Made by a program: the position numbers and the translations under genes. Below, piece by piece: positions 1 to 64,000 of a stretch of DNA of 64,000 bases. The stretch comes from Chloroflexota bacterium (GTDB lineage Bacteria; Chloroflexota; Anaerolineae; UBA2200; JACIWT01), in the NCBI GenBank assembly GCA_014360825.1, contig JACIWT010000002.1, forward strand, positions 78,782-142,781. Direction: 5' to 3'. The notes below the pieces were generated by a model. That model was given only the letters and a program-made list of their open reading frames with translations, made no database searches and was not told the DNA's origin. Positions within the stretch are counted from its first letter, which is position 1. Every line of letters begins with the position of its first letter.

Positions 1-3
1 GAG

Positions 4-1263
4 ATGAGGACAGAACAAAGAAATGACCAGCCCTCGCTGACTCCCCCGCTCGTTGCCGAACCGGTCGGCGAGGAAGAGGTACAAACGGCCCCAAGACGTG
101 GATGCGGCCGGTGGGCTATGCTATTGGGTTTGGTGGTCGGCTTCTCGTTGCTTCTCGTGGTCGGCCTGGGTATTGTCGGAGTGTACCAGGGCCTCCAGGA
201 CCGCAATCGCACCAACCGCACCGCCGCCGCAGCCCACTATGATAAGGGTCTGGCTGCTATGGCGCAGGGAAACTACGAATTGGCTGAGGCTGAATTTGAA
301 CTCGCCGTGAGCCTGAACCCTGGTCATAGCGAAGCGGCTGCCAAGTTAGTCGAAGTTCGCGCTTTGCTCCAGGGAAGCCCTACTCCTACTCCGGGGCTGC
401 TGGGCGAACGCCTCATCACCCTGTACAATGAGGCCCGCCAAGCATATAACCGGCAGGACTGGGGTGTGGTTATCAACCGGCTCGAGGAAATCGTCAGCCT
501 AGACCCTGCCTTTGAGCGGGATGAGGTGCGGAGTCTATTATTCGACGCTTATCGGGCCAGTGGACTTCAGTTGGTAGGGGAGGATCGCCTGGAAGAGGCC
601 ATCCGCTATTTTGACCAGGCCCTGCAACTGCGACCAGGCGACCTGGATGTATTGACCCAGAGACAACTCGCTTCCCTGTATTTGACGGGCTTGAGTTACT
701 GGGGGGCGGACTGGGAGCGCGCCATCGAGGCGTTCCGTACCCTATATAGCATTCAACCACAATACAAGGATGCCCGACAGCGTTTGATAGACGCCTACGT
801 CGCCCACGGCGATGTACTCGCCACCAAGGGCGATTATTGCAAGGCTCGCGATCAATATCAGCAGGCCCTGGACATTGCTCCAGATCCCCGTATCACTGCC
901 AAACGCGACGATGCGGCCACTCAATGCGCTTCTGGTACTCCTCCCCCAGGTACACCAGGACCCAGCGGCTACTTTGTCGGCCGTCTGGTCAGATATGAGG
1001 CAGTGGAAGAAGGCAAGATCTATGTGCGTGGTAGGGTCTTGGATGAGAAAGGGAACCCTATTCCCGGCGTTCGGGTAGGTATCTCCGCTTTCGATTGGTC
1101 AGCCCCACCCGCCACAACCAATTACGAGGGCATCTATGCCTTCGATGGGCTGGCGAATGAGATCACGTTCACACTGACCTTGGTGGACTTGCCGCACGTA
1201 CCTTTCGATGTGCATACGTATTTCGGCAAACTGGTGTGGGTGGATTTCCAGCGTCAGCCTTAA
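4..1263 (+). CDS. TPR-repeat membrane protein with C-terminal Ig-like/carboxypeptidase-regulatory-like domain
   Basis: The 419-residue product has a cytoplasmic N-terminus, one membrane segment at about residues 38-62, then TPR-like helical repeats (about 75-115, 140-175, 185-215, 230-300). A Thr/Pro/Gly linker follows, and a C-terminal beta domain with the GRVLDEKGNPIPGVRV pattern typical of carboxypeptidase-regulatory-like folds. It is probably an anchored, outward-facing scaffold for protein contacts; no enzyme motif is visible. It heads a tight operon with the DUF3467, translin-like and nuclease-half genes (21-nt gap to the next gene). The reading frame stays open to the window edge, so the true start may lie upstream of the ATG at 4. 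The exact role is unknown. Confidence 0.75.
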   Translation: MRTEQRNDQPSLTPPLVAEPVGEEEVQTAPRRGCGRWAMLLGLVVGFSLLLVVGLGIVGVYQGLQDRNRTNRTAAAAHYDKGLAAMAQGNYELAEAEFELAVSLNPGHSEAAAKLVEVRALLQGSPTPTPGLLGERLITLYNEARQAYNRQDWGVVINRLEEIVSLDPAFERDEVRSLLFDAYRASGLQLVGEDRLEEAIRYFDQALQLRPGDLDVLTQRQLASLYLTGLSYWGADWERAIEAFRTLYSIQPQYKDARQRLIDAYVAHGDVLATKGDYCKARDQYQQALDIAPDPRITAKRDDAATQCASGTPPPGTPGPSGYFVGRLVRYEAVEEGKIYVRGRVLDEKGNPIPGVRVGISAFDWSAPPATTNYEGIYAFDGLANEITFTLTLVDLPHVPFDVHTYFGKLVWVDFQRQP

Positions 1264-1284
1264 GGAAAAGAGAGGAGAACTGAA

Positions 1285-1599
1285 ATGAGCAAACCTGAGC
1301 AATCTGAGATGCGTCCAATGCAGTTGAACGTGGAACTGCCAGGCGATCTAGAATCCATTTACGCCAATCTGGCGTTGATCACTCATTCCGCCTCCGAGAT
1401 CGTGATTGATTTCGCTCGAATGATGCCCAACGTGCCCAAAGCGAAGATATACGCTCGCATAGTGATGACGCCGATGAATGCCAAACTCTTGCTGAAGGCT
1501 CTGAGTGATAATCTCAGCAAGTTTGAGGAGAAGTTTGGCGAGATCAAGACGCCCGACAAGGGATTTGAAGTGGAACGCCCGATGGGCTTCAAACATTGA
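1285..1599 (+). CDS. DUF3467 family protein
   Basis: This 104-residue soluble protein has the DUF3467 pattern: an early Y-A-N segment, a hydrophobic strand with a DFAR motif after SEIVI, and the PKAKIYARIVMTP and AKLLLKAL stretches. A good ribosome site (AGAGGAG, about 1269-1275) precedes the ATG. Members are small cytoplasmic proteins of unknown biochemical function, found in many bacteria and archaea. It lies 21 nt after the TPR gene and 17 nt before the translin-like gene, so it is co-transcribed with both. The family call is made by eye and is fairly firm; no function is assigned. Confidence 0.75.
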   Translation: MSKPEQSEMRPMQLNVELPGDLESIYANLALITHSASEIVIDFARMMPNVPKAKIYARIVMTPMNAKLLLKALSDNLSKFEEKFGEIKTPDKGFEVERPMGFKH

Positions 1600-1616
1600 T
1601 CTGAAGGCAAACAAGA

Positions 1617-2267
1617 ATGAGTAGACTACAAGACATTGTGGAGCGTATCCGTGCCGATTTCGAAGCCCGCAATGCGGCTCGCGATCAGGCTCTGATCCGT
1701 TCACGGGAACTGACTCGTCACTGTGCTAACGCCATTCGTGCTACCCACCGCGGCGATTTTGCCGCTGCCCAGGCGCTACTGAACACGGCAGCAAAGGAAG
1801 CGGCGGTCATGGCTGCGGACTTAGAGGATTACCCAGACTTGTATTATGCCGGATACACCCAAGATGCGCTGAAGGAGTACGTAGAAGCAAGCGTCACTTA
1901 CGCCGTCATCCATGGGGAACCACTGCCCTCGCCAGAAGAACTCCGCGTCGAATACCCTGCCTATCTCAATGGCTTAGCCGAGGCGTCAAGCGAGTTGCGC
2001 CGGCATACATTGGACTTGATACGCCACGGCGAAGCCTCTCAGGGTGAACGCATCTTGGAGGTGATGGAAGACATCTACGCCGAATTGATCACCATTGATT
2101 ATCCTGACGCCATTACCGGAGGCTTGCGTCGCACCACAGACCAACTGCGCGCCGTTCTCGAGCGCACCCGTGGTGATCTGACCCTCTCCATACGTCAAGA
2201 GGCTATGCGCCAGGCATTGCAAGACTTCGAGAGCCGGATGATGCCTGGAGGCGGGCCAGATGAGTAG
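1617..2267 (+). CDS. Translin-family protein
   Basis: The 216-residue, mostly alpha-helical product matches the translin/TRAX fold. An N-terminal helix is rich in charged residues, the middle contains a DLEDYPDLYYAGY region and the segment EYVEASVTYAV, and the C-terminal YPDAITGGLRRTTDQLR...TRGDL motif is the family's most recognisable signature. Eukaryotic translins form octamers that bind single-stranded nucleic acid and, with TRAX, cut RNA; archaeal and bacterial homologues are little studied. Its stop overlaps the next start by 8 nt, so it is translationally coupled to the nuclease N-half. A nucleic-acid-binding role for the operon is an inference from this pairing. Confidence 0.8.
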   Translation: MSRLQDIVERIRADFEARNAARDQALIRSRELTRHCANAIRATHRGDFAAAQALLNTAAKEAAVMAADLEDYPDLYYAGYTQDALKEYVEASVTYAVIHGEPLPSPEELRVEYPAYLNGLAEASSELRRHTLDLIRHGEASQGERILEVMEDIYAELITIDYPDAITGGLRRTTDQLRAVLERTRGDLTLSIRQEAMRQALQDFESRMMPGGGPDE

Positions 2268-2511
2268 GAATGTGATTATTCGAGCCAGCGAATTGGGGCG
2301 CTACGATTACTGTGCTCGTAGTTGGTGGCTGGAACGGGTGCGGGGGTACGCCCCAGAGAACATCGAGGACTTGCAGGCTGGCGAATCGGCTCACCTAGCC
2401 CATGGGGAGACGGTCATCCGCTACCATTTTGTGCAGCGCTTGGCCTACGCGATCCTGTTGCTAGCCGGACTGGCCGCGCTTTTGCTGCTTTTTCTTTCAA
2501 TGCGAGGCTAA
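2260..2511 (+). CDS. N-terminal half of a split, membrane-tethered Cas4/Dna2-type nuclease
   Basis: This 83-residue protein resembles only the N-terminal part of a Cas4/Dna2 PD-(D/E)XK nuclease. It has the E-x3-Y-x-Y-C-x-R-x-W-W-L motif with Cys18, which in Cas4 is the first iron-sulfur ligand, and the L-x2-G-x3-H motif with His45. It then ends in one membrane helix (about residues 61-80). Arg and His before the helix suggest the soluble part faces the cytoplasm. The catalytic Asp, Glu and Lys and the other three cysteines are absent here but present in the gene at 3197-3727. It overlaps the translin-like gene by 8 nt. A decayed fragment is the alternative, but the exact motif division and clean operon spacing argue for a working subunit. 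Confidence 0.65.
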   Translation: MSRNVIIRASELGRYDYCARSWWLERVRGYAPENIEDLQAGESAHLAHGETVIRYHFVQRLAYAILLLAGLAALLLLFLSMRG

Positions 2512-2516
2512 GCGTC

Positions 2517-3200
2517 ATGTCTTCCAGTACACGCGGGATTATCCTGGCTTGTTGCACTGTGCTAGTCCTGATGGGTTGCACCACGGTATCACTCACGCCT
2601 GATCCAGGCCAACCCACGATCCCAACATCTGCGACAGCAGTGACCCCTGCGATATCCGCGACGCCGGTTCCCCTGACCGCCACAGCCAGCCCAACGATCC
2701 GCGTCGCTCCTCCCCAACCAACGTTTACTATAACCCGCGTTCCTCCGACATCCACTGCCTCTCCCACCCTATCGCCAACGCCTTATCCGAAATCCGTTAT
2801 AGTGAATCAGGATGAGCAGCAGATGTACATTTACGAGAATGGGGTGCAGGTACGAGTCCTGCCATGCAGTACGGGGCTTCCGGACAACGAGGAAACTAGG
2901 ACTCCTGCCTGGGAAGGAACGGTAGGCAAGTACTGGGGTACGTTCTCATCGTTTGGCACCACGCAAGACGAGGGTTGGTTCCTCTTCAAGCACCATGGCA
3001 GTATCCTGATACATGGCGCTCCCTACACTCTTGACGAGGATGGAAATAAGGTGTACCAGGACTTGGATGCCCTCGGCGTGCGGCCTATATCCCACGGGTG
3101 CATTCGCCTTCACCCTGACGATGCACGTTGGTTCACCCAATGGGGTCCTGAAGGGGCGCATATCGTAATTATGCCCTGGACGGGAGGAAGTAGTCAGTGA
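2517..3200 (+). CDS. L,D-transpeptidase (YkuD domain) lipoprotein
   Basis: The 227-residue product starts with a lipoprotein signal (LVLMGC lipobox, Cys about residue 21) and a Thr/Pro/Ser-rich linker. A YkuD domain follows with the catalytic signature ISHGCIRL near residue 195 and an upstream ILIHG histidine. Such enzymes form 3-3 peptidoglycan cross-links or attach proteins to the wall, working outside the membrane with the SHGC cysteine as nucleophile. I chose the ATG at 2517, 5 nt after the preceding stop, because it gives a complete signal peptide; the frame is open further upstream but that part overlaps the previous gene. Its placement between two nuclease halves is unexpected. The stop overlaps the next GTG by 4 nt. 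Confidence 0.9.
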   Translation: MSSSTRGIILACCTVLVLMGCTTVSLTPDPGQPTIPTSATAVTPAISATPVPLTATASPTIRVAPPQPTFTITRVPPTSTASPTLSPTPYPKSVIVNQDEQQMYIYENGVQVRVLPCSTGLPDNEETRTPAWEGTVGKYWGTFSSFGTTQDEGWFLFKHHGSILIHGAPYTLDEDGNKVYQDLDALGVRPISHGCIRLHPDDARWFTQWGPEGAHIVIMPWTGGSSQ

Positions 3201-3727
3201 ATCTAGCAGGCTGGGCGTTTCTATCCTCTGTTCTCCTACTTGCTCTGGGGTTGGCACTGTTGTGGTTGGCTCATCGGCAGCGTGAGAGAACGGGTCTCCC
3301 CGCGGGCGAGGTGGTTTACTCAGACACGGGGGCGCGCCATCGGGTGGAGCGCCCTTTGTTCTCACGAAGGTATCGTCTCAGCGGCAAGCCAGATTATTTG
3401 GTGTTGCAAGGCGATGCGGTGATCCCCGTGGAAGTGAAGCCCAAACGCACTGCCACATCACCTTACTCGTCCGACGTGTTGCAACTGGCAGCCTATGGCC
3501 TCCTGGTGGAGGAGAATTACGGTCAAGCATCCCCCTACGGCATCGTCTCTTATGCCAACGCCTCGTTCCGCGTGCCGTTCACGCCCGAATTGCGTCAAAG
3601 ACTATTCGATACCTTGGCAGCCCTGCGCGCCGATTTGCATGCCCAAGACGTGGAACCCAGTCACAACTCGCCTCAACGTTGCCTGCGCTGTGGGCACCGT
3701 GGGCATTGTGAGAAGAGGCTGGCATAG
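3197..3727 (+). CDS. C-terminal half of a split, membrane-tethered Cas4/Dna2-type nuclease
   Basis: The 176-residue product begins with a membrane helix (about 5-25) followed by Arg-rich residues, which places the rest in the cytoplasm. The remainder matches the Cas4/Dna2 nuclease core: GKPDYLV with Asp66, V-E-V-K with Glu79 and Lys81, QLAAY with Gln96 and Tyr100, and a C-terminal C-x2-C-x5-C triad (Cys162, 165, 171) with the spacing of the Cas4 iron-sulfur ligands. The fourth ligand and the G-x3-H motif are in the 2260-2511 product. The GTG start overlaps the previous stop (GTGA) and has a strong GGGAGGA ribosome site at 3182. No CRISPR array or other cas gene is in the window. Confidence 0.8.
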   Translation: MNLAGWAFLSSVLLLALGLALLWLAHRQRERTGLPAGEVVYSDTGARHRVERPLFSRRYRLSGKPDYLVLQGDAVIPVEVKPKRTATSPYSSDVLQLAAYGLLVEENYGQASPYGIVSYANASFRVPFTPELRQRLFDTLAALRADLHAQDVEPSHNSPQRCLRCGHRGHCEKRLA

Positions 3728-3753
3728 CCTGACTCGAACATACGTTCGCCAGT

Positions 3754-3782
3754 TGGACAACTCATCCAAAAGTGATTATAAT
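3754..3782 (+). promoter_or_regulatory. Putative promoter of the hisS operon
   Basis: TGGACA (3754-3759) and TATAAT (3777-3782) are separated by 17 nt, just downstream of the nuclease gene. Transcription would start near 3789, leaving about 45 nt before the GTG chosen for hisS. Confidence 0.6.
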
Positions 3783-3833
3783 AAGTCTTAAGCCGCCTTG
3801 AACGGCGAATCTAACACCTCGTCGAGGTCAATC

Positions 3834-5093
3834 GTGTACAAAGCACCGCGTGGCACGCAGGATATCCTGCCGGAAGAATACCCTTATTGGCGTCATGTCA
3901 CAGATCGGATTCACCATGTGTGTCAGTTGCATGGGTGGGAGCAGTTCGACGTCCCTCTCTTCGAAGAGACGGCCCTCTTCACTCGCGGCATCGGCGAGGC
4001 CACGGATATCGTGGAGAAGGAGATGTACTCCTTCAAAGACCGAGGGGGCACAGAATTGACCCTGCGTCCGGAATTCACTGCTGGGGTGGTGCGTGCGTAT
4101 CTGGAGAATGGTTTGCACACCAGACCCCAGCCAGTGAAACTGTACTCCATTGGTCCCATCTTCCGTTATGAGCGCCCCCAGGCTGGTCGCTACCGCCAGA
4201 GCACACAATGGAATGTGGAAGCCATCGGAGAGCAGGATGCTGCCTTGGATGTGGAGACGATGGGCGTGGCCTGGTACCTCTACGAGGACCTGGGCTTCAG
4301 GGGACTTTCCTTCCAAATCAATAGCATTGGCTGCCCAGTCTGCCGGCCAACCTATAGCCGAGTGTTGGTGGAATACTACCGACGACACGAAAAAAGGCTC
4401 TGCGACGATTGCAAACGTCGGCTGTACACCAATCCCATGCGGCTATTGGATTGCAAGAACGAAGGTTGCCAGCCTATCATCGAGGATGCTCCGCACAGTG
4501 CTGACTACCTGTGTGACGAATGTCGGGCTCACTATGCGGAACTCCGGCGCTATTTGGATCTGCTGAAGCGACCTTACACCGAGAACCATCGCCTGGTGCG
4601 TGGCCTAGACTATTATACCAAGACGGTTTTCGAAGTGTGGGCGGAGGGCATTGGTGCTCAGGGAGCGCTGTGCGGTGGTGGTCGCTACGATGGCTTAGCC
4701 GAGGCGATTGGAGGCCCACATACCCCTGGCGTTGGTTTCGCTGCAGGCGTGGAGCGCATCATCTTGCTCTTAAAAGCCCAGCGCATCGCTCCGCCGCCCC
4801 TGCCGAAGCCTTTGGTTTGGGTGGCCTATACTGGCAAGGAAACCAAAGATGCTGCGCTGATGCTCCTGACCGATCTGCGCAGGAATGGCATCGGCGCTGT
4901 ACTGACTTTCGGCGATCGCAGTCTGAAAGCCCAACTAAAAACCGCTGACAAAGCGGGCGTCGCTTACACCGTTATCCTGGGTGAGGGCGAAATAGCGAGA
5001 GGTGAAGTGATTGTCCGCCACATGGCCGCCGGCGAGCAGGTGACCATGTCGTTGTCGGAGATCCCCAAATGGCTAAAGGCGCGCGCACAATGA
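3834..5093 (+). CDS. hisS: Histidine--tRNA ligase
   Basis: This class II aminoacyl-tRNA synthetase charges tRNA-His. The 419-residue product opens with APRGTQDILP, has the motif 2 region RYERPQAGRYRQ, the histidine-specific LVRGLDYYTKTVFE segment, motif 3 with GRYDGL...GVER, and a C-terminal anticodon-binding domain. The Cys-rich insertion (C-x2-C, C-x4-C and C-x2-C patterns) is common in bacterial HisRS. The GTG at 3834 is preferred because it follows GAGGT at 3824 and places the product at the family's usual N-terminus; an in-frame TTG at 3798 is the alternative but lacks a ribosome site. It heads a housekeeping operon with nadK and recN. Confidence 0.95.
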   Translation: MYKAPRGTQDILPEEYPYWRHVTDRIHHVCQLHGWEQFDVPLFEETALFTRGIGEATDIVEKEMYSFKDRGGTELTLRPEFTAGVVRAYLENGLHTRPQPVKLYSIGPIFRYERPQAGRYRQSTQWNVEAIGEQDAALDVETMGVAWYLYEDLGFRGLSFQINSIGCPVCRPTYSRVLVEYYRRHEKRLCDDCKRRLYTNPMRLLDCKNEGCQPIIEDAPHSADYLCDECRAHYAELRRYLDLLKRPYTENHRLVRGLDYYTKTVFEVWAEGIGAQGALCGGGRYDGLAEAIGGPHTPGVGFAAGVERIILLLKAQRIAPPPLPKPLVWVAYTGKETKDAALMLLTDLRRNGIGAVLTFGDRSLKAQLKTADKAGVAYTVILGEGEIARGEVIVRHMAAGEQVTMSLSEIPKWLKARAQ

Positions 5094-5935
5094 AGCATCC
5101 GACGAAAACGGTTGTAAAGAAAATCGGCATCCTGCACCATCCCAAACTGGAAGCATCCCAGAAACTGGCGGAGGAGATCAGAGCCTTGCTGGCTGATAAT
5201 GGGATAGATGTCCACTGCGGATCGGCTTGGAATGAGGGCGAAATCCACAGTTGTGCCGAGGATGCGGAACTCCTGATCACCTTGGGTGGCGATGGGACGA
5301 TCGTGCGTGCGGCTCGTATTGCTGCACCGCTGGGTGTGCCTATCTTGAGCGTTAACATGGGGCGGCTTGGCTTCTTGGCCGAACTACAGCCCTGGGAAGT
5401 GCACGACAAACTCCCCACTGTGCTGGACGGTCATTATTGGCTGGAGGAACGTTTGATGCTCCGCGCCGAATTACGCCGTGGGAAAAAATCCATAGGGAGT
5501 TATGAGGCTCTGAATGATATAGTGGTCAGTCGGGCCGCGGTCGCACGAGTGATTCGGGTGTCCACTATGGTGAATGGCGAGTATCTCATCACCTATGTCG
5601 CTGATGGCGTCATCGTGGCTACTCCCACTGGCTCAACTGCTTATGCCCTGGCTGCAGGTGGTCCTATTATAGACCCCAGCCTGCGCTGCCTGCTGGTGAA
5701 GCCGATTGCTGCTCATCTCACCATTGCCCAAGCGCTGGTTCTCCCACCTACGTGCGAGGTAGCATTGGACGTCTCGACTGAGTATGGCGCGCTGTTCACC
5801 GTGGATGGGCAAAAAGACGCCCCGCTAGAGGACGGTGACATTGTAATGGTTCGCGCCAGTGAGCACTCGTGCCATTTGGTCAGGCTTCGTCCCCCCAACT
5901 ATTTCTATGCGACTCTGTTGGATAGGCTACGATGA
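5069..5935 (+). CDS. nadK: NAD kinase
   Basis: NAD kinase phosphorylates NAD to NADP in the cytoplasm. The 288-residue product carries the family's GGDGT motif, NMGRLGFLAE, the conserved LNDIVVSR segment (usually NE/ND), the DGVIVATPTGSTAYALAAGGPI signature and FTVDGQ near the C-terminus. The length is normal. The ATG at 5069 overlaps the end of hisS by 25 nt and has GGAG at 5057; an ATG at 5090 overlapping the hisS stop as ATGA is an alternative that would remove seven residues. The stop overlaps the next gene as ATGA. NadK beside recN is a common bacterial arrangement. Confidence 0.95.
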   Translation: MAKGARTMKHPTKTVVKKIGILHHPKLEASQKLAEEIRALLADNGIDVHCGSAWNEGEIHSCAEDAELLITLGGDGTIVRAARIAAPLGVPILSVNMGRLGFLAELQPWEVHDKLPTVLDGHYWLEERLMLRAELRRGKKSIGSYEALNDIVVSRAAVARVIRVSTMVNGEYLITYVADGVIVATPTGSTAYALAAGGPIIDPSLRCLLVKPIAAHLTIAQALVLPPTCEVALDVSTEYGALFTVDGQKDAPLEDGDIVMVRASEHSCHLVRLRPPNYFYATLLDRLR

Positions 5936-6453
5936 CGGGCGAAAACAACGTCATGTATTGCGCCAACCACCCGGATATCGAAACGCTCTTGCGCTGCAGT
6001 AAGTGCGGCAAACCTATCTGCACCCGGTGTGGGATACGCACGCCAGTGGGAGTGCGCTGCCGCGAATGCGCCAACTTGCAGCGCTCGCCGATGTACATCG
6101 TTGGCCCCAGCGACCTCTTACGTGCTACCGTCGTCGCCCTGCCTTGTTCTCTCCTGGCGGGTTTTGTGATGAGCCAAGTGAACCTGCTCTTCGGCTTTTT
6201 CATTGGGCCTGTTGCAGGTGGCAGTATTGCTGAACTCGTTAGCCGCATCACACACGGCAAGCGGGGTGTGGAGATACAGATTTTGGTCAGCGCCTGCATT
6301 ATTTTGGGTGCCCTGGTGCCTGCGCTCTATTTGACGGGTGTTTTGTTCAACCGTTCAGCCCTGACTGGGTCGAGGCTGTTCGCACTTGTCTATCGGGTCA
6401 ATGTAGTTTATCTCGTCTTAAGCGTTGGAGCAGCAATTGCGCGGCTCCGTTAG
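5932..6453 (+). CDS. Zinc-ribbon/B-box-like membrane protein
   Basis: The 173-residue protein has an N-terminal Cys/His cluster (YCANHP, CSKCGKPIC-x2-CG, and C-x2-C of RCREC) resembling a B-box or double zinc ribbon, within the first 50 residues. Four hydrophobic membrane segments follow in the rest. Similar zinc-finger plus membrane architectures are annotated as B-box zinc-finger proteins in Chloroflexota and Actinobacteria; their function is not known. It is coupled to nadK by an ATGA overlap and precedes recN by 20 nt. A membrane-bound adaptor role is possible, but I see no catalytic residues. Confidence 0.75.
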   Translation: MTGENNVMYCANHPDIETLLRCSKCGKPICTRCGIRTPVGVRCRECANLQRSPMYIVGPSDLLRATVVALPCSLLAGFVMSQVNLLFGFFIGPVAGGSIAELVSRITHGKRGVEIQILVSACIILGALVPALYLTGVLFNRSALTGSRLFALVYRVNVVYLVLSVGAAIARLR

Positions 6454-6473
6454 ATCGTGGAGGTGATCGGTCT

Positions 6474-8222
6474 TTGCTCGAGGAGTTGAGCATCTCGAAT
6501 TTCGCGATCATTGACAACTTGCAACTGACTTTTGCGCCCGGATTTAATGTGCTCACGGGTGAAACCGGTGCAGGTAAGTCTATCATCATTGATGCCGTTA
6601 GCATGCTGCTCGGCGGGCGGGCGGACTCCACTTTCATCCGTTCTGGCACCGAGGGTGCGCGCATAGAGGGCGTCTTTCGCTTGCCTGAGGCCGTGCGCCG
6701 CGAGATCGGCCCATTGTTGAGCGAGGGGGGGCTGGAAGGCGAGGATGATACGCTCATTCTGGCCCGCGAGATCAAGGCCAGTGGGCGCAACATCTGCCGC
6801 GTGAACAACCGCCCTGTTACATTATCCTTCCTGGAGCAGATTGGCCAAAGATTGGTGGACATCCATGGTCAGAGTGAGCACCTATCGCTCCTGCGTGTGC
6901 GGAATCACCTCATCTTCCTGGACCGCTATGCGGGGTTGGAGGAGCAACGCGCCGAATTGGCAACGGTCGTCCAAGCCCTGCGCGCCGTGCGCGAGGAATT
7001 GCATGGCCTCATCCGAGACGAGCGAGAATTGGCCCGACGCGTGGACCTCTTGGAGTTCCAAGTCAAAGAGATTGAGTCTGCACGCCTGGACCCGAACGAG
7101 GAGGAAGAGATCGCCCGTGAGCGCAACCTCCTAGTGAACGCAGAGAAACTGGCCGGCCTGTGCGCGGATGCCTATCGCCGATTGAATGAAGGCGAAGAGG
7201 AGCAGCTCTCCATCATAGACAATTTGGCAGAGGTGATTCGTGATATTGGTGCACTGGAGAAGTTAGACCCAACGAGAGCTTCCTATCGCGCTACAGCCGA
7301 GGAAGCGCTGTACCAACTGGAAGAATTGGCCCGCTCCCTGCGGGATTACCAAGAGAGCATTGAGTTCGACCCGCATCGTTTGCGCCAGTTAGAAGAACGG
7401 CTCGACCTGCTTTATAACCTCAAGCGCAAATACGGCGACTCTGTGGCGGAGGTCATTGCCTATGGTCAGCGCGCCCGGGCGGAACTCGAGGCCATTACCC
7501 ATCACGAGGAACGCATTGCGGAACTGCGGGAGAAAGAGACCCATTTGCTCAACCAGATCGCAGTGTTGGGCCAGGCACTCTCCAAGGCTCGTCGTGAAGC
7601 CGCCGCCGAACTGGAGGCCGCGGTGGAGCGCGAATTGGGTGATTTGAATATGGCCCGCGCACAGTTCAAAGTTTCCATCGAGTGGGTGGAGGCACCTGAT
7701 GGAGTGGCCATAGGAGGGAAGACCTATCGCTTCGACGCCACAGGTCTGGACCACGTGGAATTTCTCATCTCTCCGAATGTTGGCGAGCCACCCAAACCGC
7801 TGGTCAAGATCGCATCGGGTGGTGAGACTTCGCGTCTGATGTTAGCGATGAAAACTGTGCTTTGCCGTGCCGACCAAGTGCCCACTCTCATCTTCGATGA
7901 GATTGATCAGGGCATTGGGGGGCGAACGGGCTCCGTTGTGGGTCGCAAACTCTGGAATCTGACGGAGGGTCATCAAGTGTTCTGTGTTACCCACCTGCCT
8001 CAACTGGCTGCTTATGGCGATGTCCACTTCCGGATCTATAAACAAGTCGTCGGCGAGCGCACCGTTACCCTTGTGGATATATTGGACGACGAGGCCCGTA
8101 TCTCGGAATTGGGTGCCATGCTTGGCGGCCCGGATAGCGAGGCCACTCGCCGCAGTGCTGCTGAACTATACGAAGAGGGAAAGCGCTTTCGCCCTCAGCG
8201 AGCCAGCGTTCACCAGGAGTAG
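6474..8222 (+). CDS. recN: DNA repair protein RecN
   Basis: This SMC-like ATPase acts in double-strand break repair. The 582-residue product has an N-terminal ATPase half with LSISNFAIID and the Walker A GETGAGKS, a long central coiled coil (about residues 150-400, rich in Glu/Arg/Leu), and a C-terminal half with the ABC signature ASGGETSRLMLA, Walker B TLIFDEIDQGIGG, and the VTHLPQ switch. Its length is usual. Translation starts at TTG 6474, directly behind a strong GGAGGTGAT ribosome site near 6459; no better start exists. It lies in the hisS-nadK operon and is followed after 3 nt by the HIT gene. Confidence 0.97.
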   Translation: MLEELSISNFAIIDNLQLTFAPGFNVLTGETGAGKSIIIDAVSMLLGGRADSTFIRSGTEGARIEGVFRLPEAVRREIGPLLSEGGLEGEDDTLILAREIKASGRNICRVNNRPVTLSFLEQIGQRLVDIHGQSEHLSLLRVRNHLIFLDRYAGLEEQRAELATVVQALRAVREELHGLIRDERELARRVDLLEFQVKEIESARLDPNEEEEIARERNLLVNAEKLAGLCADAYRRLNEGEEEQLSIIDNLAEVIRDIGALEKLDPTRASYRATAEEALYQLEELARSLRDYQESIEFDPHRLRQLEERLDLLYNLKRKYGDSVAEVIAYGQRARAELEAITHHEERIAELREKETHLLNQIAVLGQALSKARREAAAELEAAVERELGDLNMARAQFKVSIEWVEAPDGVAIGGKTYRFDATGLDHVEFLISPNVGEPPKPLVKIASGGETSRLMLAMKTVLCRADQVPTLIFDEIDQGIGGRTGSVVGRKLWNLTEGHQVFCVTHLPQLAAYGDVHFRIYKQVVGERTVTLVDILDDEARISELGAMLGGPDSEATRRSAAELYEEGKRFRPQRASVHQE

Positions 8223-8225
8223 CCC

Positions 8226-8678
8226 GTGGATTGCGTGTTTTGTGCCATTGTCGCGGGTCAGGCCCCGGCTGCGATTATCTACCAGGATGAGCACACGATG
8301 GCCTTTATGGACATCAATCCCGTTGCCGAGGGTCATGCCTTAGTGATCCCCAAGGTCCATGTCCAGGACATCTATGAGATAGATGTGCAGACCGCGGCAG
8401 CGGTTATGCACACTGTGGTGAAGGTGGCCCGGGCTATCGGAATGACCCTGAGGCCGGATGGCATTAACCTTTTTCAGGCCAATGGGCGGGCTGCTAATCA
8501 ATCTGTTCTTCATTTCCATGTGCATGTTATCCCCCGGCGCTGGGATGACGGCATCCGCCCACCCTGGCGCCTGAAACCCGGTGATTGGAATGCGATCACG
8601 CAAACAGCCGCTGCCATCCGTACCCAACTTATCTCTAATGAATGTTCCCGCCCGGGAGGTGCCTATGATCAACGTTGA
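8226..8678 (+). CDS. HIT family hydrolase
   Basis: The 150-residue product is a histidine-triad nucleotide-binding protein. It opens with CVFCAIVAGQAPA and carries the catalytic triad as LHFHVHVIPRR, plus the DINPVAEGHALVIPK segment typical of HINT/HIT enzymes, which act on nucleotide phosphoramidates or dinucleoside polyphosphates. The GTG start at 8226 follows the recN stop by 3 nt. The last residues (about 130-150) overlap the start of the peptidase gene by 14 nt, so the two are probably coupled. The precise substrate cannot be told from sequence. Confidence 0.93.
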   Translation: MDCVFCAIVAGQAPAAIIYQDEHTMAFMDINPVAEGHALVIPKVHVQDIYEIDVQTAAAVMHTVVKVARAIGMTLRPDGINLFQANGRAANQSVLHFHVHVIPRRWDDGIRPPWRLKPGDWNAITQTAAAIRTQLISNECSRPGGAYDQR

Positions 8679-9744
8679 CCGCATGGTCGGCACGTTTCTG
8701 GAGTTAGTGCAAATAGATAGCCCCAGTGGTGAGGAGGAGGTCATCAGCCGACATCTGGTCTCATCGCTGGCCAGCCTGGGTTTGGCCGTGCAGCGAGATG
8801 CAATGAACAATGTGATCGCCCGGTTACCAGGTGTGGGCAAACCGATTCTGGTCAATGCCCACATGGATACTGTTACGCCAGGACGTGGCGTGAAGCCTCT
8901 CATCCGAGATGGCGTGGTGTACAGTGATGGCACCACCGTTTTGGGTGCCGACGACAAAGGGGGCCTGGCTGTGGCCATTGAAGTCCTCCGTGTGATCTTG
9001 GAGAACAAGTTGGACCACCACCCTGTGGAGATCGCGTTTACGGTCGCAGAGGAAACGGGGCTAAACGGTGCGAAGAGTTTAGACCTGCAGCAGTTTGCCG
9101 CCTGCATTGGAGTGGGCCTGGATGCAGGGGGTGGACCGGGCACCATCATCGTTTCGGCACCTTCTCATGATAGGATATACGCCACTATCATCGGCAAGGC
9201 TGCCCATGCCGGAGCACACCCTGAGGAAGGCATCAACGCCATCCGTGTGGCGGCCGAGGCCATTGCTGCTATGCCCTTGGGTCGCATAGACACGGAAACC
9301 ACGGCAAATGTGGGTGTCATCCATGGGGGCCAGGCAACCAATATCGTGCCGGAGCGGGTGGAGATCCAAGCCGAAGCCCGCAGCCGCGATGAGGATAAAC
9401 TCAAGGCCCAGACGCAGAGCATGATGTCGGCGCTGAAAGAGGCGGCACGACGTCATAATGCCAAAGTAGACCTTCAAGTTGAGCGAGAATATTGCGCTTA
9501 TACCCTCGCTGAGCAAGATGAGATTATCCAACGGCTTTCTGCTGCCTGCCGTCAAGTTGGCGTTGAGCCGTTGCTTCTGCCCAGCGGTGGGGGAAGTGAT
9601 GCCAACATCTTCAACGCGGCGGGCATCCAGGTCGCCAACATCGGCTTGGGTATGACCCAAGAGCATACCACTGCCGAATGCATTGCCATCGCTGACATGG
9701 TGGCGTGTGCCCGGATTTTATTGGCTTGTCTGACGGCGCCCTAA
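8665..9744 (+). CDS. M20 family peptidase, peptidase T-like
   Basis: This 359-residue zinc-dependent aminopeptidase-like enzyme has the M20 metal motifs: VNAHMDTV (His and Asp), GADDKGGLA (bridging Asp), the EETGLNGAKS acid pair, GLDAGG, and a C-terminal QEHTTAE histidine. The order and the SPSGEEE opening fit the peptidase-T-like branch that trims short peptides in the cytoplasm. The dimerisation domain occupies about residues 175-285. The ATG at 8665 has a strong GGGAGGT site at 8654; frames open further upstream lie inside the HIT gene and are rejected. It is followed by PAP2 after 35 nt. Confidence 0.9.
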   Translation: MINVDRMVGTFLELVQIDSPSGEEEVISRHLVSSLASLGLAVQRDAMNNVIARLPGVGKPILVNAHMDTVTPGRGVKPLIRDGVVYSDGTTVLGADDKGGLAVAIEVLRVILENKLDHHPVEIAFTVAEETGLNGAKSLDLQQFAACIGVGLDAGGGPGTIIVSAPSHDRIYATIIGKAAHAGAHPEEGINAIRVAAEAIAAMPLGRIDTETTANVGVIHGGQATNIVPERVEIQAEARSRDEDKLKAQTQSMMSALKEAARRHNAKVDLQVEREYCAYTLAEQDEIIQRLSAACRQVGVEPLLLPSGGGSDANIFNAAGIQVANIGLGMTQEHTTAECIAIADMVACARILLACLTAP

Positions 9745-9779
9745 TAAAAGCAGGCTGCCAACACATTCAGGAGGTAACA

Positions 9780-10649
9780 ATGGATGCCCTAATCCCCTGG
9801 GGTCTGGAGATTATCCGAGCCTTTCAGTCTATGGGTAATAGCACCGTAGATGCTTTCTTCAAAGCGGTGACTTTTCTTGGTGACGAGAAATTCTATCTGC
9901 TTGTACTACCGCTGCTGTACTGGTCTATCAACAAGGGCATCGGCGTGCGCCTGGGGTTCCTTTACCTTTATTCGAGTTATATCAGCACCGTGCTCAAAAA
10001 CGTCTTCGCGATAGCCCGCCCCAGCCCTTCGGTAGTGGAGGTCAAGGTCGAGGCCGAGGGCTACGCTTTCCCTAGTGGCCACGCCCAGACTACCGCGACC
10101 GTTTGGGGCTACTTGGCGACGCAATTTCGCCGCAGGTGGTTCTGGCTCGTTACAGCACTGGCTATTGTACTCGTTGGCTTGTCTCGCATCTACCTCGGCG
10201 TTCACTACCCGCAAGATGTGATCGGTGGCATAGCGATCGCAATTCTGCTTATCGTGGCCTACAATTGGGGTGTTCAAGCGTACAGTGCACGTATCGCTGC
10301 GTGGCCATTGATTGCCAAATTAACGCTGGTCACCGTGTTGCCTATTCTGCTATTCATCCTCCGCCCAGAGAAAGATTCAGCGGCGGCGATGGGGGCAGGC
10401 TGGGGTCTGGGTATAGGCATAGTGCTAGACGCGGAGTATTTGCGTTTCCGTTCGGATGGGGCGGTAGGCAAGCGGGTCATCCGCTTTCTGGCGGGTATGG
10501 TGGTCACGCTGTTGATCTATTTTGGCCTGAGCGCTGTACTAGGCAGTGCTCTCTATTTGCGTGCCCTCCGCTATGGGCTCATTGGCCTCTGGGTTAGTTT
10601 TGGTGCGCCATGGTTCTTTATCCGACTCGGTCTAGCGAATACCTTGTGA
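9780..10649 (+). CDS. PAP2 superfamily phosphatase
   Basis: The 289-residue integral membrane protein has the phosphatidic-acid phosphatase signature in three parts: K-x5-ARPSP, PSGHAQTTA, and SRIYLGVHYPQD. It has about seven membrane segments. Family members remove phosphate from lipid pyrophosphates such as undecaprenyl pyrophosphate or from phosphatidate; the substrate is not decided here. An AGGAGGT ribosome site at about 9769 fixes the ATG at 9780; the frame is open upstream but that part overlaps the peptidase gene. It is the last gene of the hisS operon, and the C-terminal region adds extra membrane helices beyond the core domain. Confidence 0.93.
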   Translation: MDALIPWGLEIIRAFQSMGNSTVDAFFKAVTFLGDEKFYLLVLPLLYWSINKGIGVRLGFLYLYSSYISTVLKNVFAIARPSPSVVEVKVEAEGYAFPSGHAQTTATVWGYLATQFRRRWFWLVTALAIVLVGLSRIYLGVHYPQDVIGGIAIAILLIVAYNWGVQAYSARIAAWPLIAKLTLVTVLPILLFILRPEKDSAAAMGAGWGLGIGIVLDAEYLRFRSDGAVGKRVIRFLAGMVVTLLIYFGLSAVLGSALYLRALRYGLIGLWVSFGAPWFFIRLGLANTL

Positions 10650-10792
10650 AGGGATGGAGCTGCCGCTTCGTTATTCTCTCCACACACCTTTCATTACTCC
10701 TGCCCCATTCTTCCAGCCCGTGCTTTCTTGGACGCTCTTTTTTGGTACCTTGAGCGCTGAGATAGGAAAAAGCAGTTGTGAATCGGAGTTAT

Positions 10793-10822
10793 TTGACAAA
10801 TGCCATCCCTTAGCGATATAGT
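10793..10822 (+). promoter_or_regulatory. Promoter of the ECF sigma-factor operon
   Basis: TTGACA (10793-10798) is followed after 18 nt by TATAGT (10817-10822), a near-consensus housekeeping promoter. Transcription would start near 10829, about 85 nt before the sigma-factor start. I saw no second, ECF-type promoter, so autoregulation is not evident. Confidence 0.65.
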
Positions 10823-10914
10823 GGTGCTGATATTGAGCACATCTTCTTAGTTCTTCGCAGTTGCGTATCTTTTGTGGAGTGGTGACGTCATCAAGGAAGG
10901 AGACGGTCGGCGGC

Positions 10915-11466
10915 ATGAGTTCGAGCGATGAGCAGTCATTGCTCGAGAGGGTGCGTCAGTACGACGAAACAGCCATCGCGGAGATCTACGACCGCTACTC
11001 GTCGAGAATCTACAACTACATATTGCATCGTCTCGGCGATGCTGCCTTGGCTGAAGACTTGACCGCCACAGTCTTCGTACACATGTTGAAAGCCATACGC
11101 ACCTCCACGGCGTGGCGTGTGTCTTTCTCAGGCTGGTTATATCGCATTGCTCATAATCTGGTAGTAGATCACTACCGCAGCCGCCCCCAAGGAGAAGAAC
11201 TGACTCTGGATGAGCGGTTGATCGCGTCAGAAAGTGACCCCGCCCACTCGATTGACCAAAGTTTGGCCATGCAGCAGTTACGGTGGGCGTTGGGCTACCT
11301 GACTGAAGATCAAAGCCAGGTGATAGTACTCAAATTCATAGAGGGGTTAAGTAATGCCGAGGTGGCATACATCCTCGGCAAATCCGAGGGAGCAGTGAAG
11401 TCCCTTCAGTTCCGGGCATTAGCAGCCCTCCGGCGTCTGATGAGCACGGACGAGATAGCGGGATGA
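10915..11466 (+). CDS. ECF-type RNA polymerase sigma factor
   Basis: This 183-residue sigma-70 family protein has region 2 (YDRYSSRIYNYI, AEDLTATVFVHML, FSGWLYRIAHNLVVDHYR) and region 4 (YLTEDQSQVIVLKFIEGLSNAEVAYILGK then EGAVKSLQFRAL). It directs RNA polymerase to a specific promoter set. The ATG at 10915 follows an AAGGAAGGAG site at 10893; an open frame reaching back to 10861 lacks a family match. Its stop overlaps the next ATG as ATGA, coupling it to the DUF5667 protein, which may control it in the manner of an anti-sigma factor. The stimulus is unknown. Confidence 0.93.
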   Translation: MSSSDEQSLLERVRQYDETAIAEIYDRYSSRIYNYILHRLGDAALAEDLTATVFVHMLKAIRTSTAWRVSFSGWLYRIAHNLVVDHYRSRPQGEELTLDERLIASESDPAHSIDQSLAMQQLRWALGYLTEDQSQVIVLKFIEGLSNAEVAYILGKSEGAVKSLQFRALAALRRLMSTDEIAG

Positions 11467-13184
11467 GCAAGAAACTAGCGTTCATCCTAGACGAGTGTCT
11501 GGGGCAATTGAATAGAGGTGAGAGTGTAGAAGCGTGTCTGAGGCGATATCCCCACTATGCAGCCGAATTGGAGCCTCTCCTGCGGCAGTATCTCTCCATT
11601 CGCGATATCCCGCAGGTGCGCACGCCGCCGCCTCGCTCCCCTGATGCCGTGCAATTGGGTAGGGCACGCGTCTTGGCTGAGGCCAGACGACTGCGCGCTG
11701 CGTTGCCTTCTCGCCCGCCGTCTCTGACCGAACGGATCCAGCAATTCTGGACACCTCTCGTGCAGCGCGGGCTGGCCAGTTCTGCTGTGGTCCTCGTATT
11801 GGTCATCGCCCTCTTGGCCGGAGGGTCCGTGATGGCATCGGCAAATAGCCTGCCCGGGGACCCGCTTTATGGCGTCAAGCGCATTAGTCAGGAGGTCCAG
11901 CTTGCGCTTACCCTCAATTCTGAGGCGAAAGCACAACTCCGACAGCGTCTGGACGAACAACGACGGCAAGAAGCGCTTGCCGTGACCCAGGTGGGCCGCA
12001 TTGTTACCGTGGATTTCGGTGGTGTTGTGGAGAGCATGGGGGACGGCGTCTGGGTAGTCAGTGGTCTGAAGATTTACCTCGGCACCGACGCGGTCATCGT
12101 AGGTGAGGTGGCCGTTGGCGACCGAATACAGGTTCGTGCCGTGACCCAGGCGGATAGGACGTTGCGGGCCATTCGGATACAGCGAGAGGTAGAGCCGATA
12201 GTCGTTGTGCCTACCGCCTCGCCAACGATAACTGCCACAGTCACGCCGCTTGCACCGACTCAGACGCCTACCGAAAAATCGCAAGCCAAGGAGCACGTGG
12301 TAACCGCGACCGCCACAGTCACGTCTATGCCTACTGCCACAGCCACCGTTCCCACTCCTACACGGACGCTCACATTGCCTCCCACAGCAACTGCCACTCC
12401 TGCGCCACCCACCGACACTCCGACACCGCCCAGGGAAATGAAAGTGCGGTTCTCAGGCATCATTACGGCGATGGAGGGTGATCTATGGGTGATTTCCGGG
12501 CAGACGATACGCGTTACCGCTGAGACAGTGATTGATGAAAGTGCCGCACGCGCAGCAATTGGTGCCTGGGCCCAGGTTACAGCGGTGGGAGAGTCTGGGA
12601 ATATCCTGCGGGCGCTGAAAATCATCATCGAGCGCGCCAGCGAGCGCGTCGAATTCCAGGGCATCATCCAAAGTATTGGCGCTAATTCCTGGGTTGTGGG
12701 TGATCAGACCGTCCGCATTGATGCGAGCACAGTAATCGAAGGCTCGCCAGAAGTCGGTTCCTTGGCGATAGTGAAAGGTATTCGGCTGGGCCCCAGTGAG
12801 GTGTTAGCGCGAGAGATCAAAGTTCAAGTTCCGCAGGTTGTCGAATTCGAGGGTATCATTACCAGCATCCAGGGCAACGAGTGGGTAGTAGATAACATCC
12901 GAGTCTTGATAGATAATCAGACCATCATTGAGGGTGAACCCCGGATCGGGTGCCGGGCCGAAGTGCGAGGCCTGCTGCGGCCGGATGGCAGTGTCCAGGC
13001 AACCCGTATCCGAGTGGTGGAACCTGCTGCTACGCCCACGCCCACTACAACCTCTGTCCCTGAGTGCACAGCGACGCCGACAGCGACGCTAGAAGTCTCT
13101 GCGATCCATTCACCTACTCCAGAGGCAACTGAGACCGAGGTGGGTTTAGGGGCAGCTGTGCATCTATCTGAACGGACCGAGTAA
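11463..13184 (+). CDS. DUF5667/DUF5666 membrane protein, probable sigma-factor partner
   Basis: The 573-residue protein begins with a cytoplasmic segment (about 1-100) containing ILDECLGQLNRGE and YAAELEPLLR, a pattern seen in Chloroflexota proteins coded next to ECF sigma factors. A membrane helix (about 103-125) and a DUF5667 portion with SLPGDPLYGVKR follow. Outside the membrane are four DUF5666 beta repeats (about 175-240, 325-390, 395-455, 458-520) with the recurring G-I-I-x-S-I...W-V-V pattern, separated by a Thr/Pro linker. Translational coupling to the sigma gene suggests an anti-sigma or signal-receiving role, which is an inference. The C-terminal tail is Thr/Pro/Glu rich. Confidence 0.85.
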   Translation: MSKKLAFILDECLGQLNRGESVEACLRRYPHYAAELEPLLRQYLSIRDIPQVRTPPPRSPDAVQLGRARVLAEARRLRAALPSRPPSLTERIQQFWTPLVQRGLASSAVVLVLVIALLAGGSVMASANSLPGDPLYGVKRISQEVQLALTLNSEAKAQLRQRLDEQRRQEALAVTQVGRIVTVDFGGVVESMGDGVWVVSGLKIYLGTDAVIVGEVAVGDRIQVRAVTQADRTLRAIRIQREVEPIVVVPTASPTITATVTPLAPTQTPTEKSQAKEHVVTATATVTSMPTATATVPTPTRTLTLPPTATATPAPPTDTPTPPREMKVRFSGIITAMEGDLWVISGQTIRVTAETVIDESAARAAIGAWAQVTAVGESGNILRALKIIIERASERVEFQGIIQSIGANSWVVGDQTVRIDASTVIEGSPEVGSLAIVKGIRLGPSEVLAREIKVQVPQVVEFEGIITSIQGNEWVVDNIRVLIDNQTIIEGEPRIGCRAEVRGLLRPDGSVQATRIRVVEPAATPTPTTTSVPECTATPTATLEVSAIHSPTPEATETEVGLGAAVHLSERTE

Positions 13185-13213
13185 AGGGAAGCATCTCGGG
13201 AGGGATTGTTACC

Positions 13214-14194
13214 ATGAAGAAATCTCTACTCCAGGATGGAGCACGTGTATCCTGCGCTTTATTGTTGCTGATACTGACCGCGTCCCTGCTTCACAGAACT
13301 AAGGCGGCATTCGCTGACCCCGTGCTATCTCCGACACCATCCATCGTGTACAATTTAGGCGTGCGGTTAGAGGGCCCCATCTGGGAAAAGGACGGAGATG
13401 AATGGAGGATCGGGGCCTATGTTGTACAAGTTGACCAAGATGCATGGATAGATGAAAGCGGGGGCCGCGCAGATCTCTATGCGTACGTCCAAGTGCTTGC
13501 CATAAAGGGGGCAGACGGCTCATTGCGGGCTCGGAGTATTAAAGTTATGAAGCCTACCCAGGCTCCTGCCCACGGTGTGGAGTTCGCTGGACTGATCCAA
13601 CAAGTTAAAGAGGGGCATTTGATAGTCAGCGACAATATCGTGTGGATGACAAGTGACACCGTTGTAGAAGGAGTCCCCGAAGTGGGCAACCTGGCGGAGG
13701 TGAAAGCAATTTTCCGCATCTACAACGTAGTCCTGGCCTGGAAAGTAACGGTGCGGACGCCTGAGGAGCACGCTGCCCTGGTAGAATTCGAAGGCCCCAT
13801 TGAATCCATTGATGATGTTACCTGGGTGATCTCTGGTGTAGTGGTCACTATTGGCACACAGACCATCGTCCAGGGTGAGCCTCGAGTAGGATATACTGCC
13901 GAGGTACAAGGTACGCTTCAACCAGACAACACTGTCTTGGCTAGGCTCATCGTAGTCAAGGAGACCAGCCCGCAAACTGAAGTGGAGTTCGCAGGCATCA
14001 TCGAGAGCATGAGTGCTAACCAATGGGTTGTGAATGGCATCGCCTTTACTGTCACCCCCGATACCTTTATTGACGAGTCAAAAGGCGTTGCCAGCGTAGG
14101 TATGTGGGCATATGTCACAGCCCTGCGCCACGAAGATGCCTCGTTGGTCGCCACGCGAATTCGGATTGACCGAGCCACCGCTACCGGAATGTAG
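13214..14194 (+). CDS. Secreted DUF5666 repeat protein
   Basis: The 326-residue product has a signal peptide (hydrophobic residues about 12-28), then four DUF5666-like beta repeats of about 65-75 residues, each with E-x-G-I-x-S/Q, a Trp-Val-V/I turn, a D/E-S or V-x-G turn, and an A-x-V-x-A/G strand. It resembles the extracellular part of the preceding protein and probably arose from it by duplication. It lies 29 nt downstream in the same operon with a good GGGAGG site at 13199. No membrane anchor or lipobox is visible after the signal peptide. The ligand or partner is unknown. Confidence 0.8.
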   Translation: MKKSLLQDGARVSCALLLLILTASLLHRTKAAFADPVLSPTPSIVYNLGVRLEGPIWEKDGDEWRIGAYVVQVDQDAWIDESGGRADLYAYVQVLAIKGADGSLRARSIKVMKPTQAPAHGVEFAGLIQQVKEGHLIVSDNIVWMTSDTVVEGVPEVGNLAEVKAIFRIYNVVLAWKVTVRTPEEHAALVEFEGPIESIDDVTWVISGVVVTIGTQTIVQGEPRVGYTAEVQGTLQPDNTVLARLIVVKETSPQTEVEFAGIIESMSANQWVVNGIAFTVTPDTFIDESKGVASVGMWAYVTALRHEDASLVATRIRIDRATATGM

Positions 14195-14253
14195 GCTTTG
14201 GCTCCTCAAGACCCGTCCAGTGTCCGGCGCTGCAGGCTAGCGCAGGAGGTAAG

Positions 14254-14286
14254 GATGGGTTTGTTTGTCATGCCTGCAATGGAATG
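14254..14286 (+). other. Ten-codon open frame with strong ribosome site (possible leader peptide)
   Basis: An AGGAGGT at 14244-14250 sits 3 nt before ATG 14254, which opens a frame of only ten codons ending at TGA 14284. The larger gene downstream is in another frame and has only TTG starts. It may be a coupled leader peptide, or the mark of a small frameshift in the original start of the next gene. Confidence 0.35.
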
Positions 14287-14315
14287 ACCACACGCTCCCG
14301 GGAAGGGGATTGTCT

Positions 14316-15464
14316 TTGTTGCGCATAGGGTTGGTGGCATTGCTCGTGGCATGTATTTTCATCACCTGTCCCATAGCCCACGCTACGGGGCCTACCAACG
14401 TTCACCTGGAAATCCACCCCACCAATGTTTCGAACTCACCCCAGATCTCCCGCAGCCCATCCATAGCCGTTGATAGCCATGGGATCATCCACATCGCTTG
14501 GGAAGAGGGCATTCCATCTCAAATCTACTACAGTTACAACGCTGGCAGCGGATGGGCCGTCCCTCAACGAGTCACTACAGGCGAGCAGCCAGCCATTGCT
14601 GTGGACCCAAGGGATGTAGTGCATCTGGTCTTCGTGAACGAGATTTTCGGGAACTACAATGTCCGCTACGTTCGGCGGACAGACAGCGGCTGGACTATCC
14701 CCGTGATTGTAGCCAGCACATCCGGCATTTCCAGCGCACCAGACCTGGCAGCAGGCGATGGGGGCATGCTCTACGCCGTCTGGACTGACAACACTCCTGG
14801 CTATAATGTGATCTATTACGCCGAATATTCGGGGACGATTTGGATGAACTGGTACCCTATCCCCAGTGCGCGGGGCAGCGTGCCGGCCGTTTTCTACCGG
14901 CAGGGCATCGTTCATGTCGTGTGGCAGGATCGCGACACTCCCGCAGATCCCTACGAGATCTACTACACTCAGAAGAGTGAAGGTGGATGGACGGTGCCTG
15001 AGAATCTCTCCGATACGCCGTCACAGCAGTCCATCATTGCGGATTTGGCCGTCGATTCCTCAGGACGAGCGCATGTGGGATGGCAAGAGCAATTATCAGG
15101 GATTTACAACATCTACTATACCCGTGGTACGCCCGGCCGCTGGACTGCACCGGAGAATATCTCCGGCTCGACTTCAGATGCGGCTCTGCCCGCGATCACC
15201 GCTGATGCAGAAGAAGACATCCATGTGGTTTGGGATGAATCTGTTTGGCTGAAATATCGGCACTTTTCGGCGCCGGTCGCGTCGTGGGGGCCCGTTGTGG
15301 GTTTGTGGGGAACAGAAGGCATCGCCGACGCGACTATCGCCCTGGGTCGAGATCAGGTCCCGCGGGTTGCGTGGGCGCAACGAGACCCGGGAGGCGATTG
15401 GGAAGTCTACGAATCTCCCCTGGCCTATTGGCTGTGGATGCCACAGGTGTTTTGTACTAGGTAG
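14316..15464 (+). CDS. Secreted beta-propeller-like (BNR/sialidase-type repeat) protein
   Basis: The product (about 382 residues) has a signal peptide and then repeated units with the pattern S-P-S/A-x-A-V-D...I-H-I-A/V-W-x-E/D...I-Y-Y and Ser/Gly-x-W turns, typical of BNR or sialidase-like beta propellers with six or so blades. No catalytic sialidase residues are obvious, so it may bind rather than cleave. Start choice is uncertain: all in-frame starts are TTG. I prefer 14316, which has GAAGGGG seven nt upstream and gives a good signal peptide; 14265 is the longest. It is the last gene of the sigma-factor operon and overlaps mnmG by 8 nt tail to tail. Confidence 0.75.
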
Positions 15465-17418
15465 TCTTAGCGGCCGCGCCCCCTCGCCTTTTCAGGTGCA
15501 CCAATAGCACCGAGATATCTGCTGGATTGACACCCTGAATACGGGATGCCTGGCCCACGGTTGCTGGCCGAAAGCGGTTCAGTTTCTCCCGCGCCTCGTT
15601 GCGTAAGCCCACTATCTCCGTGTAATCAAAATCCTCTGGGATGCGCCATTCCTCCAGCCTGCGCATCCGCTCCACTTCGTGTTGTTGTCGCTCGATGTAT
15701 CCAGCGTACTTCGCCTCGATGATTACCTCCTCTATCACGTCAGCAGGCAGGCCCTCGCCCGGGCTCAGGGCACGGATAACCTCGTAGTCTGCATCCGGTT
15801 GGCGAAGGTATTGCAGCGCATTGACCGCTTTGTCCGGTGCCTGCAGGCCCAATTCGAGGAGTCGGGTTACGTCCTCAGGCGATGGATTGAGCCAGGTATT
15901 TGCCAGGCGGGTCAACTCGCGTTTCACAGCCTCTTGACGAGCCTGCACTGCTTGGTAGCGCTCTTGGGGCACCAATCCCACTTGATATCCGATCGGTGTC
16001 AGGCGTAGATCGGCGTTATCCTGGCGCAGTAACAAACGATGCTCGGCGCGACTGGTCATGATACGGTAGGGCTCGTCAATGTCTCGGGTTACCAGGTCGT
16101 CAATCATCACCCCGATGTAAGCCTGGTCACGGCGCAGGATGAGGGGCTCACGCCCTTGGAGGTAGCGGGCGGCATTGATCCCCGCGATCAGCCCCTGCGC
16201 CGCTGCTTCTTCATAGCCTGAGGTCCCATTGATCTGTCCAGCGTGGAAAAGCCCCCCAACATGCTTGGTCTCTAGGCTGGCCTTCAACTGGCCGGAAGGA
16301 ACATAGTCGTACTCGATTGCATAACCTGCGCGAGTGATACGGGCGTCGCGCAAGGCAGGAATCGAATGTAGCATCTCCCGCTGCACATCCTCGGGCAGGC
16401 TGGTGAACATTCCCTGTACGTAAACCTCGGTAGTGGCAAAGCCCTCCGGCTCCAGAAAAAGTTGATGCGACGTTTTGTCTGGGAAGCGGACGATCTTCTC
16501 CTCGATGGAGGGGCAATATCGTGGCCCAGCGCCGGCAATGAAACCCGAGGCAATGGGCGAACGCGAGAGGTTTTCGCGCACAATGCGGTGGGTTTCTTCA
16601 TTGGTATAGACGAGGTAACAGGGGAGTTGGGGGCGCCAGGACGTGCGATGTGGTTGTGGGTAAATTGGATTTGGCGGAGGGAACGGCACAGTGGGCACCG
16701 TTTCGCCACGCGCGGCCAAAGCCACATGCTCGAAACTGAAGTAGAGTGGCTCATCGCTCCCTACCTGGGGGGTAGTCTGGGAGAAGTCTATAGTGCGGGC
16801 ATCTATGCGGGGTGGCGTATTCGTCTGGAGGCGACCTAGGGTGAAACCGAGTTCCTCCAGTGACGCCGAAAGGCCCACCGCCGGGAATTCTCCTGCCCGG
16901 CCAGCAGGGAAGGCGACTTCGCCACTCAGGATACGACCGCGCAAGAAAGTACCCGTGGTCAACACCACCGCTCGGGCTCGGTAAGTCTCGCCAGCTCGGG
17001 TGATGACCCCTGTTACATAGTCTCCCTGTACCGTGAGTTTCTCCACCAGATCCTGCTTTAGGTCCAGGTTGGGCGTATTCTCTAACGTATGCTTCATGTT
17101 GAGCGAATAGAGGCGCTTGTCAGCCTGGGCGCGGAGGGCGCGCACCGCCGGACCCTTAGAAACGTTCAGCAGGCGGATTTGGATGAAGGTGCGGTCTATG
17201 GCCCGGCCCATCTCACCGCCTAAGGCATCAATCTCTCGCACCAAATGCCCCTTGCCGGGCCCACCGATGCTCGGGTTGCACGGCATCTGGGCGATCAAGT
17301 CTAGGTTCATGGTCAGAAGCAGTGTGCGGCAGCCCATCCTCGCGGATGCCAATGCCGCCTCGCATCCGGCGTGACCTGCTCCCACCACGATGACATCGTA
17401 TTCGCCACCCAGACCCAT
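15457..17418 (-). CDS. mnmG: tRNA uridine-5-carboxymethylaminomethyl modification enzyme MnmG
   Basis: MnmG (GidA) is an FAD enzyme that with MnmE modifies the wobble uridine of several tRNAs. The 653-residue product has the N-terminal FAD motif [16 protein letters not shown], the [17 protein letters not shown] signature, the second family signature in [17 protein letters not shown], and the C-terminal helical domain binding MnmE. The ATG at 17418 overlaps the Nudix stop as ATGA; the frame open beyond it lies inside the Nudix gene and is rejected. No mnmE is in the window. Length is slightly above the usual 620-630. Confidence 0.97.
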
Positions 17419-18017
17419 CAGGCTGATCCTTCCCGTTCCTCTTCGGGCCAATGTCTTGCTGCTACACGGTGCGCAACCGCCCGAAAGCGGCCCCAATCTC
17501 GCCAGCGACCAGACAATGATTCCAGTTGCTCCGCTATCGCAGTAAGATCCGCGAGCGGTACCTCTCGATACTCGGTGATGCGCTCTCCTTTGTCTTGTGC
17601 CGACACGGCTTGCTCCGACGAGGCCACAACGAAAAGATAGGAGACGAAGGGCAACCTGTCTCCTTGACACAGGAAATCATAGGTTACCAAAGCCAAAAAG
17701 CGTTGCACCGTTACAAGTAAGCCTGTTTCCTCCGTTGCTTCGCGGTGCAGGGCGGATAGTATAGATTCGCCATGCCGAATCCCGCCACTGGGGACGCGGT
17801 AGATGCCCAGCGGGTAGAAGTCTTTGCGATGCAGGAGCACTTTATCGCTTTTTCTCAAGAGAAAGAAGACCACTTCGCCGCGGTGTTCCCGGGTCCTTTC
17901 CTTCCAATATGCCAGCGTCTCGGCCGCGACGTCCAAGTAATGATGTTCCCGCCAGGGCTGACCGTACTTTGCGGACAGCGCTGCTATCTCGCGCTCATCA
18001 ATGTGTGCCACATTCAT
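17418..18017 (-). CDS. Nudix hydrolase
   Basis: The 199-residue product contains the complete Nudix box (GGIRHGE, seven residues, then REATEETGL) at about residues 78-100, which binds divalent metal and cleaves nucleoside diphosphate-X bonds. A strand with [14 protein letters not shown] precedes it. The substrate cannot be deduced. It is followed directly by mnmG through an ATGA overlap. Two starts compete: ATG 18017 sits almost touching the AGGAG, while GTG 18011 has normal spacing, so the true start may be two residues later. A TATAAT box lies at 18029-18034. Confidence 0.92.
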
Positions 18018-18028
18018 TCTCCTATACG

Positions 18029-18034
18029 ATTATA
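18029..18034 (-). promoter_or_regulatory. Minus-10 box for the Nudix-mnmG operon
   Basis: TATAAT on the minus strand, 12 nt upstream of the Nudix start. The minus-35 region (about 18050-18056, CTTGTG) is a poor match, so the promoter is weak or activated. Confidence 0.4.
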
Positions 18035-18057
18035 GCCTAACTTGTGAAGGCACAAGA

Positions 18058-18083
18058 AAACCCCCTCGCTATGGAGGGGGTTT
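18058..18083 (-). terminator. Rho-independent terminator of the cold-shock gene
   Basis: A perfect 10-bp stem (AAACCCCCTC with GAGGGGGTTT) and 6-nt loop, followed on the minus strand by TTTTCTTGT. It lies about 75 nt after the cold-shock gene. Confidence 0.85.
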
Positions 18084-18158
18084 CGGAATGCGGTGCCACT
18101 GCTGCAGAACTCGGTGCCAGGGGCGCGCGAGTCCGTAGTTCAGTGCGACCAGCGCTTC

Positions 18159-18374
18159 CTAGCCCAATTTGACCACATTCGCGGCCTGTGGGCCCTTCGG
18201 GCTATCCTCGATGGTGAACTCTACTCGCTCACCTTGTTCGAGGTTGCGGAATCCTTCTCCAGCGATGGCCGAGTAATGGACGAACACGTCCTCCGTCCCG
18301 TTCTCGGGCTGGATGAATCCGTAGCCCTTCACGCGGCTGAACCATTTGACAGTGCCAACGGTTCGCTCTGCCAT
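18159..18374 (-). CDS. csp: Cold-shock domain protein
   Basis: The 71-residue protein is a single cold-shock domain with RNP1 (KGYGFI) and RNP2 (VFVHYSAI), preceded by GTVKWF. It binds single-stranded RNA or DNA and acts as an RNA chaperone. The ATG at 18374 follows an AGGAGGT site, and the family begins here; an open frame extending to 18419 has no family match. It has its own promoter (18554-18582), a leader of about 170 nt with a perfect palindrome, and its own terminator, so it is transcribed alone. Such long leaders are usual for cold-regulated csp genes. Confidence 0.97.
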
Positions 18375-18420
18375 TTTCCTGGTACCTCCTTCGTGCTTTC
18401 CAGCATGGGTTTGTATCAAT

Positions 18421-18436
18421 CTGGCCTATAGGCCAG
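18421..18436. repeat. Perfect 16-bp palindrome in the csp leader
   Basis: CTGGCC-TATA-GGCCAG is fully self-complementary and lies about 47 nt upstream of the csp start. In RNA it forms a 6-bp hairpin with a UAUA loop; as DNA it could be an operator. Confidence 0.6.
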
Positions 18437-18553
18437 GGGAACTCGCTACAGATCCATTTCTGAGCAAAGAAAAAGCCGCCAAGGCCCCTGCACATGCCTT
18501 CGCGGGCATGTTCGACTTAAAAGATGCCATACATGCTATACTCACCTGATTCT

Positions 18554-18582
18554 ATACTACAACAGAATCCCTTAATTGTCAA
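18554..18582 (-). promoter_or_regulatory. csp: Promoter of the cold-shock gene
   Basis: On the minus strand TTGACA (18577-18582) and TAGTAT (18554-18559) are 17 nt apart. The minus-35 overlaps the stop codon of the TVP38 gene. The predicted leader is about 170 nt. Confidence 0.65.
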
Positions 18583-19295
18583 AAATCACCCTGGGCGCAG
18601 TTGGAGCCCCGTCCCCTTCTCGATAATAGCCGGAACATCGCTTCCTCGATGCGCTGCTGGTATTGCCAGAATAGTATTGCTCCCACCGCGCTCCCCACCC
18701 CTATTACCGCCCACTGCGCCGTCGAAAATCCTCCCATCCCAGCGCCAATCAAGTTCGACACTGCTAACCCTGGCAATCGTCCCACGAGCGATGCCAATAC
18801 CAGGCTGGGTAGGGGCAGCGAAGTGAGCCCCGCCGCATAGCAAGCCACGTCGTCGGGCAGGAAGGGCAGGAGGAATACCAGAAAGAAGAAAGCCAGTCCG
18901 CGTTCCCGCGCCCCCTCATCTATCCGCGACAAAATGTCAGGGTTCACCAACCGTTCTACCAGTGGGCGACCGAGGATTCGGGCTAGGAGAAAAGCCAAAA
19001 GTGATCCCAGCGTGTTGCCGATGGTGCTGTAAAGCGTCCCCCAGAGCGGGCCAAAAAAGTAGCCACTGGTCAAGCCTAGTATCTGGCCGGGGAGGGGAGC
19101 CAGGAGTATTTGGGCCACCTGCAAGGCGATGAGCACCAACGGCGAGTAAGGGCGGTACCTGGACAGAAGGAGACGGAGTGGTTCAGGATCGCGGAACAGA
19201 ACCGGGAATTGCCTGCCCCAAAGAGCAAACGGCACGATCAGCGCCGCGAGGATGATGCCTGCCAGGATGACAGTCCACGCCCTTTTTTGATCCAT
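18579..19295 (-). CDS. TVP38/TMEM64 (DedA-related) membrane protein
   Basis: The 238-residue integral membrane protein has the family's core: a re-entrant segment with LLAPLPGQILGLTSGYFFGPLWGTLYSTIGNTLGS, a DILSRIDEGARERGL loop, and FLLPFLPDDVACYAAGLT. Five or six membrane helices are visible. Proteins of this class are linked to lipid transport or membrane homeostasis in bacteria. The ATG at 19295 has a GAGGGGGCTG region upstream. It is alone on this strand apart from csp, whose promoter overlaps its 3' end. No specific substrate can be given. Confidence 0.9.
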   Translation of the reverse strand: MDQKRAWTVILAGIILAALIVPFALWGRQFPVLFRDPEPLRLLLSRYRPYSPLVLIALQVAQILLAPLPGQILGLTSGYFFGPLWGTLYSTIGNTLGSLLAFLLARILGRPLVERLVNPDILSRIDEGARERGLAFFFLVFLLPFLPDDVACYAAGLTSLPLPSLVLASLVGRLPGLAVSNLIGAGMGGFSTAQWAVIGVGSAVGAILFWQYQQRIEEAMFRLLSRRGRGSNCAQGDF

Positions 19296-19373
19296 CTCAC
19301 AGCCCCCTCATTACAGTATAAAGTATTCGGATGGGGGCGCAAAACCACTTTGTCTCATCACCGCGTCGCCATT

Positions 19374-19401
19374 TTGTCCGCGCCGCCAGCGAGGATATAA
19401 T
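19374..19401 (+). promoter_or_regulatory. Promoter giving a leaderless methyltransferase mRNA
   Basis: TTGTCC (19374-19379) and TATAAT (19396-19401) are 16 nt apart. The ATG at 19409 is 7 nt after the minus-10, the normal position of the transcription start. There is no ribosome site upstream of that ATG. Confidence 0.5.
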
Positions 19402-19408
19402 CCGAATT

Positions 19409-20152
19409 ATGACCATCTACGATCGTTACGCAGAGGTCTATGACCGTTCCGGGCAGATCGCCTTCAGCCTGAAGATGATCCCGTACTTGGACGCGCTCCT
19501 GGCCCGCCACAATTTCACAGGCCACACCGTCCTCGACTTGGCCTGTGGGACCGGCACCGTGGCGTTGGCTTTCGCCCGGCGCGGGTTAAAGGTGTATGGT
19601 GTGGATGCCTCGGAGAAGATGTTGGCTCAAGCACAATCCAAGATGCGTGACACGGGCCTCCACATCATCCTCAGCCAGCAAGATATGCGCTCCTTCGCCT
19701 TGCCACAGCCAGTTGACCTTGTCACGTGTCTATACGATAGTCTGAATTATTTGCTCAGTTTTGACGACCTGCTGGCTACGTTCGGCCGGGTGTCGGCAAC
19801 GATGCTCCCCGGAGCCCTTTTCCTCTTCGATATGAACACCGAGCACACCTTGCGCGAGGTGTGGGACAACAATGTCTTCTACATCAATGACGATGACCTC
19901 TCCATCATCCTGCGTAGCACCTACGATGAGGCCGCCCGCCAATCCCACGTCCAGGTAATCGGCTTCATCAGGGTGGGCGACAAATACGAGCGTTTCGAAG
20001 AGTGGCACACCGAGGTGGCTTACTCCGAAGAGGAAGTCGAAAGGGCGTTGCGCGAGCAGGGCCTGGAAGTGGAAGCGAAGTACGAATGCTTCACCTTCGA
20101 CCCGCCGCCAGGCGAAACTTCCAAGCGCATTATGTGGGTGGCGCGAAAATAA
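19409..20152 (+). CDS. Class I SAM-dependent methyltransferase
   Basis: The 247-residue cytoplasmic enzyme has motif I VLDLACGTGT, the acidic motif II end VYGVDAS, the post-motif QQDMRSF and motif IV DLVTCLYDSLNYLLS, the pattern of small-molecule methyltransferases of the UbiE/CMAS-like group. The target is unknown. The ATG at 19409 has no ribosome site and lies 7 nt after a minus-10 box, so translation is probably leaderless. The next gene starts 14 nt downstream and is likely co-transcribed. Confidence 0.85.
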   Translation: MTIYDRYAEVYDRSGQIAFSLKMIPYLDALLARHNFTGHTVLDLACGTGTVALAFARRGLKVYGVDASEKMLAQAQSKMRDTGLHIILSQQDMRSFALPQPVDLVTCLYDSLNYLLSFDDLLATFGRVSATMLPGALFLFDMNTEHTLREVWDNNVFYINDDDLSIILRSTYDEAARQSHVQVIGFIRVGDKYERFEEWHTEVAYSEEEVERALREQGLEVEAKYECFTFDPPPGETSKRIMWVARK

Positions 20153-20166
20153 TAATGAGGAGATAA

Positions 20167-20829
20167 GTGGCATTGTTATACGCGTTGGGAATGATCGCAG
20201 CCTTGGGCTACTGGCTACAGCGGCTCCGCTTCCTGACCCTGAAATTACACCGGTGGGTGCCCATCGGCCTCGTAGCAATCATCGCGCTCTCTGCCTGGCG
20301 GGGCTGGCAACGGGGATTTGGGTGGCCCGAGACAGTGGCCATCGCTATCTGCAGCGTGATGCTGGCGCTCTTAAGTATGGCCCGGGCCAGGCGCTTCGTT
20401 GTCTTTCGCCGCTGCGACAATCCGGCGGTGTCAGATGTCAAGGAACTGGCAACCGAGGAGAAGGCGTTTATGCGCGCCACCGGTTACTTTGAGGTGGGAG
20501 GGAAACGGCGTTATCTTGTTGAGGCGCCCGCCGTCTTTTGGACGACGGAGATGGACGAACACATCGTGGCGGCAAAGGTAACTGGCGTGAATCTGCTGGG
20601 AGTGCTGCACTCGCCGTTGGATGAAGTGGGTTGGTGGTACTTGTTTTTGGTGCCGCGAACGGTGCGCAGCATTTCGGCAGGACGATTGTACTTTGGGTTT
20701 GGTGCGCGGCCAGCCATCGAAGTGCGGTTCCAGGGTCAGAAGGCTGAGGAATCGCTGGTTTTGTCATTCAACGACAGCTCGGTGCAGAAGCGATTGTTGC
20801 GAGAATTACAGGCGCGGGCTGGGCTGTGA
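20167..20829 (+). CDS. Membrane protein of unknown function
   Basis: I do not recognise this 220-residue protein. It has two or three N-terminal hydrophobic segments (about 2-18, 29-45, 55-72) and then a soluble, beta-rich domain of about 140 residues with strands such as RRYLVEAPAVFWTTE and RLYFGFGARPAIEVRF. The GTG start follows GAGGAGAT. The acidic and basic composition after the membrane segments suggests a cytoplasmic domain. It sits between a methyltransferase gene (14 nt) and a CapA-like gene (82 nt). No catalytic motif is evident. Confidence 0.65.
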   Translation: MALLYALGMIAALGYWLQRLRFLTLKLHRWVPIGLVAIIALSAWRGWQRGFGWPETVAIAICSVMLALLSMARARRFVVFRRCDNPAVSDVKELATEEKAFMRATGYFEVGGKRRYLVEAPAVFWTTEMDEHIVAAKVTGVNLLGVLHSPLDEVGWWYLFLVPRTVRSISAGRLYFGFGARPAIEVRFQGQKAEESLVLSFNDSSVQKRLLRELQARAGL

Positions 20830-20911
20830 AAGCGGTTGCCTGCCGCAAGGGAATCTCTTGGCCGAGATGGTAGGCTGACCGTGCAGGGCTCTGGATACAA
20901 GAGGATCTGCG

Positions 20912-22072
20912 GTGAAGCAGAGGCACTGGAGCATAGGCCAAATCGCGATAGTAGCAGTAGTAGCCCTGCTGGCAGCAGGCCTGTGGGGCGTGTTTGGCCA
21001 AGCAAACAGCGTATCACTGCCACCGCGACCCACTATGACCAAACCTCCACCGCAGTTCACGCCCATGCCTTTGCCGACATCCACGCCACTCTTCCTCACC
21101 TCCAACCCAATGCCTCCTCTAACCCTCGACGATGTTTTCCCACCCCGCGACCTCTCCGCTTGGCCCTTGGACCCTGCGCGGCTGCGCACCCTCATTGCTA
21201 CTGGCGACGTGATCCCTGCCCGCTACACAGATGCCATCATCCGCTCCCGAGGGGACGATTTCCTTTACCCGGTGTCTGCCACGAGTGAAATCCTATCAGC
21301 CGGTGATCTGACCATAATCAATTTGGAAGCCCCCCTCATAGCGAGCTGTCCTTATCATACCTCTGGGTTCGTCTTCTGTGGGCGTCCCGGCTTCACGGTT
21401 GCGCTTCAAGCCGCCGGAGTAGACGTAGCCACACTGGAGAACAACCACATCGGCAACTACGGACATTCGGGCATTTCGGAAACCACGGAACATTTGCGGG
21501 CCGCGGGAATCGCCTGGGTGGATCGAAACACGCCCGCTGTGGTGAACGTGAGGGGCCTTCGTTTTGGCCTTCTGGCTTTCAATGGAATCGGGGAGCGCAT
21601 AGACCGTGAGGCCATGACCACCGAGATCCAAACGCTGCGGCCTCAGGTGGATGTCTTGGTGGTGGCCTTCCACTGGGGCGCTGAATACGTCTCACTGCCC
21701 CAGTCCACACCGGGCATCGCCGACGATGACCCGGTCGAGATCGCCCACCTGGCCGTAGATGCCGGCGCCGATCTCATCATCGGTAATCATCCCCACTGGG
21801 TACAGGCTGTGGAACTGCATAAAGGGAAACTCATCGTCTATGCTCACGGGAACTTCATCTTCGACCAGATGTGGAGCTACGAGACCAGGGTGGGTGTGAT
21901 TGGTCGCTATACCTTTTACGATCATGTCTTGGTGAGAGCAGAATTTATCCCCGTATTGATTGAGAACTATGCCCAACCAGTACCCTTGGTCGGAGAGGAG
22001 GCCCAGGCAGTCCTGGATAAGATGAAAGCGGCCAGCGGGGAACTGGCGCAGAGGGTAACCTCACATCCATAG
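20912..22072 (+). CDS. CapA family protein (poly-gamma-glutamate/metallophosphatase-like)
   Basis: The 386-residue protein has an N-terminal signal anchor (about 8-28), a Thr/Pro linker and a CapA domain: TGDVIPAR, INLEAPL, VATLENNHIGNYG, VLVVAFHWGAEY, IIGNHPHWVQ and VYAHGNFIFDQ. The fold is metallophosphatase-like with conserved Asp, Asn and His residues, though LENNH replaces the more usual LANNH. Family members act in capsule (poly-gamma-glutamate) export or wall metabolism; no capBC genes are nearby, so the substrate is unclear. The GTG start has GAGG at 20902. It meets the acetyltransferase gene tail to tail with a 6-nt gap. Confidence 0.88.
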   Translation: MKQRHWSIGQIAIVAVVALLAAGLWGVFGQANSVSLPPRPTMTKPPPQFTPMPLPTSTPLFLTSNPMPPLTLDDVFPPRDLSAWPLDPARLRTLIATGDVIPARYTDAIIRSRGDDFLYPVSATSEILSAGDLTIINLEAPLIASCPYHTSGFVFCGRPGFTVALQAAGVDVATLENNHIGNYGHSGISETTEHLRAAGIAWVDRNTPAVVNVRGLRFGLLAFNGIGERIDREAMTTEIQTLRPQVDVLVVAFHWGAEYVSLPQSTPGIADDDPVEIAHLAVDAGADLIIGNHPHWVQAVELHKGKLIVYAHGNFIFDQMWSYETRVGVIGRYTFYDHVLVRAEFIPVLIENYAQPVPLVGEEAQAVLDKMKAASGELAQRVTSHP

Positions 22073-22078
22073 GGGTGT

Positions 22079-22684
22079 TTAATCTTTTCTCTCGCGGCGC
22101 TTGATCCAATCCGCCCGGTCCAGTTTCATCTCGTAGAAAAGGACCTCGTTAACACCCCCATGGCGGCGGAAGAAGCGGCGGACGTCGCGGTAACGGTCGT
22201 CGGCCAGGAAATCCAGGTGTGCGTCGAAGCCTATGTCGCGGTAGCGCATGCCGATGCGTTGGAAGCCGCAGTGCTCGTAGCAGCGCACGGCACGGCGGTT
22301 GGGTGCGGCGACGTCCAGGTAGAGAGTGCGGAAGCCCAATGTCTCGAAAAAGTGGGGCAGGAACGTCTCGATGGCATCGGTGCCATAGCCCTGGCCCACC
22401 CACTGAGCCCCGAACCCGATCCCCAGCCGTGCGGAGGTCTGTCCCTCGATTTCACGCAGCGACATACGACCGATGAGTTGGCCGGAGCAGTCTTCAATGG
22501 CATATAGACGGCGGGTGGGGTCATTGGCATATGAGGTGAACCAGACATCGCCGCCGATGGTATACGGCAATTGGACATCCCATAGAGCGTAGAGTGGGTC
22601 ATCAAAAGGTGCCCATTCCTCCATGCGGTTCAGGTCCTCGCGCACCATATCGCGGATCACAACCCGGCGACCAACCAACCGCAT
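22079..22684 (-). CDS. GNAT family N-acetyltransferase
   Basis: The 201-residue product is a RimJ-like GNAT enzyme that would transfer an acetyl group from acetyl-CoA. It has V-I-R-D-M-x-x-E-D-L near the start, GRMSLREIEG, the acetyl-CoA loop in QWVGQGYGTDAI, and the NRRAVRCYEHCGFQRIG segment. The C-terminal 50 residues are rich in Arg and Asp and may be an extra helix. It is the last gene of an operon led by the glycosyltransferase (promoter 23978-24006), 21 nt after a lipoprotein gene. The acetylated target is unknown. Confidence 0.88.
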   Translation of the reverse strand: MRLVGRRVVIRDMVREDLNRMEEWAPFDDPLYALWDVQLPYTIGGDVWFTSYANDPTRRLYAIEDCSGQLIGRMSLREIEGQTSARLGIGFGAQWVGQGYGTDAIETFLPHFFETLGFRTLYLDVAAPNRRAVRCYEHCGFQRIGMRYRDIGFDAHLDFLADDRYRDVRRFFRRHGGVNEVLFYEMKLDRADWIKRRERKD

Positions 22685-22705
22685 TCCTCACCCCTTCTGG
22701 CTGCC

Positions 22706-23203
22706 CTATTCTCCAGGCATCAGAGGACAACCCGTCCGCTCTTTTACTACGTTCGCGAATTTCTTAAATTTGGCGATGTCGGTCGTTGTATACAAAGCGA
22801 AAGACTGTGAATCGCCTGTGCCTTGGATGAAGATCAAAGGGTCGCCCATCAAATTCGTCACTATGATCACACGATAGGCCGTTACCGAGCCCAGGGCAGT
22901 GTCCAGTTGCACATCGGGCCCGTAAGTAGCGAAGACCCGCGGCGCACTCCCGAACTCGGTTCGAAAACGTCGGTCTGTGTAAAAGACCCCGGTGTTCACA
23001 TTCACTGCCTTGATTAACTCATCCAATACTTGGTGAATGGATGAGAATGACGTGCTGGCGGGTGAAAACTCTCGCACCTCCGAGTCAAAGAAGACCCGCA
23101 CCTCCTGCGGCTTCGGCCCACTAACGGGCTTATGGTCGCAGGCTCCTAATGCCAAGGCCACTGCCATCACCAGCAGTACCGCGATCCACTTTGTCTTGTG
23201 CAT
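22706..23203 (-). CDS. Lipoprotein of unknown function
   Basis: This 165-residue protein has a lipoprotein signal with lipobox LALGAC (Cys about residue 22) and a soluble domain of mixed strands and helices. I do not recognise the family. Conserved-looking features are VRVFFDSEVREF, HQVLDELIKAV and TAYRVIIVTNLMGDP. I place the start at ATG 23203, preceded by GAAGGAG, because it gives a complete signal peptide; the frame is open further up. It lies between glycosyltransferase and acetyltransferase genes in one operon. Confidence 0.7.
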   Translation of the reverse strand: MHKTKWIAVLLVMAVALALGACDHKPVSGPKPQEVRVFFDSEVREFSPASTSFSSIHQVLDELIKAVNVNTGVFYTDRRFRTEFGSAPRVFATYGPDVQLDTALGSVTAYRVIIVTNLMGDPLIFIQGTGDSQSFALYTTTDIAKFKKFANVVKERTGCPLMPGE

Positions 23204-23249
23204 GCCTTTCTCCTTCCGAAGTTCGGGGTCCATTTCATCGCTCACCAGG

Positions 23250-23933
23250 CTATTCATCCAGTCTGGCGAAGCGATATTTGATCAGTGTCTGCAACGCGGG
23301 CGGGCCGTCTTTCAGAGGGTTCAGTTTCTTGGCCTGGCGTGGGTGATACCAGATGGGTACCTCGGCGATGCGATAGCCTTTCCGCAGCAATTTGGCCGTG
23401 ATCTCTGGCTCGATCTGGAACCGGCTGGGACGCAATTTCAAGCCCCGCAGGATTTCCAGCGGCATCATCTTGTAACAGGTTTCCATATCCGAGAGGTGGC
23501 TGCCGTATAGGAGATTGGTTACCCAGGTCAGAAAGCGATTGCCCCAGCGGGTGGTGGTCTTTTGGCTTGAGAGGTCGCGTGCGCCATATACTGCATCGCA
23601 ATCGCCCTGTTGGAGCCGAGCCAGCAGTTTGGGATAATCCCGAGGGTCATATTCGAGATCGGCATCCTGGATGATGGCCACATCGCCAGTGGCGTGGGCG
23701 ATGGCAGTGACAATGGCTGCGCCCTTGCCCTGGTTCACCCCGTGACGCACCAAGATCATATCAGGACCCACCAAATCCTGGAGTATCTCCCAGGTGCGGT
23801 CGGTGGAACAATCGTCCACTACCACCAGTTGTTTACGCAGCGGGATCTCGCGCACTCGCCGCACCAGTTCGGCGACATGTTCCTCTTCATTGTACACCGG
23901 CATCAGCACAGAAAGAATGAGGTTCTCGTCCAA
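23250..23933 (-). CDS. Family 2 glycosyltransferase (polyprenyl-phosphate sugar synthase type)
   Basis: The 227-residue enzyme has the GT-A fold of dolichol-phosphate-mannose synthase-like proteins: [42 protein letters not shown] (the metal-binding DxD-like motif), DMETCYKMM and a final RxxxLxxLxxxRF helix region. It lacks C-terminal membrane helices, so it is peripheral. It probably moves a sugar from a nucleotide donor to a lipid carrier. The ATG at 23933 lies 45 nt from the predicted minus-10 box. First gene of a three-gene operon. Confidence 0.92.
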
Positions 23934-23977
23934 TTTGTCCTCTCGTGGGGCATACGCGAAGTCTCAAACTCAAGATG

Positions 23978-24006
23978 ATTGTACCGTAAGCGAGGGTTGT
24001 TGTCAA
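23978..24006 (-). promoter_or_regulatory. Promoter of the glycosyltransferase operon
   Basis: Minus-strand TTGACA (24001-24006) and TACAAT (23978-23983) with a 17-nt spacer; transcription would start near 23971. Confidence 0.7.
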
Positions 24007-24040
24007 TCTGAACCACTGCTTAGAAAGGGTATGAAGACGC

Positions 24041-24067
24041 AAGGGGCGGGTTCCAAACCCGCCCCTT
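24041..24067 (-). terminator. Terminator-like hairpin after the secreted-protein pair
   Basis: A perfect 12-bp inverted repeat (AAGGGGCGGGTT and its complement) with a 3-nt loop, 5 nt beyond the 24073-24372 stop. The T-tract is weak on either strand. Confidence 0.65.
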
Positions 24068-24072
24068 ATACT

Positions 24073-24372
24073 TTACCACCCGTAGTTTTTCAGCACAATC
24101 GGCAGGCGAACGTGATATGGGCCGGTCACGGGTGGAATTTCTTCCCCAATCCAGAAGCCGCCGCTCAGAGAGTAGGCGCCGCCGCTCATCCGGCCTGCAT
24201 CTGGCTGGCCAATCGTGCCGCCCAGGAGATAGGGCCCACCGCTGCTGAAAGTGTAACCACCGCCGTCCACCGTCCACCAAGACAGATCATAAGTGTCGGC
24301 CAGGGCGACGGAGGCCAGCGTGAGGAAGATGGTGATAGCAACAGCAAACCCAAGGAGACGGTGCTTGCTCAT
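24073..24372 (-). CDS. Small secreted Gly-rich protein
   Basis: The 99-residue product has a signal peptide (to about residue 25) followed by DLSWWTVDGGG, a Gly/Ser segment with GGTIGQPDAG and LSGGFW, and a tail RLPIVLKNY. This combination occurs in secreted proteins of Anaerolineae, often at the ends of larger surface proteins; its role is not known. The ATG overlaps the stop of the preceding 457-residue protein as ATGA, so the two are translated together and may act together at the cell surface. A strong hairpin follows the gene. Confidence 0.8.
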   Translation of the reverse strand: MSKHRLLGFAVAITIFLTLASVALADTYDLSWWTVDGGGYTFSSGGPYLLGGTIGQPDAGRMSGGAYSLSGGFWIGEEIPPVTGPYHVRLPIVLKNYGW

Positions 24373-25742
24373 TGCTCATCCTCCAATGTCAGCGCCATTG
24401 GCTCCATGCGCACGTCCTCATAGCCCGCCCGCTTGGCCACGATGCGGTAATCGAAGGCGATGTTGGCCTTGCCCTCCGCATCCCTCACCTCGAAGGAGGT
24501 GGGCGTCTTGTTGGCTACGTAAAGGGAAGCCCAGCCATCCACAGGAGTGAGGAAGACGTGGTAGCCGACTTCCAAGTTGACCGTCGCGGCGAAGACGGGG
24601 TCGATCTCCACGATGGCCACGCCATCCTGCAGTTGGGCCGAGCCGAAGTCCTCGAACCAGACGCCGGTGCTCTCGATGGCGTACATCTTGCGCGTCCCGT
24701 ACTCGCCCGCCGCCACCACTGCCGACTTGGCGCCGCTGGCGGTCATGTTACCGGCCTCGTCCACCCAGAAGACCCTGGTATTCACCCCATTGTAGATACC
24801 GAAAGTACTAGTTGAATTGTTGTCCTCGTCCAGATGGAGGTGATACTCGTCGTTGCTGAAAAGCAGGATATCGCTGTTAGGATAGGCAGGATCGGAGTAG
24901 ATGCGACCGTCGTCATTGGCGCTTGAGGTCCCGCCCAGCACCAGATCCGCATCCGCGTTCGCGTAGCCCCGGCAATAGAGGCCGACGCCGCCAGTGGCTG
25001 CGTTCTCAAAGTAGCCTCCGTAACCATCGGGGGATTGGGCTTTCCCATAGACAGCCTTGGTCGTGCCAGTGACGGCGCTGGCTAGACCCATTACCCCGGT
25101 GCCAGAAGAGCCAGCCGATGTTCCGTACACGCCGACGGCACTTGTACTGTACCCATATACTCCCCACGTCCCAGCGCCATAGACACCGAGGGGGTAGAAT
25201 ATGGGTGGCCATATGCTAGCAATGTAGATGGTGCCTAAATGACCAATGGCATCCCCCGCTCGACCAGTAACAGCCGGTGCTGTGCCACTGATGACCGCTC
25301 CTGGTCGTAGGCTGAGGGCATAGGGGGCGGCGGTCAGCGCCTGGCGCGGGGTGAGCGTAGTGTAACTCCCGCTCCCTGCCGGAGAACGCACCGCGATCTG
25401 GAGCCAGCGGGCGTCGCCTTGGAAGGCCGTCGCCCCGAAGTCCAGGTCGGGAATAGTGAACACGCCATTGGTCACGTTCACGTTGGTCTTGGTCTGGGTA
25501 GTGCCGATCTGTGTGCCGCCCGCGGCCGCATCCCACAGGCTGAACTGGATGTCAGCGGTGCCGTTGACAGGGTTGCCGTCCTTGATCAGCCGACCCTGGT
25601 AGGTAAAAGCCGTGCCCACCGGTGTGGCTAAGGTTGTGGCCTCGCCCTGGGGCACAGGTGCCTGGGCCTGGCTCAGCCCCACCGCTAAAATCAGCAGCAG
25701 GGCCAGGCAGAGACCTACTCCGAAAAACATGCGCGTTTTCAT
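24369..25742 (-). CDS. Large secreted protein with tail-fibre-like repeats
   Basis: The 457-residue product has a signal peptide (to about residue 27), a beta region with TFTYQGRLIKDGNPVNG and FSLWDAAAGG, then Gly/Tyr-rich short repeats (GVYGAGTWGVYGYS and relatives) that resemble phage tail-fibre or collagen-like adhesins. The C-terminal half has a domain with REVGYHVFLTPVDGW-like strands and V-W-F-E-D-F-G. No enzyme signature is seen. It is preceded by AGGAGGGAAAA at about 25748 and by a candidate structured RNA leader. Host interaction or adhesion is a guess. Confidence 0.75.
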   Translation of the reverse strand: MKTRMFFGVGLCLALLLILAVGLSQAQAPVPQGEATTLATPVGTAFTYQGRLIKDGNPVNGTADIQFSLWDAAAGGTQIGTTQTKTNVNVTNGVFTIPDLDFGATAFQGDARWLQIAVRSPAGSGSYTTLTPRQALTAAPYALSLRPGAVISGTAPAVTGRAGDAIGHLGTIYIASIWPPIFYPLGVYGAGTWGVYGYSTSAVGVYGTSAGSSGTGVMGLASAVTGTTKAVYGKAQSPDGYGGYFENAATGGVGLYCRGYANADADLVLGGTSSANDDGRIYSDPAYPNSDILLFSNDEYHLHLDEDNNSTSTFGIYNGVNTRVFWVDEAGNMTASGAKSAVVAAGEYGTRKMYAIESTGVWFEDFGSAQLQDGVAIVEIDPVFAATVNLEVGYHVFLTPVDGWASLYVANKTPTSFEVRDAEGKANIAFDYRIVAKRAGYEDVRMEPMALTLEDEQ

Positions 25743-25872
25743 TTTTCCCTCCTAGGAAATTTTTCTGGCGTGGGGATGCCAGCCCGCCCCACTTGGCCTG
25801 TTAAGAAATCTCTAACAGCCTGGGGGCTGGCCCAGGCGGAAAGACGCTATGCCCTTGATGTGACAAACGAAA

Positions 25873-25907
25873 AGGCAGCGCTTCCGTTCCGAGCGAAAAC
25901 GCTGCCT
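25873..25907 (-). terminator. Terminator-like hairpin ending the candidate RNA
   Basis: An 8-bp stem (AGGCAGCG with CGCTGCCT) around a 19-nt loop that itself contains short complementary parts, followed on the minus strand by TTTTCGTTTG. Confidence 0.6.
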
Positions 25908-26070
25908 AAACTCACCTGCCAGGCCTGACTTGGCCAACGTTGGCACTACCTTATTCTCGCGGACATAGGATGGGGCGTGGTGCGAATCCGGGTCTTCCAC
26001 GCTCAATCTCCTCTTCACAAAACGATCCACAACGTATTGTTGTCTGCACGTCTCCGGCGCTTGGTCTGCT
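25873..26070 (-). ncRNA. Candidate structured RNA or leader upstream of the secreted-protein operon
   Basis: This stretch has its own strong promoter (26077-26106) and ends in a terminator-like hairpin, giving an RNA of about 195 nt. It contains several stems: ACAAC/GUUGU near the 5' end, GCGUGG/CCACGC in the middle, and a nested UGCCA/UGGCA and GGCC/GGCC stem before the terminator. I could not match it to 6S, SRP, tmRNA, RNase P or a known riboswitch. It may be a free small RNA or an attenuating leader of the gene starting at 25742. A weak reading frame across it is judged spurious. The rest of 25743-26150 holds only the ribosome site of that gene. Confidence 0.45.
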
Positions 26071-26076
26071 AGTCTT

Positions 26077-26106
26077 ATTGTACTCCTCACCAGGAGATTG
26101 TGTCAA
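26077..26106 (-). promoter_or_regulatory. Promoter of the candidate RNA
   Basis: Minus-strand TTGACA (26101-26106) and TACAAT (26077-26082) with an 18-nt spacer; predicted start near 26070. It lies just downstream of the nucleoside-permease gene and is not part of that operon. Confidence 0.65.
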
Positions 26107-26150
26107 TCATACTAATATGGACAATATGGACTCGCTCCGGCGAAATCCTG

Positions 26151-27092
26151 CTAACGCTCTTCTCTCATATATGGTTGCATCAACGCCGCTGGGGCCCCAA
26201 TCCGCTTGCGCATTGCCTCGCCAGCGCTGATCAGTAGGACCAGAATGGTGAAGATAAACGGCAGCATATTCAACAGATTGGGCGAGATGCCCAGGGGCTG
26301 CAAGCGGTACTGCAAGACCCGCACCCCGCCGAACAGGTAAGCCCCCAACAGAGCGCGCAGGGGGTCCCACATGGCGAAAATGGTCAGGGCAATGACAATC
26401 CAGCCGGCGCCAGCGGTCATACCCTCGATCCAGGCGGTAGTATAGACCACCGAAAGGTAGGCGCCCCCCACACCCGCCATCAGGCCGCCAAAGAAGACCG
26501 CCAGATAGCGGACTCGGAAGACGTTGACACCCAGCGCGTCGGCAGTGGCGGGACTCTCGCCCACCGAGCGCAGGGTGATGCCCCAGCGGGTTTTGTACAT
26601 GATAAACCACAGAACCGGCACCAGAACGATGGCCAGGTACACGAGGGGGTCGTAACGGAAGAATAGCGGTCCGATGATGGGCAGATCGCTCAGCCCTGGC
26701 ACTGCCAGCGGCGCGAACCGCGTGCGGGGCGGCATGCCGATGTACCGCTTGCCCACCAAACCACTCAGACCCAACCCCAGCATCGTCAGGGCCAGACCCG
26801 ATACCACCTGATTGACACGCAGGGTGATGCTGGCGAAAGCATGTACCAAAGCCAGGAGCCCTCCCACCAGTGCCGCCGCGGCCACGCCCAGCCATATATT
26901 GCCGGTGCTGTGCGTGACACCGAAAGCGGTAACTGCTCCCACGATCATCATGCCTTCCACGCCCAAGTTCAGAACCCCGGATCGTTCGGCGGTGACCTCG
27001 CCCAGAGTGCCAAATAGGAGTGGGGTTCCAGCCGGGATGGCGGCTCTCAGTACCAAGAGTATGAAGTCCCACATTATGTCTTGCGCCTCCAT
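26151..27092 (-). CDS. Nucleoside-type ABC transporter permease, second subunit
   Basis: The 313-residue membrane protein has about nine hydrophobic segments and matches the BPD_transp_2 permeases of nucleoside (NupQ/YufQ-type) importers, with GTPLLFGTLGEVTAERSGVLNLGVEGMM at the N-terminus and the coupling segment TRWGITLRSVGESPATADALGV. With the 27074-28162 permease it forms the membrane channel. The start at 27092 overlaps the first permease by 19 nt; a second frame reaching 27138 in this region is a shadow. This is the last gene of the importer operon; no nucleosidase genes follow. Confidence 0.93.
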   Translation of the reverse strand: MEAQDIMWDFILLVLRAAIPAGTPLLFGTLGEVTAERSGVLNLGVEGMMIVGAVTAFGVTHSTGNIWLGVAAAALVGGLLALVHAFASITLRVNQVVSGLALTMLGLGLSGLVGKRYIGMPPRTRFAPLAVPGLSDLPIIGPLFFRYDPLVYLAIVLVPVLWFIMYKTRWGITLRSVGESPATADALGVNVFRVRYLAVFFGGLMAGVGGAYLSVVYTTAWIEGMTAGAGWIVIALTIFAMWDPLRALLGAYLFGGVRVLQYRLQPLGISPNLLNMLPFIFTILVLLISAGEAMRKRIGAPAALMQPYMREER

Positions 27093-28162
27093 TCCAAGCG
27101 GATCTGATAGCGAGTGAGCATCTCACCCCCGAGCACAAACAACAGAATCACGCCATTGAAAATATACATAGTGGCCACCGGCAACCCCAATGCGACCTGG
27201 ATAGCATCTCCCCCCACGAGCAGGCCACCGAGCAAGAGCGCAGTCAAGATGACCGCTAGTGGGTTAAGCCGGGCTAACCAGGCAACGATGATGGCCGTGA
27301 AACCATAGCCAGGTGAAACACCCTGCGGATAGCGCAGGCGGTAGTGGATTCCGGCGACCTCCCCTACTCCAGCCAGCCCGGCCAATCCCCCGCTGAGCAA
27401 CATCACTAATAACACCGTTGTGAGGTAGTTCATACCAGCGTAGCGGGCTGCCTCGGGGTTCTCACCAGTGACGCGGATCTCAAACCCCCATTTCGTTCGC
27501 TGTATCAGGATGTAAGCCAATACTGCCAATACCACGGCCAGGATGAGGGTGGGGTAGTGGATTCGAGTGGGCAACAGGCGCGGGAGTTGAGCCGAAGGCG
27601 AGAACTTGTCTGTGTAGGGGAATCCCATTTCCTTGGCTCCCTTCCAGGGGCCATATACCAGGTAGTTCACCAGTTCGCTGGCGATGTACACCATCATCAG
27701 GCTGCTGAGCACTTCATCCACCCGGAAACGGGCCTTTAGCAGGGCTGGGATCATGGCCCACAGTGCACCCCCAATGAAACCGACTGCGAACATACTGGGC
27801 AAGAGGAGCCAGGCTGGCCAGTTCGGACGAGCCAGGGCCAGCCCAGTCGCACATATTGCCCCCACCAGCAACTGCCCTTCGGCACCGATGTTATAAACCC
27901 GGGCCCGAAAGGCGATGGTCAATCCTACTCCAACTAACATCAGTGGGATCGCTTTGACTACAGTCTCGGAAAGCCCGTACAGGCTGCCAAATGCCCCGCG
28001 GAAGATGCGTTGATAGGCCACGATTGGATTCACACCCAGGGCGCGAAAGAGCACAGCAATGACTGCCAGCGCCAATAACAGAGATAAGGCCAATGTCAGA
28101 TATTCCAGCCCGCGAGGGACAGCCAATCGCTTTTCGAGCCTGAGAGATAGCCAGCCTTTCAT
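27074..28162 (-). CDS. Nucleoside-type ABC transporter permease, first subunit
   Basis: The 362-residue product has eight to ten membrane segments and is longer at the N-terminus than its partner, as in NupP/YufP-type permeases. Recognisable parts are AIPLMLVGVGLTIAFRARVYNIGAEGQL and the ATPase-coupling loop TKWGFEIRVTGENPEAARYAG. It pairs with the second permease to move nucleosides or related compounds across the membrane. The ATG overlaps the ATPase stop by 4 nt. The exact cargo is not fixed by sequence; ribo- or deoxyribonucleosides are the best known for this group. Confidence 0.93.
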   Translation of the reverse strand: MKGWLSLRLEKRLAVPRGLEYLTLALSLLLALAVIAVLFRALGVNPIVAYQRIFRGAFGSLYGLSETVVKAIPLMLVGVGLTIAFRARVYNIGAEGQLLVGAICATGLALARPNWPAWLLLPSMFAVGFIGGALWAMIPALLKARFRVDEVLSSLMMVYIASELVNYLVYGPWKGAKEMGFPYTDKFSPSAQLPRLLPTRIHYPTLILAVVLAVLAYILIQRTKWGFEIRVTGENPEAARYAGMNYLTTVLLVMLLSGGLAGLAGVGEVAGIHYRLRYPQGVSPGYGFTAIIVAWLARLNPLAVILTALLLGGLLVGGDAIQVALGLPVATMYIFNGVILLFVLGGEMLTRYQIRLEWRRKT

Positions 28163-29697
28163 ACCACCTCCGGCACGGACATTTTCTTTGCGCCGGCCAT
28201 CATTAGACCAATTGTCTCCAGGTCGGCCTGGTCGGCCGGCAAAATCCCCATGATCTGCCCCTCGAACATCACGGCAATACGATCGCTCAATTGCAACACT
28301 TCTTCCAGATCCTCGGAAACCAATAGCACTGCGGTCCCCTGGTCGCGTTGTGCCAGGAGAAGTTGGCGGATGTACTCAGTGGCGCCCACATCCAAACCAC
28401 TCGTGGGGTGTGCCGCGACCAGCAACGTGGGAGTGTGAGAAGTTTCGCGGGCTAGAATCACCCGCTGGATGTTGCCGCCAGAGAGCAATTTGACCGGCGT
28501 CTTCAGGCTGGGAGTGGCTACCGAATACTGGGCAACCAGATGGTCTGCATACTCGTTGATGGCGCCATAATCAAGAAATGCCCCCTGGGTGAAGGGCGCT
28601 TGGCAATAATTCCTCAGAATGAGGTTTTCGGCTACACTCAGGCTGGGGACCAATCCGATCAGCCGCTCACCCGGGATATAGCAAACGCCGCGCTCGATCA
28701 ACGCTCGTGGCGGCTGATTGGTTACTTCCTGCTCCTGGATGAAGACACGACCCTGCGTGCTGGGGCGCAGGCCCACCAGAGCCTCGACCAATTCCCGTTG
28801 GCCGTTGCCAGCCACTCCTGCGATGCCCAAGATCTCGCCCGCTGCGATAGTAAAAGAGACGTCCCGGACAGCCGGCAATCCTCTGTCATTTAAGGCGTGC
28901 AAACCCTTCACCCGTAGCACGGTCTGACCCACTGGGGCCGGCCTTTTCTCCAGGCGGAAGAGGACTTCTCTCCCAACCATCAATCGGGCAAGGCTGGGCT
29001 TATCTGCCTCGGCGGTTTTCAGGGTGGCCACCACTTTTCCCTGCCGAAGCACCGTTACACGGTCGCTGATGTCGAAGACCTCATCCAACTTATGGGTGAT
29101 GAAAATGACCGTGTGCCCCTCGGCTGCCATGCGGCGGATGACACCGAGTAATTCATCGATTTCGCCGGGGGTGAGCATGGAAGTAGGCTCGTCCAGGATC
29201 AAGATTTCCGCGCCGCGATAGAGCGCCTTGATGATCTCCACTCGCTGTTGCTCGCCAGATGAGAGTTGCCAGATACGCGCTTCGGGGTCCACGTGCAGGC
29301 CGTACTTCTTGGAGAACTCTTCCAATTTGCGCCGGGCTGCCCGGTCTGGGAAGAAGAAATCTCCAGGTAACCCGAGGATCACGTTCTCAGCCACTGTGTG
29401 AGTGGACACCAGCCGATATTGCTGGTGGACCATCCCGATGCCCAAACGAATAGCATCCCGCGGCGAGCGGATCGTCACCCGACGCCCTTTGATATAGATA
29501 TCCCCTTCATCGGGGCGATAGATGCCGTATAGGATATTCATCAAGGTGGTTTTGCCAGCGCCATTTTCTCCCAGTAAAGCGTGGACTTCGCCAACCCGTG
29601 CCTCAAAAGAAATATGGTCATTTGCGAGCACACCGGGAAAACGCTTGACAATGCCATGCATCGCCACTGCGACGTCACTTCCGGCTTGATCAGACAC
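28159..29697 (-). CDS. Nucleoside-type ABC transporter ATPase with two nucleotide-binding domains
   Basis: The 512-residue protein has two fused ABC domains. The first has a complete Walker A (GENGAGKT), signature (LSSGEQQRVEI) and Walker B (ILILDEPTS). The second has a degenerate Walker A (GVAGNGQREL), signature LSGGNIQRV, and an altered Walker B ending AAHPTSG in place of DEPTSG. This asymmetry is usual in the sugar/nucleoside importer class. It powers the two permeases encoded downstream. It is 99 nt from the binding-protein gene with a stable hairpin between them, which often lowers ATPase expression relative to the binding protein. Confidence 0.95.
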   Translation of the reverse strand: MSDQAGSDVAVAMHGIVKRFPGVLANDHISFEARVGEVHALLGENGAGKTTLMNILYGIYRPDEGDIYIKGRRVTIRSPRDAIRLGIGMVHQQYRLVSTHTVAENVILGLPGDFFFPDRAARRKLEEFSKKYGLHVDPEARIWQLSSGEQQRVEIIKALYRGAEILILDEPTSMLTPGEIDELLGVIRRMAAEGHTVIFITHKLDEVFDISDRVTVLRQGKVVATLKTAEADKPSLARLMVGREVLFRLEKRPAPVGQTVLRVKGLHALNDRGLPAVRDVSFTIAAGEILGIAGVAGNGQRELVEALVGLRPSTQGRVFIQEQEVTNQPPRALIERGVCYIPGERLIGLVPSLSVAENLILRNYCQAPFTQGAFLDYGAINEYADHLVAQYSVATPSLKTPVKLLSGGNIQRVILARETSHTPTLLVAAHPTSGLDVGATEYIRQLLLAQRDQGTAVLLVSEDLEEVLQLSDRIAVMFEGQIMGILPADQADLETIGLMMAGAKKMSVPEVV

Positions 29698-29728
29698 CCA
29701 AAATCTCCTTCTTGGCTATCAGATATGG

Positions 29729-29759
29729 AGCAGGGGACACTTGGCCAGTGCCCCCTGCT
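29729..29759 (-). terminator. Intercistronic hairpin between binding-protein and ATPase genes
   Basis: A 13-bp stem (one G-U pair in RNA) with a 5-nt loop and no U-tract. Such a structure may stabilise the upstream message or partly end transcription, giving more binding protein than transporter. Confidence 0.6.
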
Positions 29760-29796
29760 TCCTAGTTCCTAATTATCTGTCGTTGGCTACCCTCGG

Positions 29797-31041
29797 CTAG
29801 CGTGGAATGGTGCCGACATTACCCTCCACAAACCAATCGATTGTAGTTAACTCGCCCAGGGAAAGCCGCTGACCGGCCTTGACTCGCTCCACCCCGTCCT
29901 GATCCTTGATCGGACCGGTGAATGGATCGAACAGCATCGCCGGATCTTTCATCTGCTCGATGCGCTTCATCACCAAGTCGTACACACTTAACTCACCGAG
30001 CAGGGGTTCTGTGACCTTCACGGCCTTTAGCGCATCCACGAATTTGGGATTGATGGCATGTTCGAACGCGCCTCCTAGTTTGGCTGCTCCTTCGCGTATG
30101 AGCCACCAGTAATCTACGTTTTCCAGGTTCTTGTTGGTGTAGATACCGAGGTACACTTTGGCCAGGATGTCTTCGTAGATAATGCCCCAGTCCACCAACT
30201 GGCCGCTCACGCAAGAGTCTGGGCCAAACTTCTCCATGGGGCTGTAGTGGCTGAAGGTGTACACCGGCTGACCCTTCTGCGTATATTCCTGACCCACCTG
30301 AAGCACTGTCGGCGAGTCCTCGGTGAAGGCAAGTACATCAGCGCCAGCGGCGATCAGGGCCTCGGCTGCCTCTCGGGCTTTGGCCGGGTCATACCAGGCG
30401 AACAGCCAGCGCACATCTACGGTGGCATTCGGGTTCACCTCGCGGACGCCCAGGGTGAAGGCATTGATGTGTCGTACCACCTCGGGGATCGGGTGGGCCG
30501 CCACATAGCCGATTTTGCCGCTCTTGGTCAGAGCGCCAGCCATCAGGCCGTTCAGGTAGTACAACTGATAGAAGTCAGCCATGTAGGTGCCCAGGTTGGG
30601 TGCCCGCTTGAAACCGGAACAGTGGAAGAAGATCTTGTCCGGATATTTCTGAGCCGCTGCGACGGTGCCGTCCATGAACCCGAAACTGGTCGTGAAGACC
30701 ACGTCGCATTTCTCCTCGACAATGAAGCGATCCAAGAACCGCTCCACATCTGCTTCGGGCACGGCTTCAGCGTAGACCGTTTCCAGCCAGGGGAATTTAT
30801 CTTCCACGTAAAGGCGACCTTGCTCGTGAGCGTGTGTCCAGCCATAGTCACCAATGGGGCCGACATAGATGAACCCTGCTTTGATTTTCCTCTCCACCGG
30901 GACCTCACGGGTGACCTCTACTACCCGAGTGACCTCTTTCACAGGCGCTGGCGCAGCAGTTGGTGTTGCCGCCGGGGCGCAGGCAGTGGCAACAATGATG
31001 AGAAGCATTACGATTTTCCACAAATTATGCTTGGTAAGCAT
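29797..31041 (-). CDS. BMP family ABC transporter substrate-binding lipoprotein
   Basis: The 414-residue lipoprotein has lipobox IVATAC (Cys21), a short Thr/Pro linker, then the BMP (PnrA-like) domain with KIKAGFIYVGPIGDYGWTHAHEQG, VVFTTSFGFMDGT, and GKIGYVAAHPIPEVVRHINAFTLGV. It captures the substrate outside the membrane for the importer encoded downstream. It is longer than PnrA-type proteins (about 350) owing to a C-terminal part with DPFTGPIKDQDG and IDWFVEGNVG. Related BMP proteins bind purine nucleosides or other purine-like compounds; the cargo here is not fixed. Ribosome site AGGAGGAG lies upstream of the ATG. Confidence 0.93.
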   Translation of the reverse strand: MLTKHNLWKIVMLLIIVATACAPAATPTAAPAPVKEVTRVVEVTREVPVERKIKAGFIYVGPIGDYGWTHAHEQGRLYVEDKFPWLETVYAEAVPEADVERFLDRFIVEEKCDVVFTTSFGFMDGTVAAAQKYPDKIFFHCSGFKRAPNLGTYMADFYQLYYLNGLMAGALTKSGKIGYVAAHPIPEVVRHINAFTLGVREVNPNATVDVRWLFAWYDPAKAREAAEALIAAGADVLAFTEDSPTVLQVGQEYTQKGQPVYTFSHYSPMEKFGPDSCVSGQLVDWGIIYEDILAKVYLGIYTNKNLENVDYWWLIREGAAKLGGAFEHAINPKFVDALKAVKVTEPLLGELSVYDLVMKRIEQMKDPAMLFDPFTGPIKDQDGVERVKAGQRLSLGELTTIDWFVEGNVGTIPR

Positions 31042-31291
31042 CCTTTCACTCCTCCTTTTGGGGTCAGATTAAAGGTTGGGCAGTGAAATCGCCCAGAAAA
31101 GCAGAAGCCCACACCTGGGCCTCCCACATGCCATCCAAGGACCCCGCCGCTGTCTGGCGGGCGCGGTCATACCGTACAGGAATGTCTTGGAGGGCACACG
31201 ATTTGTGGATGTGAGTCGACCACCCCCTCTCTTCAGGATAATCCTCGTCTTATTAGAGCCGGGTGTCAACGCAGGAGTGTATATCACCTAC
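31042..31291 (-). promoter_or_regulatory. Long structured leader of the nucleoside importer operon
   Basis: About 240 nt separate the predicted transcription start from the ATG. The leader holds a perfect 6-bp CCCGCC/GGCGGG hairpin and a GCCCA/UGGGC hairpin. I could not fit a purine riboswitch or other known class. The remainder of 31042-31413 contains the promoter and nothing else I recognise. Confidence 0.4.
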
Positions 31292-31320
31292 ATTATACCA
31301 TGACATATAGCCCCTGTCAA
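31292..31320 (-). promoter_or_regulatory. Perfect-consensus promoter of the nucleoside importer operon
   Basis: Minus-strand TTGACA (31315-31320), 17-nt spacer, TATAAT (31292-31297). Transcription would start near 31285. Confidence 0.8.
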
Positions 31321-31413
31321 CGATTTGGCGCTGGCGTGCTCATGATAATCCCTGCCACTTAACCTGGACTTCGTCCTACACCACCTCCGCTTTGAGTTCG
31401 CATCCCGCTATAC

Positions 31414-31989
31414 CTACAGCCGTTCCTTTGTTTCCGTTGTCGCACTGGGAGCAGGGGGGCCTTGCCTTGCGGCTTCCACACGGCGCAGTTTGTCGGGACT
31501 CGCCACACGATCCAAAAACAGGATGCCATCCAGATGGTCAATCTCATGCTGGAAGGCGCGGGCAAGGAGACCATCGGCTTCGATGCGCACGCCCTTGCCT
31601 TTCAGGTTTTGTCCCCTTACCGTGACCCGGCTCGCCCGTGCTACGCTGCCTACGTAGCCAGGCACCGAGAGACATCCCTCTTCCATTTCCTCTTCTCCAG
31701 AGGCGTGGGTTATCTCGGGATTGCAGACGACGTAAATCTTACCGGGCTTTCTGGGTTGAGCTGCGAGTTCACCCTCGTTCACCTCTTCGTTCTCAGGCGG
31801 CATTTCGATGACGATCAACCGCTGTAAAACGCCGATTTGAGGTGCAGCCAGGCCGAGACCATTGGCTGCGCGCATCGTTTCCAGCATATCGTCCGCTAAC
31901 TTCTGTAGCGCCCCATCAAATTGGCGCACTTTCTTAGATTTTTTTCGTAGGATGGGGTTTTCGACCACCAATATATTCTTAACAGCCAT
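31414..31989 (-). CDS. def: Peptide deformylase
   Basis: The enzyme removes the formyl group from the starting methionine of new proteins. The 191-residue product has all three metal motifs: GLGLAAPQIG, EEGCLSVPG and HEIDHLDG. It has an insertion between motifs 1 and 2 (about residues 64-85, acidic, ENEEVNEGEL) and a C-terminal tail rich in Pro/Thr/Glu, both variable in the family. A GGAAGGG site precedes the ATG at 31989. It is transcribed from its own promoter, back to back with the ammonium transporter gene. Confidence 0.97.
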   Translation of the reverse strand: MAVKNILVVENPILRKKSKKVRQFDGALQKLADDMLETMRAANGLGLAAPQIGVLQRLIVIEMPPENEEVNEGELAAQPRKPGKIYVVCNPEITHASGEEEMEEGCLSVPGYVGSVARASRVTVRGQNLKGKGVRIEADGLLARAFQHEIDHLDGILFLDRVASPDKLRRVEAARQGPPAPSATTETKERL

Positions 31990-32025
31990 TTTTCCCTTCC
32001 AATATTAAACAGGAACTATCTTGCG

Positions 32026-32053
32026 ATTATAGGCACGTTCTCGGTTCTGTCAA
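32026..32053 (-). promoter_or_regulatory. def: Promoter of def
   Basis: Minus-strand TTGACA (32048-32053) and TATAAT (32026-32031) with a 16-nt spacer. Confidence 0.7.
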
Positions 32054-32058
32054 AGACG

Positions 32059-32087
32059 TTGACGCCGTAGAGATAATAGGGTATGAT
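32059..32087 (+). promoter_or_regulatory. Promoter of the ammonium transporter gene
   Basis: TTGACG (32059-32064) and TATGAT (32082-32087), 17-nt spacer. The minus-35 box is only 5 nt from that of def on the other strand. Confidence 0.6.
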
Positions 32088-32124
32088 GGGGCTCGTTTAT
32101 GGATATCCACACCGGAGGAGGATA

Positions 32125-33576
32125 ATGACGCGCAAAGTCATAGCGGCAACACTCATCGCAGGGCTTTGTTTAACGGGCTTAGCCCAGGTGGCACTGGCCG
32201 AAGACTCCACAGGCCTAGTGCCCGGCGGATTCGATTTCAATATCGCAAATGTGTTAGCCTGGCTGGCCCCAATAGGACTGATATTGCTTGCTATCGGAGC
32301 CTGTGCACCAGAGCAAGCCGAAGAGGTGGCTACTACAGGTTTCGTGGCGTTGGGGATGGCAGCGGTGATTTACTTGATTTGGGGATTTGCCCTTCAGTTC
32401 GGCGGCGTGGGTTTGATTTCCAGTGAGCCGGGCTTGGAACGTCTTACGGCCGAATGGTCGCCCTTGGACGTGGAATGGGGGCTAGGCTGGGGTATGATTG
32501 GCTTGCGCGGGTTCTTGCTGCTGGGCCAGAGTGACACTCCGGGTGCTTATGGGCTATTCTTCTCACACCTGCCGTGGGTCGTCTCCGCGTCCCTCATCCC
32601 GTTGCTGGCGGTGGCAGGGCGACTCAGGCGCTGGCAAAGTGCTCTGGCAGTGCTCCTGACGGCAGGGCTAATCTACCCGCTTTTCGGCAATTGGATCTGG
32701 GGTGGTGGCTGGTTGGCAAACCTGGGACGCAACCTCAGCTTAGGTCATGGAACAGTGGACATGGCTGGAGCAGGGGGCATTCATTTGTTGGGCGCACTCT
32801 TGTCTACCATGGCACTTGGCTTGTGGGTGCCGAGGAGAGAATCGCTGCTCAGACCAGCCCGGATGCCGCCCGTCCATTTCCCATTATTCATGATCCTCGG
32901 CGCGCTTTGCTCGCTGATAGGCTTTATGGCGCTCTCTTTGAGTACTCCGTGGTCGCTACCCACACTGTCTGCCAGCATTATTGTCAATAATCTGATCTTG
33001 GCAGCGGCGGGTGGAGCGCTTGCTTCGGCGAGTTACGCCTGGTTTGTTGCCAAACAGGCGAACGCGCTTATGACAGCGCGTGGTATGGTGGCTGGACTGG
33101 TGGCAGCCAGTGGTGGATGCGGATTGATGCCCGGCTGGGTGGCACTGGTTTTAGGAGTAATTGCAGGATTGCTTGTGCCCCCGGCGGTCTATCTCGTCGA
33201 GCGAATCTTGCGCTGGGATGATCGCACGGCTTCTATTGCTACACACGGGATTCCGGGCGTGATCGGGATGTTGGCCGTAGGCATATTGGCGGATGGGCGA
33301 TGGGGTGCGGGTTGGAACGGGGTCGGCGTGACCGAGTATTTGGGCGTCCCCGGACAAGGCGTTTCTGGCTTCTTAACTGCGGTCGGCTACCAACCCGGTG
33401 GGCCGGAGCAATTCTACGCCCAAGTGGTGGGTGTGGTGGCGCTTCTGGTCTTGGCCTGCGGTCTGCCGTGGTTGATAGCGAAGGGACTGGAGTTAGTCGA
33501 GCGCGTCCAGCAAGGGCCCGCCCTAGAGGGTGAAGCGAGCAAACAATCCAAGTCAGCATCCTCAGGAGGGCGCTGA
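32125..33576 (+). CDS. amt: Ammonium transporter (Amt family)
   Basis: The 483-residue protein has a signal peptide-like first helix, then eleven or so membrane segments of the Amt fold. The hallmark DMAGAGGIHLLG segment keeps the conserved Asp and first pore histidine, the second pore histidine is in IATHGIPGVIGML, and the GNWIWGGGWL segment supplies the recruitment-site tryptophan. It moves ammonium across the membrane. No glnK/glnB regulator gene is adjacent, unlike the usual amtB-glnK pair. The ATG at 32125 has AGGAGGA upstream. It overlaps the phosphoribosyltransferase gene by 15 nt tail to tail. Confidence 0.92.
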   Translation: MTRKVIAATLIAGLCLTGLAQVALAEDSTGLVPGGFDFNIANVLAWLAPIGLILLAIGACAPEQAEEVATTGFVALGMAAVIYLIWGFALQFGGVGLISSEPGLERLTAEWSPLDVEWGLGWGMIGLRGFLLLGQSDTPGAYGLFFSHLPWVVSASLIPLLAVAGRLRRWQSALAVLLTAGLIYPLFGNWIWGGGWLANLGRNLSLGHGTVDMAGAGGIHLLGALLSTMALGLWVPRRESLLRPARMPPVHFPLFMILGALCSLIGFMALSLSTPWSLPTLSASIIVNNLILAAAGGALASASYAWFVAKQANALMTARGMVAGLVAASGGCGLMPGWVALVLGVIAGLLVPPAVYLVERILRWDDRTASIATHGIPGVIGMLAVGILADGRWGAGWNGVGVTEYLGVPGQGVSGFLTAVGYQPGGPEQFYAQVVGVVALLVLACGLPWLIAKGLELVERVQQGPALEGEASKQSKSASSGGR

Positions 33577-34233
33577 CTCGCCGCATGGTTTCTGCCTCTT
33601 CCGCGCCGATTCCAGCAGTTGCACCACCTCGCGGTCTGATGTCTGATCGAAATCGTCGTAGAAAGCACCCACCGCCCAGAACAGGGTTGCCGCGTGAAGG
33701 CAGACCACGCGGTCGCACTCATTCTCTAGCATGGCGATGGTCTCTACCGGGCCTACAGGGACGGCCAAGATCAGTTCTTTTGGCTCTCGCTTTCTCAGAG
33801 CGCGCAGACTGACTAAAACCGTCGCCCCGGTGGCTATGCCATCATCCACTAGTACTACGCGCTGATTTTCCAGCGGCACTATCTCCCCCTCTGGATGATA
33901 GACGTTCATCCGCCGCTCGATTTCATCCCTCTGTCGCTTGACCTCTGCGTCGATGTAATCTCGGTCAGCCCCTACGTGCTGGGCCAGCATCTCGTCTATC
34001 CAGACAGTACCATCGCTGGTCACCGCTCCAATGGCTAGTTCAGGGTTATAAGGCGCACCGATTTTGCGCGCGATATACACATCCAGCGGCACATCCAGTG
34101 CAGTGGCGACCTCATAAGCGACTACCACACCACCTCGTGGGATGCCAAGGACCACCGTGTCCTTCGTGCCGCGCAGATAGGATAGTGCTTTCGCCAACTG
34201 CTGCCCAGCCTCGCGACGATTTCGAAAGTGCAT
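33562..34233 (-). CDS. Phosphoribosyltransferase domain protein
   Basis: The 223-residue protein has the PRPP-binding loop VVLVDDGIATGATV at about residues 125-138 and an N-terminal GIPRGGVVVAYEVA loop. It belongs to the predicted phosphoribosyltransferases often annotated as such without a known base; it is not a clear apt, hpt or upp. A long helical segment (about 85-115, rich in charged residues) lies between the two motifs. It converges on the ammonium transporter gene with a 15-nt overlap. A metabolic or stress role cannot be assigned from sequence. Confidence 0.85.
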   Translation of the reverse strand: MHFRNRREAGQQLAKALSYLRGTKDTVVLGIPRGGVVVAYEVATALDVPLDVYIARKIGAPYNPELAIGAVTSDGTVWIDEMLAQHVGADRDYIDAEVKRQRDEIERRMNVYHPEGEIVPLENQRVVLVDDGIATGATVLVSLRALRKREPKELILAVPVGPVETIAMLENECDRVVCLHAATLFWAVGAFYDDFDQTSDREVVQLLESARKRQKPCGESAPS

Positions 34234-34306
34234 TAGTCGTCCTCCTCGGAATTGCTCCCTTCATTGAGGGAAGGCCGCTCTCCAGCCTGCCAGCGCGTGC
34301 GTGTTT

Positions 34307-34780
34307 TCACCTTTCCGCCAGCGCGAGTGCTAGTTCTACAGCCTCAGTGGGTGTGTTCACGTAGAGAATGCCCCCGTCACGTTGCCCTTTCTTGGATAAC
34401 TCCCAGGTTTCCAGACCTATCACTGGCCGGCCCATTTTGAGAGCCAGCGCGATCTCCGAGAGAGTGCCATACTCCCCGCCAACGGCGATGACCGCCTGGG
34501 CCGAGCGCACCACCAGGACGTTGCGAGCCTCGCCCATTCCGGTGGGAATCGGGATGTCCACGTAGGGATTGGCTTCATCCACTGACTCGCCGGGTAGGAT
34601 GCCCACAGTGGTTCCCCCAGCGCTTTTGGCCCCTCGGCAAGCAGCCTCCATCACGCCGCCGCGCCCACCGCAAACGAGTACTGCCCCCCTCTTCGCCAAC
34701 CCTCGCCCTACAGCCTCGGCCAGGGAGGCCAGTTCTGGTCCGCAAACTGCGCTGCCGACTACAGCGACGAACGTTTTCAC
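34307..34780 (-). CDS. LOG-like Rossmann protein (TIGR00725 type)
   Basis: The 157-residue protein has the GGRGGVMEA and VGGEYGTLSE motifs typical of the LOG/lysine-decarboxylase-like Rossmann family (classically GGGxxGxM and PGGxGTxxE). Many LOG proteins cleave nucleoside 5'-monophosphates to free the base, but this branch is uncharacterised and the second motif has Val-Gly-Gly instead of Pro-Gly-Gly. The ATG overlaps the ThpR stop as ATGA. Gene order is thpR, LOG-like, then the phosphoribosyltransferase after 73 nt, suggesting nucleotide or RNA-end metabolism, an inference. Confidence 0.85.
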   Translation of the reverse strand: MKTFVAVVGSAVCGPELASLAEAVGRGLAKRGAVLVCGGRGGVMEAACRGAKSAGGTTVGILPGESVDEANPYVDIPIPTGMGEARNVLVVRSAQAVIAVGGEYGTLSEIALALKMGRPVIGLETWELSKKGQRDGGILYVNTPTEAVELALALAER

Positions 34781-35367
34781 CGTATCTCCCGCAATTCTGC
34801 CGCGAACAGGCGTGTGTAGACCGCACCGGTTGGCCGCAGGTCACTGCGCATTAGGCTCACTTGGCGTACGGTCATGCGCGCAGACTCAGTGCAAGGTGTC
34901 CTCTCCACCAACGCACCTAAGGCAGCCCGCTCGGCCTTGCTCACATCCTTCCGCACCCGCGCCAGGGTCAAGTGGGGTTTGAAAGGGCGGTCTTCGGGCC
35001 TGAAGCCCAACGCGGCCAATTGTTGCTCCACATCGTGTTGCAACGACTGCAGGGACTCCAGATCGCCGGCGAGCCCTACCCAGACCACGTTGGGCTGGCG
35101 CGTGTTAGGAAAACAACCTAGGCCACCCAATTCTATGTCAAAAGGAGTGTGACCTGTGCAACCACGCTCGATAGCGGCCTGGATTTCAGCCAGGCGATTG
35201 AGGCCCACATTGCCCAGAAACTGTAGCGTGAGATGAATGCTCTCTGGAGCCACCCACCGGCCGATCTGTGCCTCCTTGTTCGCTTTGAGTGTGGCTTGCA
35301 TCCGTCTGAGAGCAGCGCAGAGATCATCACTGAGTTCAATCGCTACGAATGTGCGTATTTGCTCCAT
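34777..35367 (-). CDS. thpR: RNA 2',3'-cyclic phosphodiesterase
   Basis: The 196-residue product has the two HxTx motifs of the 2H phosphodiesterases (IHLTLQFLG about residue 45 and PHLTLARV about residue 130), with RTFVAIEL near the start. Such enzymes open 2',3'-cyclic phosphate ends of RNA to 2'-phosphates. It is coupled to the LOG-like gene by ATGA and follows the amidohydrolase stop by 2 nt, so three or four genes form an operon on the minus strand. Length matches the family. Confidence 0.93.
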   Translation of the reverse strand: MEQIRTFVAIELSDDLCAALRRMQATLKANKEAQIGRWVAPESIHLTLQFLGNVGLNRLAEIQAAIERGCTGHTPFDIELGGLGCFPNTRQPNVVWVGLAGDLESLQSLQHDVEQQLAALGFRPEDRPFKPHLTLARVRKDVSKAERAALGALVERTPCTESARMTVRQVSLMRSDLRPTGAVYTRLFAAELREIR

Positions 35368-35369
35368 AG

Positions 35370-36206
35370 TTACTCTCCTAACAAACGACGTGCATTCTCG
35401 CCCAAGATATTGATGAGCATTGTTTCGGACAGACCGACCTCCTTTAGATGACGGAGGAAACGCCTTTGCCCGATCAATGGGTAGTCGGTCGCAAATAAGA
35501 TTTTTGGGCCAACCACTTCAGCCAAGAGACGGAAGATACGATCATCGTAGAGATAGAGAGAAGCCGCCGTGTCGTAGTAAACGTGGCGTAGAGTATTGCG
35601 CACCTCGGGCATGAGTTCATAAAAGGGCAGACCCCCACCCCAGTGAGCGTAGATGATAGTGATTTCGGGGAACCGCCTGGCGAAGGCATACGCGGCCTCC
35701 GGCCGGACGCTGCCCTTCCCTGCATACACGTGGCCTACCGGCTCGCTGGTGTGTATGAGGAGGGGTAAACCGAGCGCCCGGCAGGTCTCTGCAAGGGGAG
35801 CCATCACCTCCTCGTCATCGAGGGCGTAGCCACCGGCATCAGGCATCAGCTCACCTACCCCACGCAGTCCGGCGGCGCATCGCTCGACTTCATGGACAGA
35901 CTCTGGCGCACAGGGGTTGACCACCGCAAAGCCATACAGCCGCCCGGGGTAGCGGGCCACGGCCTCCAACACGTAATCGTTGGCGACCCGGCACAAGCCC
36001 GTATCCACGAAGGGGAAGCCAAAGGTCACGGCCGCATGGATGCCCGCCTCTTCCATAGAGGCCACTAATTCCTCCGCTGTCACCATCTGGGCTCGCGGAC
36101 TGCTGTACAGTAACCTGAACCAGTCATCGCGAAAGAGGTAGCGGTCACGTTCCCGGATGAGTTCGGGCGGAAAGATGTGAGTGTGAAAATCAATGATGGT
36201 GCCCAT
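35370..36206 (-). CDS. Amidohydrolase (TIM-barrel, amidohydrolase 2 type)
   Basis: The 278-residue product has the metal-binding IDFHTHIFP at the N-terminus, LLIHTSEPVGH, IIYAHWGGGLPF, and the catalytic FATDYPLIGQ motif at about residue 245, as in amidohydrolase-2/aminocarboxymuconate-semialdehyde-decarboxylase-like enzymes. The substrate is unknown. I place the start at ATG 36206, directly before the IDFHTH strand, though the frame is open to 36242. It heads the operon with thpR. Confidence 0.88.
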   Translation of the reverse strand: MGTIIDFHTHIFPPELIRERDRYLFRDDWFRLLYSSPRAQMVTAEELVASMEEAGIHAAVTFGFPFVDTGLCRVANDYVLEAVARYPGRLYGFAVVNPCAPESVHEVERCAAGLRGVGELMPDAGGYALDDEEVMAPLAETCRALGLPLLIHTSEPVGHVYAGKGSVRPEAAYAFARRFPEITIIYAHWGGGLPFYELMPEVRNTLRHVYYDTAASLYLYDDRIFRLLAEVVGPKILFATDYPLIGQRRFLRHLKEVGLSETMLINILGENARRLLGE

Positions 36207-36314
36207 GATCTTTGTCGTAGCGCACGCAAGGGCGGATATCAAGCGGTATTGGCTACAAAATCAATGCTCGTACAAGAACGGCGACATTTGAACAGCCAAG
36301 TAGTCTGCAATGAT

Positions 36315-37370
36315 CTATTGGTTCATCCAAAAAGTAATCCACTCATCCAAGTCCTCGACGGTATACCTCCCGCGCACCCGAATGCGCTTTAGTTGGAAGA
36401 GATGGTCTGAATCGTGCAGAGCCCCTTGGGCCACTGTTACTGCGCCCCAATAGTTCGCCGAGTGCAACACCTGGACAGTTTGCTCGTCGCTCTTACCCGA
36501 GGGGTAGCAGAAAAAGCGCACTGGCTTATGCAAGCGGGCCTCGATAGCCTCTTTGGGCCGAAGCACTTCGAAGACCACAAAATCGAGCGATTGGTTGTGC
36601 ATCTCGCGGTGGCTGTGGCTGTGAGCCTCGATGTCCATCCCCGCCGCGCTCATTTCTACCACCTGCTCCCAGGTCATATAGGCCTCATAGCCCTCATCCA
36701 AGAACTGCGTAACGACAAAGAACGTGCCCACGTAACCGTATTTGCGGAGCAAAGGAAAGGCGTTGGTGTAATGATCTCGATAACCATCGTCAAAAGTGAG
36801 AACGATTGGCTTCGTGGGCAGAGGATACCCCGTTGTCAGATGAAGGATCAGGTCACGGAGTGTGATCGTTTGATAGCCCTCGTTTCGTAGGTAATGCAAC
36901 TGTGCCTCGAATTGCTCTGGTGAGACGGAGAGGTCACGGCGGATGGCGTCGGCGTCTGGCGGAGGAACGGAGATATAATGATACATCAGGATGGGGATGC
37001 GCGCCTGTCGGAATATACCATCAGGTGTAGGTTGAGGTTCCGGTGTAGGTGTCGGAGTGCCAGTGGGGGTAACGGTCGTAGTGGGAGTTGGCGGCTCCGT
37101 GGGTCTCGAGGTGAAAGTGGCCATTGGTTCTACCACCGCAGTCCCATTATGCAATGTCGGGGGCGGCGATTCTTGTGTAGGAGATTCCCACAGGTCTAGT
37201 GAATGCCGGATCTCAGTGCCCCAGGAGGCCCAGATGATGCTGGAAGCAGCGATCAGGAAAATGATACCCAGGAACTTAGCGCCACCATTGGAATGGTTTC
37301 GTGATCGTCTTTTCACTACCGCACCTATTCTCCTTAGTAGAAGAATAGCCGAAGTGGTTCGATCTGTCAA
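36315..37370 (-). CDS. Polysaccharide deacetylase with signal anchor
   Basis: The 351-residue protein has a membrane anchor (about 33-50), a Thr/Pro linker of about 60 residues, and a NodB-homology domain: PILMYHYIS, VLTFDDGYRD (catalytic Asp and metal Asp), EAHSHSHREM (metal His), and a YPSGKSDE segment. It would remove N-acetyl groups from peptidoglycan or another surface glycan outside the cell. The domain is complete. It is a single gene, 108 nt from the amidohydrolase start. Confidence 0.92.
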   Translation of the reverse strand: MTDRTTSAILLLRRIGAVVKRRSRNHSNGGAKFLGIIFLIAASSIIWASWGTEIRHSLDLWESPTQESPPPTLHNGTAVVEPMATFTSRPTEPPTPTTTVTPTGTPTPTPEPQPTPDGIFRQARIPILMYHYISVPPPDADAIRRDLSVSPEQFEAQLHYLRNEGYQTITLRDLILHLTTGYPLPTKPIVLTFDDGYRDHYTNAFPLLRKYGYVGTFFVVTQFLDEGYEAYMTWEQVVEMSAAGMDIEAHSHSHREMHNQSLDFVVFEVLRPKEAIEARLHKPVRFFCYPSGKSDEQTVQVLHSANYWGAVTVAQGALHDSDHLFQLKRIRVRGRYTVEDLDEWITFWMNQ

Positions 37371-37515
37371 TTTGTGTTAAAATACTAACGGTCTCGCTAT
37401 TCGACATTTGCGCAGATAGTAACAGAAATCATTGCTCTGCCCACTCCACTGGTGTACACGACTATCGTGCACAGTCACTCATTTGTAGACATAACATCGA
37501 AGGGAGTATGACACA

Positions 37516-37725
37516 ATGTATGAACGCCGTGAGCGTCAGGGTTGCATCGCTGGGCTATTCGAACTTTTTCTCCTGGATCAGGTCTTCGATTGGCTGCAAA
37601 AGCGATTTGGGTTCGGGCGTGGGCTGTCGTGTTTTGGGTGTGGGTGTGGGTTTCTCTTGCTCATCATCTTTGTTGTGCTGGCTTGCGGCATCATAGGGAA
37701 TACGGACTGGTTTCGCGCTTTCTAA
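37516..37725 (+). CDS. Small Cys/Gly-rich membrane protein
   Basis: This 69-residue protein has basic N-terminal residues (YERRERQG), a short amphipathic stretch with LFELFLLDQVFDWLQ, a loop SCFGCGCG, and one membrane helix (about 47-61). I do not know the family, but the design is specific enough to be a real gene. A GAAGGGAGT site lies upstream. It precedes murE by 72 nt on the same strand. Cysteine spacing (C-x2-C-x-C) suggests metal binding or lipidation, without proof. Confidence 0.6.
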   Translation: MYERRERQGCIAGLFELFLLDQVFDWLQKRFGFGRGLSCFGCGCGFLLLIIFVVLACGIIGNTDWFRAF

Positions 37726-37797
37726 CCCGCCCTCTGAGCCACCTGCATGGATGGGCTACTTCAGCTGCCAGTAACACTGTGCCCGTGAGTTAATCCG

Positions 37798-39306
37798 ATG
37801 CGCTTGGACAGGCTTTTGGTGAACATCCCAACTCTCGCCACGCGAGGGTCTATGGACATAGGGGTAATGGGACTGGCCTACGATTCACGCCAAGTACAGC
37901 CGGGTGAACTCTTCGTTGCTATCCCCGGACAGAATGCGGATGGCCACGATTTCATTCCCGATGCCGTGAGGCGTGGGGCAGTGGCTGTGGTGGGAGAGCG
38001 TGAGCCAGCGAAAATTGCTCTGCCAGTACCTTATGTTCAGGTGACGGACTCGCGGCTAGTCTTAGCACTTTTGGCCGCAGCATGGTATGGTCACCCTGGG
38101 CAGCGGTTGCGTGTAGTGGGCGTCACTGGCACCGACGGCAAGACGACGACCGTGCGCCTGATAGGCGCGATGTTGGAGGCAGCGGGGCATCGCGTTGGCC
38201 TGGTGAGCACCGTCAGCGCTCTCATCGGTGGGAGGGAGATAGACACCGGCTTCCACACCACCACACCCGACGCATTACAAATTCAGGGCTACCTGGCAGC
38301 GATGCTCGCTGCTGATGCAGAATATGTGGTGATCGAAGCCACTTCTCATGGCTTGGCCCAGCACCGCGTCACCGGCTGCGAGTTCGATGTGGCAGTAGTG
38401 ACGAATATTACACATGAGCACCTGGACTACCACAGTACCTACGAGGAATATCGTGCCGCTAAGGGATTGCTTTTCCGCTCTCTGACCACGTCTTATCGCA
38501 AGCCTGGTACACCTAAGGTGGCCGTTCTGAACGCTGACGACGAAGGCTCCTTCGAGTATCTGCGGGCCATGCCTGCCGATAGGCAGATCATCTACGGCTT
38601 AGAGGCGGAAGCAGAGGTATCAGCCCGGGATATCACCCTGGAGCCATTAGGGAGCCGCTTCACCTTGATAGCGCCCGGTTTGCAACAGCCTATTACAACA
38701 TCTCTTCTTGGCAGATTCAATGTGTACAATATCCTGGCTTCTGCCAGCGCGGCATTCGCGTTAGGGGTGCCTGGCGAGGCCATTGCAGAGGGTGTGCAAA
38801 GGGTGCACGGTGTGACAGGGCGAATGGAGCGCATAGAGATGGGCCAGGACTTCACGGTCATTGTGGACTTCGCTCATACGCCAAATGCCCTCGCGCGTGC
38901 CCTGGAAACAGTACGCCCACTGACCTCTGGGCGGCTGATCGTTGTCTTCGGATGTGCAGGGCAGCGCGATCGAACCAAGCGCCCGTTGATGGGGGAAATC
39001 GCCGGCCGACTGGCAGATATAACCGTTCTCACTGCGGAAGACCCGCGCACCGAAGACGTGGGCGACATTATCAGCCAGATAGCGGCTGGCTGTGAGGCGG
39101 CAGGGAGAACAGAAGGGGAGGGCTATTTCCGTGTGCCAGATCGTGCGGAGGCCATTGCCTTTGCGGTGAACATGGCCCGTCGTGGTGACCTGGTCCTTGT
39201 AACGGGCAAAGGCCACGAGCGGAGTATGTGCTTTGGCACCGTGGAATACCCTTGGAACGAACACGAGGTAGTACGAGCGGCCTTAGCAAAACGGCTGGGT
39301 CTATGA
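37798..39306 (+). CDS. murE: UDP-N-acetylmuramoyl-tripeptide synthetase
   Basis: MurE adds the third residue to the peptidoglycan stem peptide, using ATP. The 502-residue product has the three Mur domains: an N-terminal LAYDSRQVQPGELFVAI, the ATP loop VTGTDGKTTT, EATSHGL and NITHEHLDYHSTYEEY, and the C-terminal domain with AHTPNAL and GRMERI. The residue-selecting motif reads EDPR in place of the diaminopimelate-type DNPR, so the third amino acid is uncertain. No other mur genes are adjacent. Start ATG has a poor ribosome site (GTGAGTTAATCCG upstream). Confidence 0.92.
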   Translation: MRLDRLLVNIPTLATRGSMDIGVMGLAYDSRQVQPGELFVAIPGQNADGHDFIPDAVRRGAVAVVGEREPAKIALPVPYVQVTDSRLVLALLAAAWYGHPGQRLRVVGVTGTDGKTTTVRLIGAMLEAAGHRVGLVSTVSALIGGREIDTGFHTTTPDALQIQGYLAAMLAADAEYVVIEATSHGLAQHRVTGCEFDVAVVTNITHEHLDYHSTYEEYRAAKGLLFRSLTTSYRKPGTPKVAVLNADDEGSFEYLRAMPADRQIIYGLEAEAEVSARDITLEPLGSRFTLIAPGLQQPITTSLLGRFNVYNILASASAAFALGVPGEAIAEGVQRVHGVTGRMERIEMGQDFTVIVDFAHTPNALARALETVRPLTSGRLIVVFGCAGQRDRTKRPLMGEIAGRLADITVLTAEDPRTEDVGDIISQIAAGCEAAGRTEGEGYFRVPDRAEAIAFAVNMARRGDLVLVTGKGHERSMCFGTVEYPWNEHEVVRAALAKRLGL

Positions 39307-39322
39307 GCCAGAAGCAATTGGG

Positions 39323-39348
39323 GAGGCCAGACGTAAACGTCTGACCTC
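39323..39348. terminator. Bidirectional terminator-like hairpin
   Basis: A 12-bp inverted repeat with one C/A mismatch and a 2-nt loop sits between murE (+) and the lipoprotein gene (-). It can serve both strands; no strong T-tract is visible. Confidence 0.55.
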
Positions 39349-39369
39349 TCCAGTTTGCAGACGATGCGA

Positions 39370-39918
39370 CTACCTGTAGCCCTCGACTATCATTTGGCCT
39401 TCCATTAGTTGGATGGAGGTGATTTGGCCCTCGGCAAACTGCTCAGGGATCTGTTGCAGGTAGGGACTAAGTAGGTTCTTGAGCAGTTCGGTCACTACGC
39501 TATTGAGGTAGGAGGGCAGACCTTCGAATTCGACCCTCTTTATCTCCACCATCGGGCGACCGCCCTCGAGTCGCACAGACGCCTGCAACATCACGTGGAA
39601 GCGCAGATTGAATGCCCCCACGCTGGACCTGATCGTAATGCCATCGCTGTGAATGCTGGCCTGCAACTCGCTGATCGCTATCTCTTGCACACCGGAGAGA
39701 GCATTGCTCAGCGCATCGGTCAGTTGCTGGTCAGTGATGGTCACGCGGAACGGCGTGACCCCTGTCGGCGTGGGAGCAGGGGTCAGTGTTGGTGTGGGTG
39801 TAAGAGTTGGGGTAGGCCGGGGTTTCAGGGTCGGGAACGAGGTACAGGAGGCCACCAGCAAAGATATTAGAAGAACTATTAGGAGTGTGGATCGGCGATA
39901 GATGGTTTTTTGCCTCAT
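39370..39918 (-). CDS. Lipoprotein with LmeA/DUF2993-like domain
   Basis: The 182-residue lipoprotein has lipobox LLVASC (Cys about residue 25), a Thr/Pro linker, and a single domain with FRVTITDQQLTDAL, SDGITIRSSVGAF and a C-terminal SIQLMEGQMIVEG strand. The domain resembles the lipid-binding-like DUF2993/LmeA group, a tentative match by eye. ATG 39918 overlaps the repaired stop of the neighbouring paralogue as ATGA. The frame is open upstream to 40092 but that part is out of register with the paralogue's coding sequence. Function is unknown. Confidence 0.75.
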   Translation of the reverse strand: MRQKTIYRRSTLLIVLLISLLVASCTSFPTLKPRPTPTLTPTPTLTPAPTPTGVTPFRVTITDQQLTDALSNALSGVQEIAISELQASIHSDGITIRSSVGAFNLRFHVMLQASVRLEGGRPMVEIKRVEFEGLPSYLNSVVTELLKNLLSPYLQQIPEQFAEGQITSIQLMEGQMIVEGYR

Positions 39919-40582
39919 TTTGTCACTCCCTCTACCACCATATAGCCTTCTTGGAGTTCGATCTTCGATAGATCCACCTGTACCAGGGTGATATCGGGTG
40001 CCGTTTCTGCCAGTACCAGATACAGTGCTTTCTTGAAGGTATTGATTACGACCGATGAGATAAATTCCGTGAGATTCTTGTACTATCCTCAAGCGCTATG
40101 CTTGTGAGAACGAAGCGTGGTTGTCCATTCTCAATCGCTACTGTGCCCTTCGCTTCCGCGTGGACTCGCATCTGGGCCATAATCAGATATGCGTATGTCT
40201 CGATGACGATGCCGTCGGAATGTATCTTGATCACCACATCCTGATACTCGACCTCGGGGCTTTTCTCCTCCAGGACCATTCGCTGTAGATCCTGCTCATT
40301 TACTGTGATGCGGAAGTGCTGGCCGGGCTCTTTGGGTAGGCGGTCGCCAACAGTGATTGGCGTAACGGTGAGGGTCGGCGAAGGACTGTTTGTCGGAGAG
40401 GGTATAGGTGTTGCAGTGCCAGTGATGGTGGGAGAGGGCGTGCTTGTGGGCGACAGAGATGTGGCGGTTGGGGTCGGTATGACCGTGGGGATGAGAGTGG
40501 GTGTGGAACTGCAAGCTATGATAACTGATGACAGTAGTGCGGCCCCAAGCAGCAATTTCCAGTATGATTCGCTTCGTCTCAT
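39915..40582 (-). pseudogene. Frameshifted paralogue of the LmeA/DUF2993-like lipoprotein
   Basis: From 40582 the frame encodes a lipoprotein signal (VIIACS), a Thr/Pro linker and FRITVNEQDLQRMV...HSDGIVIETYAY, parallel to the neighbour. It then runs into a short tail and a stop at 40046. Shifting by one base near 40077-40095 continues a 54-residue tail (KNLTEF to VVEGVTK) that aligns with the end of the neighbour and stops at 39915, overlapping the neighbour's ATG as ATGA. One missing base would explain this. It is either a recent pseudogene or a sequence error; the 178-residue truncated product might also be made. Confidence 0.75.
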
Positions 40583-40633
40583 CCTGGCGTTCTCCTTTCG
40601 AGATACCCTTTGTGGAGTGTAACTGAAGTTCGA

Positions 40634-41524
40634 TCAGCCCTCACAAAGGCGAGTTTCCAATACCTGCCGCTCAGAGAACCCCTCCAACCGCAGGTAGTAG
40701 CGTGCTGTTTCCAGGAGCACCGACATAGGCACCAAGCCGACGATCTCGCTGCCCACAATACTGATCCCATAGCGTGCCGCCTCGACACGCACGGCCTCGA
40801 AGACCCGGTAGAGGGGCGTGCCAAATGGGTCCACTACGTTCATCGAGACCTGGGCGATCTTGCGGTTCTCAAGCAAGACGCCGATAGCCTTGACATTAGC
40901 AAGGCCACCGTTTTTGGCTCGCACGGCGCGGGCGATCTTCTTGGCGATGTTCAAGTCCGGTGTGCCCAAATTCACGTTGAAAGCCACCAAGTAGATGCGC
41001 GCTCCGACTGCACAGGCTCCAGCGGTTGGGTGCGGCTTTGGTGGACCGAAATCCGGAGCCCAATTCGGGTCGGTCATCTTAGAGGCCAGACCCTCGTATT
41101 CCCCGGCGCGCACATCGGCTAAGTTGCGCCTTTCAGGCCGGGTCGCTGCCTCCTCGTAGAGATATACTGGTAGCCCTAATTCTGCCCCCAGGCGTGCTCC
41201 CACCTGCCGGGCCAATGCCACTGCCTCGGCCATGGTCGCCTCGCCCAACGGCACGAATGGGATCACGTCCACTGCGCCCATCCGCGGGTGTGCACCCCGA
41301 TGGCAGTTCATATCAATCAGTTCGATGCACTTTGCTGCCACATCGAAAGCGGCTTGAGCCACTGCCTCGGGGGAGCCGACGAAACTGAGCACGGTGCGGT
41401 TGTGATCTTTATCCGGGGCTACATCCAACACACGGACGCCCTGGGCGGCGGCAACAATCGCGGCGATGATGTCCTCGCGTCGGCCTTCACTGAAGTTCAA
41501 GGCACACTCAATGAGTTTGGCCAA
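40634..41524 (-). CDS. Glutamate formiminotransferase (FtcD N-terminal type)
   Basis: The 296-residue product matches the formiminotransferase domain: LIECALNFSEGR opening, DMNCHRGAHPRMGAVDVIPFVP with the catalytic His, and LPVYLYEEAA. It transfers formimino or formyl groups between glutamate and tetrahydrofolate. There is no fused or adjacent cyclodeaminase and no histidine-degradation genes nearby, so a role in one-carbon supply is more likely than histidine catabolism, an inference. It follows rel by 67 nt and precedes the lipoprotein pair by 51 nt on the same strand. Confidence 0.92.
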   Translation of the reverse strand: MAKLIECALNFSEGRREDIIAAIVAAAQGVRVLDVAPDKDHNRTVLSFVGSPEAVAQAAFDVAAKCIELIDMNCHRGAHPRMGAVDVIPFVPLGEATMAEAVALARQVGARLGAELGLPVYLYEEAATRPERRNLADVRAGEYEGLASKMTDPNWAPDFGPPKPHPTAGACAVGARIYLVAFNVNLGTPDLNIAKKIARAVRAKNGGLANVKAIGVLLENRKIAQVSMNVVDPFGTPLYRVFEAVRVEAARYGISIVGSEIVGLVPMSVLLETARYYLRLEGFSERQVLETRLCEG

Positions 41525-41591
41525 TACGTTCTCCTTTTGCTATCAACCTCTAGGCCCTGTTCTCTGGGCGATAAGAGCAGATGCCTGGGCG

Positions 41592-43727
41592 CTAGTTCGT
41601 TTCCCGCCGTACCTCAAACACATCCCGAATCCCATCTATTCTGGCCAGGATATTGCTGAGTTGCTTGATGTTCGCGATCTCCAGGGTAGCAACAATGGTC
41701 GCCGTGTTATCACTGTGGGTGGAGATATTCGCGCTGCTCATGTTCACGCCTTCTTCGGTCACAATCGCCGCGATGTCGCGCAAGAGGCCGCTGCGATCGA
41801 AGGCCTCGATGCGCACGCGCACGGGATACACCTCGCGGGCTGGACCCCAACTGACGCTGATCAAGCGTTCCGAATCGCTGAGGCTTCTGACGTTGGGACA
41901 ATCGTGGCGGTGAATGGTGATGCCTTTCCCCCGCGTGATGTAGCCCACGATGGGATCGCCGGGCACGGGATTGCAGCACTGTGCCAAGCGAGTGAGCAGG
42001 TCACCTACGCCTGTAACCTGAACGCCGGCAGTCTTGAGGGCGAGTGTTGCCTCATCGGGCAGGACAAGGGGTTTCTCTTCAACGAGAGATAGTATCTTGC
42101 TTGCCAGTTGTTGGGGATGGATATCACCGTAGCCGATGGCGGCCAGGAAATTATCCACTTTGGTGTATTTGAACAAACGGGCGATCTCTTCGAAAGATCG
42201 GTCCTCTAAGCCCAGGCGTCGCAACTCTCGCTCTAGGATCTCACGGCCCTGGGCGATGCTTTCCGCCCGCTCTTGACGGCGGAACCACTGGCGGACTTTC
42301 TCCCTGGCCCGGGAGGTGCGGATGTAGCCCAAGTTGGGGTTAAGCCAGTCACGGCTCGGGCCGCCTCGCTTGGCGGTGATGATTTCCACTTGTTCGCCGG
42401 ATTTGAGTTGGTAGTCCAGCGGTACCAGCCGGCCATTCACCTTGGCCCCACGGGTGCGGTCACCAATCTCGCTGTGAACATGGTAAGCGAAATCCACAGG
42501 TGTGGCCCCCTGGGGCAGGTCAATGATATCGCCTTTTGGGGTGAAAACGTAGACGCGCTCGGGGAGGACATCGCTCTTCAGAGAATCCACGAATTCCCCG
42601 GCTTTGCTCACATCCTGTCGCCAGTCTGTAACCTGACGCAGCCAGGCGATCTTGGCCTCAAATTCCGCATCACGAGGCAGCCGCTCTTTGTACCGCCAGT
42701 GAGCAGCGATACCATATTCTGCCAAATAATGCATTTGATGGGTGCGTATTTGGATTTCCAGAGGCTTGCCTTCCAGCGCAATGACGGCGGTATGCAGGGA
42801 TTGGTACAAGTTATCCTTTGGCATAGCGATGTAGTCGTCAAATTCACCCGGGATGGGTCGCCATAATGCGTGTACGATGCCCAGCACTGTGTAGCAATCA
42901 CGCACTTCGTCCACGATGACCCGTAGGCCGCGCACATCGTAGATCTGCTCGAAGGTGCGCTGTTTTTCCATCATCTTCCGGTAGATGCTGTAGATGTGCT
43001 TGGTGCGACCCATGATTTCCGCGCGGATGCCCTCTTCCTCTAGTCGCTTGTGTAAGATGTCGGCGACTCGCTGGATGTAGCGATCCCGCTCTTCTCGGCG
43101 TTCGGCCAACAGCCTGGCGATCTTGAAATATTCATCGGGGTTCAGATAGCGCAAGGCTAGGTCTTCCAGTTGCCACTTGTACTGCCAGATGCCCAGACGG
43201 TTGGCCAGGGGGGCAAACGTCTCCAAGGTCTCGCGGGCGATGCGCACCTGCTTGTCTTCAGGCAGAGCGCTCAATGTGCGCATGTTGTGCAACCGATCGG
43301 CGAGTTTGATCAATATCACGCGGACATCGTCCACACTGGCAAGGATGAGTTTGCGGAGATTCTCGGCTTGCTCTGCCTGTTGGCCCTTTGGGCTGGCCCG
43401 GCTGAGCCGACGGATGCGCTTCAACTTTGTCAGACCATCCACCAGGTGTGCCACTTCATCGCCAAACTCCCGCCGGATGTCTTCCAACGTTACGCCGGTA
43501 TCCTCGGGCACATCATGCAAGAGCCCAGCCACAAGGGTAGCGGTGTCCATCTTGCTCTCAGCCAAGATACAGGCTACGGCCACCGAGTGCGAGACATAGG
43601 GATCACCTGTGGCGCGGGTTTGTCTGGCATGAGCCTCAGCCGCCACTGCGTAAGCCCGTTCGATCGTCTTTAGTTCCGATTCTGGCAAATACTCTGCCGC
43701 CAGCGACCGAAGTTCTTCTATCTCCAT
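41592..43727 (-). CDS. rel: RelA/SpoT family (p)ppGpp synthetase/hydrolase
   Basis: The 711-residue protein has an N-terminal HD hydrolase domain (HSVAVA, HDVPEDT, KLADRLHNMRT all intact), a synthetase domain (GRTKHIYSIYRKM, YDVRGLRVIV, PKDNLYQSLHT, EIQIRT), a TGS domain (VFTPKGDIIDLPQGATPVDFAY), a zinc-type region with CCNPVPGD and HRHDC, and a C-terminal ACT domain. It makes and degrades the alarmone (p)ppGpp in stress. The synthetase has EFDD at residue 295, where bifunctional enzymes usually have RxKD. ATG 43727 is chosen since the family begins at MEIEELRS-like sequence. It heads an operon with the formiminotransferase and the lipoproteins. Confidence 0.95.
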   Translation of the reverse strand: MEIEELRSLAAEYLPESELKTIERAYAVAAEAHARQTRATGDPYVSHSVAVACILAESKMDTATLVAGLLHDVPEDTGVTLEDIRREFGDEVAHLVDGLTKLKRIRRLSRASPKGQQAEQAENLRKLILASVDDVRVILIKLADRLHNMRTLSALPEDKQVRIARETLETFAPLANRLGIWQYKWQLEDLALRYLNPDEYFKIARLLAERREERDRYIQRVADILHKRLEEEGIRAEIMGRTKHIYSIYRKMMEKQRTFEQIYDVRGLRVIVDEVRDCYTVLGIVHALWRPIPGEFDDYIAMPKDNLYQSLHTAVIALEGKPLEIQIRTHQMHYLAEYGIAAHWRYKERLPRDAEFEAKIAWLRQVTDWRQDVSKAGEFVDSLKSDVLPERVYVFTPKGDIIDLPQGATPVDFAYHVHSEIGDRTRGAKVNGRLVPLDYQLKSGEQVEIITAKRGGPSRDWLNPNLGYIRTSRAREKVRQWFRRQERAESIAQGREILERELRRLGLEDRSFEEIARLFKYTKVDNFLAAIGYGDIHPQQLASKILSLVEEKPLVLPDEATLALKTAGVQVTGVGDLLTRLAQCCNPVPGDPIVGYITRGKGITIHRHDCPNVRSLSDSERLISVSWGPAREVYPVRVRIEAFDRSGLLRDIAAIVTEEGVNMSSANISTHSDNTATIVATLEIANIKQLSNILARIDGIRDVFEVRRETN

Positions 43728-43761
43728 CGTTCTCACCAGGGACACAATTCCCCCAGGAAAT

Positions 43762-43790
43762 AGTATACTCCAAACACCTTGCGCACGCAA
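43762..43790 (-). promoter_or_regulatory. Putative promoter of the rel operon
   Basis: Minus-strand TTGCGT (43785-43790) and TATACT (43762-43767), 17-nt spacer. Confidence 0.45.
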
Positions 43791-43859
43791 TTGCCTTTGC
43801 ACATCTGTGCGACATTGACTGGCAACACTGGTTGAGTGGAGAACAGAACCTCGTTTAGG

Positions 43860-43888
43860 TTGCAATTTGCCATTTGGTGCGCTATAAT
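43860..43888 (+). promoter_or_regulatory. Putative promoter of the slipin operon
   Basis: TTGCAA (43860-43865) and TATAAT (43883-43888), 17-nt spacer, 58 nt upstream of the slipin start. Confidence 0.55.
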
Positions 43889-43945
43889 CGGGTCGCAGCG
43901 GGTTGCGGTCCAAATTCACACCGTTCTGTAGGGAGGGATACTTTT

Positions 43946-44752
43946 ATGGAAACCTTTATCAGTTTGATTTCGAGTTTGTTCGGGTTGGTTGTGTTGCTAG
44001 TGATCATCCTCTCGTCGGCTATCAAAGTGGTGCAGGAATACGAGCGGGGGGTGATCTTCCGTCTGGGGCGACTTATGGGCGCCAAGGGGCCGGGGCTCTT
44101 CTTCATCATACCTCTGATAGACCGCATGGTGAAAGTAGACTTGCGGGTCGTCACTGTGGATGTCCCAGCGCAAGATGTCATCACCAGCGACAATGTAACA
44201 GTGAGAGTCAGCGCGGTGCTCTATTTCCGCGTGATGGACCCCAGTATGGCTATCACCCAGGTGGAGAATTACCGACAGGCAACTTGGCAGATTGCCCAGA
44301 CCACCCTTCGCAGCGTGCTTGGCCAGTCGCAATTGGATGAATTATTGGCCCACCGCGACAAGATAAACCTTCGACTGCAACAGATCATTGACGAGCAGAC
44401 AGAACCCTGGGGCATCAAGGTCACCCTGGTAGAAGTCAAGGACGTGGAACTGCCAGCCACTATGCAGCGGGCAATGGCCCGGCAGGCCGAAGCGGAACGC
44501 GAGAAACGAGCCAAGATTATCCATGCCGAAGGTGAGTTACAGGCCTCGAAGCAATTGGCTCAGGCGGCACATGTCATCGCGACGGAGCCGGCCAGCATTC
44601 AATTGCGCTACTTGCAGACGCTGACCGAGATCGCAGTGGAGAAGAACTCAACCATCATCTTCCCCGTGCCGATCGAGTTTCTCAAAGTCTTTGCTCATCT
44701 GCTCTCCGAAGGCCCGGCAGAGAAAGCGGCAGAAGCGAAGGAAGAGGAATAG
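43946..44752 (+). CDS. Slipin / SPFH-band 7 membrane protein
   Basis: The 268-residue protein has one N-terminal membrane segment (about 5-25) and an SPFH domain with [49 protein letters not shown] and [24 protein letters not shown], then a coiled-coil-like C-terminus. Slipins form oligomeric rings at the membrane and influence proteostasis or membrane domains. No NfeD partner gene is adjacent. ATG 43946 has a GGGAGGG site at 43931; the frame is open further up without family match. It lies 12 nt before the CDF transporter gene, so probably one operon. Confidence 0.92.
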
Positions 44753-44764
44753 AGTAATAAAGTA

Positions 44765-46153
44765 ATGTTCGAACGCTCAATGAAAAATTACGTTCCTGTC
44801 CGAAACGTGCTCATCTATACCATGCTACTGAATATGGTGGCAATGGGAGCCAAATTGGTGGTGGGTTATTTGACCGGCAGTCTAAGCCTCATCGCCGACG
44901 GCTTCGATTCGCTATTCGATTCTGCCTCCAACGTTATCGGGCTGGTGGGCATCTATATCGCCGCCCGCCCGCCAGACGAGGATCACCCTTACGGGCATCG
45001 CAAATTCGAAACCATGGCCGCTGTGGTCATCGTCATTTTGCTCTTCGTCACTTGTGTGGAGATAGTGCGTGGCGCAATGGACCGGTTTCAAAATCCCGTT
45101 ACGCCTGATATCAACATCTGGAGTTTCGTGGCTCTGGCCGTCAGCGTGGCCGTCCATTCCTATGTGACCGTATACGAATATCGCCGGGGCAAAGAGTTGA
45201 AGAGCGAACTATTAGTGGCTGACGCGTTACACACCCGCGCCGACATCTTTGTATCTATCTCCGTCGCTGCCGGGCTGGTCGTTATCCGGCTGGGCTACCC
45301 CATCGTGGACGTGTTGATGGCGTTGGGCATTGCCCTGCTCATTGCCAAGATCGGTTTCGATATCATCCGCGATAGCACGAAGATCCTGGCCGATCAGGCT
45401 GCATTGGACACAAAGCGGGTGGAAGCAATCGCATTGAGCGTGGAGGGTGTTACCACTTGTCACCACATCCGTAGCCGAGGGCAGGAAGATGATGTGCACC
45501 TGGACCTACACATCCGCGTCGAGCCGGATACCCCCACGGCACAAGCCCATGCCATCGCCCACGAGGTGCAACAGCGATTGCTCGCGGAGTTGGAGGGCGT
45601 GCGTGATGTGATCGTGCACGTTGAGCCACAACCGGCAATCGGGACCGAGGAAACGGACATCCTGTCTCATATCCGCCGTATCGCTGCCCAACGCGGCTTG
45701 ACGATCCACGCCCTACACGCCGATGAAATCGAGGGGCGGTTCTACATCACTCTGCACCTGGAAGTGGGCGAGAGTATGTCACTGGGCCAGGCGCACCAGA
45801 TAGCGAACGATCTGGAAGAAGAAATCCACGCCCGTATCCCTAACGTAGCCGAGGCTATCGTCCACATTGAGCCCAGGGCACTTGAGCACACGAACGACAG
45901 CGAATTGCTGTCATCAGATACCGAACTCGTGCGTCAGATCACCGCGGAAGCGCAGAGTCATGCCGGCGTGGGTTACTGCCACAACGTGGTTGTGCGGCGC
46001 AGCGGTGACCAGTTTTACGTGTCTATGCACTGCACAGTGAACTCCGAGATGCCCATCGAAGAGGCGCATCGCGTATCGAGTGCTATCGAGCAGCAGATAA
46101 AGGAGAGGTGGAAAGAAGTAAGAGGGGTGTCGGTGCACGTCGAGCCGGCGTAG
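44765..46153 (+). CDS. Cation diffusion facilitator transporter with three C-terminal domains
   Basis: The 462-residue protein has six membrane segments with the CDF metal sites (SLSLIADGFDSLFDSASN, HPYGHRKFE, ADALHTRADIFVS) and would export Zn2+ or a related divalent metal. The usual single C-terminal ferredoxin-like domain is here repeated three times (about 210-290, 300-375, 385-460), each with a V-H-I/V-E-P ending (VHVEPQP, VHIEPRA, VHVEPA). Ordinary CDF proteins are about 300 residues. It is in an operon with slipin and comEA. Confidence 0.92.
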   Translation: MFERSMKNYVPVRNVLIYTMLLNMVAMGAKLVVGYLTGSLSLIADGFDSLFDSASNVIGLVGIYIAARPPDEDHPYGHRKFETMAAVVIVILLFVTCVEIVRGAMDRFQNPVTPDINIWSFVALAVSVAVHSYVTVYEYRRGKELKSELLVADALHTRADIFVSISVAAGLVVIRLGYPIVDVLMALGIALLIAKIGFDIIRDSTKILADQAALDTKRVEAIALSVEGVTTCHHIRSRGQEDDVHLDLHIRVEPDTPTAQAHAIAHEVQQRLLAELEGVRDVIVHVEPQPAIGTEETDILSHIRRIAAQRGLTIHALHADEIEGRFYITLHLEVGESMSLGQAHQIANDLEEEIHARIPNVAEAIVHIEPRALEHTNDSELLSSDTELVRQITAEAQSHAGVGYCHNVVVRRSGDQFYVSMHCTVNSEMPIEEAHRVSSAIEQQIKERWKEVRGVSVHVEPA

Positions 46154-46170
46154 CCTAGGAGGAGCCACCT

Positions 46171-46770
46171 ATGAGCCAGTGGCAGAAACGAGACCAGAAA
46201 TGGATCACGCTCATCGCGCTTTTGACGTTGGTTTACCTCATCGTCTTGGGAATCGTGGTCATCCTCCTGCGCCGCCCTACGCCAGCGCCGATCACTATCT
46301 TGCCCCCGCCCGCCGCTAATACTCCCGCCATACCTCAACCCCTGCGAGTTTACGTCTCCGGGGCCGTCGCCAAGCCCGATGTCTATGGGTTGCCGGGCGG
46401 GAGTACGGTGAAGGACGCCATCACCGCTGCAGGTGGGCCAACGGAGAACGCCGACTTGGATCGAATCAATTTGGCGCTGGGTGTACAACATCAGCAGCAT
46501 GTATACGTGCCCGTGAAAGGAGAGGTCGGTCTTTCTGCCCTTGTGCCCTCAAACCCCAGCCCGGCAGGGGAACCGTGCGTGGACATCAACCGTGCCACGG
46601 CGGCGGAGTTGGAAACCCTGCCCGGCATTGGCCCCGCGTTGGCGGAACGCATCATCGTTTACCGCCAGACCCATGGTCCCTTCACCCGCATCGAGGACAT
46701 CCAAGAGGTGAGTGGCATCGGCGAAAAGACCTTTGAGAAGATCAAAGACCTGATTTGCGTCTCGCGCTGA
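46171..46770 (+). CDS. comEA: ComEA-like DNA-binding competence protein
   Basis: The 199-residue protein has a membrane anchor (about 12-32), a short Pro-rich linker, an SLBB domain (LRVYVSGAVAKPDVYGLPGGSTV) and a C-terminal pair of helix-hairpin-helix motifs (INRATAAELETLPGIGPALAERII and ISGIGEKTFEKIK-like EVSGIGEKTFEKIK). Homologues bind double-stranded DNA outside the membrane and pass it to the ComEC channel. No comEC is in the window. AGGAGG at 46159 precedes the ATG. A bidirectional terminator follows. Confidence 0.93.
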   Translation: MSQWQKRDQKWITLIALLTLVYLIVLGIVVILLRRPTPAPITILPPPAANTPAIPQPLRVYVSGAVAKPDVYGLPGGSTVKDAITAAGGPTENADLDRINLALGVQHQQHVYVPVKGEVGLSALVPSNPSPAGEPCVDINRATAAELETLPGIGPALAERIIVYRQTHGPFTRIEDIQEVSGIGEKTFEKIKDLICVSR

Positions 46771-46795
46771 CTTCGATATGCCTCTGTATAACTAC

Positions 46796-46830
46796 AGAGT
46801 CCCTGTTCTCGTGAGGAGAGCAGGGACTCT
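46796..46830. terminator. Bidirectional terminator between comEA and the response regulator
   Basis: A 10-bp perfect stem (AGAGTCCCTG and its complement) that extends further through TTCTC/GAGAG with one G-U pair. It separates two convergent genes and ends with CTTGT on the plus strand. Confidence 0.75.
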
Positions 46831-46848
46831 CTTGTGCCCAGACGTCGT

Positions 46849-47517
46849 CTATGTGATGCTTTCTAAGTGAATCCAACCGCGCTTGAGGGCTTCGAGCACG
46901 GCCTCGGTGCGCGAACCCACCTGCATTTTGCTGAAGATGTGGGCCATGTGGGCCTGGACGGTGCGCGGGCTGAGCACTAGTTTGCGGGCGATCTCTTTGT
47001 TGCTCAGGCCACGAGCAGCCCACTGCAACACCTCCAATTCTCGTTCGCTCAGGGCGTCCAGTGGCTTCGCCGGCGCTGGCTTGGTTGGCTCGCCCACCAG
47101 CCGCCCCAGGACCTTGCGCGCGATGGCGGGGTGCAACACCGACTCGCCGGCGTGGACGGCGCGCACGGCCTCCACCACCTCCCGGCTTCGGGCGTTCTTG
47201 AGGAGATACCCGGCTGCCCCCGCTTCCAGGATGGCAAAGACGTAGGCGTCGTCGTCGTAGGCGGTCAGGACGAGCACGGCTGTGTTGGGGCACTGCTCCT
47301 TGATGCGCCGCGTGGCCTCGATCCCGCTCACATTGGGCATGCTGATGTCTATGAGGGCCACGTCAGGGCGCAGTTGCGCTGCTAACTGAATTGCCTCCTG
47401 CCCATCTCCAGCCTCGCCCACCACCTCGAGGTCATCGTGGCGCTCCAGTATCTCGCGGGTCCCCTCACGCACCACCACGTGATCATCGGCCAGTAGTATC
47501 CGTATCTTGTCGCTCAT
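46849..47517 (-). CDS. NarL/FixJ-type response regulator
   Basis: The 222-residue protein has a receiver domain (ILLADDHVVVREG; phosphoacceptor Asp in DVALIDISMPNVSG; VLVLTAYDDD; KNARSREV lysine) and a C-terminal LuxR-type HTH (LSERELEVLQWAARGLSNKEIARKL). It would be phosphorylated by a histidine kinase and bind DNA. No kinase gene is adjacent, so its partner is unknown; the HisKA_3 kinase at 57269-59053 is of the type that usually pairs with this class. ATG 47517 has a weak GGTGG site; the frame is open to 47565. Confidence 0.92.
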   Translation of the reverse strand: MSDKIRILLADDHVVVREGTREILERHDDLEVVGEAGDGQEAIQLAAQLRPDVALIDISMPNVSGIEATRRIKEQCPNTAVLVLTAYDDDAYVFAILEAGAAGYLLKNARSREVVEAVRAVHAGESVLHPAIARKVLGRLVGEPTKPAPAKPLDALSERELEVLQWAARGLSNKEIARKLVLSPRTVQAHMAHIFSKMQVGSRTEAVLEALKRGWIHLESIT

Positions 47518-47712
47518 CTGCCACCTGCAATGCCGCAGTTCCTGCGTTCTTAGAACGCCTATCAAAACCGCAGAGGCCGCCGAGACCGCTGAGAGATTAT
47601 ATAAACACCTCTGCGAACTCTGCGCTCTCAGCAGTGAGATTTATTCGATGCTCTCGATGGGATTATACTGCCCTTCGCCTGTTTCAGGCAAGCCGGCTGG
47701 TGAACAGCAGCG

Positions 47713-47741
47713 TTGACGTGCGGGAGATATTCTGATATAAT
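47713..47741 (+). promoter_or_regulatory. Promoter of the toxin-antitoxin region
   Basis: TTGACG (47713-47718) and TATAAT (47736-47741), 17-nt spacer, transcribing toward the antitoxin gene with a leader of about 245 nt that includes repeat copy A. The rest of 47518-47993 holds nothing else recognised. Confidence 0.6.
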
Positions 47742-47830
47742 GGCAAGCGTAAACGTGTTTTTTTCATTGAGACGTTGGTGTGGTGCAACGGCACAAGCGA
47801 AATGAGGCTGAAGATTGACAGAGGAGCGGA

Positions 47831-47931
47831 CCACGCCCCGTGCGCGGCTTTCTGGCGCAGTTGGTTGGCATAGTTGGACAGTGAATCCATTTCGCGTGGC
47901 GTGTTGGGCGTGGTCGGCGGGCTACAGCGTT
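47831..47931 (+). repeat. Diverged 101-bp direct repeat, copy A
   Basis: It aligns over its whole length with copy B at 48495-48595, with shared blocks such as GCGCGG...TTTCTGGC, GTTGG-like cores, TTCGCG, and GGCTACAGCGTT/TGCTACAGCGTT ends. It lies 62 nt upstream of the antitoxin start. Imperfect GTGCGC/GCGCAC inverted ends suggest a foldable element. Confidence 0.65.
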
Positions 47932-47993
47932 GCGCACACGCGCGGTAGGCCAAGCACCGTGACCCAAACACGAATTCTGATAAGGAGATTACC

Positions 47994-48203
47994 ATGAATG
48001 CTACAACAGTTGACGAAGCCAAACTAAAAGACGTGGTCAAGACAGCCATCTTGGAAGTTTTCGAAGAAAGGCGAGATTGGCTGGCCGATTTACTCAGCGA
48101 GGCATTACTGGATATTGGTTTAGGGTACGCGATCCAAGAGGGTGAGCAAACACCAACGGTCAGCCGCGATGAAGTATTCCAGGTGCTTGAGGCTGACTCG
48201 TGA
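47994..48203 (+). CDS. Putative antitoxin of a RelE-type pair
   Basis: The 69-residue protein is helical and acidic, with KTAILEVFEERRDWLADLLSEALLDIGLG, and ends with its stop overlapping the toxin start. Small size, acidity and the coupled RelE-like gene downstream support the antitoxin role; I do not recognise a DNA-binding domain. AAGGAGA at 47981 precedes the ATG. It follows a plus-strand promoter at 47713-47741 through a long leader. Confidence 0.7.
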   Translation: MNATTVDEAKLKDVVKTAILEVFEERRDWLADLLSEALLDIGLGYAIQEGEQTPTVSRDEVFQVLEADS

Positions 48204-48466
48204 ACACGCAGTTCAGAGAGAGTTTCAGCAAAGACCTTCGCAAGATCAGGGACAAGGATTTGCTCAATCGTGTCAAAGCCGTCATTGAAGCCGTCGAGCA
48301 GGCACAGGGTCTAGGAGAGATACCCAACCTCGAGCGACTAAAAGATTGGAATAAGTATTACCGTATAAGAGTTGGTGACTATCGGCTCGGTCTCGTCATA
48401 GAAGGGGATATAGTGACCTTTGTTCGGTTTCTACACCGAAAGGACCTCTACAGGTATTTCCCATAA
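48200..48466 (+). CDS. RelE/ParE-type toxin
   Basis: The 88-residue protein matches the RelE/ParE fold: an N-terminal F-x-K-D-L-R-K-I helix, NLERLKDWNKYYRIRVGDYRLGLVIEGDIVTFVRFLHRKDLYRYFP with the R-I-R-x-G-D-Y-R strand and C-terminal hydrophobic end. RelE relatives cut ribosome-bound mRNA; ParE relatives attack gyrase. The clear H-R-K-D-I/L-Y-R ending fits the RelE branch. The GTG start overlaps the antitoxin stop (GTGA). Confidence 0.85.
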   Translation: MNTQFRESFSKDLRKIRDKDLLNRVKAVIEAVEQAQGLGEIPNLERLKDWNKYYRIRVGDYRLGLVIEGDIVTFVRFLHRKDLYRYFP

Positions 48467-48494
48467 ATATGCGCGTCCGAAAACAAACGTCTCC

Positions 48495-48595
48495 CCACAA
48501 CGGCACGCGCGGTTTTCTGGCATCGTCGGTTGGCGTAGTCGGAAGTCGCCTTCAGTTCGCGGGTCGGTTCGGGCGTGGCGGCGTGCTACAGCGTT
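48495..48595 (+). repeat. Diverged 101-bp direct repeat, copy B
   Basis: Second copy of the repeat at 47831-47931, 664 nt downstream, lying 47 nt before the DUF4258 gene. By eye about three quarters of positions agree. Confidence 0.65.
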
Positions 48596-48642
48596 TCATG
48601 CCATAGCCGATAGTTGCAGACGGGATTTAAGAGGAATCGGGA

Positions 48643-48924
48643 ATGGAAATTCGGATTGATCCACACACGCTCGAACGCGCTGAGGAGCGCGGCACGAACG
48701 AAGAAGAGATCAAGGACGTGATCAACAGTGGAACTCCGATTTCAGCAAGGCATGGCCGTCTGGGAAAGGCTAAGGTCTATGATTTCAAACAGAAGCGGCA
48801 CGGTAAGTTTTACGAGCAAAAGAGAGTAGAAGTGATTTATACTCTGGAGAAAGATGTCATCGTTCTGGTAACGGCCTACGTATTTTACGGAACATGGGAG
48901 AGCCAAGATGCAGATTCTGTATGA
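48643..48924 (+). CDS. DUF4258 family protein, possible toxin
   Basis: The 93-residue protein carries the DUF4258 pattern: an early H-x-L-E-R-A-E-E-R-G helix, a central strand with KVYDFKQKRHGKFYEQKRVEVIYTLE, and V-I-V-L-V-T-A-Y-V near the end. Such proteins are widely found beside DUF2283 partners and suspected to be toxins related to RelE. It overlaps the next gene by 17 nt. AAGAGGAATCG precedes the ATG. Biochemical activity is not established. Confidence 0.75.
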   Translation: MEIRIDPHTLERAEERGTNEEEIKDVINSGTPISARHGRLGKAKVYDFKQKRHGKFYEQKRVEVIYTLEKDVIVLVTAYVFYGTWESQDADSV

Positions 48925-49126
48925 TGTCAAGAAAGACCTGCTTTACATCCGTCTGGATGACCAGAAGCAGACAGTAATAAACAGGCGTCTCTCAGAGGAC
49001 ATTGTGCTGGACATTGGTGAGGGAGATAGAATTGTGGGCATCGAAATTCTTGACGCTTCCAAGCACCTCAACCTTGAGAGACTGTTGCCTGTGAAATATC
49101 AGGTCACACCTGAAGTCATAGTGTAA
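48908..49126 (+). CDS. DUF2283 family protein, possible antitoxin
   Basis: The 72-residue protein matches DUF2283: YDVKKDLLYIRLDD, SEDIVLDIGEGDRIVGIEILDASKHLN. It overlaps the DUF4258 gene by 17 nt, so translation is coupled. This pair is a recurrent two-gene arrangement in bacteria and behaves by position like a toxin-antitoxin module, but this is inference. The 162 bp after it contain no recognised gene. Confidence 0.75.
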   Translation: MQILYDVKKDLLYIRLDDQKQTVINRRLSEDIVLDIGEGDRIVGIEILDASKHLNLERLLPVKYQVTPEVIV

Positions 49127-49288
49127 AGGCCGATCTCCGGCTGCAAACACACACCTCGCGACTATGCCGCTCTGGTGGTTTCAAGGGTCTGTGGCGTGCC
49201 AGGGGCGGTGTTGTCTTGAAATGGAGGACGGTCCGTCGCCCGCTTTAGCCGTTGGCCAAACCCCTCCACTGGACTCCCCAAGCCCACC

Positions 49289-52096
49289 CTACTGCGGATA
49301 AATCCCCCGATACTCCTCCCCGACCTTGATGTACACCTCCACGTTGACCAGGCCGAAGGTCTCGGCCACCTGCAATTGGCCCACGGCGATTGCCGGCTGA
49401 CCCGAATACTGTGCCATCACCGGGCCCACCGGCTCGGAGGTCAAATCAGCGACATCATCCGTTGTGGTGCGCACCCAAATGCGCAGGTCCTTGAAAATCC
49501 CGAGGCTTTCGGGACGCAGTTCTGCCCCATCTAACAGGCTGCGATAGTACCACACGCCCGGATCCTTGCCCAGCCGGTCAACCCGCTGCGCCACCAACAC
49601 GTCGCCAAGTACTACGCCGGTTACGGTGACCCGCGTCCCGTCTGCAGGCGGTCGGCCGATGAAGGCCGGGCTGATGCGTTGCTGCGTGAGCCATGTCAGG
49701 CCAGGTATGTCCTGGATCCCAAAAGCCCGAAACAGCGATCCTATCCCGTGAGACACGGTTATCACCGCCCACTCCGGGATGCCCTGCACTCGGTAAGTAC
49801 GCCCGTCCTCTGCCTGCAGGTCGAAGGTGAAGAAGGGTGGGCCGAGATACAATTGGCTTTCGGTGATCGTGCCGGTGATCACTGGCACGCGGGATGCGTA
49901 TTCGGTGGCAGGGATATCGGCCAGTGGTTTGTAGGTCGAAGATAGCGCGTCCACGAAGACCAGCCCGCCTGGCGTGGCCGTCGGTGCAGGCGTTACTGTG
50001 GCCGGCGTGGTCGTTGCCGTCGGCGTGAGAGGCGTGGTGGTGGCTGTGGGCGTGGCCGTAGGCGGTTCAGTGGTAGATGTGGGCGCCGGCGTCTCTGGCG
50101 TGTTGGTGGGTGTCGGGGATGGGGTGTGGGTCGGCGTACTTGTGGGGAGCGGAGTGGCTGTAAGCGTGGGCGTTGGCGTCGGCGGGATGTATTCCCACCA
50201 GACTTTGATCCACGCCAGGCCGGTGTGCTCGTAGTATTCGATCACCACCTCATGGGTGCCCGAGAGCCATAACTGCGCCGAGTAGGTCTGTGCTCTGGCA
50301 TCGTGCCACTCGTCTATGATGCGCCAGCCGCTGATGGAGACGCGCACCCCATCGTCGGCTTGGGCATAGAAAACGTAGACCCCTGGGGCGAATGTCCACT
50401 GCCGCGTCCAGCGAGCCGAGAAATCGTCCACGTTGATGCGGGTATCTGGCGAGCCAAGCAGCCAGTTGAAATTCACCTGTGTATCGTTCCGCACGAGGAC
50501 TGGTGTGCCCGACAGATCACGGTTATTGTAATACTCGCCTTTCCACTCGCTAATCAGGAGCGGGGTGTGGGTCGCTGTCGGAGTAGGTTCCACGATCTGT
50601 TCCCACCAGAGTTTGACCTGTGCCCCTCCAGTGCGCTCGTAGTATTCCAGGCGGATGGTGTGGTTGCCGGCCGAGAGCGAGATGTCGGCGGTATAAGTGA
50701 CGGGCGCGCTATCGTGCCACTGGTCAATAAGTAGAGTGTTGTCCACGTATAGCCGGGCGCCATCATCCACACGCACGTAAAAGCGATACCGCCCGGCGCT
50801 GAAATTGAGGACCCGCATCCAGCGCACAGAAAAGTTGTCCGCGTTCATGCCGGGCACAGGAGCCCCCAGACCCCAGTTGAAGTCCAGTTGCGCGTCATCG
50901 GCGATGTAAACGGGCGTGCCCGATAGCGAGATGTTGTTGAAATATTCGCCGCGCCAGCCGTGGTACGTGAAGTCGGGGTAGAGGCCATGGTATTCCCACC
51001 ACACCTTGATCAAGGCATCGCCCAGATGCTCATAATAATCCACCTGGATGGAGTGGCGGCCTGGGGTCAGGTAGATATCGGCCTGATGGGTCATGGCCGG
51101 GCTATCTTTCCACTCGTCAATGATCAGTCGGCCATCTACCCAGACGCGAACCCCGTCATCGGCGCGGGCGACGAAGCGATAGCCGCCCTGGGCGAAATCC
51201 AAAGTCCTGGTCCAGCGGACGGAGAAATTATCCGCGTTGATGCCAGTCGTGGGGGATCCCTGGCCCCAGGCGAAGTCTATGGACGCATCGTTCCGCGCGA
51301 AAACCGGTTCGCCAGCCAAAGTTGCGTTGTTGTAATACTCCCCGCGCCACATATCCGGCGCTGGCGTGGGCGTCAATGTCGGGGGTGCGCTTGTGGGAAC
51401 CGCTGTTGCCGTTGGCTGGGGCGGCCCGGTGAGGACCACGATCCGTTCAGCAAGGAGCGCCCCATCGGCCCCTGCCTGGCCTGTAGCCTCTACCATCGCG
51501 CCCACCGTGAGGCTGCCCATGCCAGCCCGCGAACCGTCGGGGAACAGAATCTGAGTCGCAGCGCTGGCGATCACGGTGTTAGCCGTGCCCTCGATGGGAT
51601 CCACAACGATCACGCCAGTCACAGCGGTCACGGATCGCACGATGCCTAACACCCGCAGTGGGGTCGGGGTCATCCCGGGTGTCGCGGTTGGGCTGGGTAG
51701 AACGACCTCCAATTTGAGCGTGGCCACCGCTTTGGCCCGGAAATCCGCCGAATGCGCTACCACCCAGATTTCAGGCATACGCGCCCACTTCGAGTCGGTC
51801 GGCAAAGCGAACGGGGCCACGATAATGCCGCTTGCATCGGCAACTACATCGGTGTAGCGCTCCAAGTCGGCGTCGGCGCTGCCGGGCGCTCCCAATGAGA
51901 TGATCACCTGGGTGCCAGGTTGCCAGCCACGGCCTGTAGCAGTGATGATGGTGGCTGGCCGGGCAACGGAAGGCTGCAACTGTAGCGTTGGCTGTCTGGA
52001 GACACCACGGCCCATGAGAGCCACCAGGATGGCACCGAGCGTTACCACGACGGCTACCGTAAGGAGTGCAACTATGAGGGTCTTTCTGGAGTTCAT
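49289..52096 (-). CDS. Large secreted protein with three PA14 domains
   Basis: The 935-residue protein has an N-terminal membrane segment (about 7-29), a small beta domain, a DUF5666-like segment (about 150-225), then three PA14 domains (about 248-370, 378-500, 513-640). Each PA14 domain has WRGEYYNN or WKGEYYNN, F-x-W-G/L, W-x-R-x-L-x-F and a D-D-G-V/A-R-V/L motif. A long Thr/Pro segment follows (about 645-720), then a C-terminal domain of about 200 residues. PA14 domains usually bind carbohydrate, often with Ca2+. A role in adhesion or polysaccharide recognition is likely. It stands alone. Confidence 0.9.
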   Translation of the reverse strand: MNSRKTLIVALLTVAVVVTLGAILVALMGRGVSRQPTLQLQPSVARPATIITATGRGWQPGTQVIISLGAPGSADADLERYTDVVADASGIIVAPFALPTDSKWARMPEIWVVAHSADFRAKAVATLKLEVVLPSPTATPGMTPTPLRVLGIVRSVTAVTGVIVVDPIEGTANTVIASAATQILFPDGSRAGMGSLTVGAMVEATGQAGADGALLAERIVVLTGPPQPTATAVPTSAPPTLTPTPAPDMWRGEYYNNATLAGEPVFARNDASIDFAWGQGSPTTGINADNFSVRWTRTLDFAQGGYRFVARADDGVRVWVDGRLIIDEWKDSPAMTHQADIYLTPGRHSIQVDYYEHLGDALIKVWWEYHGLYPDFTYHGWRGEYFNNISLSGTPVYIADDAQLDFNWGLGAPVPGMNADNFSVRWMRVLNFSAGRYRFYVRVDDGARLYVDNTLLIDQWHDSAPVTYTADISLSAGNHTIRLEYYERTGGAQVKLWWEQIVEPTPTATHTPLLISEWKGEYYNNRDLSGTPVLVRNDTQVNFNWLLGSPDTRINVDDFSARWTRQWTFAPGVYVFYAQADDGVRVSISGWRIIDEWHDARAQTYSAQLWLSGTHEVVIEYYEHTGLAWIKVWWEYIPPTPTPTLTATPLPTSTPTHTPSPTPTNTPETPAPTSTTEPPTATPTATTTPLTPTATTTPATVTPAPTATPGGLVFVDALSSTYKPLADIPATEYASRVPVITGTITESQLYLGPPFFTFDLQAEDGRTYRVQGIPEWAVITVSHGIGSLFRAFGIQDIPGLTWLTQQRISPAFIGRPPADGTRVTVTGVVLGDVLVAQRVDRLGKDPGVWYYRSLLDGAELRPESLGIFKDLRIWVRTTTDDVADLTSEPVGPVMAQYSGQPAIAVGQLQVAETFGLVNVEVYIKVGEEYRGIYPQ

Positions 52097-52282
52097 GACT
52101 TGTGTAATTCCCTTTTGAGCGGATTAGGCCGCCATCTTCTGTGTGGATGACGGCATCAGGCTGACCTCGCGATTATCGTTGCCTGGCTCAATCTATCACC
52201 CTTTTCGAAGGACGGTATTTGCCGATTTATGTTTATATTACTGACGAATGGGAAATTGGCAAAGTTCCTGGCAAAGGATGTC

Positions 52283-52311
52283 TTGGCACTAACTCCTCCC
52301 TGTGTTAGAAT
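52283..52311 (+). promoter_or_regulatory. Promoter of the LysM lipoprotein gene (near-leaderless)
   Basis: TTGGCA (52283-52288) and TAGAAT (52306-52311), 17-nt spacer. The ATG at 52322 is 10 nt after the minus-10, leaving little or no leader, and no ribosome site is visible. Confidence 0.6.
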
Positions 52312-52321
52312 ATCTGCCGCA

Positions 52322-53077
52322 ATGAAGCAATGCGTGTGCCAGAGAAAACTCCAGATACTCTTCGGACTGCTGACGAGTTTGCTGCTCGTCGCTCTCCTCG
52401 TTCTCGGTGGGGGATGTGGCACTACTCGCCCCGAAGAATCGCCAACACCAGTAACTCCTTGGCCGACCTATTTGCCAAATGAGGCCACTTTGCTCTTCAC
52501 ACCAATCCGCCACACACCCGCTATGCCCGCCGATAGGCCTACTTCCACGCCGGTCATTCACGTCGTGCAAGCAGGTGAGGTCCTAGGCGAGATCGCAAAC
52601 CGCTACGGAGTCAGTGTCAGTGCCATCGTCCAGGTCAACAACCTGCAGGATGCAGATTATCTCCGCATCGGTCAGAAACTCGTGATCCCGAATGCTGAAA
52701 TGTTGGAGGCTATGGGCACCGAAGGGGCCGTTTTTCACATCCAAGGGATGCCCACGCCGGAAGCCACTCCTACACCCTGGCCAGGCTGCATTACTTGGGA
52801 TGCCGCGGGGGCCTACATCGGGCAGGAGATCTGCATTGAGGGCCGCATTATGCGCATGCGGGAGGGCGGGGGGAACATAATCCTATACTTCCACACGGAC
52901 CCATCCGCGCTTTACCTGCGCGCGGTGATCCCTGAAGAGCACAGGAGGGCATTTTCTGGCCGGCCCGAAATCGACTACTTGGATCGTTACGTTCGCCTGC
53001 GAGGCATTCCGTCCCAGGTGGACGGTGCGCCACAGGTGACTATCGAGCGTCCGGAGCAAATAGAGATCATAAAATAA
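52322..53077 (+). CDS. LysM-domain lipoprotein
   Basis: The 251-residue lipoprotein has lipobox LGGGC (Cys about residue 31), a Thr/Pro linker, one LysM domain (HVVQAGEVLGEIANRYGVSVSAIVQVNNLQDADYLRIGQKLVIP) that would bind peptidoglycan, and a C-terminal OB-like domain with QEICIEGRIMRMREGGGNIILYFH and VRLRGIPSQVDGAPQV. The latter resembles nucleic-acid or small-ligand-binding OB folds, a loose match. The start at 52322 directly follows the promoter and gives a complete signal. Confidence 0.85.
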   Translation: MKQCVCQRKLQILFGLLTSLLLVALLVLGGGCGTTRPEESPTPVTPWPTYLPNEATLLFTPIRHTPAMPADRPTSTPVIHVVQAGEVLGEIANRYGVSVSAIVQVNNLQDADYLRIGQKLVIPNAEMLEAMGTEGAVFHIQGMPTPEATPTPWPGCITWDAAGAYIGQEICIEGRIMRMREGGGNIILYFHTDPSALYLRAVIPEEHRRAFSGRPEIDYLDRYVRLRGIPSQVDGAPQVTIERPEQIEIIK

Positions 53078-53149
53078 AGCGAAGCGGTTTCGGAGAGCCT
53101 GTGGCGTATTTCGAGGCAGACCACCGCCTTGAAGCGTGAACCGTTCGCC

Positions 53150-55600
53150 TCAGGGCACGGGTTCGATGCGTCGTACCACGATCTGGCGACCGGCATAATC
53201 TACGGCGACGGGATAAAGTACTCCCCAGATGCGCACCCGTGTCCCAGCGCATTCAAAGCGGATAACGCGGTCCTCGATCGTGCGCGTCAGACCAATGATG
53301 CCATACTTCTGCCCGTCGCTTCTCTCAAAATAGTCGTCGAACTGCTGCATCGGGCAGAGGTACACCACATAGCCTTCCCACGCTTCCACCAGTTCACTCG
53401 GCGCGCCGCCCGTAGCGTCGTCAATGCGCTCCACAAGGATTTGCCGGCCCTCGTAATCCGCTGCATCCACGTATAATGTGCCCCACACCGATACCAGAGC
53501 CCCGGATTGGCGTAAGGCGGTGATGCGTTCTTCGAGTTCCGGCGTGTTCCCAGCGATACCGTAGCGCTCCCCCACCAGGCTCTCGAAGTAGTCATCGAAC
53601 TGGGCCATCGCACCCAAAGGATAGATCCGTCCCAACAGGCCTTCAACAGGTCGTTGTCTCTCAGGCGTGCCGCTGGGCAGGGCGGCGGGTTGGATGCGCT
53701 CGACCACGATCTGCCGCCCCCGATAGTCCGGCGCTGACGTGAGCCGCCCCCAGACTTCCACAGCGGTGCCCTGACAGCCGTATTGCATCACCAGGAATTC
53801 AGCATCTTGACTGACACCAACAATGCCGTAGCGCTCACCGTCCTCGCGTTCGAAGTAGTTGTCGAATTCGGCCAGACGACAAAGATAATGTATAGTCCCC
53901 CTCCATCTGTCCACGATCGTGGTGCTCCGCGCCGCAGTTGTAGGGGTGGGCTCAACGGACACACCTCCTGGACGAACCTGGCCGATGGTAGTTACCACTC
54001 CTTCCCAGACAAAATCCTGGGTCTGATTGGTCACGGTGACGCTGAATGTTGGATAAAGCACCACCGGATAACCGACCACTACGAGCCAATCGCCCGACGT
54101 GTATTGCATTATCGCGCTGCCTACTAAATCCTGGGGCGTGATGTTCGCCTCTTCCCAGACCATAGATTGGGCCATTTCGCGCGTTAGGCCAGACTGCGGA
54201 TTCTCGATTGCCAGGTACATTATGACCTGGTCGCGGGCCGAGGCGGGATCCGTGAGGCGCGGCAGAGCCTCGTAGTTAGTCTCCGTAATCACTCCCTCGG
54301 CACTGACTGTGCCTTGCCAGGTCACACCAATGGACTCATTAGCAATGGAAACGCGATAGGCCGGGCGAGGTGTGGGGGGATATTGTACGTTGATTGCCCA
54401 ATCTCCAGATGTAAACCCGACCGCCACCTGACCGGCTGTACTTGCTGGCTGGGTGATGCCCTCACTCCAGATCAAGTCCTCCTCCAGACTGGCATCGGCG
54501 TGGTGAGTGATGAGATAGTCGATGGCTGCGTCGCGGGCTGCTGGCGCATCCCGAACTACGGGTGGGGGTATGAATGAGATCTCTTTGATCCCTCCTTCTC
54601 GATCCACAGCGCCCTCCCAGTGTGTGCCGAGGTTTGCATGATGGACCACTACATCTAATGGCTTGTTCGCATCGGCAGGACAGAGAATGGACACTGTCCA
54701 ATCTCCCATCGTGTATAGGAACTGGCTATCCCCCTCCAAACCTCTGGGACTGACTTGTGATTCTTGCCACACGAGTTGGCTCACCTCTGTGGCAGTGAGC
54801 CCCACTTCGGGGTGATTGGTAACGAGGTAATCCAGGGCAGCATCGCGGGCGCGCTCGGCTTCCAGAGGACGAGAGCGCACCCGAGTTTCTTGGACGTTTC
54901 CATCTTCATCCACCATCCCCCACCACTGGAAGAGGGCACTGGAGCCCGTAACGGTAATATCAAAAGTGGGCGACAGCACGTCTGGGTAGGATAATGTGAC
55001 TTCCCAAGCCCCTAATTTATACTGCGTTGTCTTCTGGGAAGTTTCAGGGAGAGGCACGTCCGTTCGCTGCCAGATCATTCGTTTCAGTATTTCGGGCTCG
55101 AGTTTCGACTCCGGATGAGCAGTAGCGATGTATTGGATGACCTTATCCCGCGTTACGCTTACATTTGGCCCTGGCGGTTCCACACGAAACAGGGTCTCAG
55201 TTACATGCCCCTCGGGAGTGACAGCGCCGCGCCAGTACATCCGGCGGGCGTCATTTTTGGCCTCCACGTCGAAGATGGGTTTCAGAGTGGCAGTGGCCGA
55301 TATGGTCATCTCCCAGTCTCCGCATACGAAGCGCGTGACCGTAGAACCGGCTGTTCCCTCGGTAGAGATGGCCTCTTCTCTCCAGACCATATCTTGGCGC
55401 AGTTCGCTTTCGGGGTGTCGTGCCGCGATGTATTCGACCACTACCCGATGGGCATCAGCAGCAGTGGGACCGAGAGGGAGGGGTGTCAAATCTCGGAGAG
55501 GAGCGGTTGGCGTGGTCTGCAGGGCAGCATTTCCACACCCAGCGCACAGGAGCGCCAGGTTGATCCAAAAACCGATTATGAGGATTGTCTTTTTTCCCAT
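53150..55600 (-). CDS. Large lipoprotein with five plus three internal repeats
   Basis: The 816-residue lipoprotein (lipobox LLCAGC) contains five copies of an about 95-residue unit, each with a D-x-x-I/L-x-Y-I/L-x-x-x-H/N-P helix, W-x-E/Q, a G-D-W strand and a W-x-G-x-V turn. After a Thr-rich linker come three copies of an about 75-residue unit with F-D/E-D/N-Y-F-E and Y-G-I-x-G, then G-x-x-I-V/L-V-E/R-R-I. I recognise no named domain. ATG 55600 is chosen over GTG 55612 because it gives a clean signal peptide. It follows the binding-protein gene by 19 nt, in one operon with a sensor kinase. Confidence 0.75.
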   Translation of the reverse strand: MGKKTILIIGFWINLALLCAGCGNAALQTTPTAPLRDLTPLPLGPTAADAHRVVVEYIAARHPESELRQDMVWREEAISTEGTAGSTVTRFVCGDWEMTISATATLKPIFDVEAKNDARRMYWRGAVTPEGHVTETLFRVEPPGPNVSVTRDKVIQYIATAHPESKLEPEILKRMIWQRTDVPLPETSQKTTQYKLGAWEVTLSYPDVLSPTFDITVTGSSALFQWWGMVDEDGNVQETRVRSRPLEAERARDAALDYLVTNHPEVGLTATEVSQLVWQESQVSPRGLEGDSQFLYTMGDWTVSILCPADANKPLDVVVHHANLGTHWEGAVDREGGIKEISFIPPPVVRDAPAARDAAIDYLITHHADASLEEDLIWSEGITQPASTAGQVAVGFTSGDWAINVQYPPTPRPAYRVSIANESIGVTWQGTVSAEGVITETNYEALPRLTDPASARDQVIMYLAIENPQSGLTREMAQSMVWEEANITPQDLVGSAIMQYTSGDWLVVVGYPVVLYPTFSVTVTNQTQDFVWEGVVTTIGQVRPGGVSVEPTPTTAARSTTIVDRWRGTIHYLCRLAEFDNYFEREDGERYGIVGVSQDAEFLVMQYGCQGTAVEVWGRLTSAPDYRGRQIVVERIQPAALPSGTPERQRPVEGLLGRIYPLGAMAQFDDYFESLVGERYGIAGNTPELEERITALRQSGALVSVWGTLYVDAADYEGRQILVERIDDATGGAPSELVEAWEGYVVYLCPMQQFDDYFERSDGQKYGIIGLTRTIEDRVIRFECAGTRVRIWGVLYPVAVDYAGRQIVVRRIEPVP

Positions 55601-55619
55601 ACTCTTTTGCACCGGTGTG

Positions 55620-57272
55620 CTAAGGTTGGCGAAGCCAGATCCGCTCCGGATGGCGAAACGGTGGAATGCGGTTTACGTCGAATATGGCCTGATCCATCAC
55701 CACCCGGTTGCTCACTGCAAAAATGGACATTGGATAGACCAATGGGATAATGGGCAGATCTTCCAACAAGGCACGCTCCAGATCTTTATAGATCACCCGA
55801 CGCTGTTCTGCGTCTTGGGTGCTTTGGGCTCGGTCAAACAACCAGTCTACGCGCGGGTTCTCATAGTTCAGGACATTTTCACTGGCAGGTCCATGATAGA
55901 TCCAGGCCGCATAGTTTCCCGGATCGGGTCCCAGCAATGACCAACACCCCAGGCAAAGGACAAAGTCCCCTTCTCGTATGGCCGATTCCGGGTCATTCAC
56001 CCTTTGCACTGGGACATCAATGCCTACAGCGGCCAAATTCTCACGTACGAGATCGCCGATGGCGGAAGAGAAATAGTCTGCTCCTTGCAGTAGAGGCAGC
56101 CGCAAGGGCTGTTCATCCTTGTAGCGAAGGCCGTCACTGCGGCGTACCCACCCCGCTGATGCCAACAACCCGCGAGCCTTGTCGAGATCGTAGAGATACT
56201 GTGGCAATGTAGGATCATGAGGGACGTAGGTGAATACCGTCTGATTGAACACCGAATCGGCTGCTGTCGCGTAGCCTTGGAACACGCTCGCTACCAACGC
56301 TTGGCGATCAAGCGCTAAAGCGATGGCTTGGCGGACCCGTTTGTCTTGGAGAAGGGGATGTTGATTGTTCAGCCGAAGCTGCCACATCGTGTCCCAACTC
56401 TGCACCCGAACTGTTCCGCCTGTCCAATCTTTGAGTTTGGGGGTGAGTTCTGGCTTCAATAGGGCAATGTCCACTTGACCATCGCGCAGGGCAGAGAGGA
56501 GGGCGTCGTCGTCCGGTGGCATCCACAGGACAATGCGGTCGAGGTACGGTCGGCCGCGGAAATAATCGGCGTTTGCAGTCAGAGTGATGGCTTTCCCTGG
56601 CTCTAGGCCTTCTAATTTGAATGGACCCGTGCCGATGGGGTGAATTTCAAAATCGGCTGTTGAATTGCCTTTGCCTGCCAGGAGGTGGGCGGGCAGAATG
56701 GCCACGCCGATGTCGGGCACCAGCGTAGGCTGTGGCCGGCGCAAATGCACTTGCACGGTGTAGTCATCGAGGGCAGTGAAGAGGATGGGATCGCCATCCT
56801 GGAGGAAGCGTCCTCGGAACCTGGAGCCGCTGTTCGGGTCCTGTATCATGGCGAAGGTGAAGAGCACGTCCTGGGAAGTGAGAGGGACTCCATCGTGCCA
56901 GCGAACATCCCGCCGCAAATGAAACGTCCAGGTCAGCCCATCGTCCGACACATCCCAGCGCTCGGCTAGTTCGCCTGTGGTCTCTGTGCCCCATCCTTCG
57001 CCGCCCAATACCAGGGGGTTAAAAAGCAGATTGGTGATATACCATTCGCTCACTGTTTCGGTGGTCAGAGGGTTGAAGACGGTCGCCTCTGGCAAAGGGA
57101 TGGCAATGGTCAGTGTACCACCCCAGAGAGCGGATTCGGGTGGGGTAGGGGTAGGCAGAAGGGCGGAAGCGGTGGGGCCCAATGGAGTATTGGTTTGCGG
57201 CGTGGAGCAAGAAATCAGCGCCATGCTTAATAGGAGGGCGAGACCGAGTCTGGTGTAGGGCCTATTCTTCAT
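55620..57272 (-). CDS. Family 5 extracellular solute-binding lipoprotein
   Basis: The 550-residue lipoprotein (LISCS lipobox, Cys about residue 22) has the SBP_bac_5 pattern: GGTLTIAI, E-R-W-D-V-S-D-D-G-L-T-W-T-F-H-L-R, W-H-D-G-V-P-L-T-S-Q-D-V, and G-T-G-P-F-K-L-E. These bind oligopeptides, dipeptides or related compounds for ABC importers. No permease or ATPase genes are nearby; the start overlaps the stop of a histidine kinase by 4 nt. It might deliver ligand to that kinase rather than to a transporter, an inference. Confidence 0.9.
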   Translation of the reverse strand: MKNRPYTRLGLALLLSMALISCSTPQTNTPLGPTASALLPTPTPPESALWGGTLTIAIPLPEATVFNPLTTETVSEWYITNLLFNPLVLGGEGWGTETTGELAERWDVSDDGLTWTFHLRRDVRWHDGVPLTSQDVLFTFAMIQDPNSGSRFRGRFLQDGDPILFTALDDYTVQVHLRRPQPTLVPDIGVAILPAHLLAGKGNSTADFEIHPIGTGPFKLEGLEPGKAITLTANADYFRGRPYLDRIVLWMPPDDDALLSALRDGQVDIALLKPELTPKLKDWTGGTVRVQSWDTMWQLRLNNQHPLLQDKRVRQAIALALDRQALVASVFQGYATAADSVFNQTVFTYVPHDPTLPQYLYDLDKARGLLASAGWVRRSDGLRYKDEQPLRLPLLQGADYFSSAIGDLVRENLAAVGIDVPVQRVNDPESAIREGDFVLCLGCWSLLGPDPGNYAAWIYHGPASENVLNYENPRVDWLFDRAQSTQDAEQRRVIYKDLERALLEDLPIIPLVYPMSIFAVSNRVVMDQAIFDVNRIPPFRHPERIWLRQP

Positions 57273-59053
57273 TGGTCGCCCCCTGGCGGGATGGGCATAA
57301 CTACCGTCACAGTAGTGCCCTCGTTTGGGGCAGAGGCAATGGCCAGCGAGCCGCCAAACAATTGGGCGCGCTCATACATGCCGAGTAGGCCCAGACGGCC
57401 CGCCTCGGCCAGTTCGGCTGCCGTCTTCGGGGAGCGGAAGCCAATCCCATCGTCGGAAACTTGTAACTGCACCGTTTCCTCATCGTACACCAGGCGGATG
57501 ACAGCGTGCTGCGCCTGCGCGTGTTTACAGACGTTGGTCAAACTCTCTTGAGCCAGCCGATAAAGGGTCAATTCTAATTCCGGAGTCAGCGAGCGCACAT
57601 TACCCGATATTTGTACGGCCACCCGGAGTGAGTAGCGCTTTGCCATCTCCTCGGCCATGAGTTCCAAGGAACGGCCCAGGCCCAGTTCTTCCAATAACGG
57701 CGGGCGTAGGTCATGGGTGAACTGGCGGACGTCCTGTAATGCGTCATCTACTAAGTCGCGCAGGAGACGCAGTTCCTGGCGCAGACGCTGTGGATCATCA
57801 AGCATCTCTTCACAGGACTCGATCCGCCTCCCCAAGATCACCAGCGCCTGGGCGGTGTCATCATGTAGTTCGCGGGCGATACGTTTGCGCTCCTCTTCCT
57901 GGGCGTTCAAAATAGAGGCCAGATAGCGCTGGATGTCATCGCGATAGCGCTGCAACTGGCACACCATATCATTGAAAGACCTTCCTAGTTCCCGCACCTC
58001 GGCAGGACCGCCCACTGGCACGTCGGCCTGAAAATCACCATCGGCGACATGCCCCACGCGCTCCGCCAGGGCGCGCAGTGGCGCGGTGGCCCGCCTCGTG
58101 CCGGTAGCCAGGAGGACGATGGGTAATATCACGGTGAGTCCGAGTAAAGCGATTACCAGGCGCACGTAAGGCATCAGGGGGGCTATGATATCATCCCACT
58201 GCTCTTGAGTGACCAGACCCCATCCTTGCCAACTGGCATCGGCGAACACCAACCCCTTGGCGGACGTCATTTCCAACGGCGCATATCCCAGGACTATGCG
58301 ACCTTCTGGCAGGTCTACCACTTGGGCTCCGGCCTGACCCGCTAACAATGCGGCCGTAGCCGGGTTGCCCCAGTTATCTGTGCCAATGCGACTTGCATCG
58401 GGATGCCAGAGAATACGACCGTCGCGGCCCACGAGATAGGCAAGGCCCCGCGTGCCAACCGGGACATCCTGCAGATAGCGGGCCAGATGTGGGCCCTGGA
58501 GATCGTAGGTGCCACAGACAATCCCCGCGAACTGTCCTTGGTAGTCAAAGATGGGCACGGCGATCACGATGCCCTGCCGCCCTTGGCCCAGGGGCAAGAG
58601 GTTGGAGCGCACAGGTTGATAACCGTCGCGAGCCCAGCGAAAATAGGGCAATGCATCCACCCGCCCACCCAGTTCTCCGCCGTCCGTAGCCACTACTTCG
58701 CCGGCGGCATTGACCACGCTGATGCAGTCAAAGTGCTGGCGCAGACCAAAACGGGCGCTCAGGGCCGCCTGTTGGCGCAATGCCTGGCCACTACGCACAT
58801 CATCTGAGGCGGCGGTCTCATGGAGCAGTTCGACAGCCTGAACCATGTGATTGGCGACTTGCTGGGCTGCCAGCCTCACTAGTTCGGCGTCCCGTTGCTC
58901 GACGAGAGTTTGGAGCAGGCGGCTGTAGCCCAGGAAGCCAACCGCCACGATGGCCAATAGGCTGATAGCGACGGGCAAGATCGTGGAGAGGATCAGTTGT
59001 CCGCTCAGGCTGGAAAACCAGCGATACCTGAACGCGCGAGTTTCTTTTGACAT
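57269..59053 (-). CDS. Sensor histidine kinase (Cache-HAMP-HisKA_3)
   Basis: The 594-residue membrane kinase has two membrane segments (about 18-40 and 295-320) around a Cache-like extracellular domain (about 45-290). A HAMP domain follows, then a HisKA_3 dimerisation region with ELHDDTAQALVILG containing the phosphoacceptor His, and an ATPase domain with LTNVCKHAQAQHAVI, VSDDGIGF and GRLGLLGMYERA. This class (NarX/DegS-like) phosphorylates NarL-type regulators. It is translationally coupled to a substrate-binding lipoprotein, suggesting a ligand-presenting partner. No response regulator is in the same operon. Confidence 0.93.
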   Translation of the reverse strand: MSKETRAFRYRWFSSLSGQLILSTILPVAISLLAIVAVGFLGYSRLLQTLVEQRDAELVRLAAQQVANHMVQAVELLHETAASDDVRSGQALRQQAALSARFGLRQHFDCISVVNAAGEVVATDGGELGGRVDALPYFRWARDGYQPVRSNLLPLGQGRQGIVIAVPIFDYQGQFAGIVCGTYDLQGPHLARYLQDVPVGTRGLAYLVGRDGRILWHPDASRIGTDNWGNPATAALLAGQAGAQVVDLPEGRIVLGYAPLEMTSAKGLVFADASWQGWGLVTQEQWDDIIAPLMPYVRLVIALLGLTVILPIVLLATGTRRATAPLRALAERVGHVADGDFQADVPVGGPAEVRELGRSFNDMVCQLQRYRDDIQRYLASILNAQEEERKRIARELHDDTAQALVILGRRIESCEEMLDDPQRLRQELRLLRDLVDDALQDVRQFTHDLRPPLLEELGLGRSLELMAEEMAKRYSLRVAVQISGNVRSLTPELELTLYRLAQESLTNVCKHAQAQHAVIRLVYDEETVQLQVSDDGIGFRSPKTAAELAEAGRLGLLGMYERAQLFGGSLAIASAPNEGTTVTVVMPIPPGGDQ

Positions 59054-59133
59054 TCGAGTGCATACTGGTTGGCAGGGACATGGATCAGCGGATCAGTATC
59101 GGATGAAAGATGGAATGGCCACAAGCAGATAAT

Positions 59134-59162
59134 AGTATAGCCGCAATTGCCATTCCTGCCAA
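59134..59162 (-). promoter_or_regulatory. Promoter of the kinase operon
   Basis: Minus-strand TTGGCA (59157-59162) and TATACT (59134-59139), 17-nt spacer; start near 59127, about 74 nt before the kinase ATG. Confidence 0.6.
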
Positions 59163-59246
59163 AGTCAATTTTTTCCACCTCCTCCTTGGGGGTCGTTTTC
59201 TAAAGAAAAACGGCTCCCTTTCTTGAAATCTTGGAAATCCCTTTCA

Positions 59247-59258
59247 TTTCGCGCGAAA
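59247..59258. promoter_or_regulatory. Perfect 12-bp palindrome between divergent operons
   Basis: TTTCGCGCGAAA lies between the kinase promoter and the response-regulator promoter and could be an operator. Apart from this, the two promoters and an AT-rich hairpin near 59193-59212, the region 59054-59465 contains nothing recognised. Confidence 0.4.
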
Positions 59259-59337
59259 AGAACCGTAACTTCTTGACCTAAATCCCGTCATCGTAATTGC
59301 AAGTGTGATACTATTTTGTTACTAATTTGATGCCGAT

Positions 59338-59366
59338 TTGACATTTTTGTGGGTTTTGCGTATAAT
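59338..59366 (+). promoter_or_regulatory. Perfect-consensus promoter of the response-regulator gene
   Basis: TTGACA (59338-59343), 17-nt spacer, TATAAT (59361-59366); start near 59373, about 93 nt before the ATG. Confidence 0.8.
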
Positions 59367-59465
59367 TATATCGATACTCCTGGCGTTGATCGGCAATTCT
59401 GCCACCGGAGAAAACATTATAGCCAGTATCACACACTCAAACCCGCTCACACAGGAGGATCTCCT

Positions 59466-60239
59466 ATGCCCGTCATCCTGCTCGTTGACAACGATACCAT
59501 TGCCGCGCAGGTCACCGATCGCACCTTGAGGAAACTCAACTTCCATACCCTCGTCACCCAGGATGGGAAGGAAGCGCTTGGCCTGGCCCGCCGATACAAG
59601 CCCGATCTGGTCCTACTTGAGGTTCAACTGGCTGGACTGAACGGGATCGAACTGTGTCGTCAAATCCGGGATGATCCTCGCCTGGCGGATATCCCCGTTG
59701 TGTTCCTGAGTTATGGTGCACCGGCTGACAAAGTGGCCTGCTTCAAGGCCGGAGCCGACGATTACATCTCTAAGGACTGTTCCCCAGAGGAACTGGAGTG
59801 GCGACTTCGCTCTCTGCTGCGGCGCACGAATGGTCGTTCCCATCGCCGACGCCGCCGTCTCGCGGTGAACTCCCTGGTGCTCGATTGCCAGACTTATCAA
59901 CTCCGTGTCGGCAAGACGACAGCGGTGCTCACCCCAACTGAGTTTGACCTCGTCTATTGCCTGATGAAACACGCCGGAGAGGTACTCTCGGCGCAAGAGT
60001 TGTTGCGAGAGGTCTGGGGGTATCCGCCTGGGGTAGGAGACCCGGCTTTGGTGCGTCAACACGTCCGCAACGTGCGTGCCAAAATCGAGCCGTGCCCGGC
60101 CAAGCCTATCTACCTACAAACGGTGTCGCGGCGAGGCTACACTATTACTTCACCGCCCCCTGCGACGAAACGCGGCCGAGTCCCTGCGCTCAGCCAGCCT
60201 GAATTCGCCCCAGGCCCACTTTGTCCCGCCCCGAATTGA
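59466..60239 (+). CDS. OmpR-type response regulator with Glu in place of the phosphoacceptor Asp
   Basis: The 257-residue protein has a receiver domain (VILLVDNDT opening, FLSYGAPADK, and ISKDC with the conserved Lys) and an OmpR/PhoB winged helix (LTPTEFDLVYCLMKHAGEVLSAQELLREVWGY...VRQHVRNVRAKI...TVSRRGYT). At the phosphorylation site the sequence is DLVLLEVQLAGLNG: residue 52 is Glu (GAG, 59619-59621), not Asp. The protein may therefore be active without phosphorylation or respond differently. AGGAGGA at 59453 fixes the ATG at 59466; the frame is open to 59349. No kinase is coupled to it. It may control the pilus genes downstream. Confidence 0.92.
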   Translation: MPVILLVDNDTIAAQVTDRTLRKLNFHTLVTQDGKEALGLARRYKPDLVLLEVQLAGLNGIELCRQIRDDPRLADIPVVFLSYGAPADKVACFKAGADDYISKDCSPEELEWRLRSLLRRTNGRSHRRRRRLAVNSLVLDCQTYQLRVGKTTAVLTPTEFDLVYCLMKHAGEVLSAQELLREVWGYPPGVGDPALVRQHVRNVRAKIEPCPAKPIYLQTVSRRGYTITSPPPATKRGRVPALSQPEFAPGPLCPAPN

Positions 60240-60449
60240 GATATCGTCTATCGAAAGCCAGCCACATATTCCGCCCCTGCCCACTCAAGTCTGTTAACTG
60301 TATATATACCTAAAAGCATCTTATACGATACTTTTACGCTGCGTTCACCCATTGGAACAGCGTTGTATGCTACAATGTTGTTAGATTCTGAAAAATTTTG
60401 CCCTTTTCGCTTTGGATTACTCAGTTTGAGCAGCGAGACGGAGGACGTC

Positions 60450-60779
60450 GTGAACCAAGAGCTAAAGGTGATCTTGACGGCCAGGGAGGCGGCAGAGTAC
60501 TTGCGCGTCAGCCTGTTCACTCTTAGCAAGATGGAGAAACTCGGCATGCTCTCTCCGGCCAGAACGCCCGGGGGACACCGCCGCTACACACTGGAGATGC
60601 TGAATGCCTACCTGGATGGGGGGAGCAATCACCAGAACGCGAACTCCACATCACTGCCTGGAGACGGCTCCCGCAAGGAGACGGCTCCTACCGGCGGAAA
60701 TGATTCTCCCAACAAGGTTATAGCCACCCCTCCGGGAACGGCAGGGCGGTCCCACGATAGGCTCTCCGAAACCACGTAA
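60450..60779 (+). CDS. MerR/excisionase-type HTH protein
   Basis: The 109-residue protein has a helix-turn-helix of the excisionase (HTH_17) or MerR kind: LTAREAAEYLRVSLFTLSKMEKLGMLSPARTPGGHRRYTLEML. A low-complexity Ser/Thr/Gly tail follows (about 55-109). It probably binds DNA near its own gene. The GTG at 60450 has GGAGG at 60440; the open frame to 60363 has no family match. It sits between a response regulator and the Tad pilus genes and precedes the pilin by 27 nt, so it may be a pilus regulator. Confidence 0.75.
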   Translation: MNQELKVILTAREAAEYLRVSLFTLSKMEKLGMLSPARTPGGHRRYTLEMLNAYLDGGSNHQNANSTSLPGDGSRKETAPTGGNDSPNKVIATPPGTAGRSHDRLSETT

Positions 60780-60806
60780 TTCGCTCTAGGAAGGAGGTGA
60801 AAAGAG

Positions 60807-60992
60807 ATGTGGTACGCATTGCTCAACTGGCTGCGCAGGGAGGAAGGCCAGGATCTGACCGAGTATGCCCTGATCATCGGCCTGATCGTCGTCGTGGCCA
60901 TCGCTGCGGTCGCACTCCTGGGTGGCAATGTTCAGAGCCTCCTCAATGCCGTAGCCGGAGCCCTCGGCGCTGCAACGAACAACGTGCCATAA
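60807..60992 (+). CDS. flp: Flp-type pilin
   Basis: The 61-residue protein has a short basic leader (MWYALLNWLRREEGQDLTEYA) with the EGQDLTEYALI motif where prepilin peptidase cleaves, then a single hydrophobic helix (LIIGLIVVVAIAAVALLG) and a small tail. Flp pilins are the main subunit of Tad pili. AAGGAGGTGA at 60792 precedes the ATG. An unusual poly-G tract lies immediately downstream. Confidence 0.92.
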   Translation: MWYALLNWLRREEGQDLTEYALIIGLIVVVAIAAVALLGGNVQSLLNAVAGALGAATNNVP

Positions 60993-61003
60993 TGAGGGCG
61001 CAA

Positions 61004-61021
61004 GGGGGGTGGGGGGGGGGG
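61004..61021 (+). repeat. Poly-G tract (6 G, T, 11 G)
   Basis: Located between the pilin stop and the first tadE start. A homopolymer of this length can vary in number of units and can form a quadruplex or affect transcription; assembly error is also possible. Confidence 0.6.
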
Positions 61022-61067
61022 ACGTTCTGCCTTCCACCCCACTTCACCTAAGGTCGGAGGTGGCTTC

Positions 61068-61445
61068 GTGAAGGAAAAGCGTTCTAAGGGCCAGAGCCTG
61101 GTGGAGTGGGCACTGGTGCTGCCCCTCCTACTTCTCATTTTGCTCGCCATCTTTGACCTGGGAGGGGCGTTCGGTGACTACATTGCCCTGAGTGAAGCGG
61201 CCCGTCAGGGCGCTTACTACGGCTCCATGCACCCGACAGACTTGGCGGGCATCCGCCAGCGGGTGCGAGAGGAGGCGGCAGGCGCTGGATTGACCATCAC
61301 CGATGCCGACATCACTATCACGGCAGGCGGAGCAGGCGAACCAATCCGCGTGTCTGTGGATTACGTTTACCATTCTATCACTACCTATGTGATCGGGAGC
61401 GGCCTGATCCCACTCCGGGCGACAGTGGAGATGGTAGTCTATTAG
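61068..61445 (+). CDS. tadE: TadE-like minor pilin, first copy
   Basis: The 125-residue protein has a basic leader and the QSLVEWALVLPLLLLILLAIFDLGGAF motif of TadE-type pseudopilins (GQ/QS-L-V-E-x-A), one membrane helix, then a C-terminal beta-rich domain. TadE/F proteins are processed by the pilus peptidase and help assembly. The GTG start has GGAGGTGG upstream. It is followed after 16 nt by the second copy. Confidence 0.88.
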   Translation: MKEKRSKGQSLVEWALVLPLLLLILLAIFDLGGAFGDYIALSEAARQGAYYGSMHPTDLAGIRQRVREEAAGAGLTITDADITITAGGAGEPIRVSVDYVYHSITTYVIGSGLIPLRATVEMVVY

Positions 61446-61461
61446 TACGGGAGATACAGAG

Positions 61462-61890
61462 GTGAACCTGAGGGGTGAGGAGTCTATCGGCTCGCGAACT
61501 AGGAGGGGAAGAGCCGTTCGTCAGAGGGGAGATAGCCTGGTCGAATTCGCGATCATCCTCCCCGTCTTGCTCCTCATCCTCATGGCCATTTTGGATTTCG
61601 GACGGGCAGCCTACGTCTACAATGTAGTGGCCAATGCCGCCCGCGAGGGGGCCCGGTACGCAATGGTCGCCCCCACGGACATCGCGGGCATTCAGAGCGC
61701 GGTGTGGAGCAAAACGCCAGGCCTCGACCCAGCCCATCTGGCGGTGGACATCTCGTATCCCGATGCCTCCACCGTGGCTGTGGAGGTCAGTTACGATTTT
61801 TACTTGGTGACCCCCATGCTGGCCACCGCATTAGGGGGCACGGATCATTTGCACTTGAGGAGCACCTCGAGAGCCTACATCAGTTTTTGA
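61462..61890 (+). CDS. tadE: TadE-like minor pilin, second copy
   Basis: This 142-residue protein has a longer basic leader (SRTRRGRAVRQRG), then DSLVEFAIILPVLLLILMAILDFGRAAYVYN and NAAREGARYA, the typical TadE core. The rest is a beta-rich domain. The two TadE copies differ mainly in the C-terminal half. A GTG starts the gene; GGGAGA lies upstream. It sits 15 nt before the first TadG gene. Confidence 0.88.
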   Translation: MNLRGEESIGSRTRRGRAVRQRGDSLVEFAIILPVLLLILMAILDFGRAAYVYNVVANAAREGARYAMVAPTDIAGIQSAVWSKTPGLDPAHLAVDISYPDASTVAVEVSYDFYLVTPMLATALGGTDHLHLRSTSRAYISF

Positions 61891-61905
61891 GGAGCCGGAG
61901 GTAGG

Positions 61906-62838
61906 ATGGAGGGGGCGCCGGTGGACGAAGTCACAAGCGTTTCTGAAGCGCATCACCGCCAGCGGGGGCAGGTGTGGGTTTTCGTAGCCATCCTGATGTT
62001 GGTACTGCTCGGTATCCTGGCGGTGGCGTTAGATGGCAGCAATGCCTATCTCAATCGGCGCCAGGCACAGAACGCGGCCGATGCGGGGGCGCTGGCCGGG
62101 GCGCGGCTGCTGGCCCTGGGTGCCAGTCCAGCCGAGGTAGAGGCAGCGGCCACCGAGTATGCCGTACAGCGCAACGGAGCCGATTCGTGTCAGGTTACCA
62201 TTCTCGGCAACACGGTGAGGGTGAGCACTACAAAGCGCACATCCACTTTCTTTGCTGGTGTGGTGGGCATTTCGGAGGTCGAGGCCCTGGCCGAAGCGGC
62301 GGCTACTTTCGGAGCCCCGGATAGCGCCGGTGGCCTGCGGCCCATTGCCATCAAGAATTTCCCGTATGTCTATGGGGAGGAATACGCCATCTGGGATGAC
62401 AACCCAGATGAAGATCCAAATCCGGAGACCACCCACATCATCGCCGGCAGTTACCGCGGGTGGCTCAATCTGTCCTGTGCCTATCCTGCTTCGTGCAGCG
62501 TTGGCAGCGATGACCTCAAGGAGTGGATGGCAAACGGCTACCAGGGCACTGTGCAGGTGGGCTCATGGTTGCGCGGTGATCCTGGGACACGGGCCAGTGT
62601 TCTCAAACAGGCGCAGGTAGGAACCGAAGTGATCATCGCCGTGTACGACGATATTCGGAATCTGTACCCGGGCAAAGAGTATTACCACGTGATCAAATTC
62701 GCCGTCTTTCACATCACGGAGGTGAAAGCGACGGGGAACCCGAAATATATCGAAGGGCGTTTTATCCGGCACGTCCAGATGGGGAATCCCAGCGGAGGTC
62801 CGGATGGCGGTCTAAGGGTGGTGCGGCTCACAAAGTAG
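61906..62838 (+). CDS. TadG-like pilus protein, first copy
   Basis: The 310-residue protein has a basic start, a membrane segment with VWVFVAILMLVLLGILAVALDG, then NRRQAQNAADAGALAGARLL, the TadG/Flp-assembly signature, and a long C-terminal domain with IAIKNFPYVYGEEYAIWDD and PGKEYYHVIKFAVFHITEV. It is paired in tandem with a close paralogue at 62921-63829. It would be part of the Tad pilus assembly apparatus in the envelope. Confidence 0.85.
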   Translation: MEGAPVDEVTSVSEAHHRQRGQVWVFVAILMLVLLGILAVALDGSNAYLNRRQAQNAADAGALAGARLLALGASPAEVEAAATEYAVQRNGADSCQVTILGNTVRVSTTKRTSTFFAGVVGISEVEALAEAAATFGAPDSAGGLRPIAIKNFPYVYGEEYAIWDDNPDEDPNPETTHIIAGSYRGWLNLSCAYPASCSVGSDDLKEWMANGYQGTVQVGSWLRGDPGTRASVLKQAQVGTEVIIAVYDDIRNLYPGKEYYHVIKFAVFHITEVKATGNPKYIEGRFIRHVQMGNPSGGPDGGLRVVRLTK

Positions 62839-62920
62839 ACAGTTCACAGACCACCAGATAGCAGAGCGGGCAGGGCAAGCCCGCAACGGAGAATGGCAGG
62901 CAACTGCGGAGGTGGTTCTT

Positions 62921-63829
62921 ATGCGCACAATATCAGATTACCTAATGCGAGGAAGGAGAGGCCAGGTCTGGGTTTTTGTGGCCATATTGATGGTGTGTCT
63001 GCTGGGCATCCTGGCCCTGGCCATTGACGGGGGCAGTGCCTATTTGGCTCGGCGCCAGGCGCAGAACGCGGCCGATGCGGGGGCGCTGGCCGGGGCGCGG
63101 CTGCTGGCCCTGGGTGCCACCCCGGCCGAGGTGGAGGCGGTGGCCACCCAATATGCAGTGCAGCGCAACGGGGCCGATTCGTGCCAGGTTGCCATCGCCG
63201 GCGATACTGTAACGGTAACAGCGACTAAGCACATCGCGATGTACTTCGCGCCCATAGTGGGCATATCGGAAATGACCCCCTCCGCTCGGGCCAAGGCCCG
63301 TTACGGCGCCCCGCAGCAGGTGGATGGGTTGGCCCCCATTGCGGTGAAGGATTTCGCATACGCGCTTAATGAGATCTACACCATCTGGGACGACGATTCC
63401 ATTGAGCCGGACCCGGAGACCACGCACGAGATCGCAGGTAGTTACCGAGGGTGGCTAAATCTGGGGTGTGTTTACCCGGCAAGTTGCAGCACGAGCAACG
63501 ATGACCTGAAAAATTGGATGCTCAATGGCTATCCGGGCTTCATCCTTGCAGGCAGTTGGCTTTACGGCGACCCTGGAACGAGATCCAGTGCCATCCAGCA
63601 AGCCCAGGTGGGCCAAATCTTAAAGGTGGCAGTGTACGATAGCGTGCAGGAACTTTACCCCGGTAAGCCATACTTTCACATCAAGAAATTCGCCGTCTTT
63701 GAGGTCACCGAGGTGATCCCCACTGGTTTCCCTAAAGGTATTCGTGGCAAATTCATCCGCAGCGTGGATATCGGTGAATTGGGGGGCACATCCGACGGCG
63801 GTCTGCGGGTGGTCAAATTAGTGCAATAG
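62921..63829 (+). CDS. TadG-like pilus protein, second copy
   Basis: The 302-residue paralogue of the previous gene has RGQVWVFVAILMVCLLGILALAIDGGSAYLARRQAQNAADAGALAGARLL, then IAVKDFAYALNEIYTIWDD and PGKPYFHIKKFAVFEVTEV. A 70-bp stretch is almost identical to the first copy. ATG 62921 is preferred to an in-frame GTG at 62912 because GGAGGTGG lies at normal distance. It ends 9 nt before cpaB. Confidence 0.85.
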   Translation: MRTISDYLMRGRRGQVWVFVAILMVCLLGILALAIDGGSAYLARRQAQNAADAGALAGARLLALGATPAEVEAVATQYAVQRNGADSCQVAIAGDTVTVTATKHIAMYFAPIVGISEMTPSARAKARYGAPQQVDGLAPIAVKDFAYALNEIYTIWDDDSIEPDPETTHEIAGSYRGWLNLGCVYPASCSTSNDDLKNWMLNGYPGFILAGSWLYGDPGTRSSAIQQAQVGQILKVAVYDSVQELYPGKPYFHIKKFAVFEVTEVIPTGFPKGIRGKFIRSVDIGELGGTSDGGLRVVKLVQ

Positions 63830-63838
63830 GAGCGAGCG

Positions 63839-64000
63839 ATGGGACAGCGAAAGGGTTGTCTTTGGATCACAGCAGGCATCATCACGGCACTCATCGCGGG
63901 CGTAACCGCTTTCGTTGTCGTGTTCCAAGCGACGGCACAGCGTCCAGCCACGCCCGAGATACCGATGACCGAGGTGGTGGTGGCGCGACGGAGCATAGCC
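63839..64000 (+). CDS. cpaB: CpaB-like pilus assembly protein, partial
   Basis: The frame opens at ATG 63839, ten nt after the TadG stop, with AGGAGCGAGC upstream, and runs off the window edge (54 codons seen). It has a basic start, a membrane helix (about 10-30), a Thr/Pro-rich stretch and TEVVVARRSIA, the usual start of the SAF domain of CpaB/RcpC. CpaB is part of the outer pilus assembly machinery. The rest of the Tad operon is expected downstream of the window. Confidence 0.75.
   Translation, partial: MGQRKGCLWITAGIITALIAGVTAFVVVFQATAQRPATPEIPMTEVVVARRSIA

Follow-up and report, generated by a model that had tools for sequence, protein, structure and literature searches.

Cas4 proteins (PF01930/COG1468, TIGR00372) are the closest described relatives of the gene pair reported here. 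A definition of the family by four conserved cysteines was given by Hudaiberdiev et al. (PMC5704561), who in 2017 also noted solo-Cas4 proteins of Chloroflexi, in a CRISPR-free context and of function not known; neither "split" nor "transmembrane" occurs in the text of that paper. Fe-S nuclease domains of the RecB-AddB type (PDDEXK_1, PF12705) belong to the same superfamily, with AdnAB among our Foldseek matches, and differ from the present pair, which lacks a helicase, is split and is predicted to be membrane-bound. ACE1, an Argonaute-associated Cas4-family protein (9iab, 9iac), has a CRISPR-free Cas4 fold that Foldseek matched with E about 1e-5. It is a single chain, however, and no Argonaute was seen among the neighbours of the pair that were examined.

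The window analyzed here, a 64,000-nucleotide stretch of a Chloroflexota genome, contains two genes whose products very probably make up a single two-subunit Cas4-type nuclease anchored in the membrane; the complex, the shared cluster and the activity are inferred, without biochemistry. The pair resembles Cas4 in predicted fold, in its PD-(D/E)XK, Q-x3-Y and G-x3-H motifs and in the C...C-x2-C-x5-C signature, and the Chloroflexi solo-Cas4 in its CRISPR-free setting; it differs from Cas4 in having two genes instead of one, with a transmembrane (TM) helix on each product. In the open-access literature searched we met no account of a Cas4 that is split or membrane-bound, most subscription papers lying outside that scope. 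A preliminary description of the locus, made from the letters of the DNA alone, had claimed that none existed. As far as searchable literature goes the two-gene, membrane-anchored design is indeed new, but the Cas4 family and solo-Cas4 were already on record.

Layout of the locus

Four closely packed genes on the + strand encode a translin-family protein, an 83-residue product, a YkuD L,D-transpeptidase and a 176-residue product. We refer to the 83- and 176-residue products as the N-half and the C-half. The open reading frames and all residues named in the preliminary description were found where it had placed them.

1617..2267, + strand: translin/TRAX-family gene (AFTRAX 6.3e-23, NF011160 2.8e-87, NEQ131 2e-10)
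2260..2511, + strand: N-half of the predicted Cas4-type nuclease, 83 aa (open reading frame, invariant residues in 30 relatives, Cas4 profiles, hhalign)
2311..2313, + strand: codon of Cys18, predicted first Fe-S ligand (invariant in 30 relatives and across phyla)
2440..2496, + strand: predicted TM helix of the N-half, residues 61-79 (hydropathy 2.77, positive-inside statistics)
2517..3200, + strand: L,D-transpeptidase (YkuD) lipoprotein gene between the halves (Pfam YkuD 3.5e-18)
3197..3727, + strand: C-half of the predicted Cas4-type nuclease, 176 aa, GTG start (open reading frame, invariant residues, TIGR00372, hhalign)
3215..3271, + strand: predicted TM helix of the C-half, residues 7-25 (hydropathy 2.39, positive-inside statistics)
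3392..3439, + strand: putative catalytic motifs Asp66 ... Glu79-x-Lys81 (invariant in 30 relatives; counterparts in the canonical Cas4 alignment)
3680..3709, + strand: C-x2-C-x5-C, Cys162/165/171, the other three predicted Fe-S ligands (invariant)

The end of the translin gene overlaps the start of the N-half gene by 8 nt, a gap of 5 nt separates the N-half and L,D-transpeptidase genes, and the latter overlaps the C-half gene by 4 nt. Such close spacing suggests that the genes form one operon and that their translation is coupled. Downstream of the C-half lie ORFs that resemble hisS, NAD kinase, a small membrane protein and recN (named by eye). A DUF3467 gene (3.1e-24) occupies window positions 1285-1599, upstream of the translin gene, and 17 of the compared loci have a homologue upstream. 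The setting is CRISPR-free, as had been claimed: no Cas1 family match was found in the 97.9% complete genome, and the pair does not meet the criterion for a CRISPR-associated Cas4, which is encoded with cas1/cas2.

Complementary parts of a Cas4-type protein

Within a Cas4-type PD-(D/E)XK nuclease, the N-half corresponds to the N-terminal quarter and the C-half to the remainder. An ASE motif, Cys18, a WW pair, G-x3-H (Gly41, His45) and a C-terminal TM helix follow one another in the N-half; the C-half has a TM helix, RERTGLPAG, Asp66, Glu79/Lys81, Gln96/Tyr100 and Cys162/165/171, in that order. The C-half is matched by TIGR00372 (4e-15, positions 58-179), Pfam PDDEXK_1 (1.3e-7) and Cas_Cas4 (4.8e-5). 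Matches of the N-half are weak one by one (TIGR00372 0.0076, PDDEXK_1 0.032), and across Pfam, NCBIfam and PADLOC they always fall on the missing N-terminal piece, at positions of about 2-55; the eight PADLOC models that place it so are all Cas4 or Cas4-containing fusions. When the halves are joined, PDDEXK_1 is covered from position 4 to 246 (5.1e-11). Against curated cut-offs the C-half passes PF01930 (23.9 vs 22.7) and misses TIGR00372 (56.1 vs 65), and the N-half is below every one.

Because single-sequence matches of the N-half were weak, alignments of relatives were built, and 30 relatives per half were compared with 19 canonical Cas4 proteins using hhalign. The N-half aligned with Cas4 columns 8-53 (94.9% probability, E 4.7e-8) and the C-half with columns 58-198 (99.7%, E 2.5e-26); the Cys and G-x3-H motifs were paired with those of Cas4. 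Cys18, Trp22/23, Gly41 and His45 are invariant among the 30 divergent N-half relatives, as are Asp66, Glu79, Lys81, Gln96, Tyr100 and Cys162/165/171 among those of the C-half. On the evidence of these alignments, such conservation excludes chance. The Cas4 likeness of the short protein, on which the preliminary description depended, is thus weak by single sequence and clear by profile-profile comparison.

Further features bear on membership in the Cas4 family. The PD-(D/E)XK motifs and Q-x3-Y are present in the C-half. The four conserved Fe-S cysteines are present only in the pair, one from the N-half and three from the C-half; no long half of any relative examined has all four, save three joined fusions, and the proposal that neither half is complete is upheld. 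A single polypeptide, as in other Cas4 proteins, is lacking: nearly all relatives are split, and the halves are fused only in L121, L255 and L258. Taken together, the complementary profiles, the invariant motifs and recurrence across Chloroflexota support the original proposal of a split Cas4-type nuclease.

Membrane anchors and topology

Each half has one predicted TM helix, located at the break; a comparable hydrophobic stretch is absent from the canonical Cas4 proteins examined. In the 15 residues before the helix, Lys and Arg together number 3.4 on average in N-halves and 0.3 in C-halves; after the helix the averages are 0.6 and 3.6. The excess lies before the helix in 55 of 57 N-halves and after it in 77 of 80 C-halves, so that both soluble parts should face the cytoplasm. 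Positive residues on the nuclease side of helices at the break, first noticed in the window, are thus seen in nearly all of the halves counted.

Related pairs on plasmids of other phyla

Using tblastn, we found the same two-gene design on plasmids of Singulisphaera and Paludisphaera (Planctomycetota), Bacillus subtilis (Bacillota) and Marinobacter, Aeromonas and Alicycliphilus (Pseudomonadota). The distribution outside Chloroflexota is known from plasmid records only; none were found in viral contigs searched with C-half and N-half queries, or in phage records searched with two C-half queries. The planctomycete and B. subtilis pairs are at L270:1151-1923, L271:1142-1923 and L272:676-1414, with the N-half annotated as hypothetical. 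Those of Pseudomonadota (L298:678-1611, L300:8498-9414, L301:8998-9938, L302:8519-9453) share with the window pair the same break, the Cys/catalytic signature and an N-terminal TM helix on the C-half. Their N-half, in contrast, ends in a CFI-box-CTERM domain (NF041770), and is annotated as a CFI-box-CTERM protein, where the window N-half has a plain TM helix. Of the 27 plasmid records that have a Marinobacter-type C-half, 24 recur in the N-half list when matched by accession.

The window pair and CRISPR-type Cas4 lie on opposite sides of a supported branch (99/96), and in the cross-phylum tree a 98/95 branch divides the split forms of all four phyla from canonical Cas4. A single origin of the split forms is favoured and is not proven, since the tree has two very long rows and samples few Cas4 proteins.

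Conservation of the catalytic residues

C-x2-C-x5-C is found in 80/80 named relatives, and PD...E-x-K is retained in 78 of them. The C-halves at L138:422-982 and L139:452-1006 have the three cysteines and no E-x-K core; from these residues they are possibly non-catalytic members. The PD aspartate is replaced by Thr, Ala or Ser in L121, L255, L256 and L258. Since catalytic residues have been lost and cysteines kept in some lineages, the proteins concerned may not be conventional nucleases. The pair might accordingly be read as forming an Fe-S protein of the membrane that has a Cas4-like fold but serves mainly for something other than DNA cutting, such as redox sensing, scaffolding or nucleic-acid binding, and both sets of exceptions favour this, membrane anchors as well as cysteines having survived the loss of catalytic residues. 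We consider it unlikely, if still conceivable, for the window pair: Asp66, Glu79, Lys81 and Gln96 are invariant in its own clade, exceptions to PD...E-x-K are confined to two of the named relatives, and the catalytic residues, together with the Cys/His invariants, are kept on plasmids of Bacillota, Planctomycetota and Pseudomonadota.

Gene order between the halves

Both halves were found in 44 of 60 same-class genomes. They are adjacent in 22 (matches 13-148 bp apart), separated by a gene-sized gap in 16 (651-1060 bp), and on different contigs or distant in 6; different contigs in draft genomes are little proof of real separation. What lies between the halves in relatives is nothing, an L,D-transpeptidase, or a HEAT-repeat-like, flavodoxin-like or toxin-like gene (identities by eye). 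In one same-class family (L074, L076, L077, L080) a HEAT-repeat-like gene of about 215 codons replaces the transpeptidase.

The preliminary description had placed an L,D-transpeptidase between the halves, and its position and identity are confirmed; its membership in the system is not, as it is replaced or absent in relatives. A link between the nuclease and cell-wall remodelling through this enzyme could be argued from its place between the halves in the window and many relatives, and from the 4-5 nt spacing in the window. We give this only a slender chance, because the 22 adjacent pairs leave no room for the gene and other relatives have a different one there. The L,D-transpeptidase is a frequent passenger, not a component of the nuclease.

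Co-occurrence and native fusions

Among 400 Chloroflexota genomes, 115 have both halves, 7 the C-half only, 11 the N-half only and 267 neither. If only strong matches are counted, the N-half is strong in all 86 genomes with a strong C-half. The C-only genomes G067, G080, G180, G368 and G375 carry a divergent N-half on closer look, and the N-only genomes rest mostly on weak matches. These counts ignore shared ancestry. A scan of named genomes gave 80 loci, nearly all titled Chloroflexota or subgroups and one Gracilibacteria, with the N-half within about 3 kb of the C-half in 62; where it was not beside the C-half, it was found elsewhere in the genome in 12/12 cases taken. In G016, a single 3.3-Mb contig, the halves are at 0.24 and 3.05 Mb, and on a Caldilineaceae chromosome they are about 390 kb apart. 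The short gene does, then, accompany the long one in related genomes, adjoining or elsewhere, and judged by these matches co-occurrence is near-obligate. The record titled Gracilibacteria (L202) has a typical Chloroflexota C-half and is probably a misbinned contig.

Fused versions, which the preliminary description proposed looking for in Chloroflexota, exist. In three relatives a single ORF encodes both halves, arranged as N-TM-TM-C (L121:522-1505, L255:215-1219, L258:853-1911). All come from one Chloroflexota family, which we infer is probably Ktedonobacteria, and in a maximum-likelihood tree they sit in three places among split relatives; L256, the nearest relative of L255, is split. From the three separate positions, fusion probably happened repeatedly, and this is the strongest argument from sequence that the halves form one enzyme.

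It is very improbable, given these data, that the C-half is sufficient alone and has in the N-half no more than an unrelated small membrane protein as a neighbour. The individually weak single-profile matches of the N-half would allow it, but the profile-profile match, with agreement of the Cys and G-x3-H, the presence of the N-half even when unlinked, the native fusions and recurrence of the pair on plasmids of three other phyla all oppose it. Adjacent complementary ORFs are usually a sign of decay, but an origin of the split by decay, frameshift or misassembly of an ordinary cas4 is effectively refuted: the split persists over much of the phylum, the halves have separate starts and each has its own TM helix, other genes may lie between them, and on finished chromosomes they can be hundreds of kb apart. 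For a two-subunit nuclease, then, complementary halves, invariant residues, near-obligate co-occurrence, repeated fusion and predicted topology are established as far as sequence comparison can do so.

Predicted structure

In the relative L194 the two genes are in frame with each other and only a TAG codon separates them. This natural read-through, with TAG read as Gly and mostly unpaired half-length rows in the alignment, was used as AlphaFold2 input and gave a model with mean pLDDT 94.6 and pTM 0.89, in which two long helices lie at the junction. The top solved matches in Foldseek were full-length Cas4 from Cas4-Cas1-Cas2 complexes (259-271 columns), with a TM-score of 0.70 normalised on 8d3l; 7mi5 was also matched. 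A Cas4 fold is therefore predicted for L194, and support for a single Cas4 fold comes from this model alone. As AlphaFold2 has seen Cas4 structures and the halves were joined, the model indicates compatibility, not binding.

Translin and a possible role

The gene at 1617-2267 meets the homology criterion for the translin/TRAX family by its AFTRAX and NEQ131 matches. Translin-family proteins bind nucleic acids. In 41 of the compared loci a gene of this family lies upstream in the same orientation, and in 36 of 39 it overlaps the N-half or lies within about 100 bp of it; the arrangement recurs, overlapping or adjoining, in many Anaerolineae loci. Translin is present in 114 of 122 genomes with a C-half versus 106 of 278 without a C-half match, and is the probable operon partner of the N-half. 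On plasmids the neighbours include transfer genes: TraN, TraF, TraH and TraG near the pair on pALIDE201, TraG and ssb on an Aeromonas plasmid, and a MobF relaxase on both planctomycete plasmids.

Two other roles were considered and set aside. ComEC, examined for a link to natural competence, is present in 344/400 Chloroflexota and is too common to discriminate. For a defence role, PADLOC gave only Cas4 models and weaker DruK matches, and the Chloroflexota neighbours viewed were housekeeping-like.

Translin coupling and the transfer-gene contexts make DNA processing at the membrane the most economical role. We offer DNA-end or single-strand processing there, independent of CRISPR, as no more than a tentative suggestion, inferred from neighbours only; the presence of translin in many genomes without a C-half match counts against it.

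Discussion

In our working model the first Fe-S cysteine, the initial helices and G-x3-H would come from the N-half, and the PD-(D/E)XK core, Q-x3-Y and the remaining three cysteines from the C-half. Both soluble parts would lie on the cytoplasmic face, with the TM helices packed as a hairpin in the inner membrane; the hairpin would bring the parts together, so that the fold is completed and one Fe-S cluster is ligated across both subunits. The physical complex, the shared cluster, Fe-S binding and nuclease activity are all inferred. Ligation of the cluster across two membrane proteins would be an unusual construction for an Fe-S nuclease; if it is real, neither half should be active alone, and activity would therefore depend on membrane assembly.

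Current annotation misses half of the proposed enzyme, the N-half being called hypothetical or CFI-box-CTERM. The solo-Cas4 noted in Chloroflexi in 2017 would gain an architecture and, in translin, a probable partner, provided that they are the same proteins. That the pair turns up on plasmids of several phyla points to a DNA-handling device of general use, located at the membrane. It is possible, and at present speculative, that these proteins form a deep cross-phylum family of two-subunit membrane Cas4-type nucleases acting on DNA at the inner membrane: the forms on conjugative or mobilizable plasmids would act on transferred DNA, and the Chloroflexota forms would be a system encoded on the chromosome that works with translin. 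If that family is real, the CRISPR Cas4 would be its soluble, single-chain cousin.
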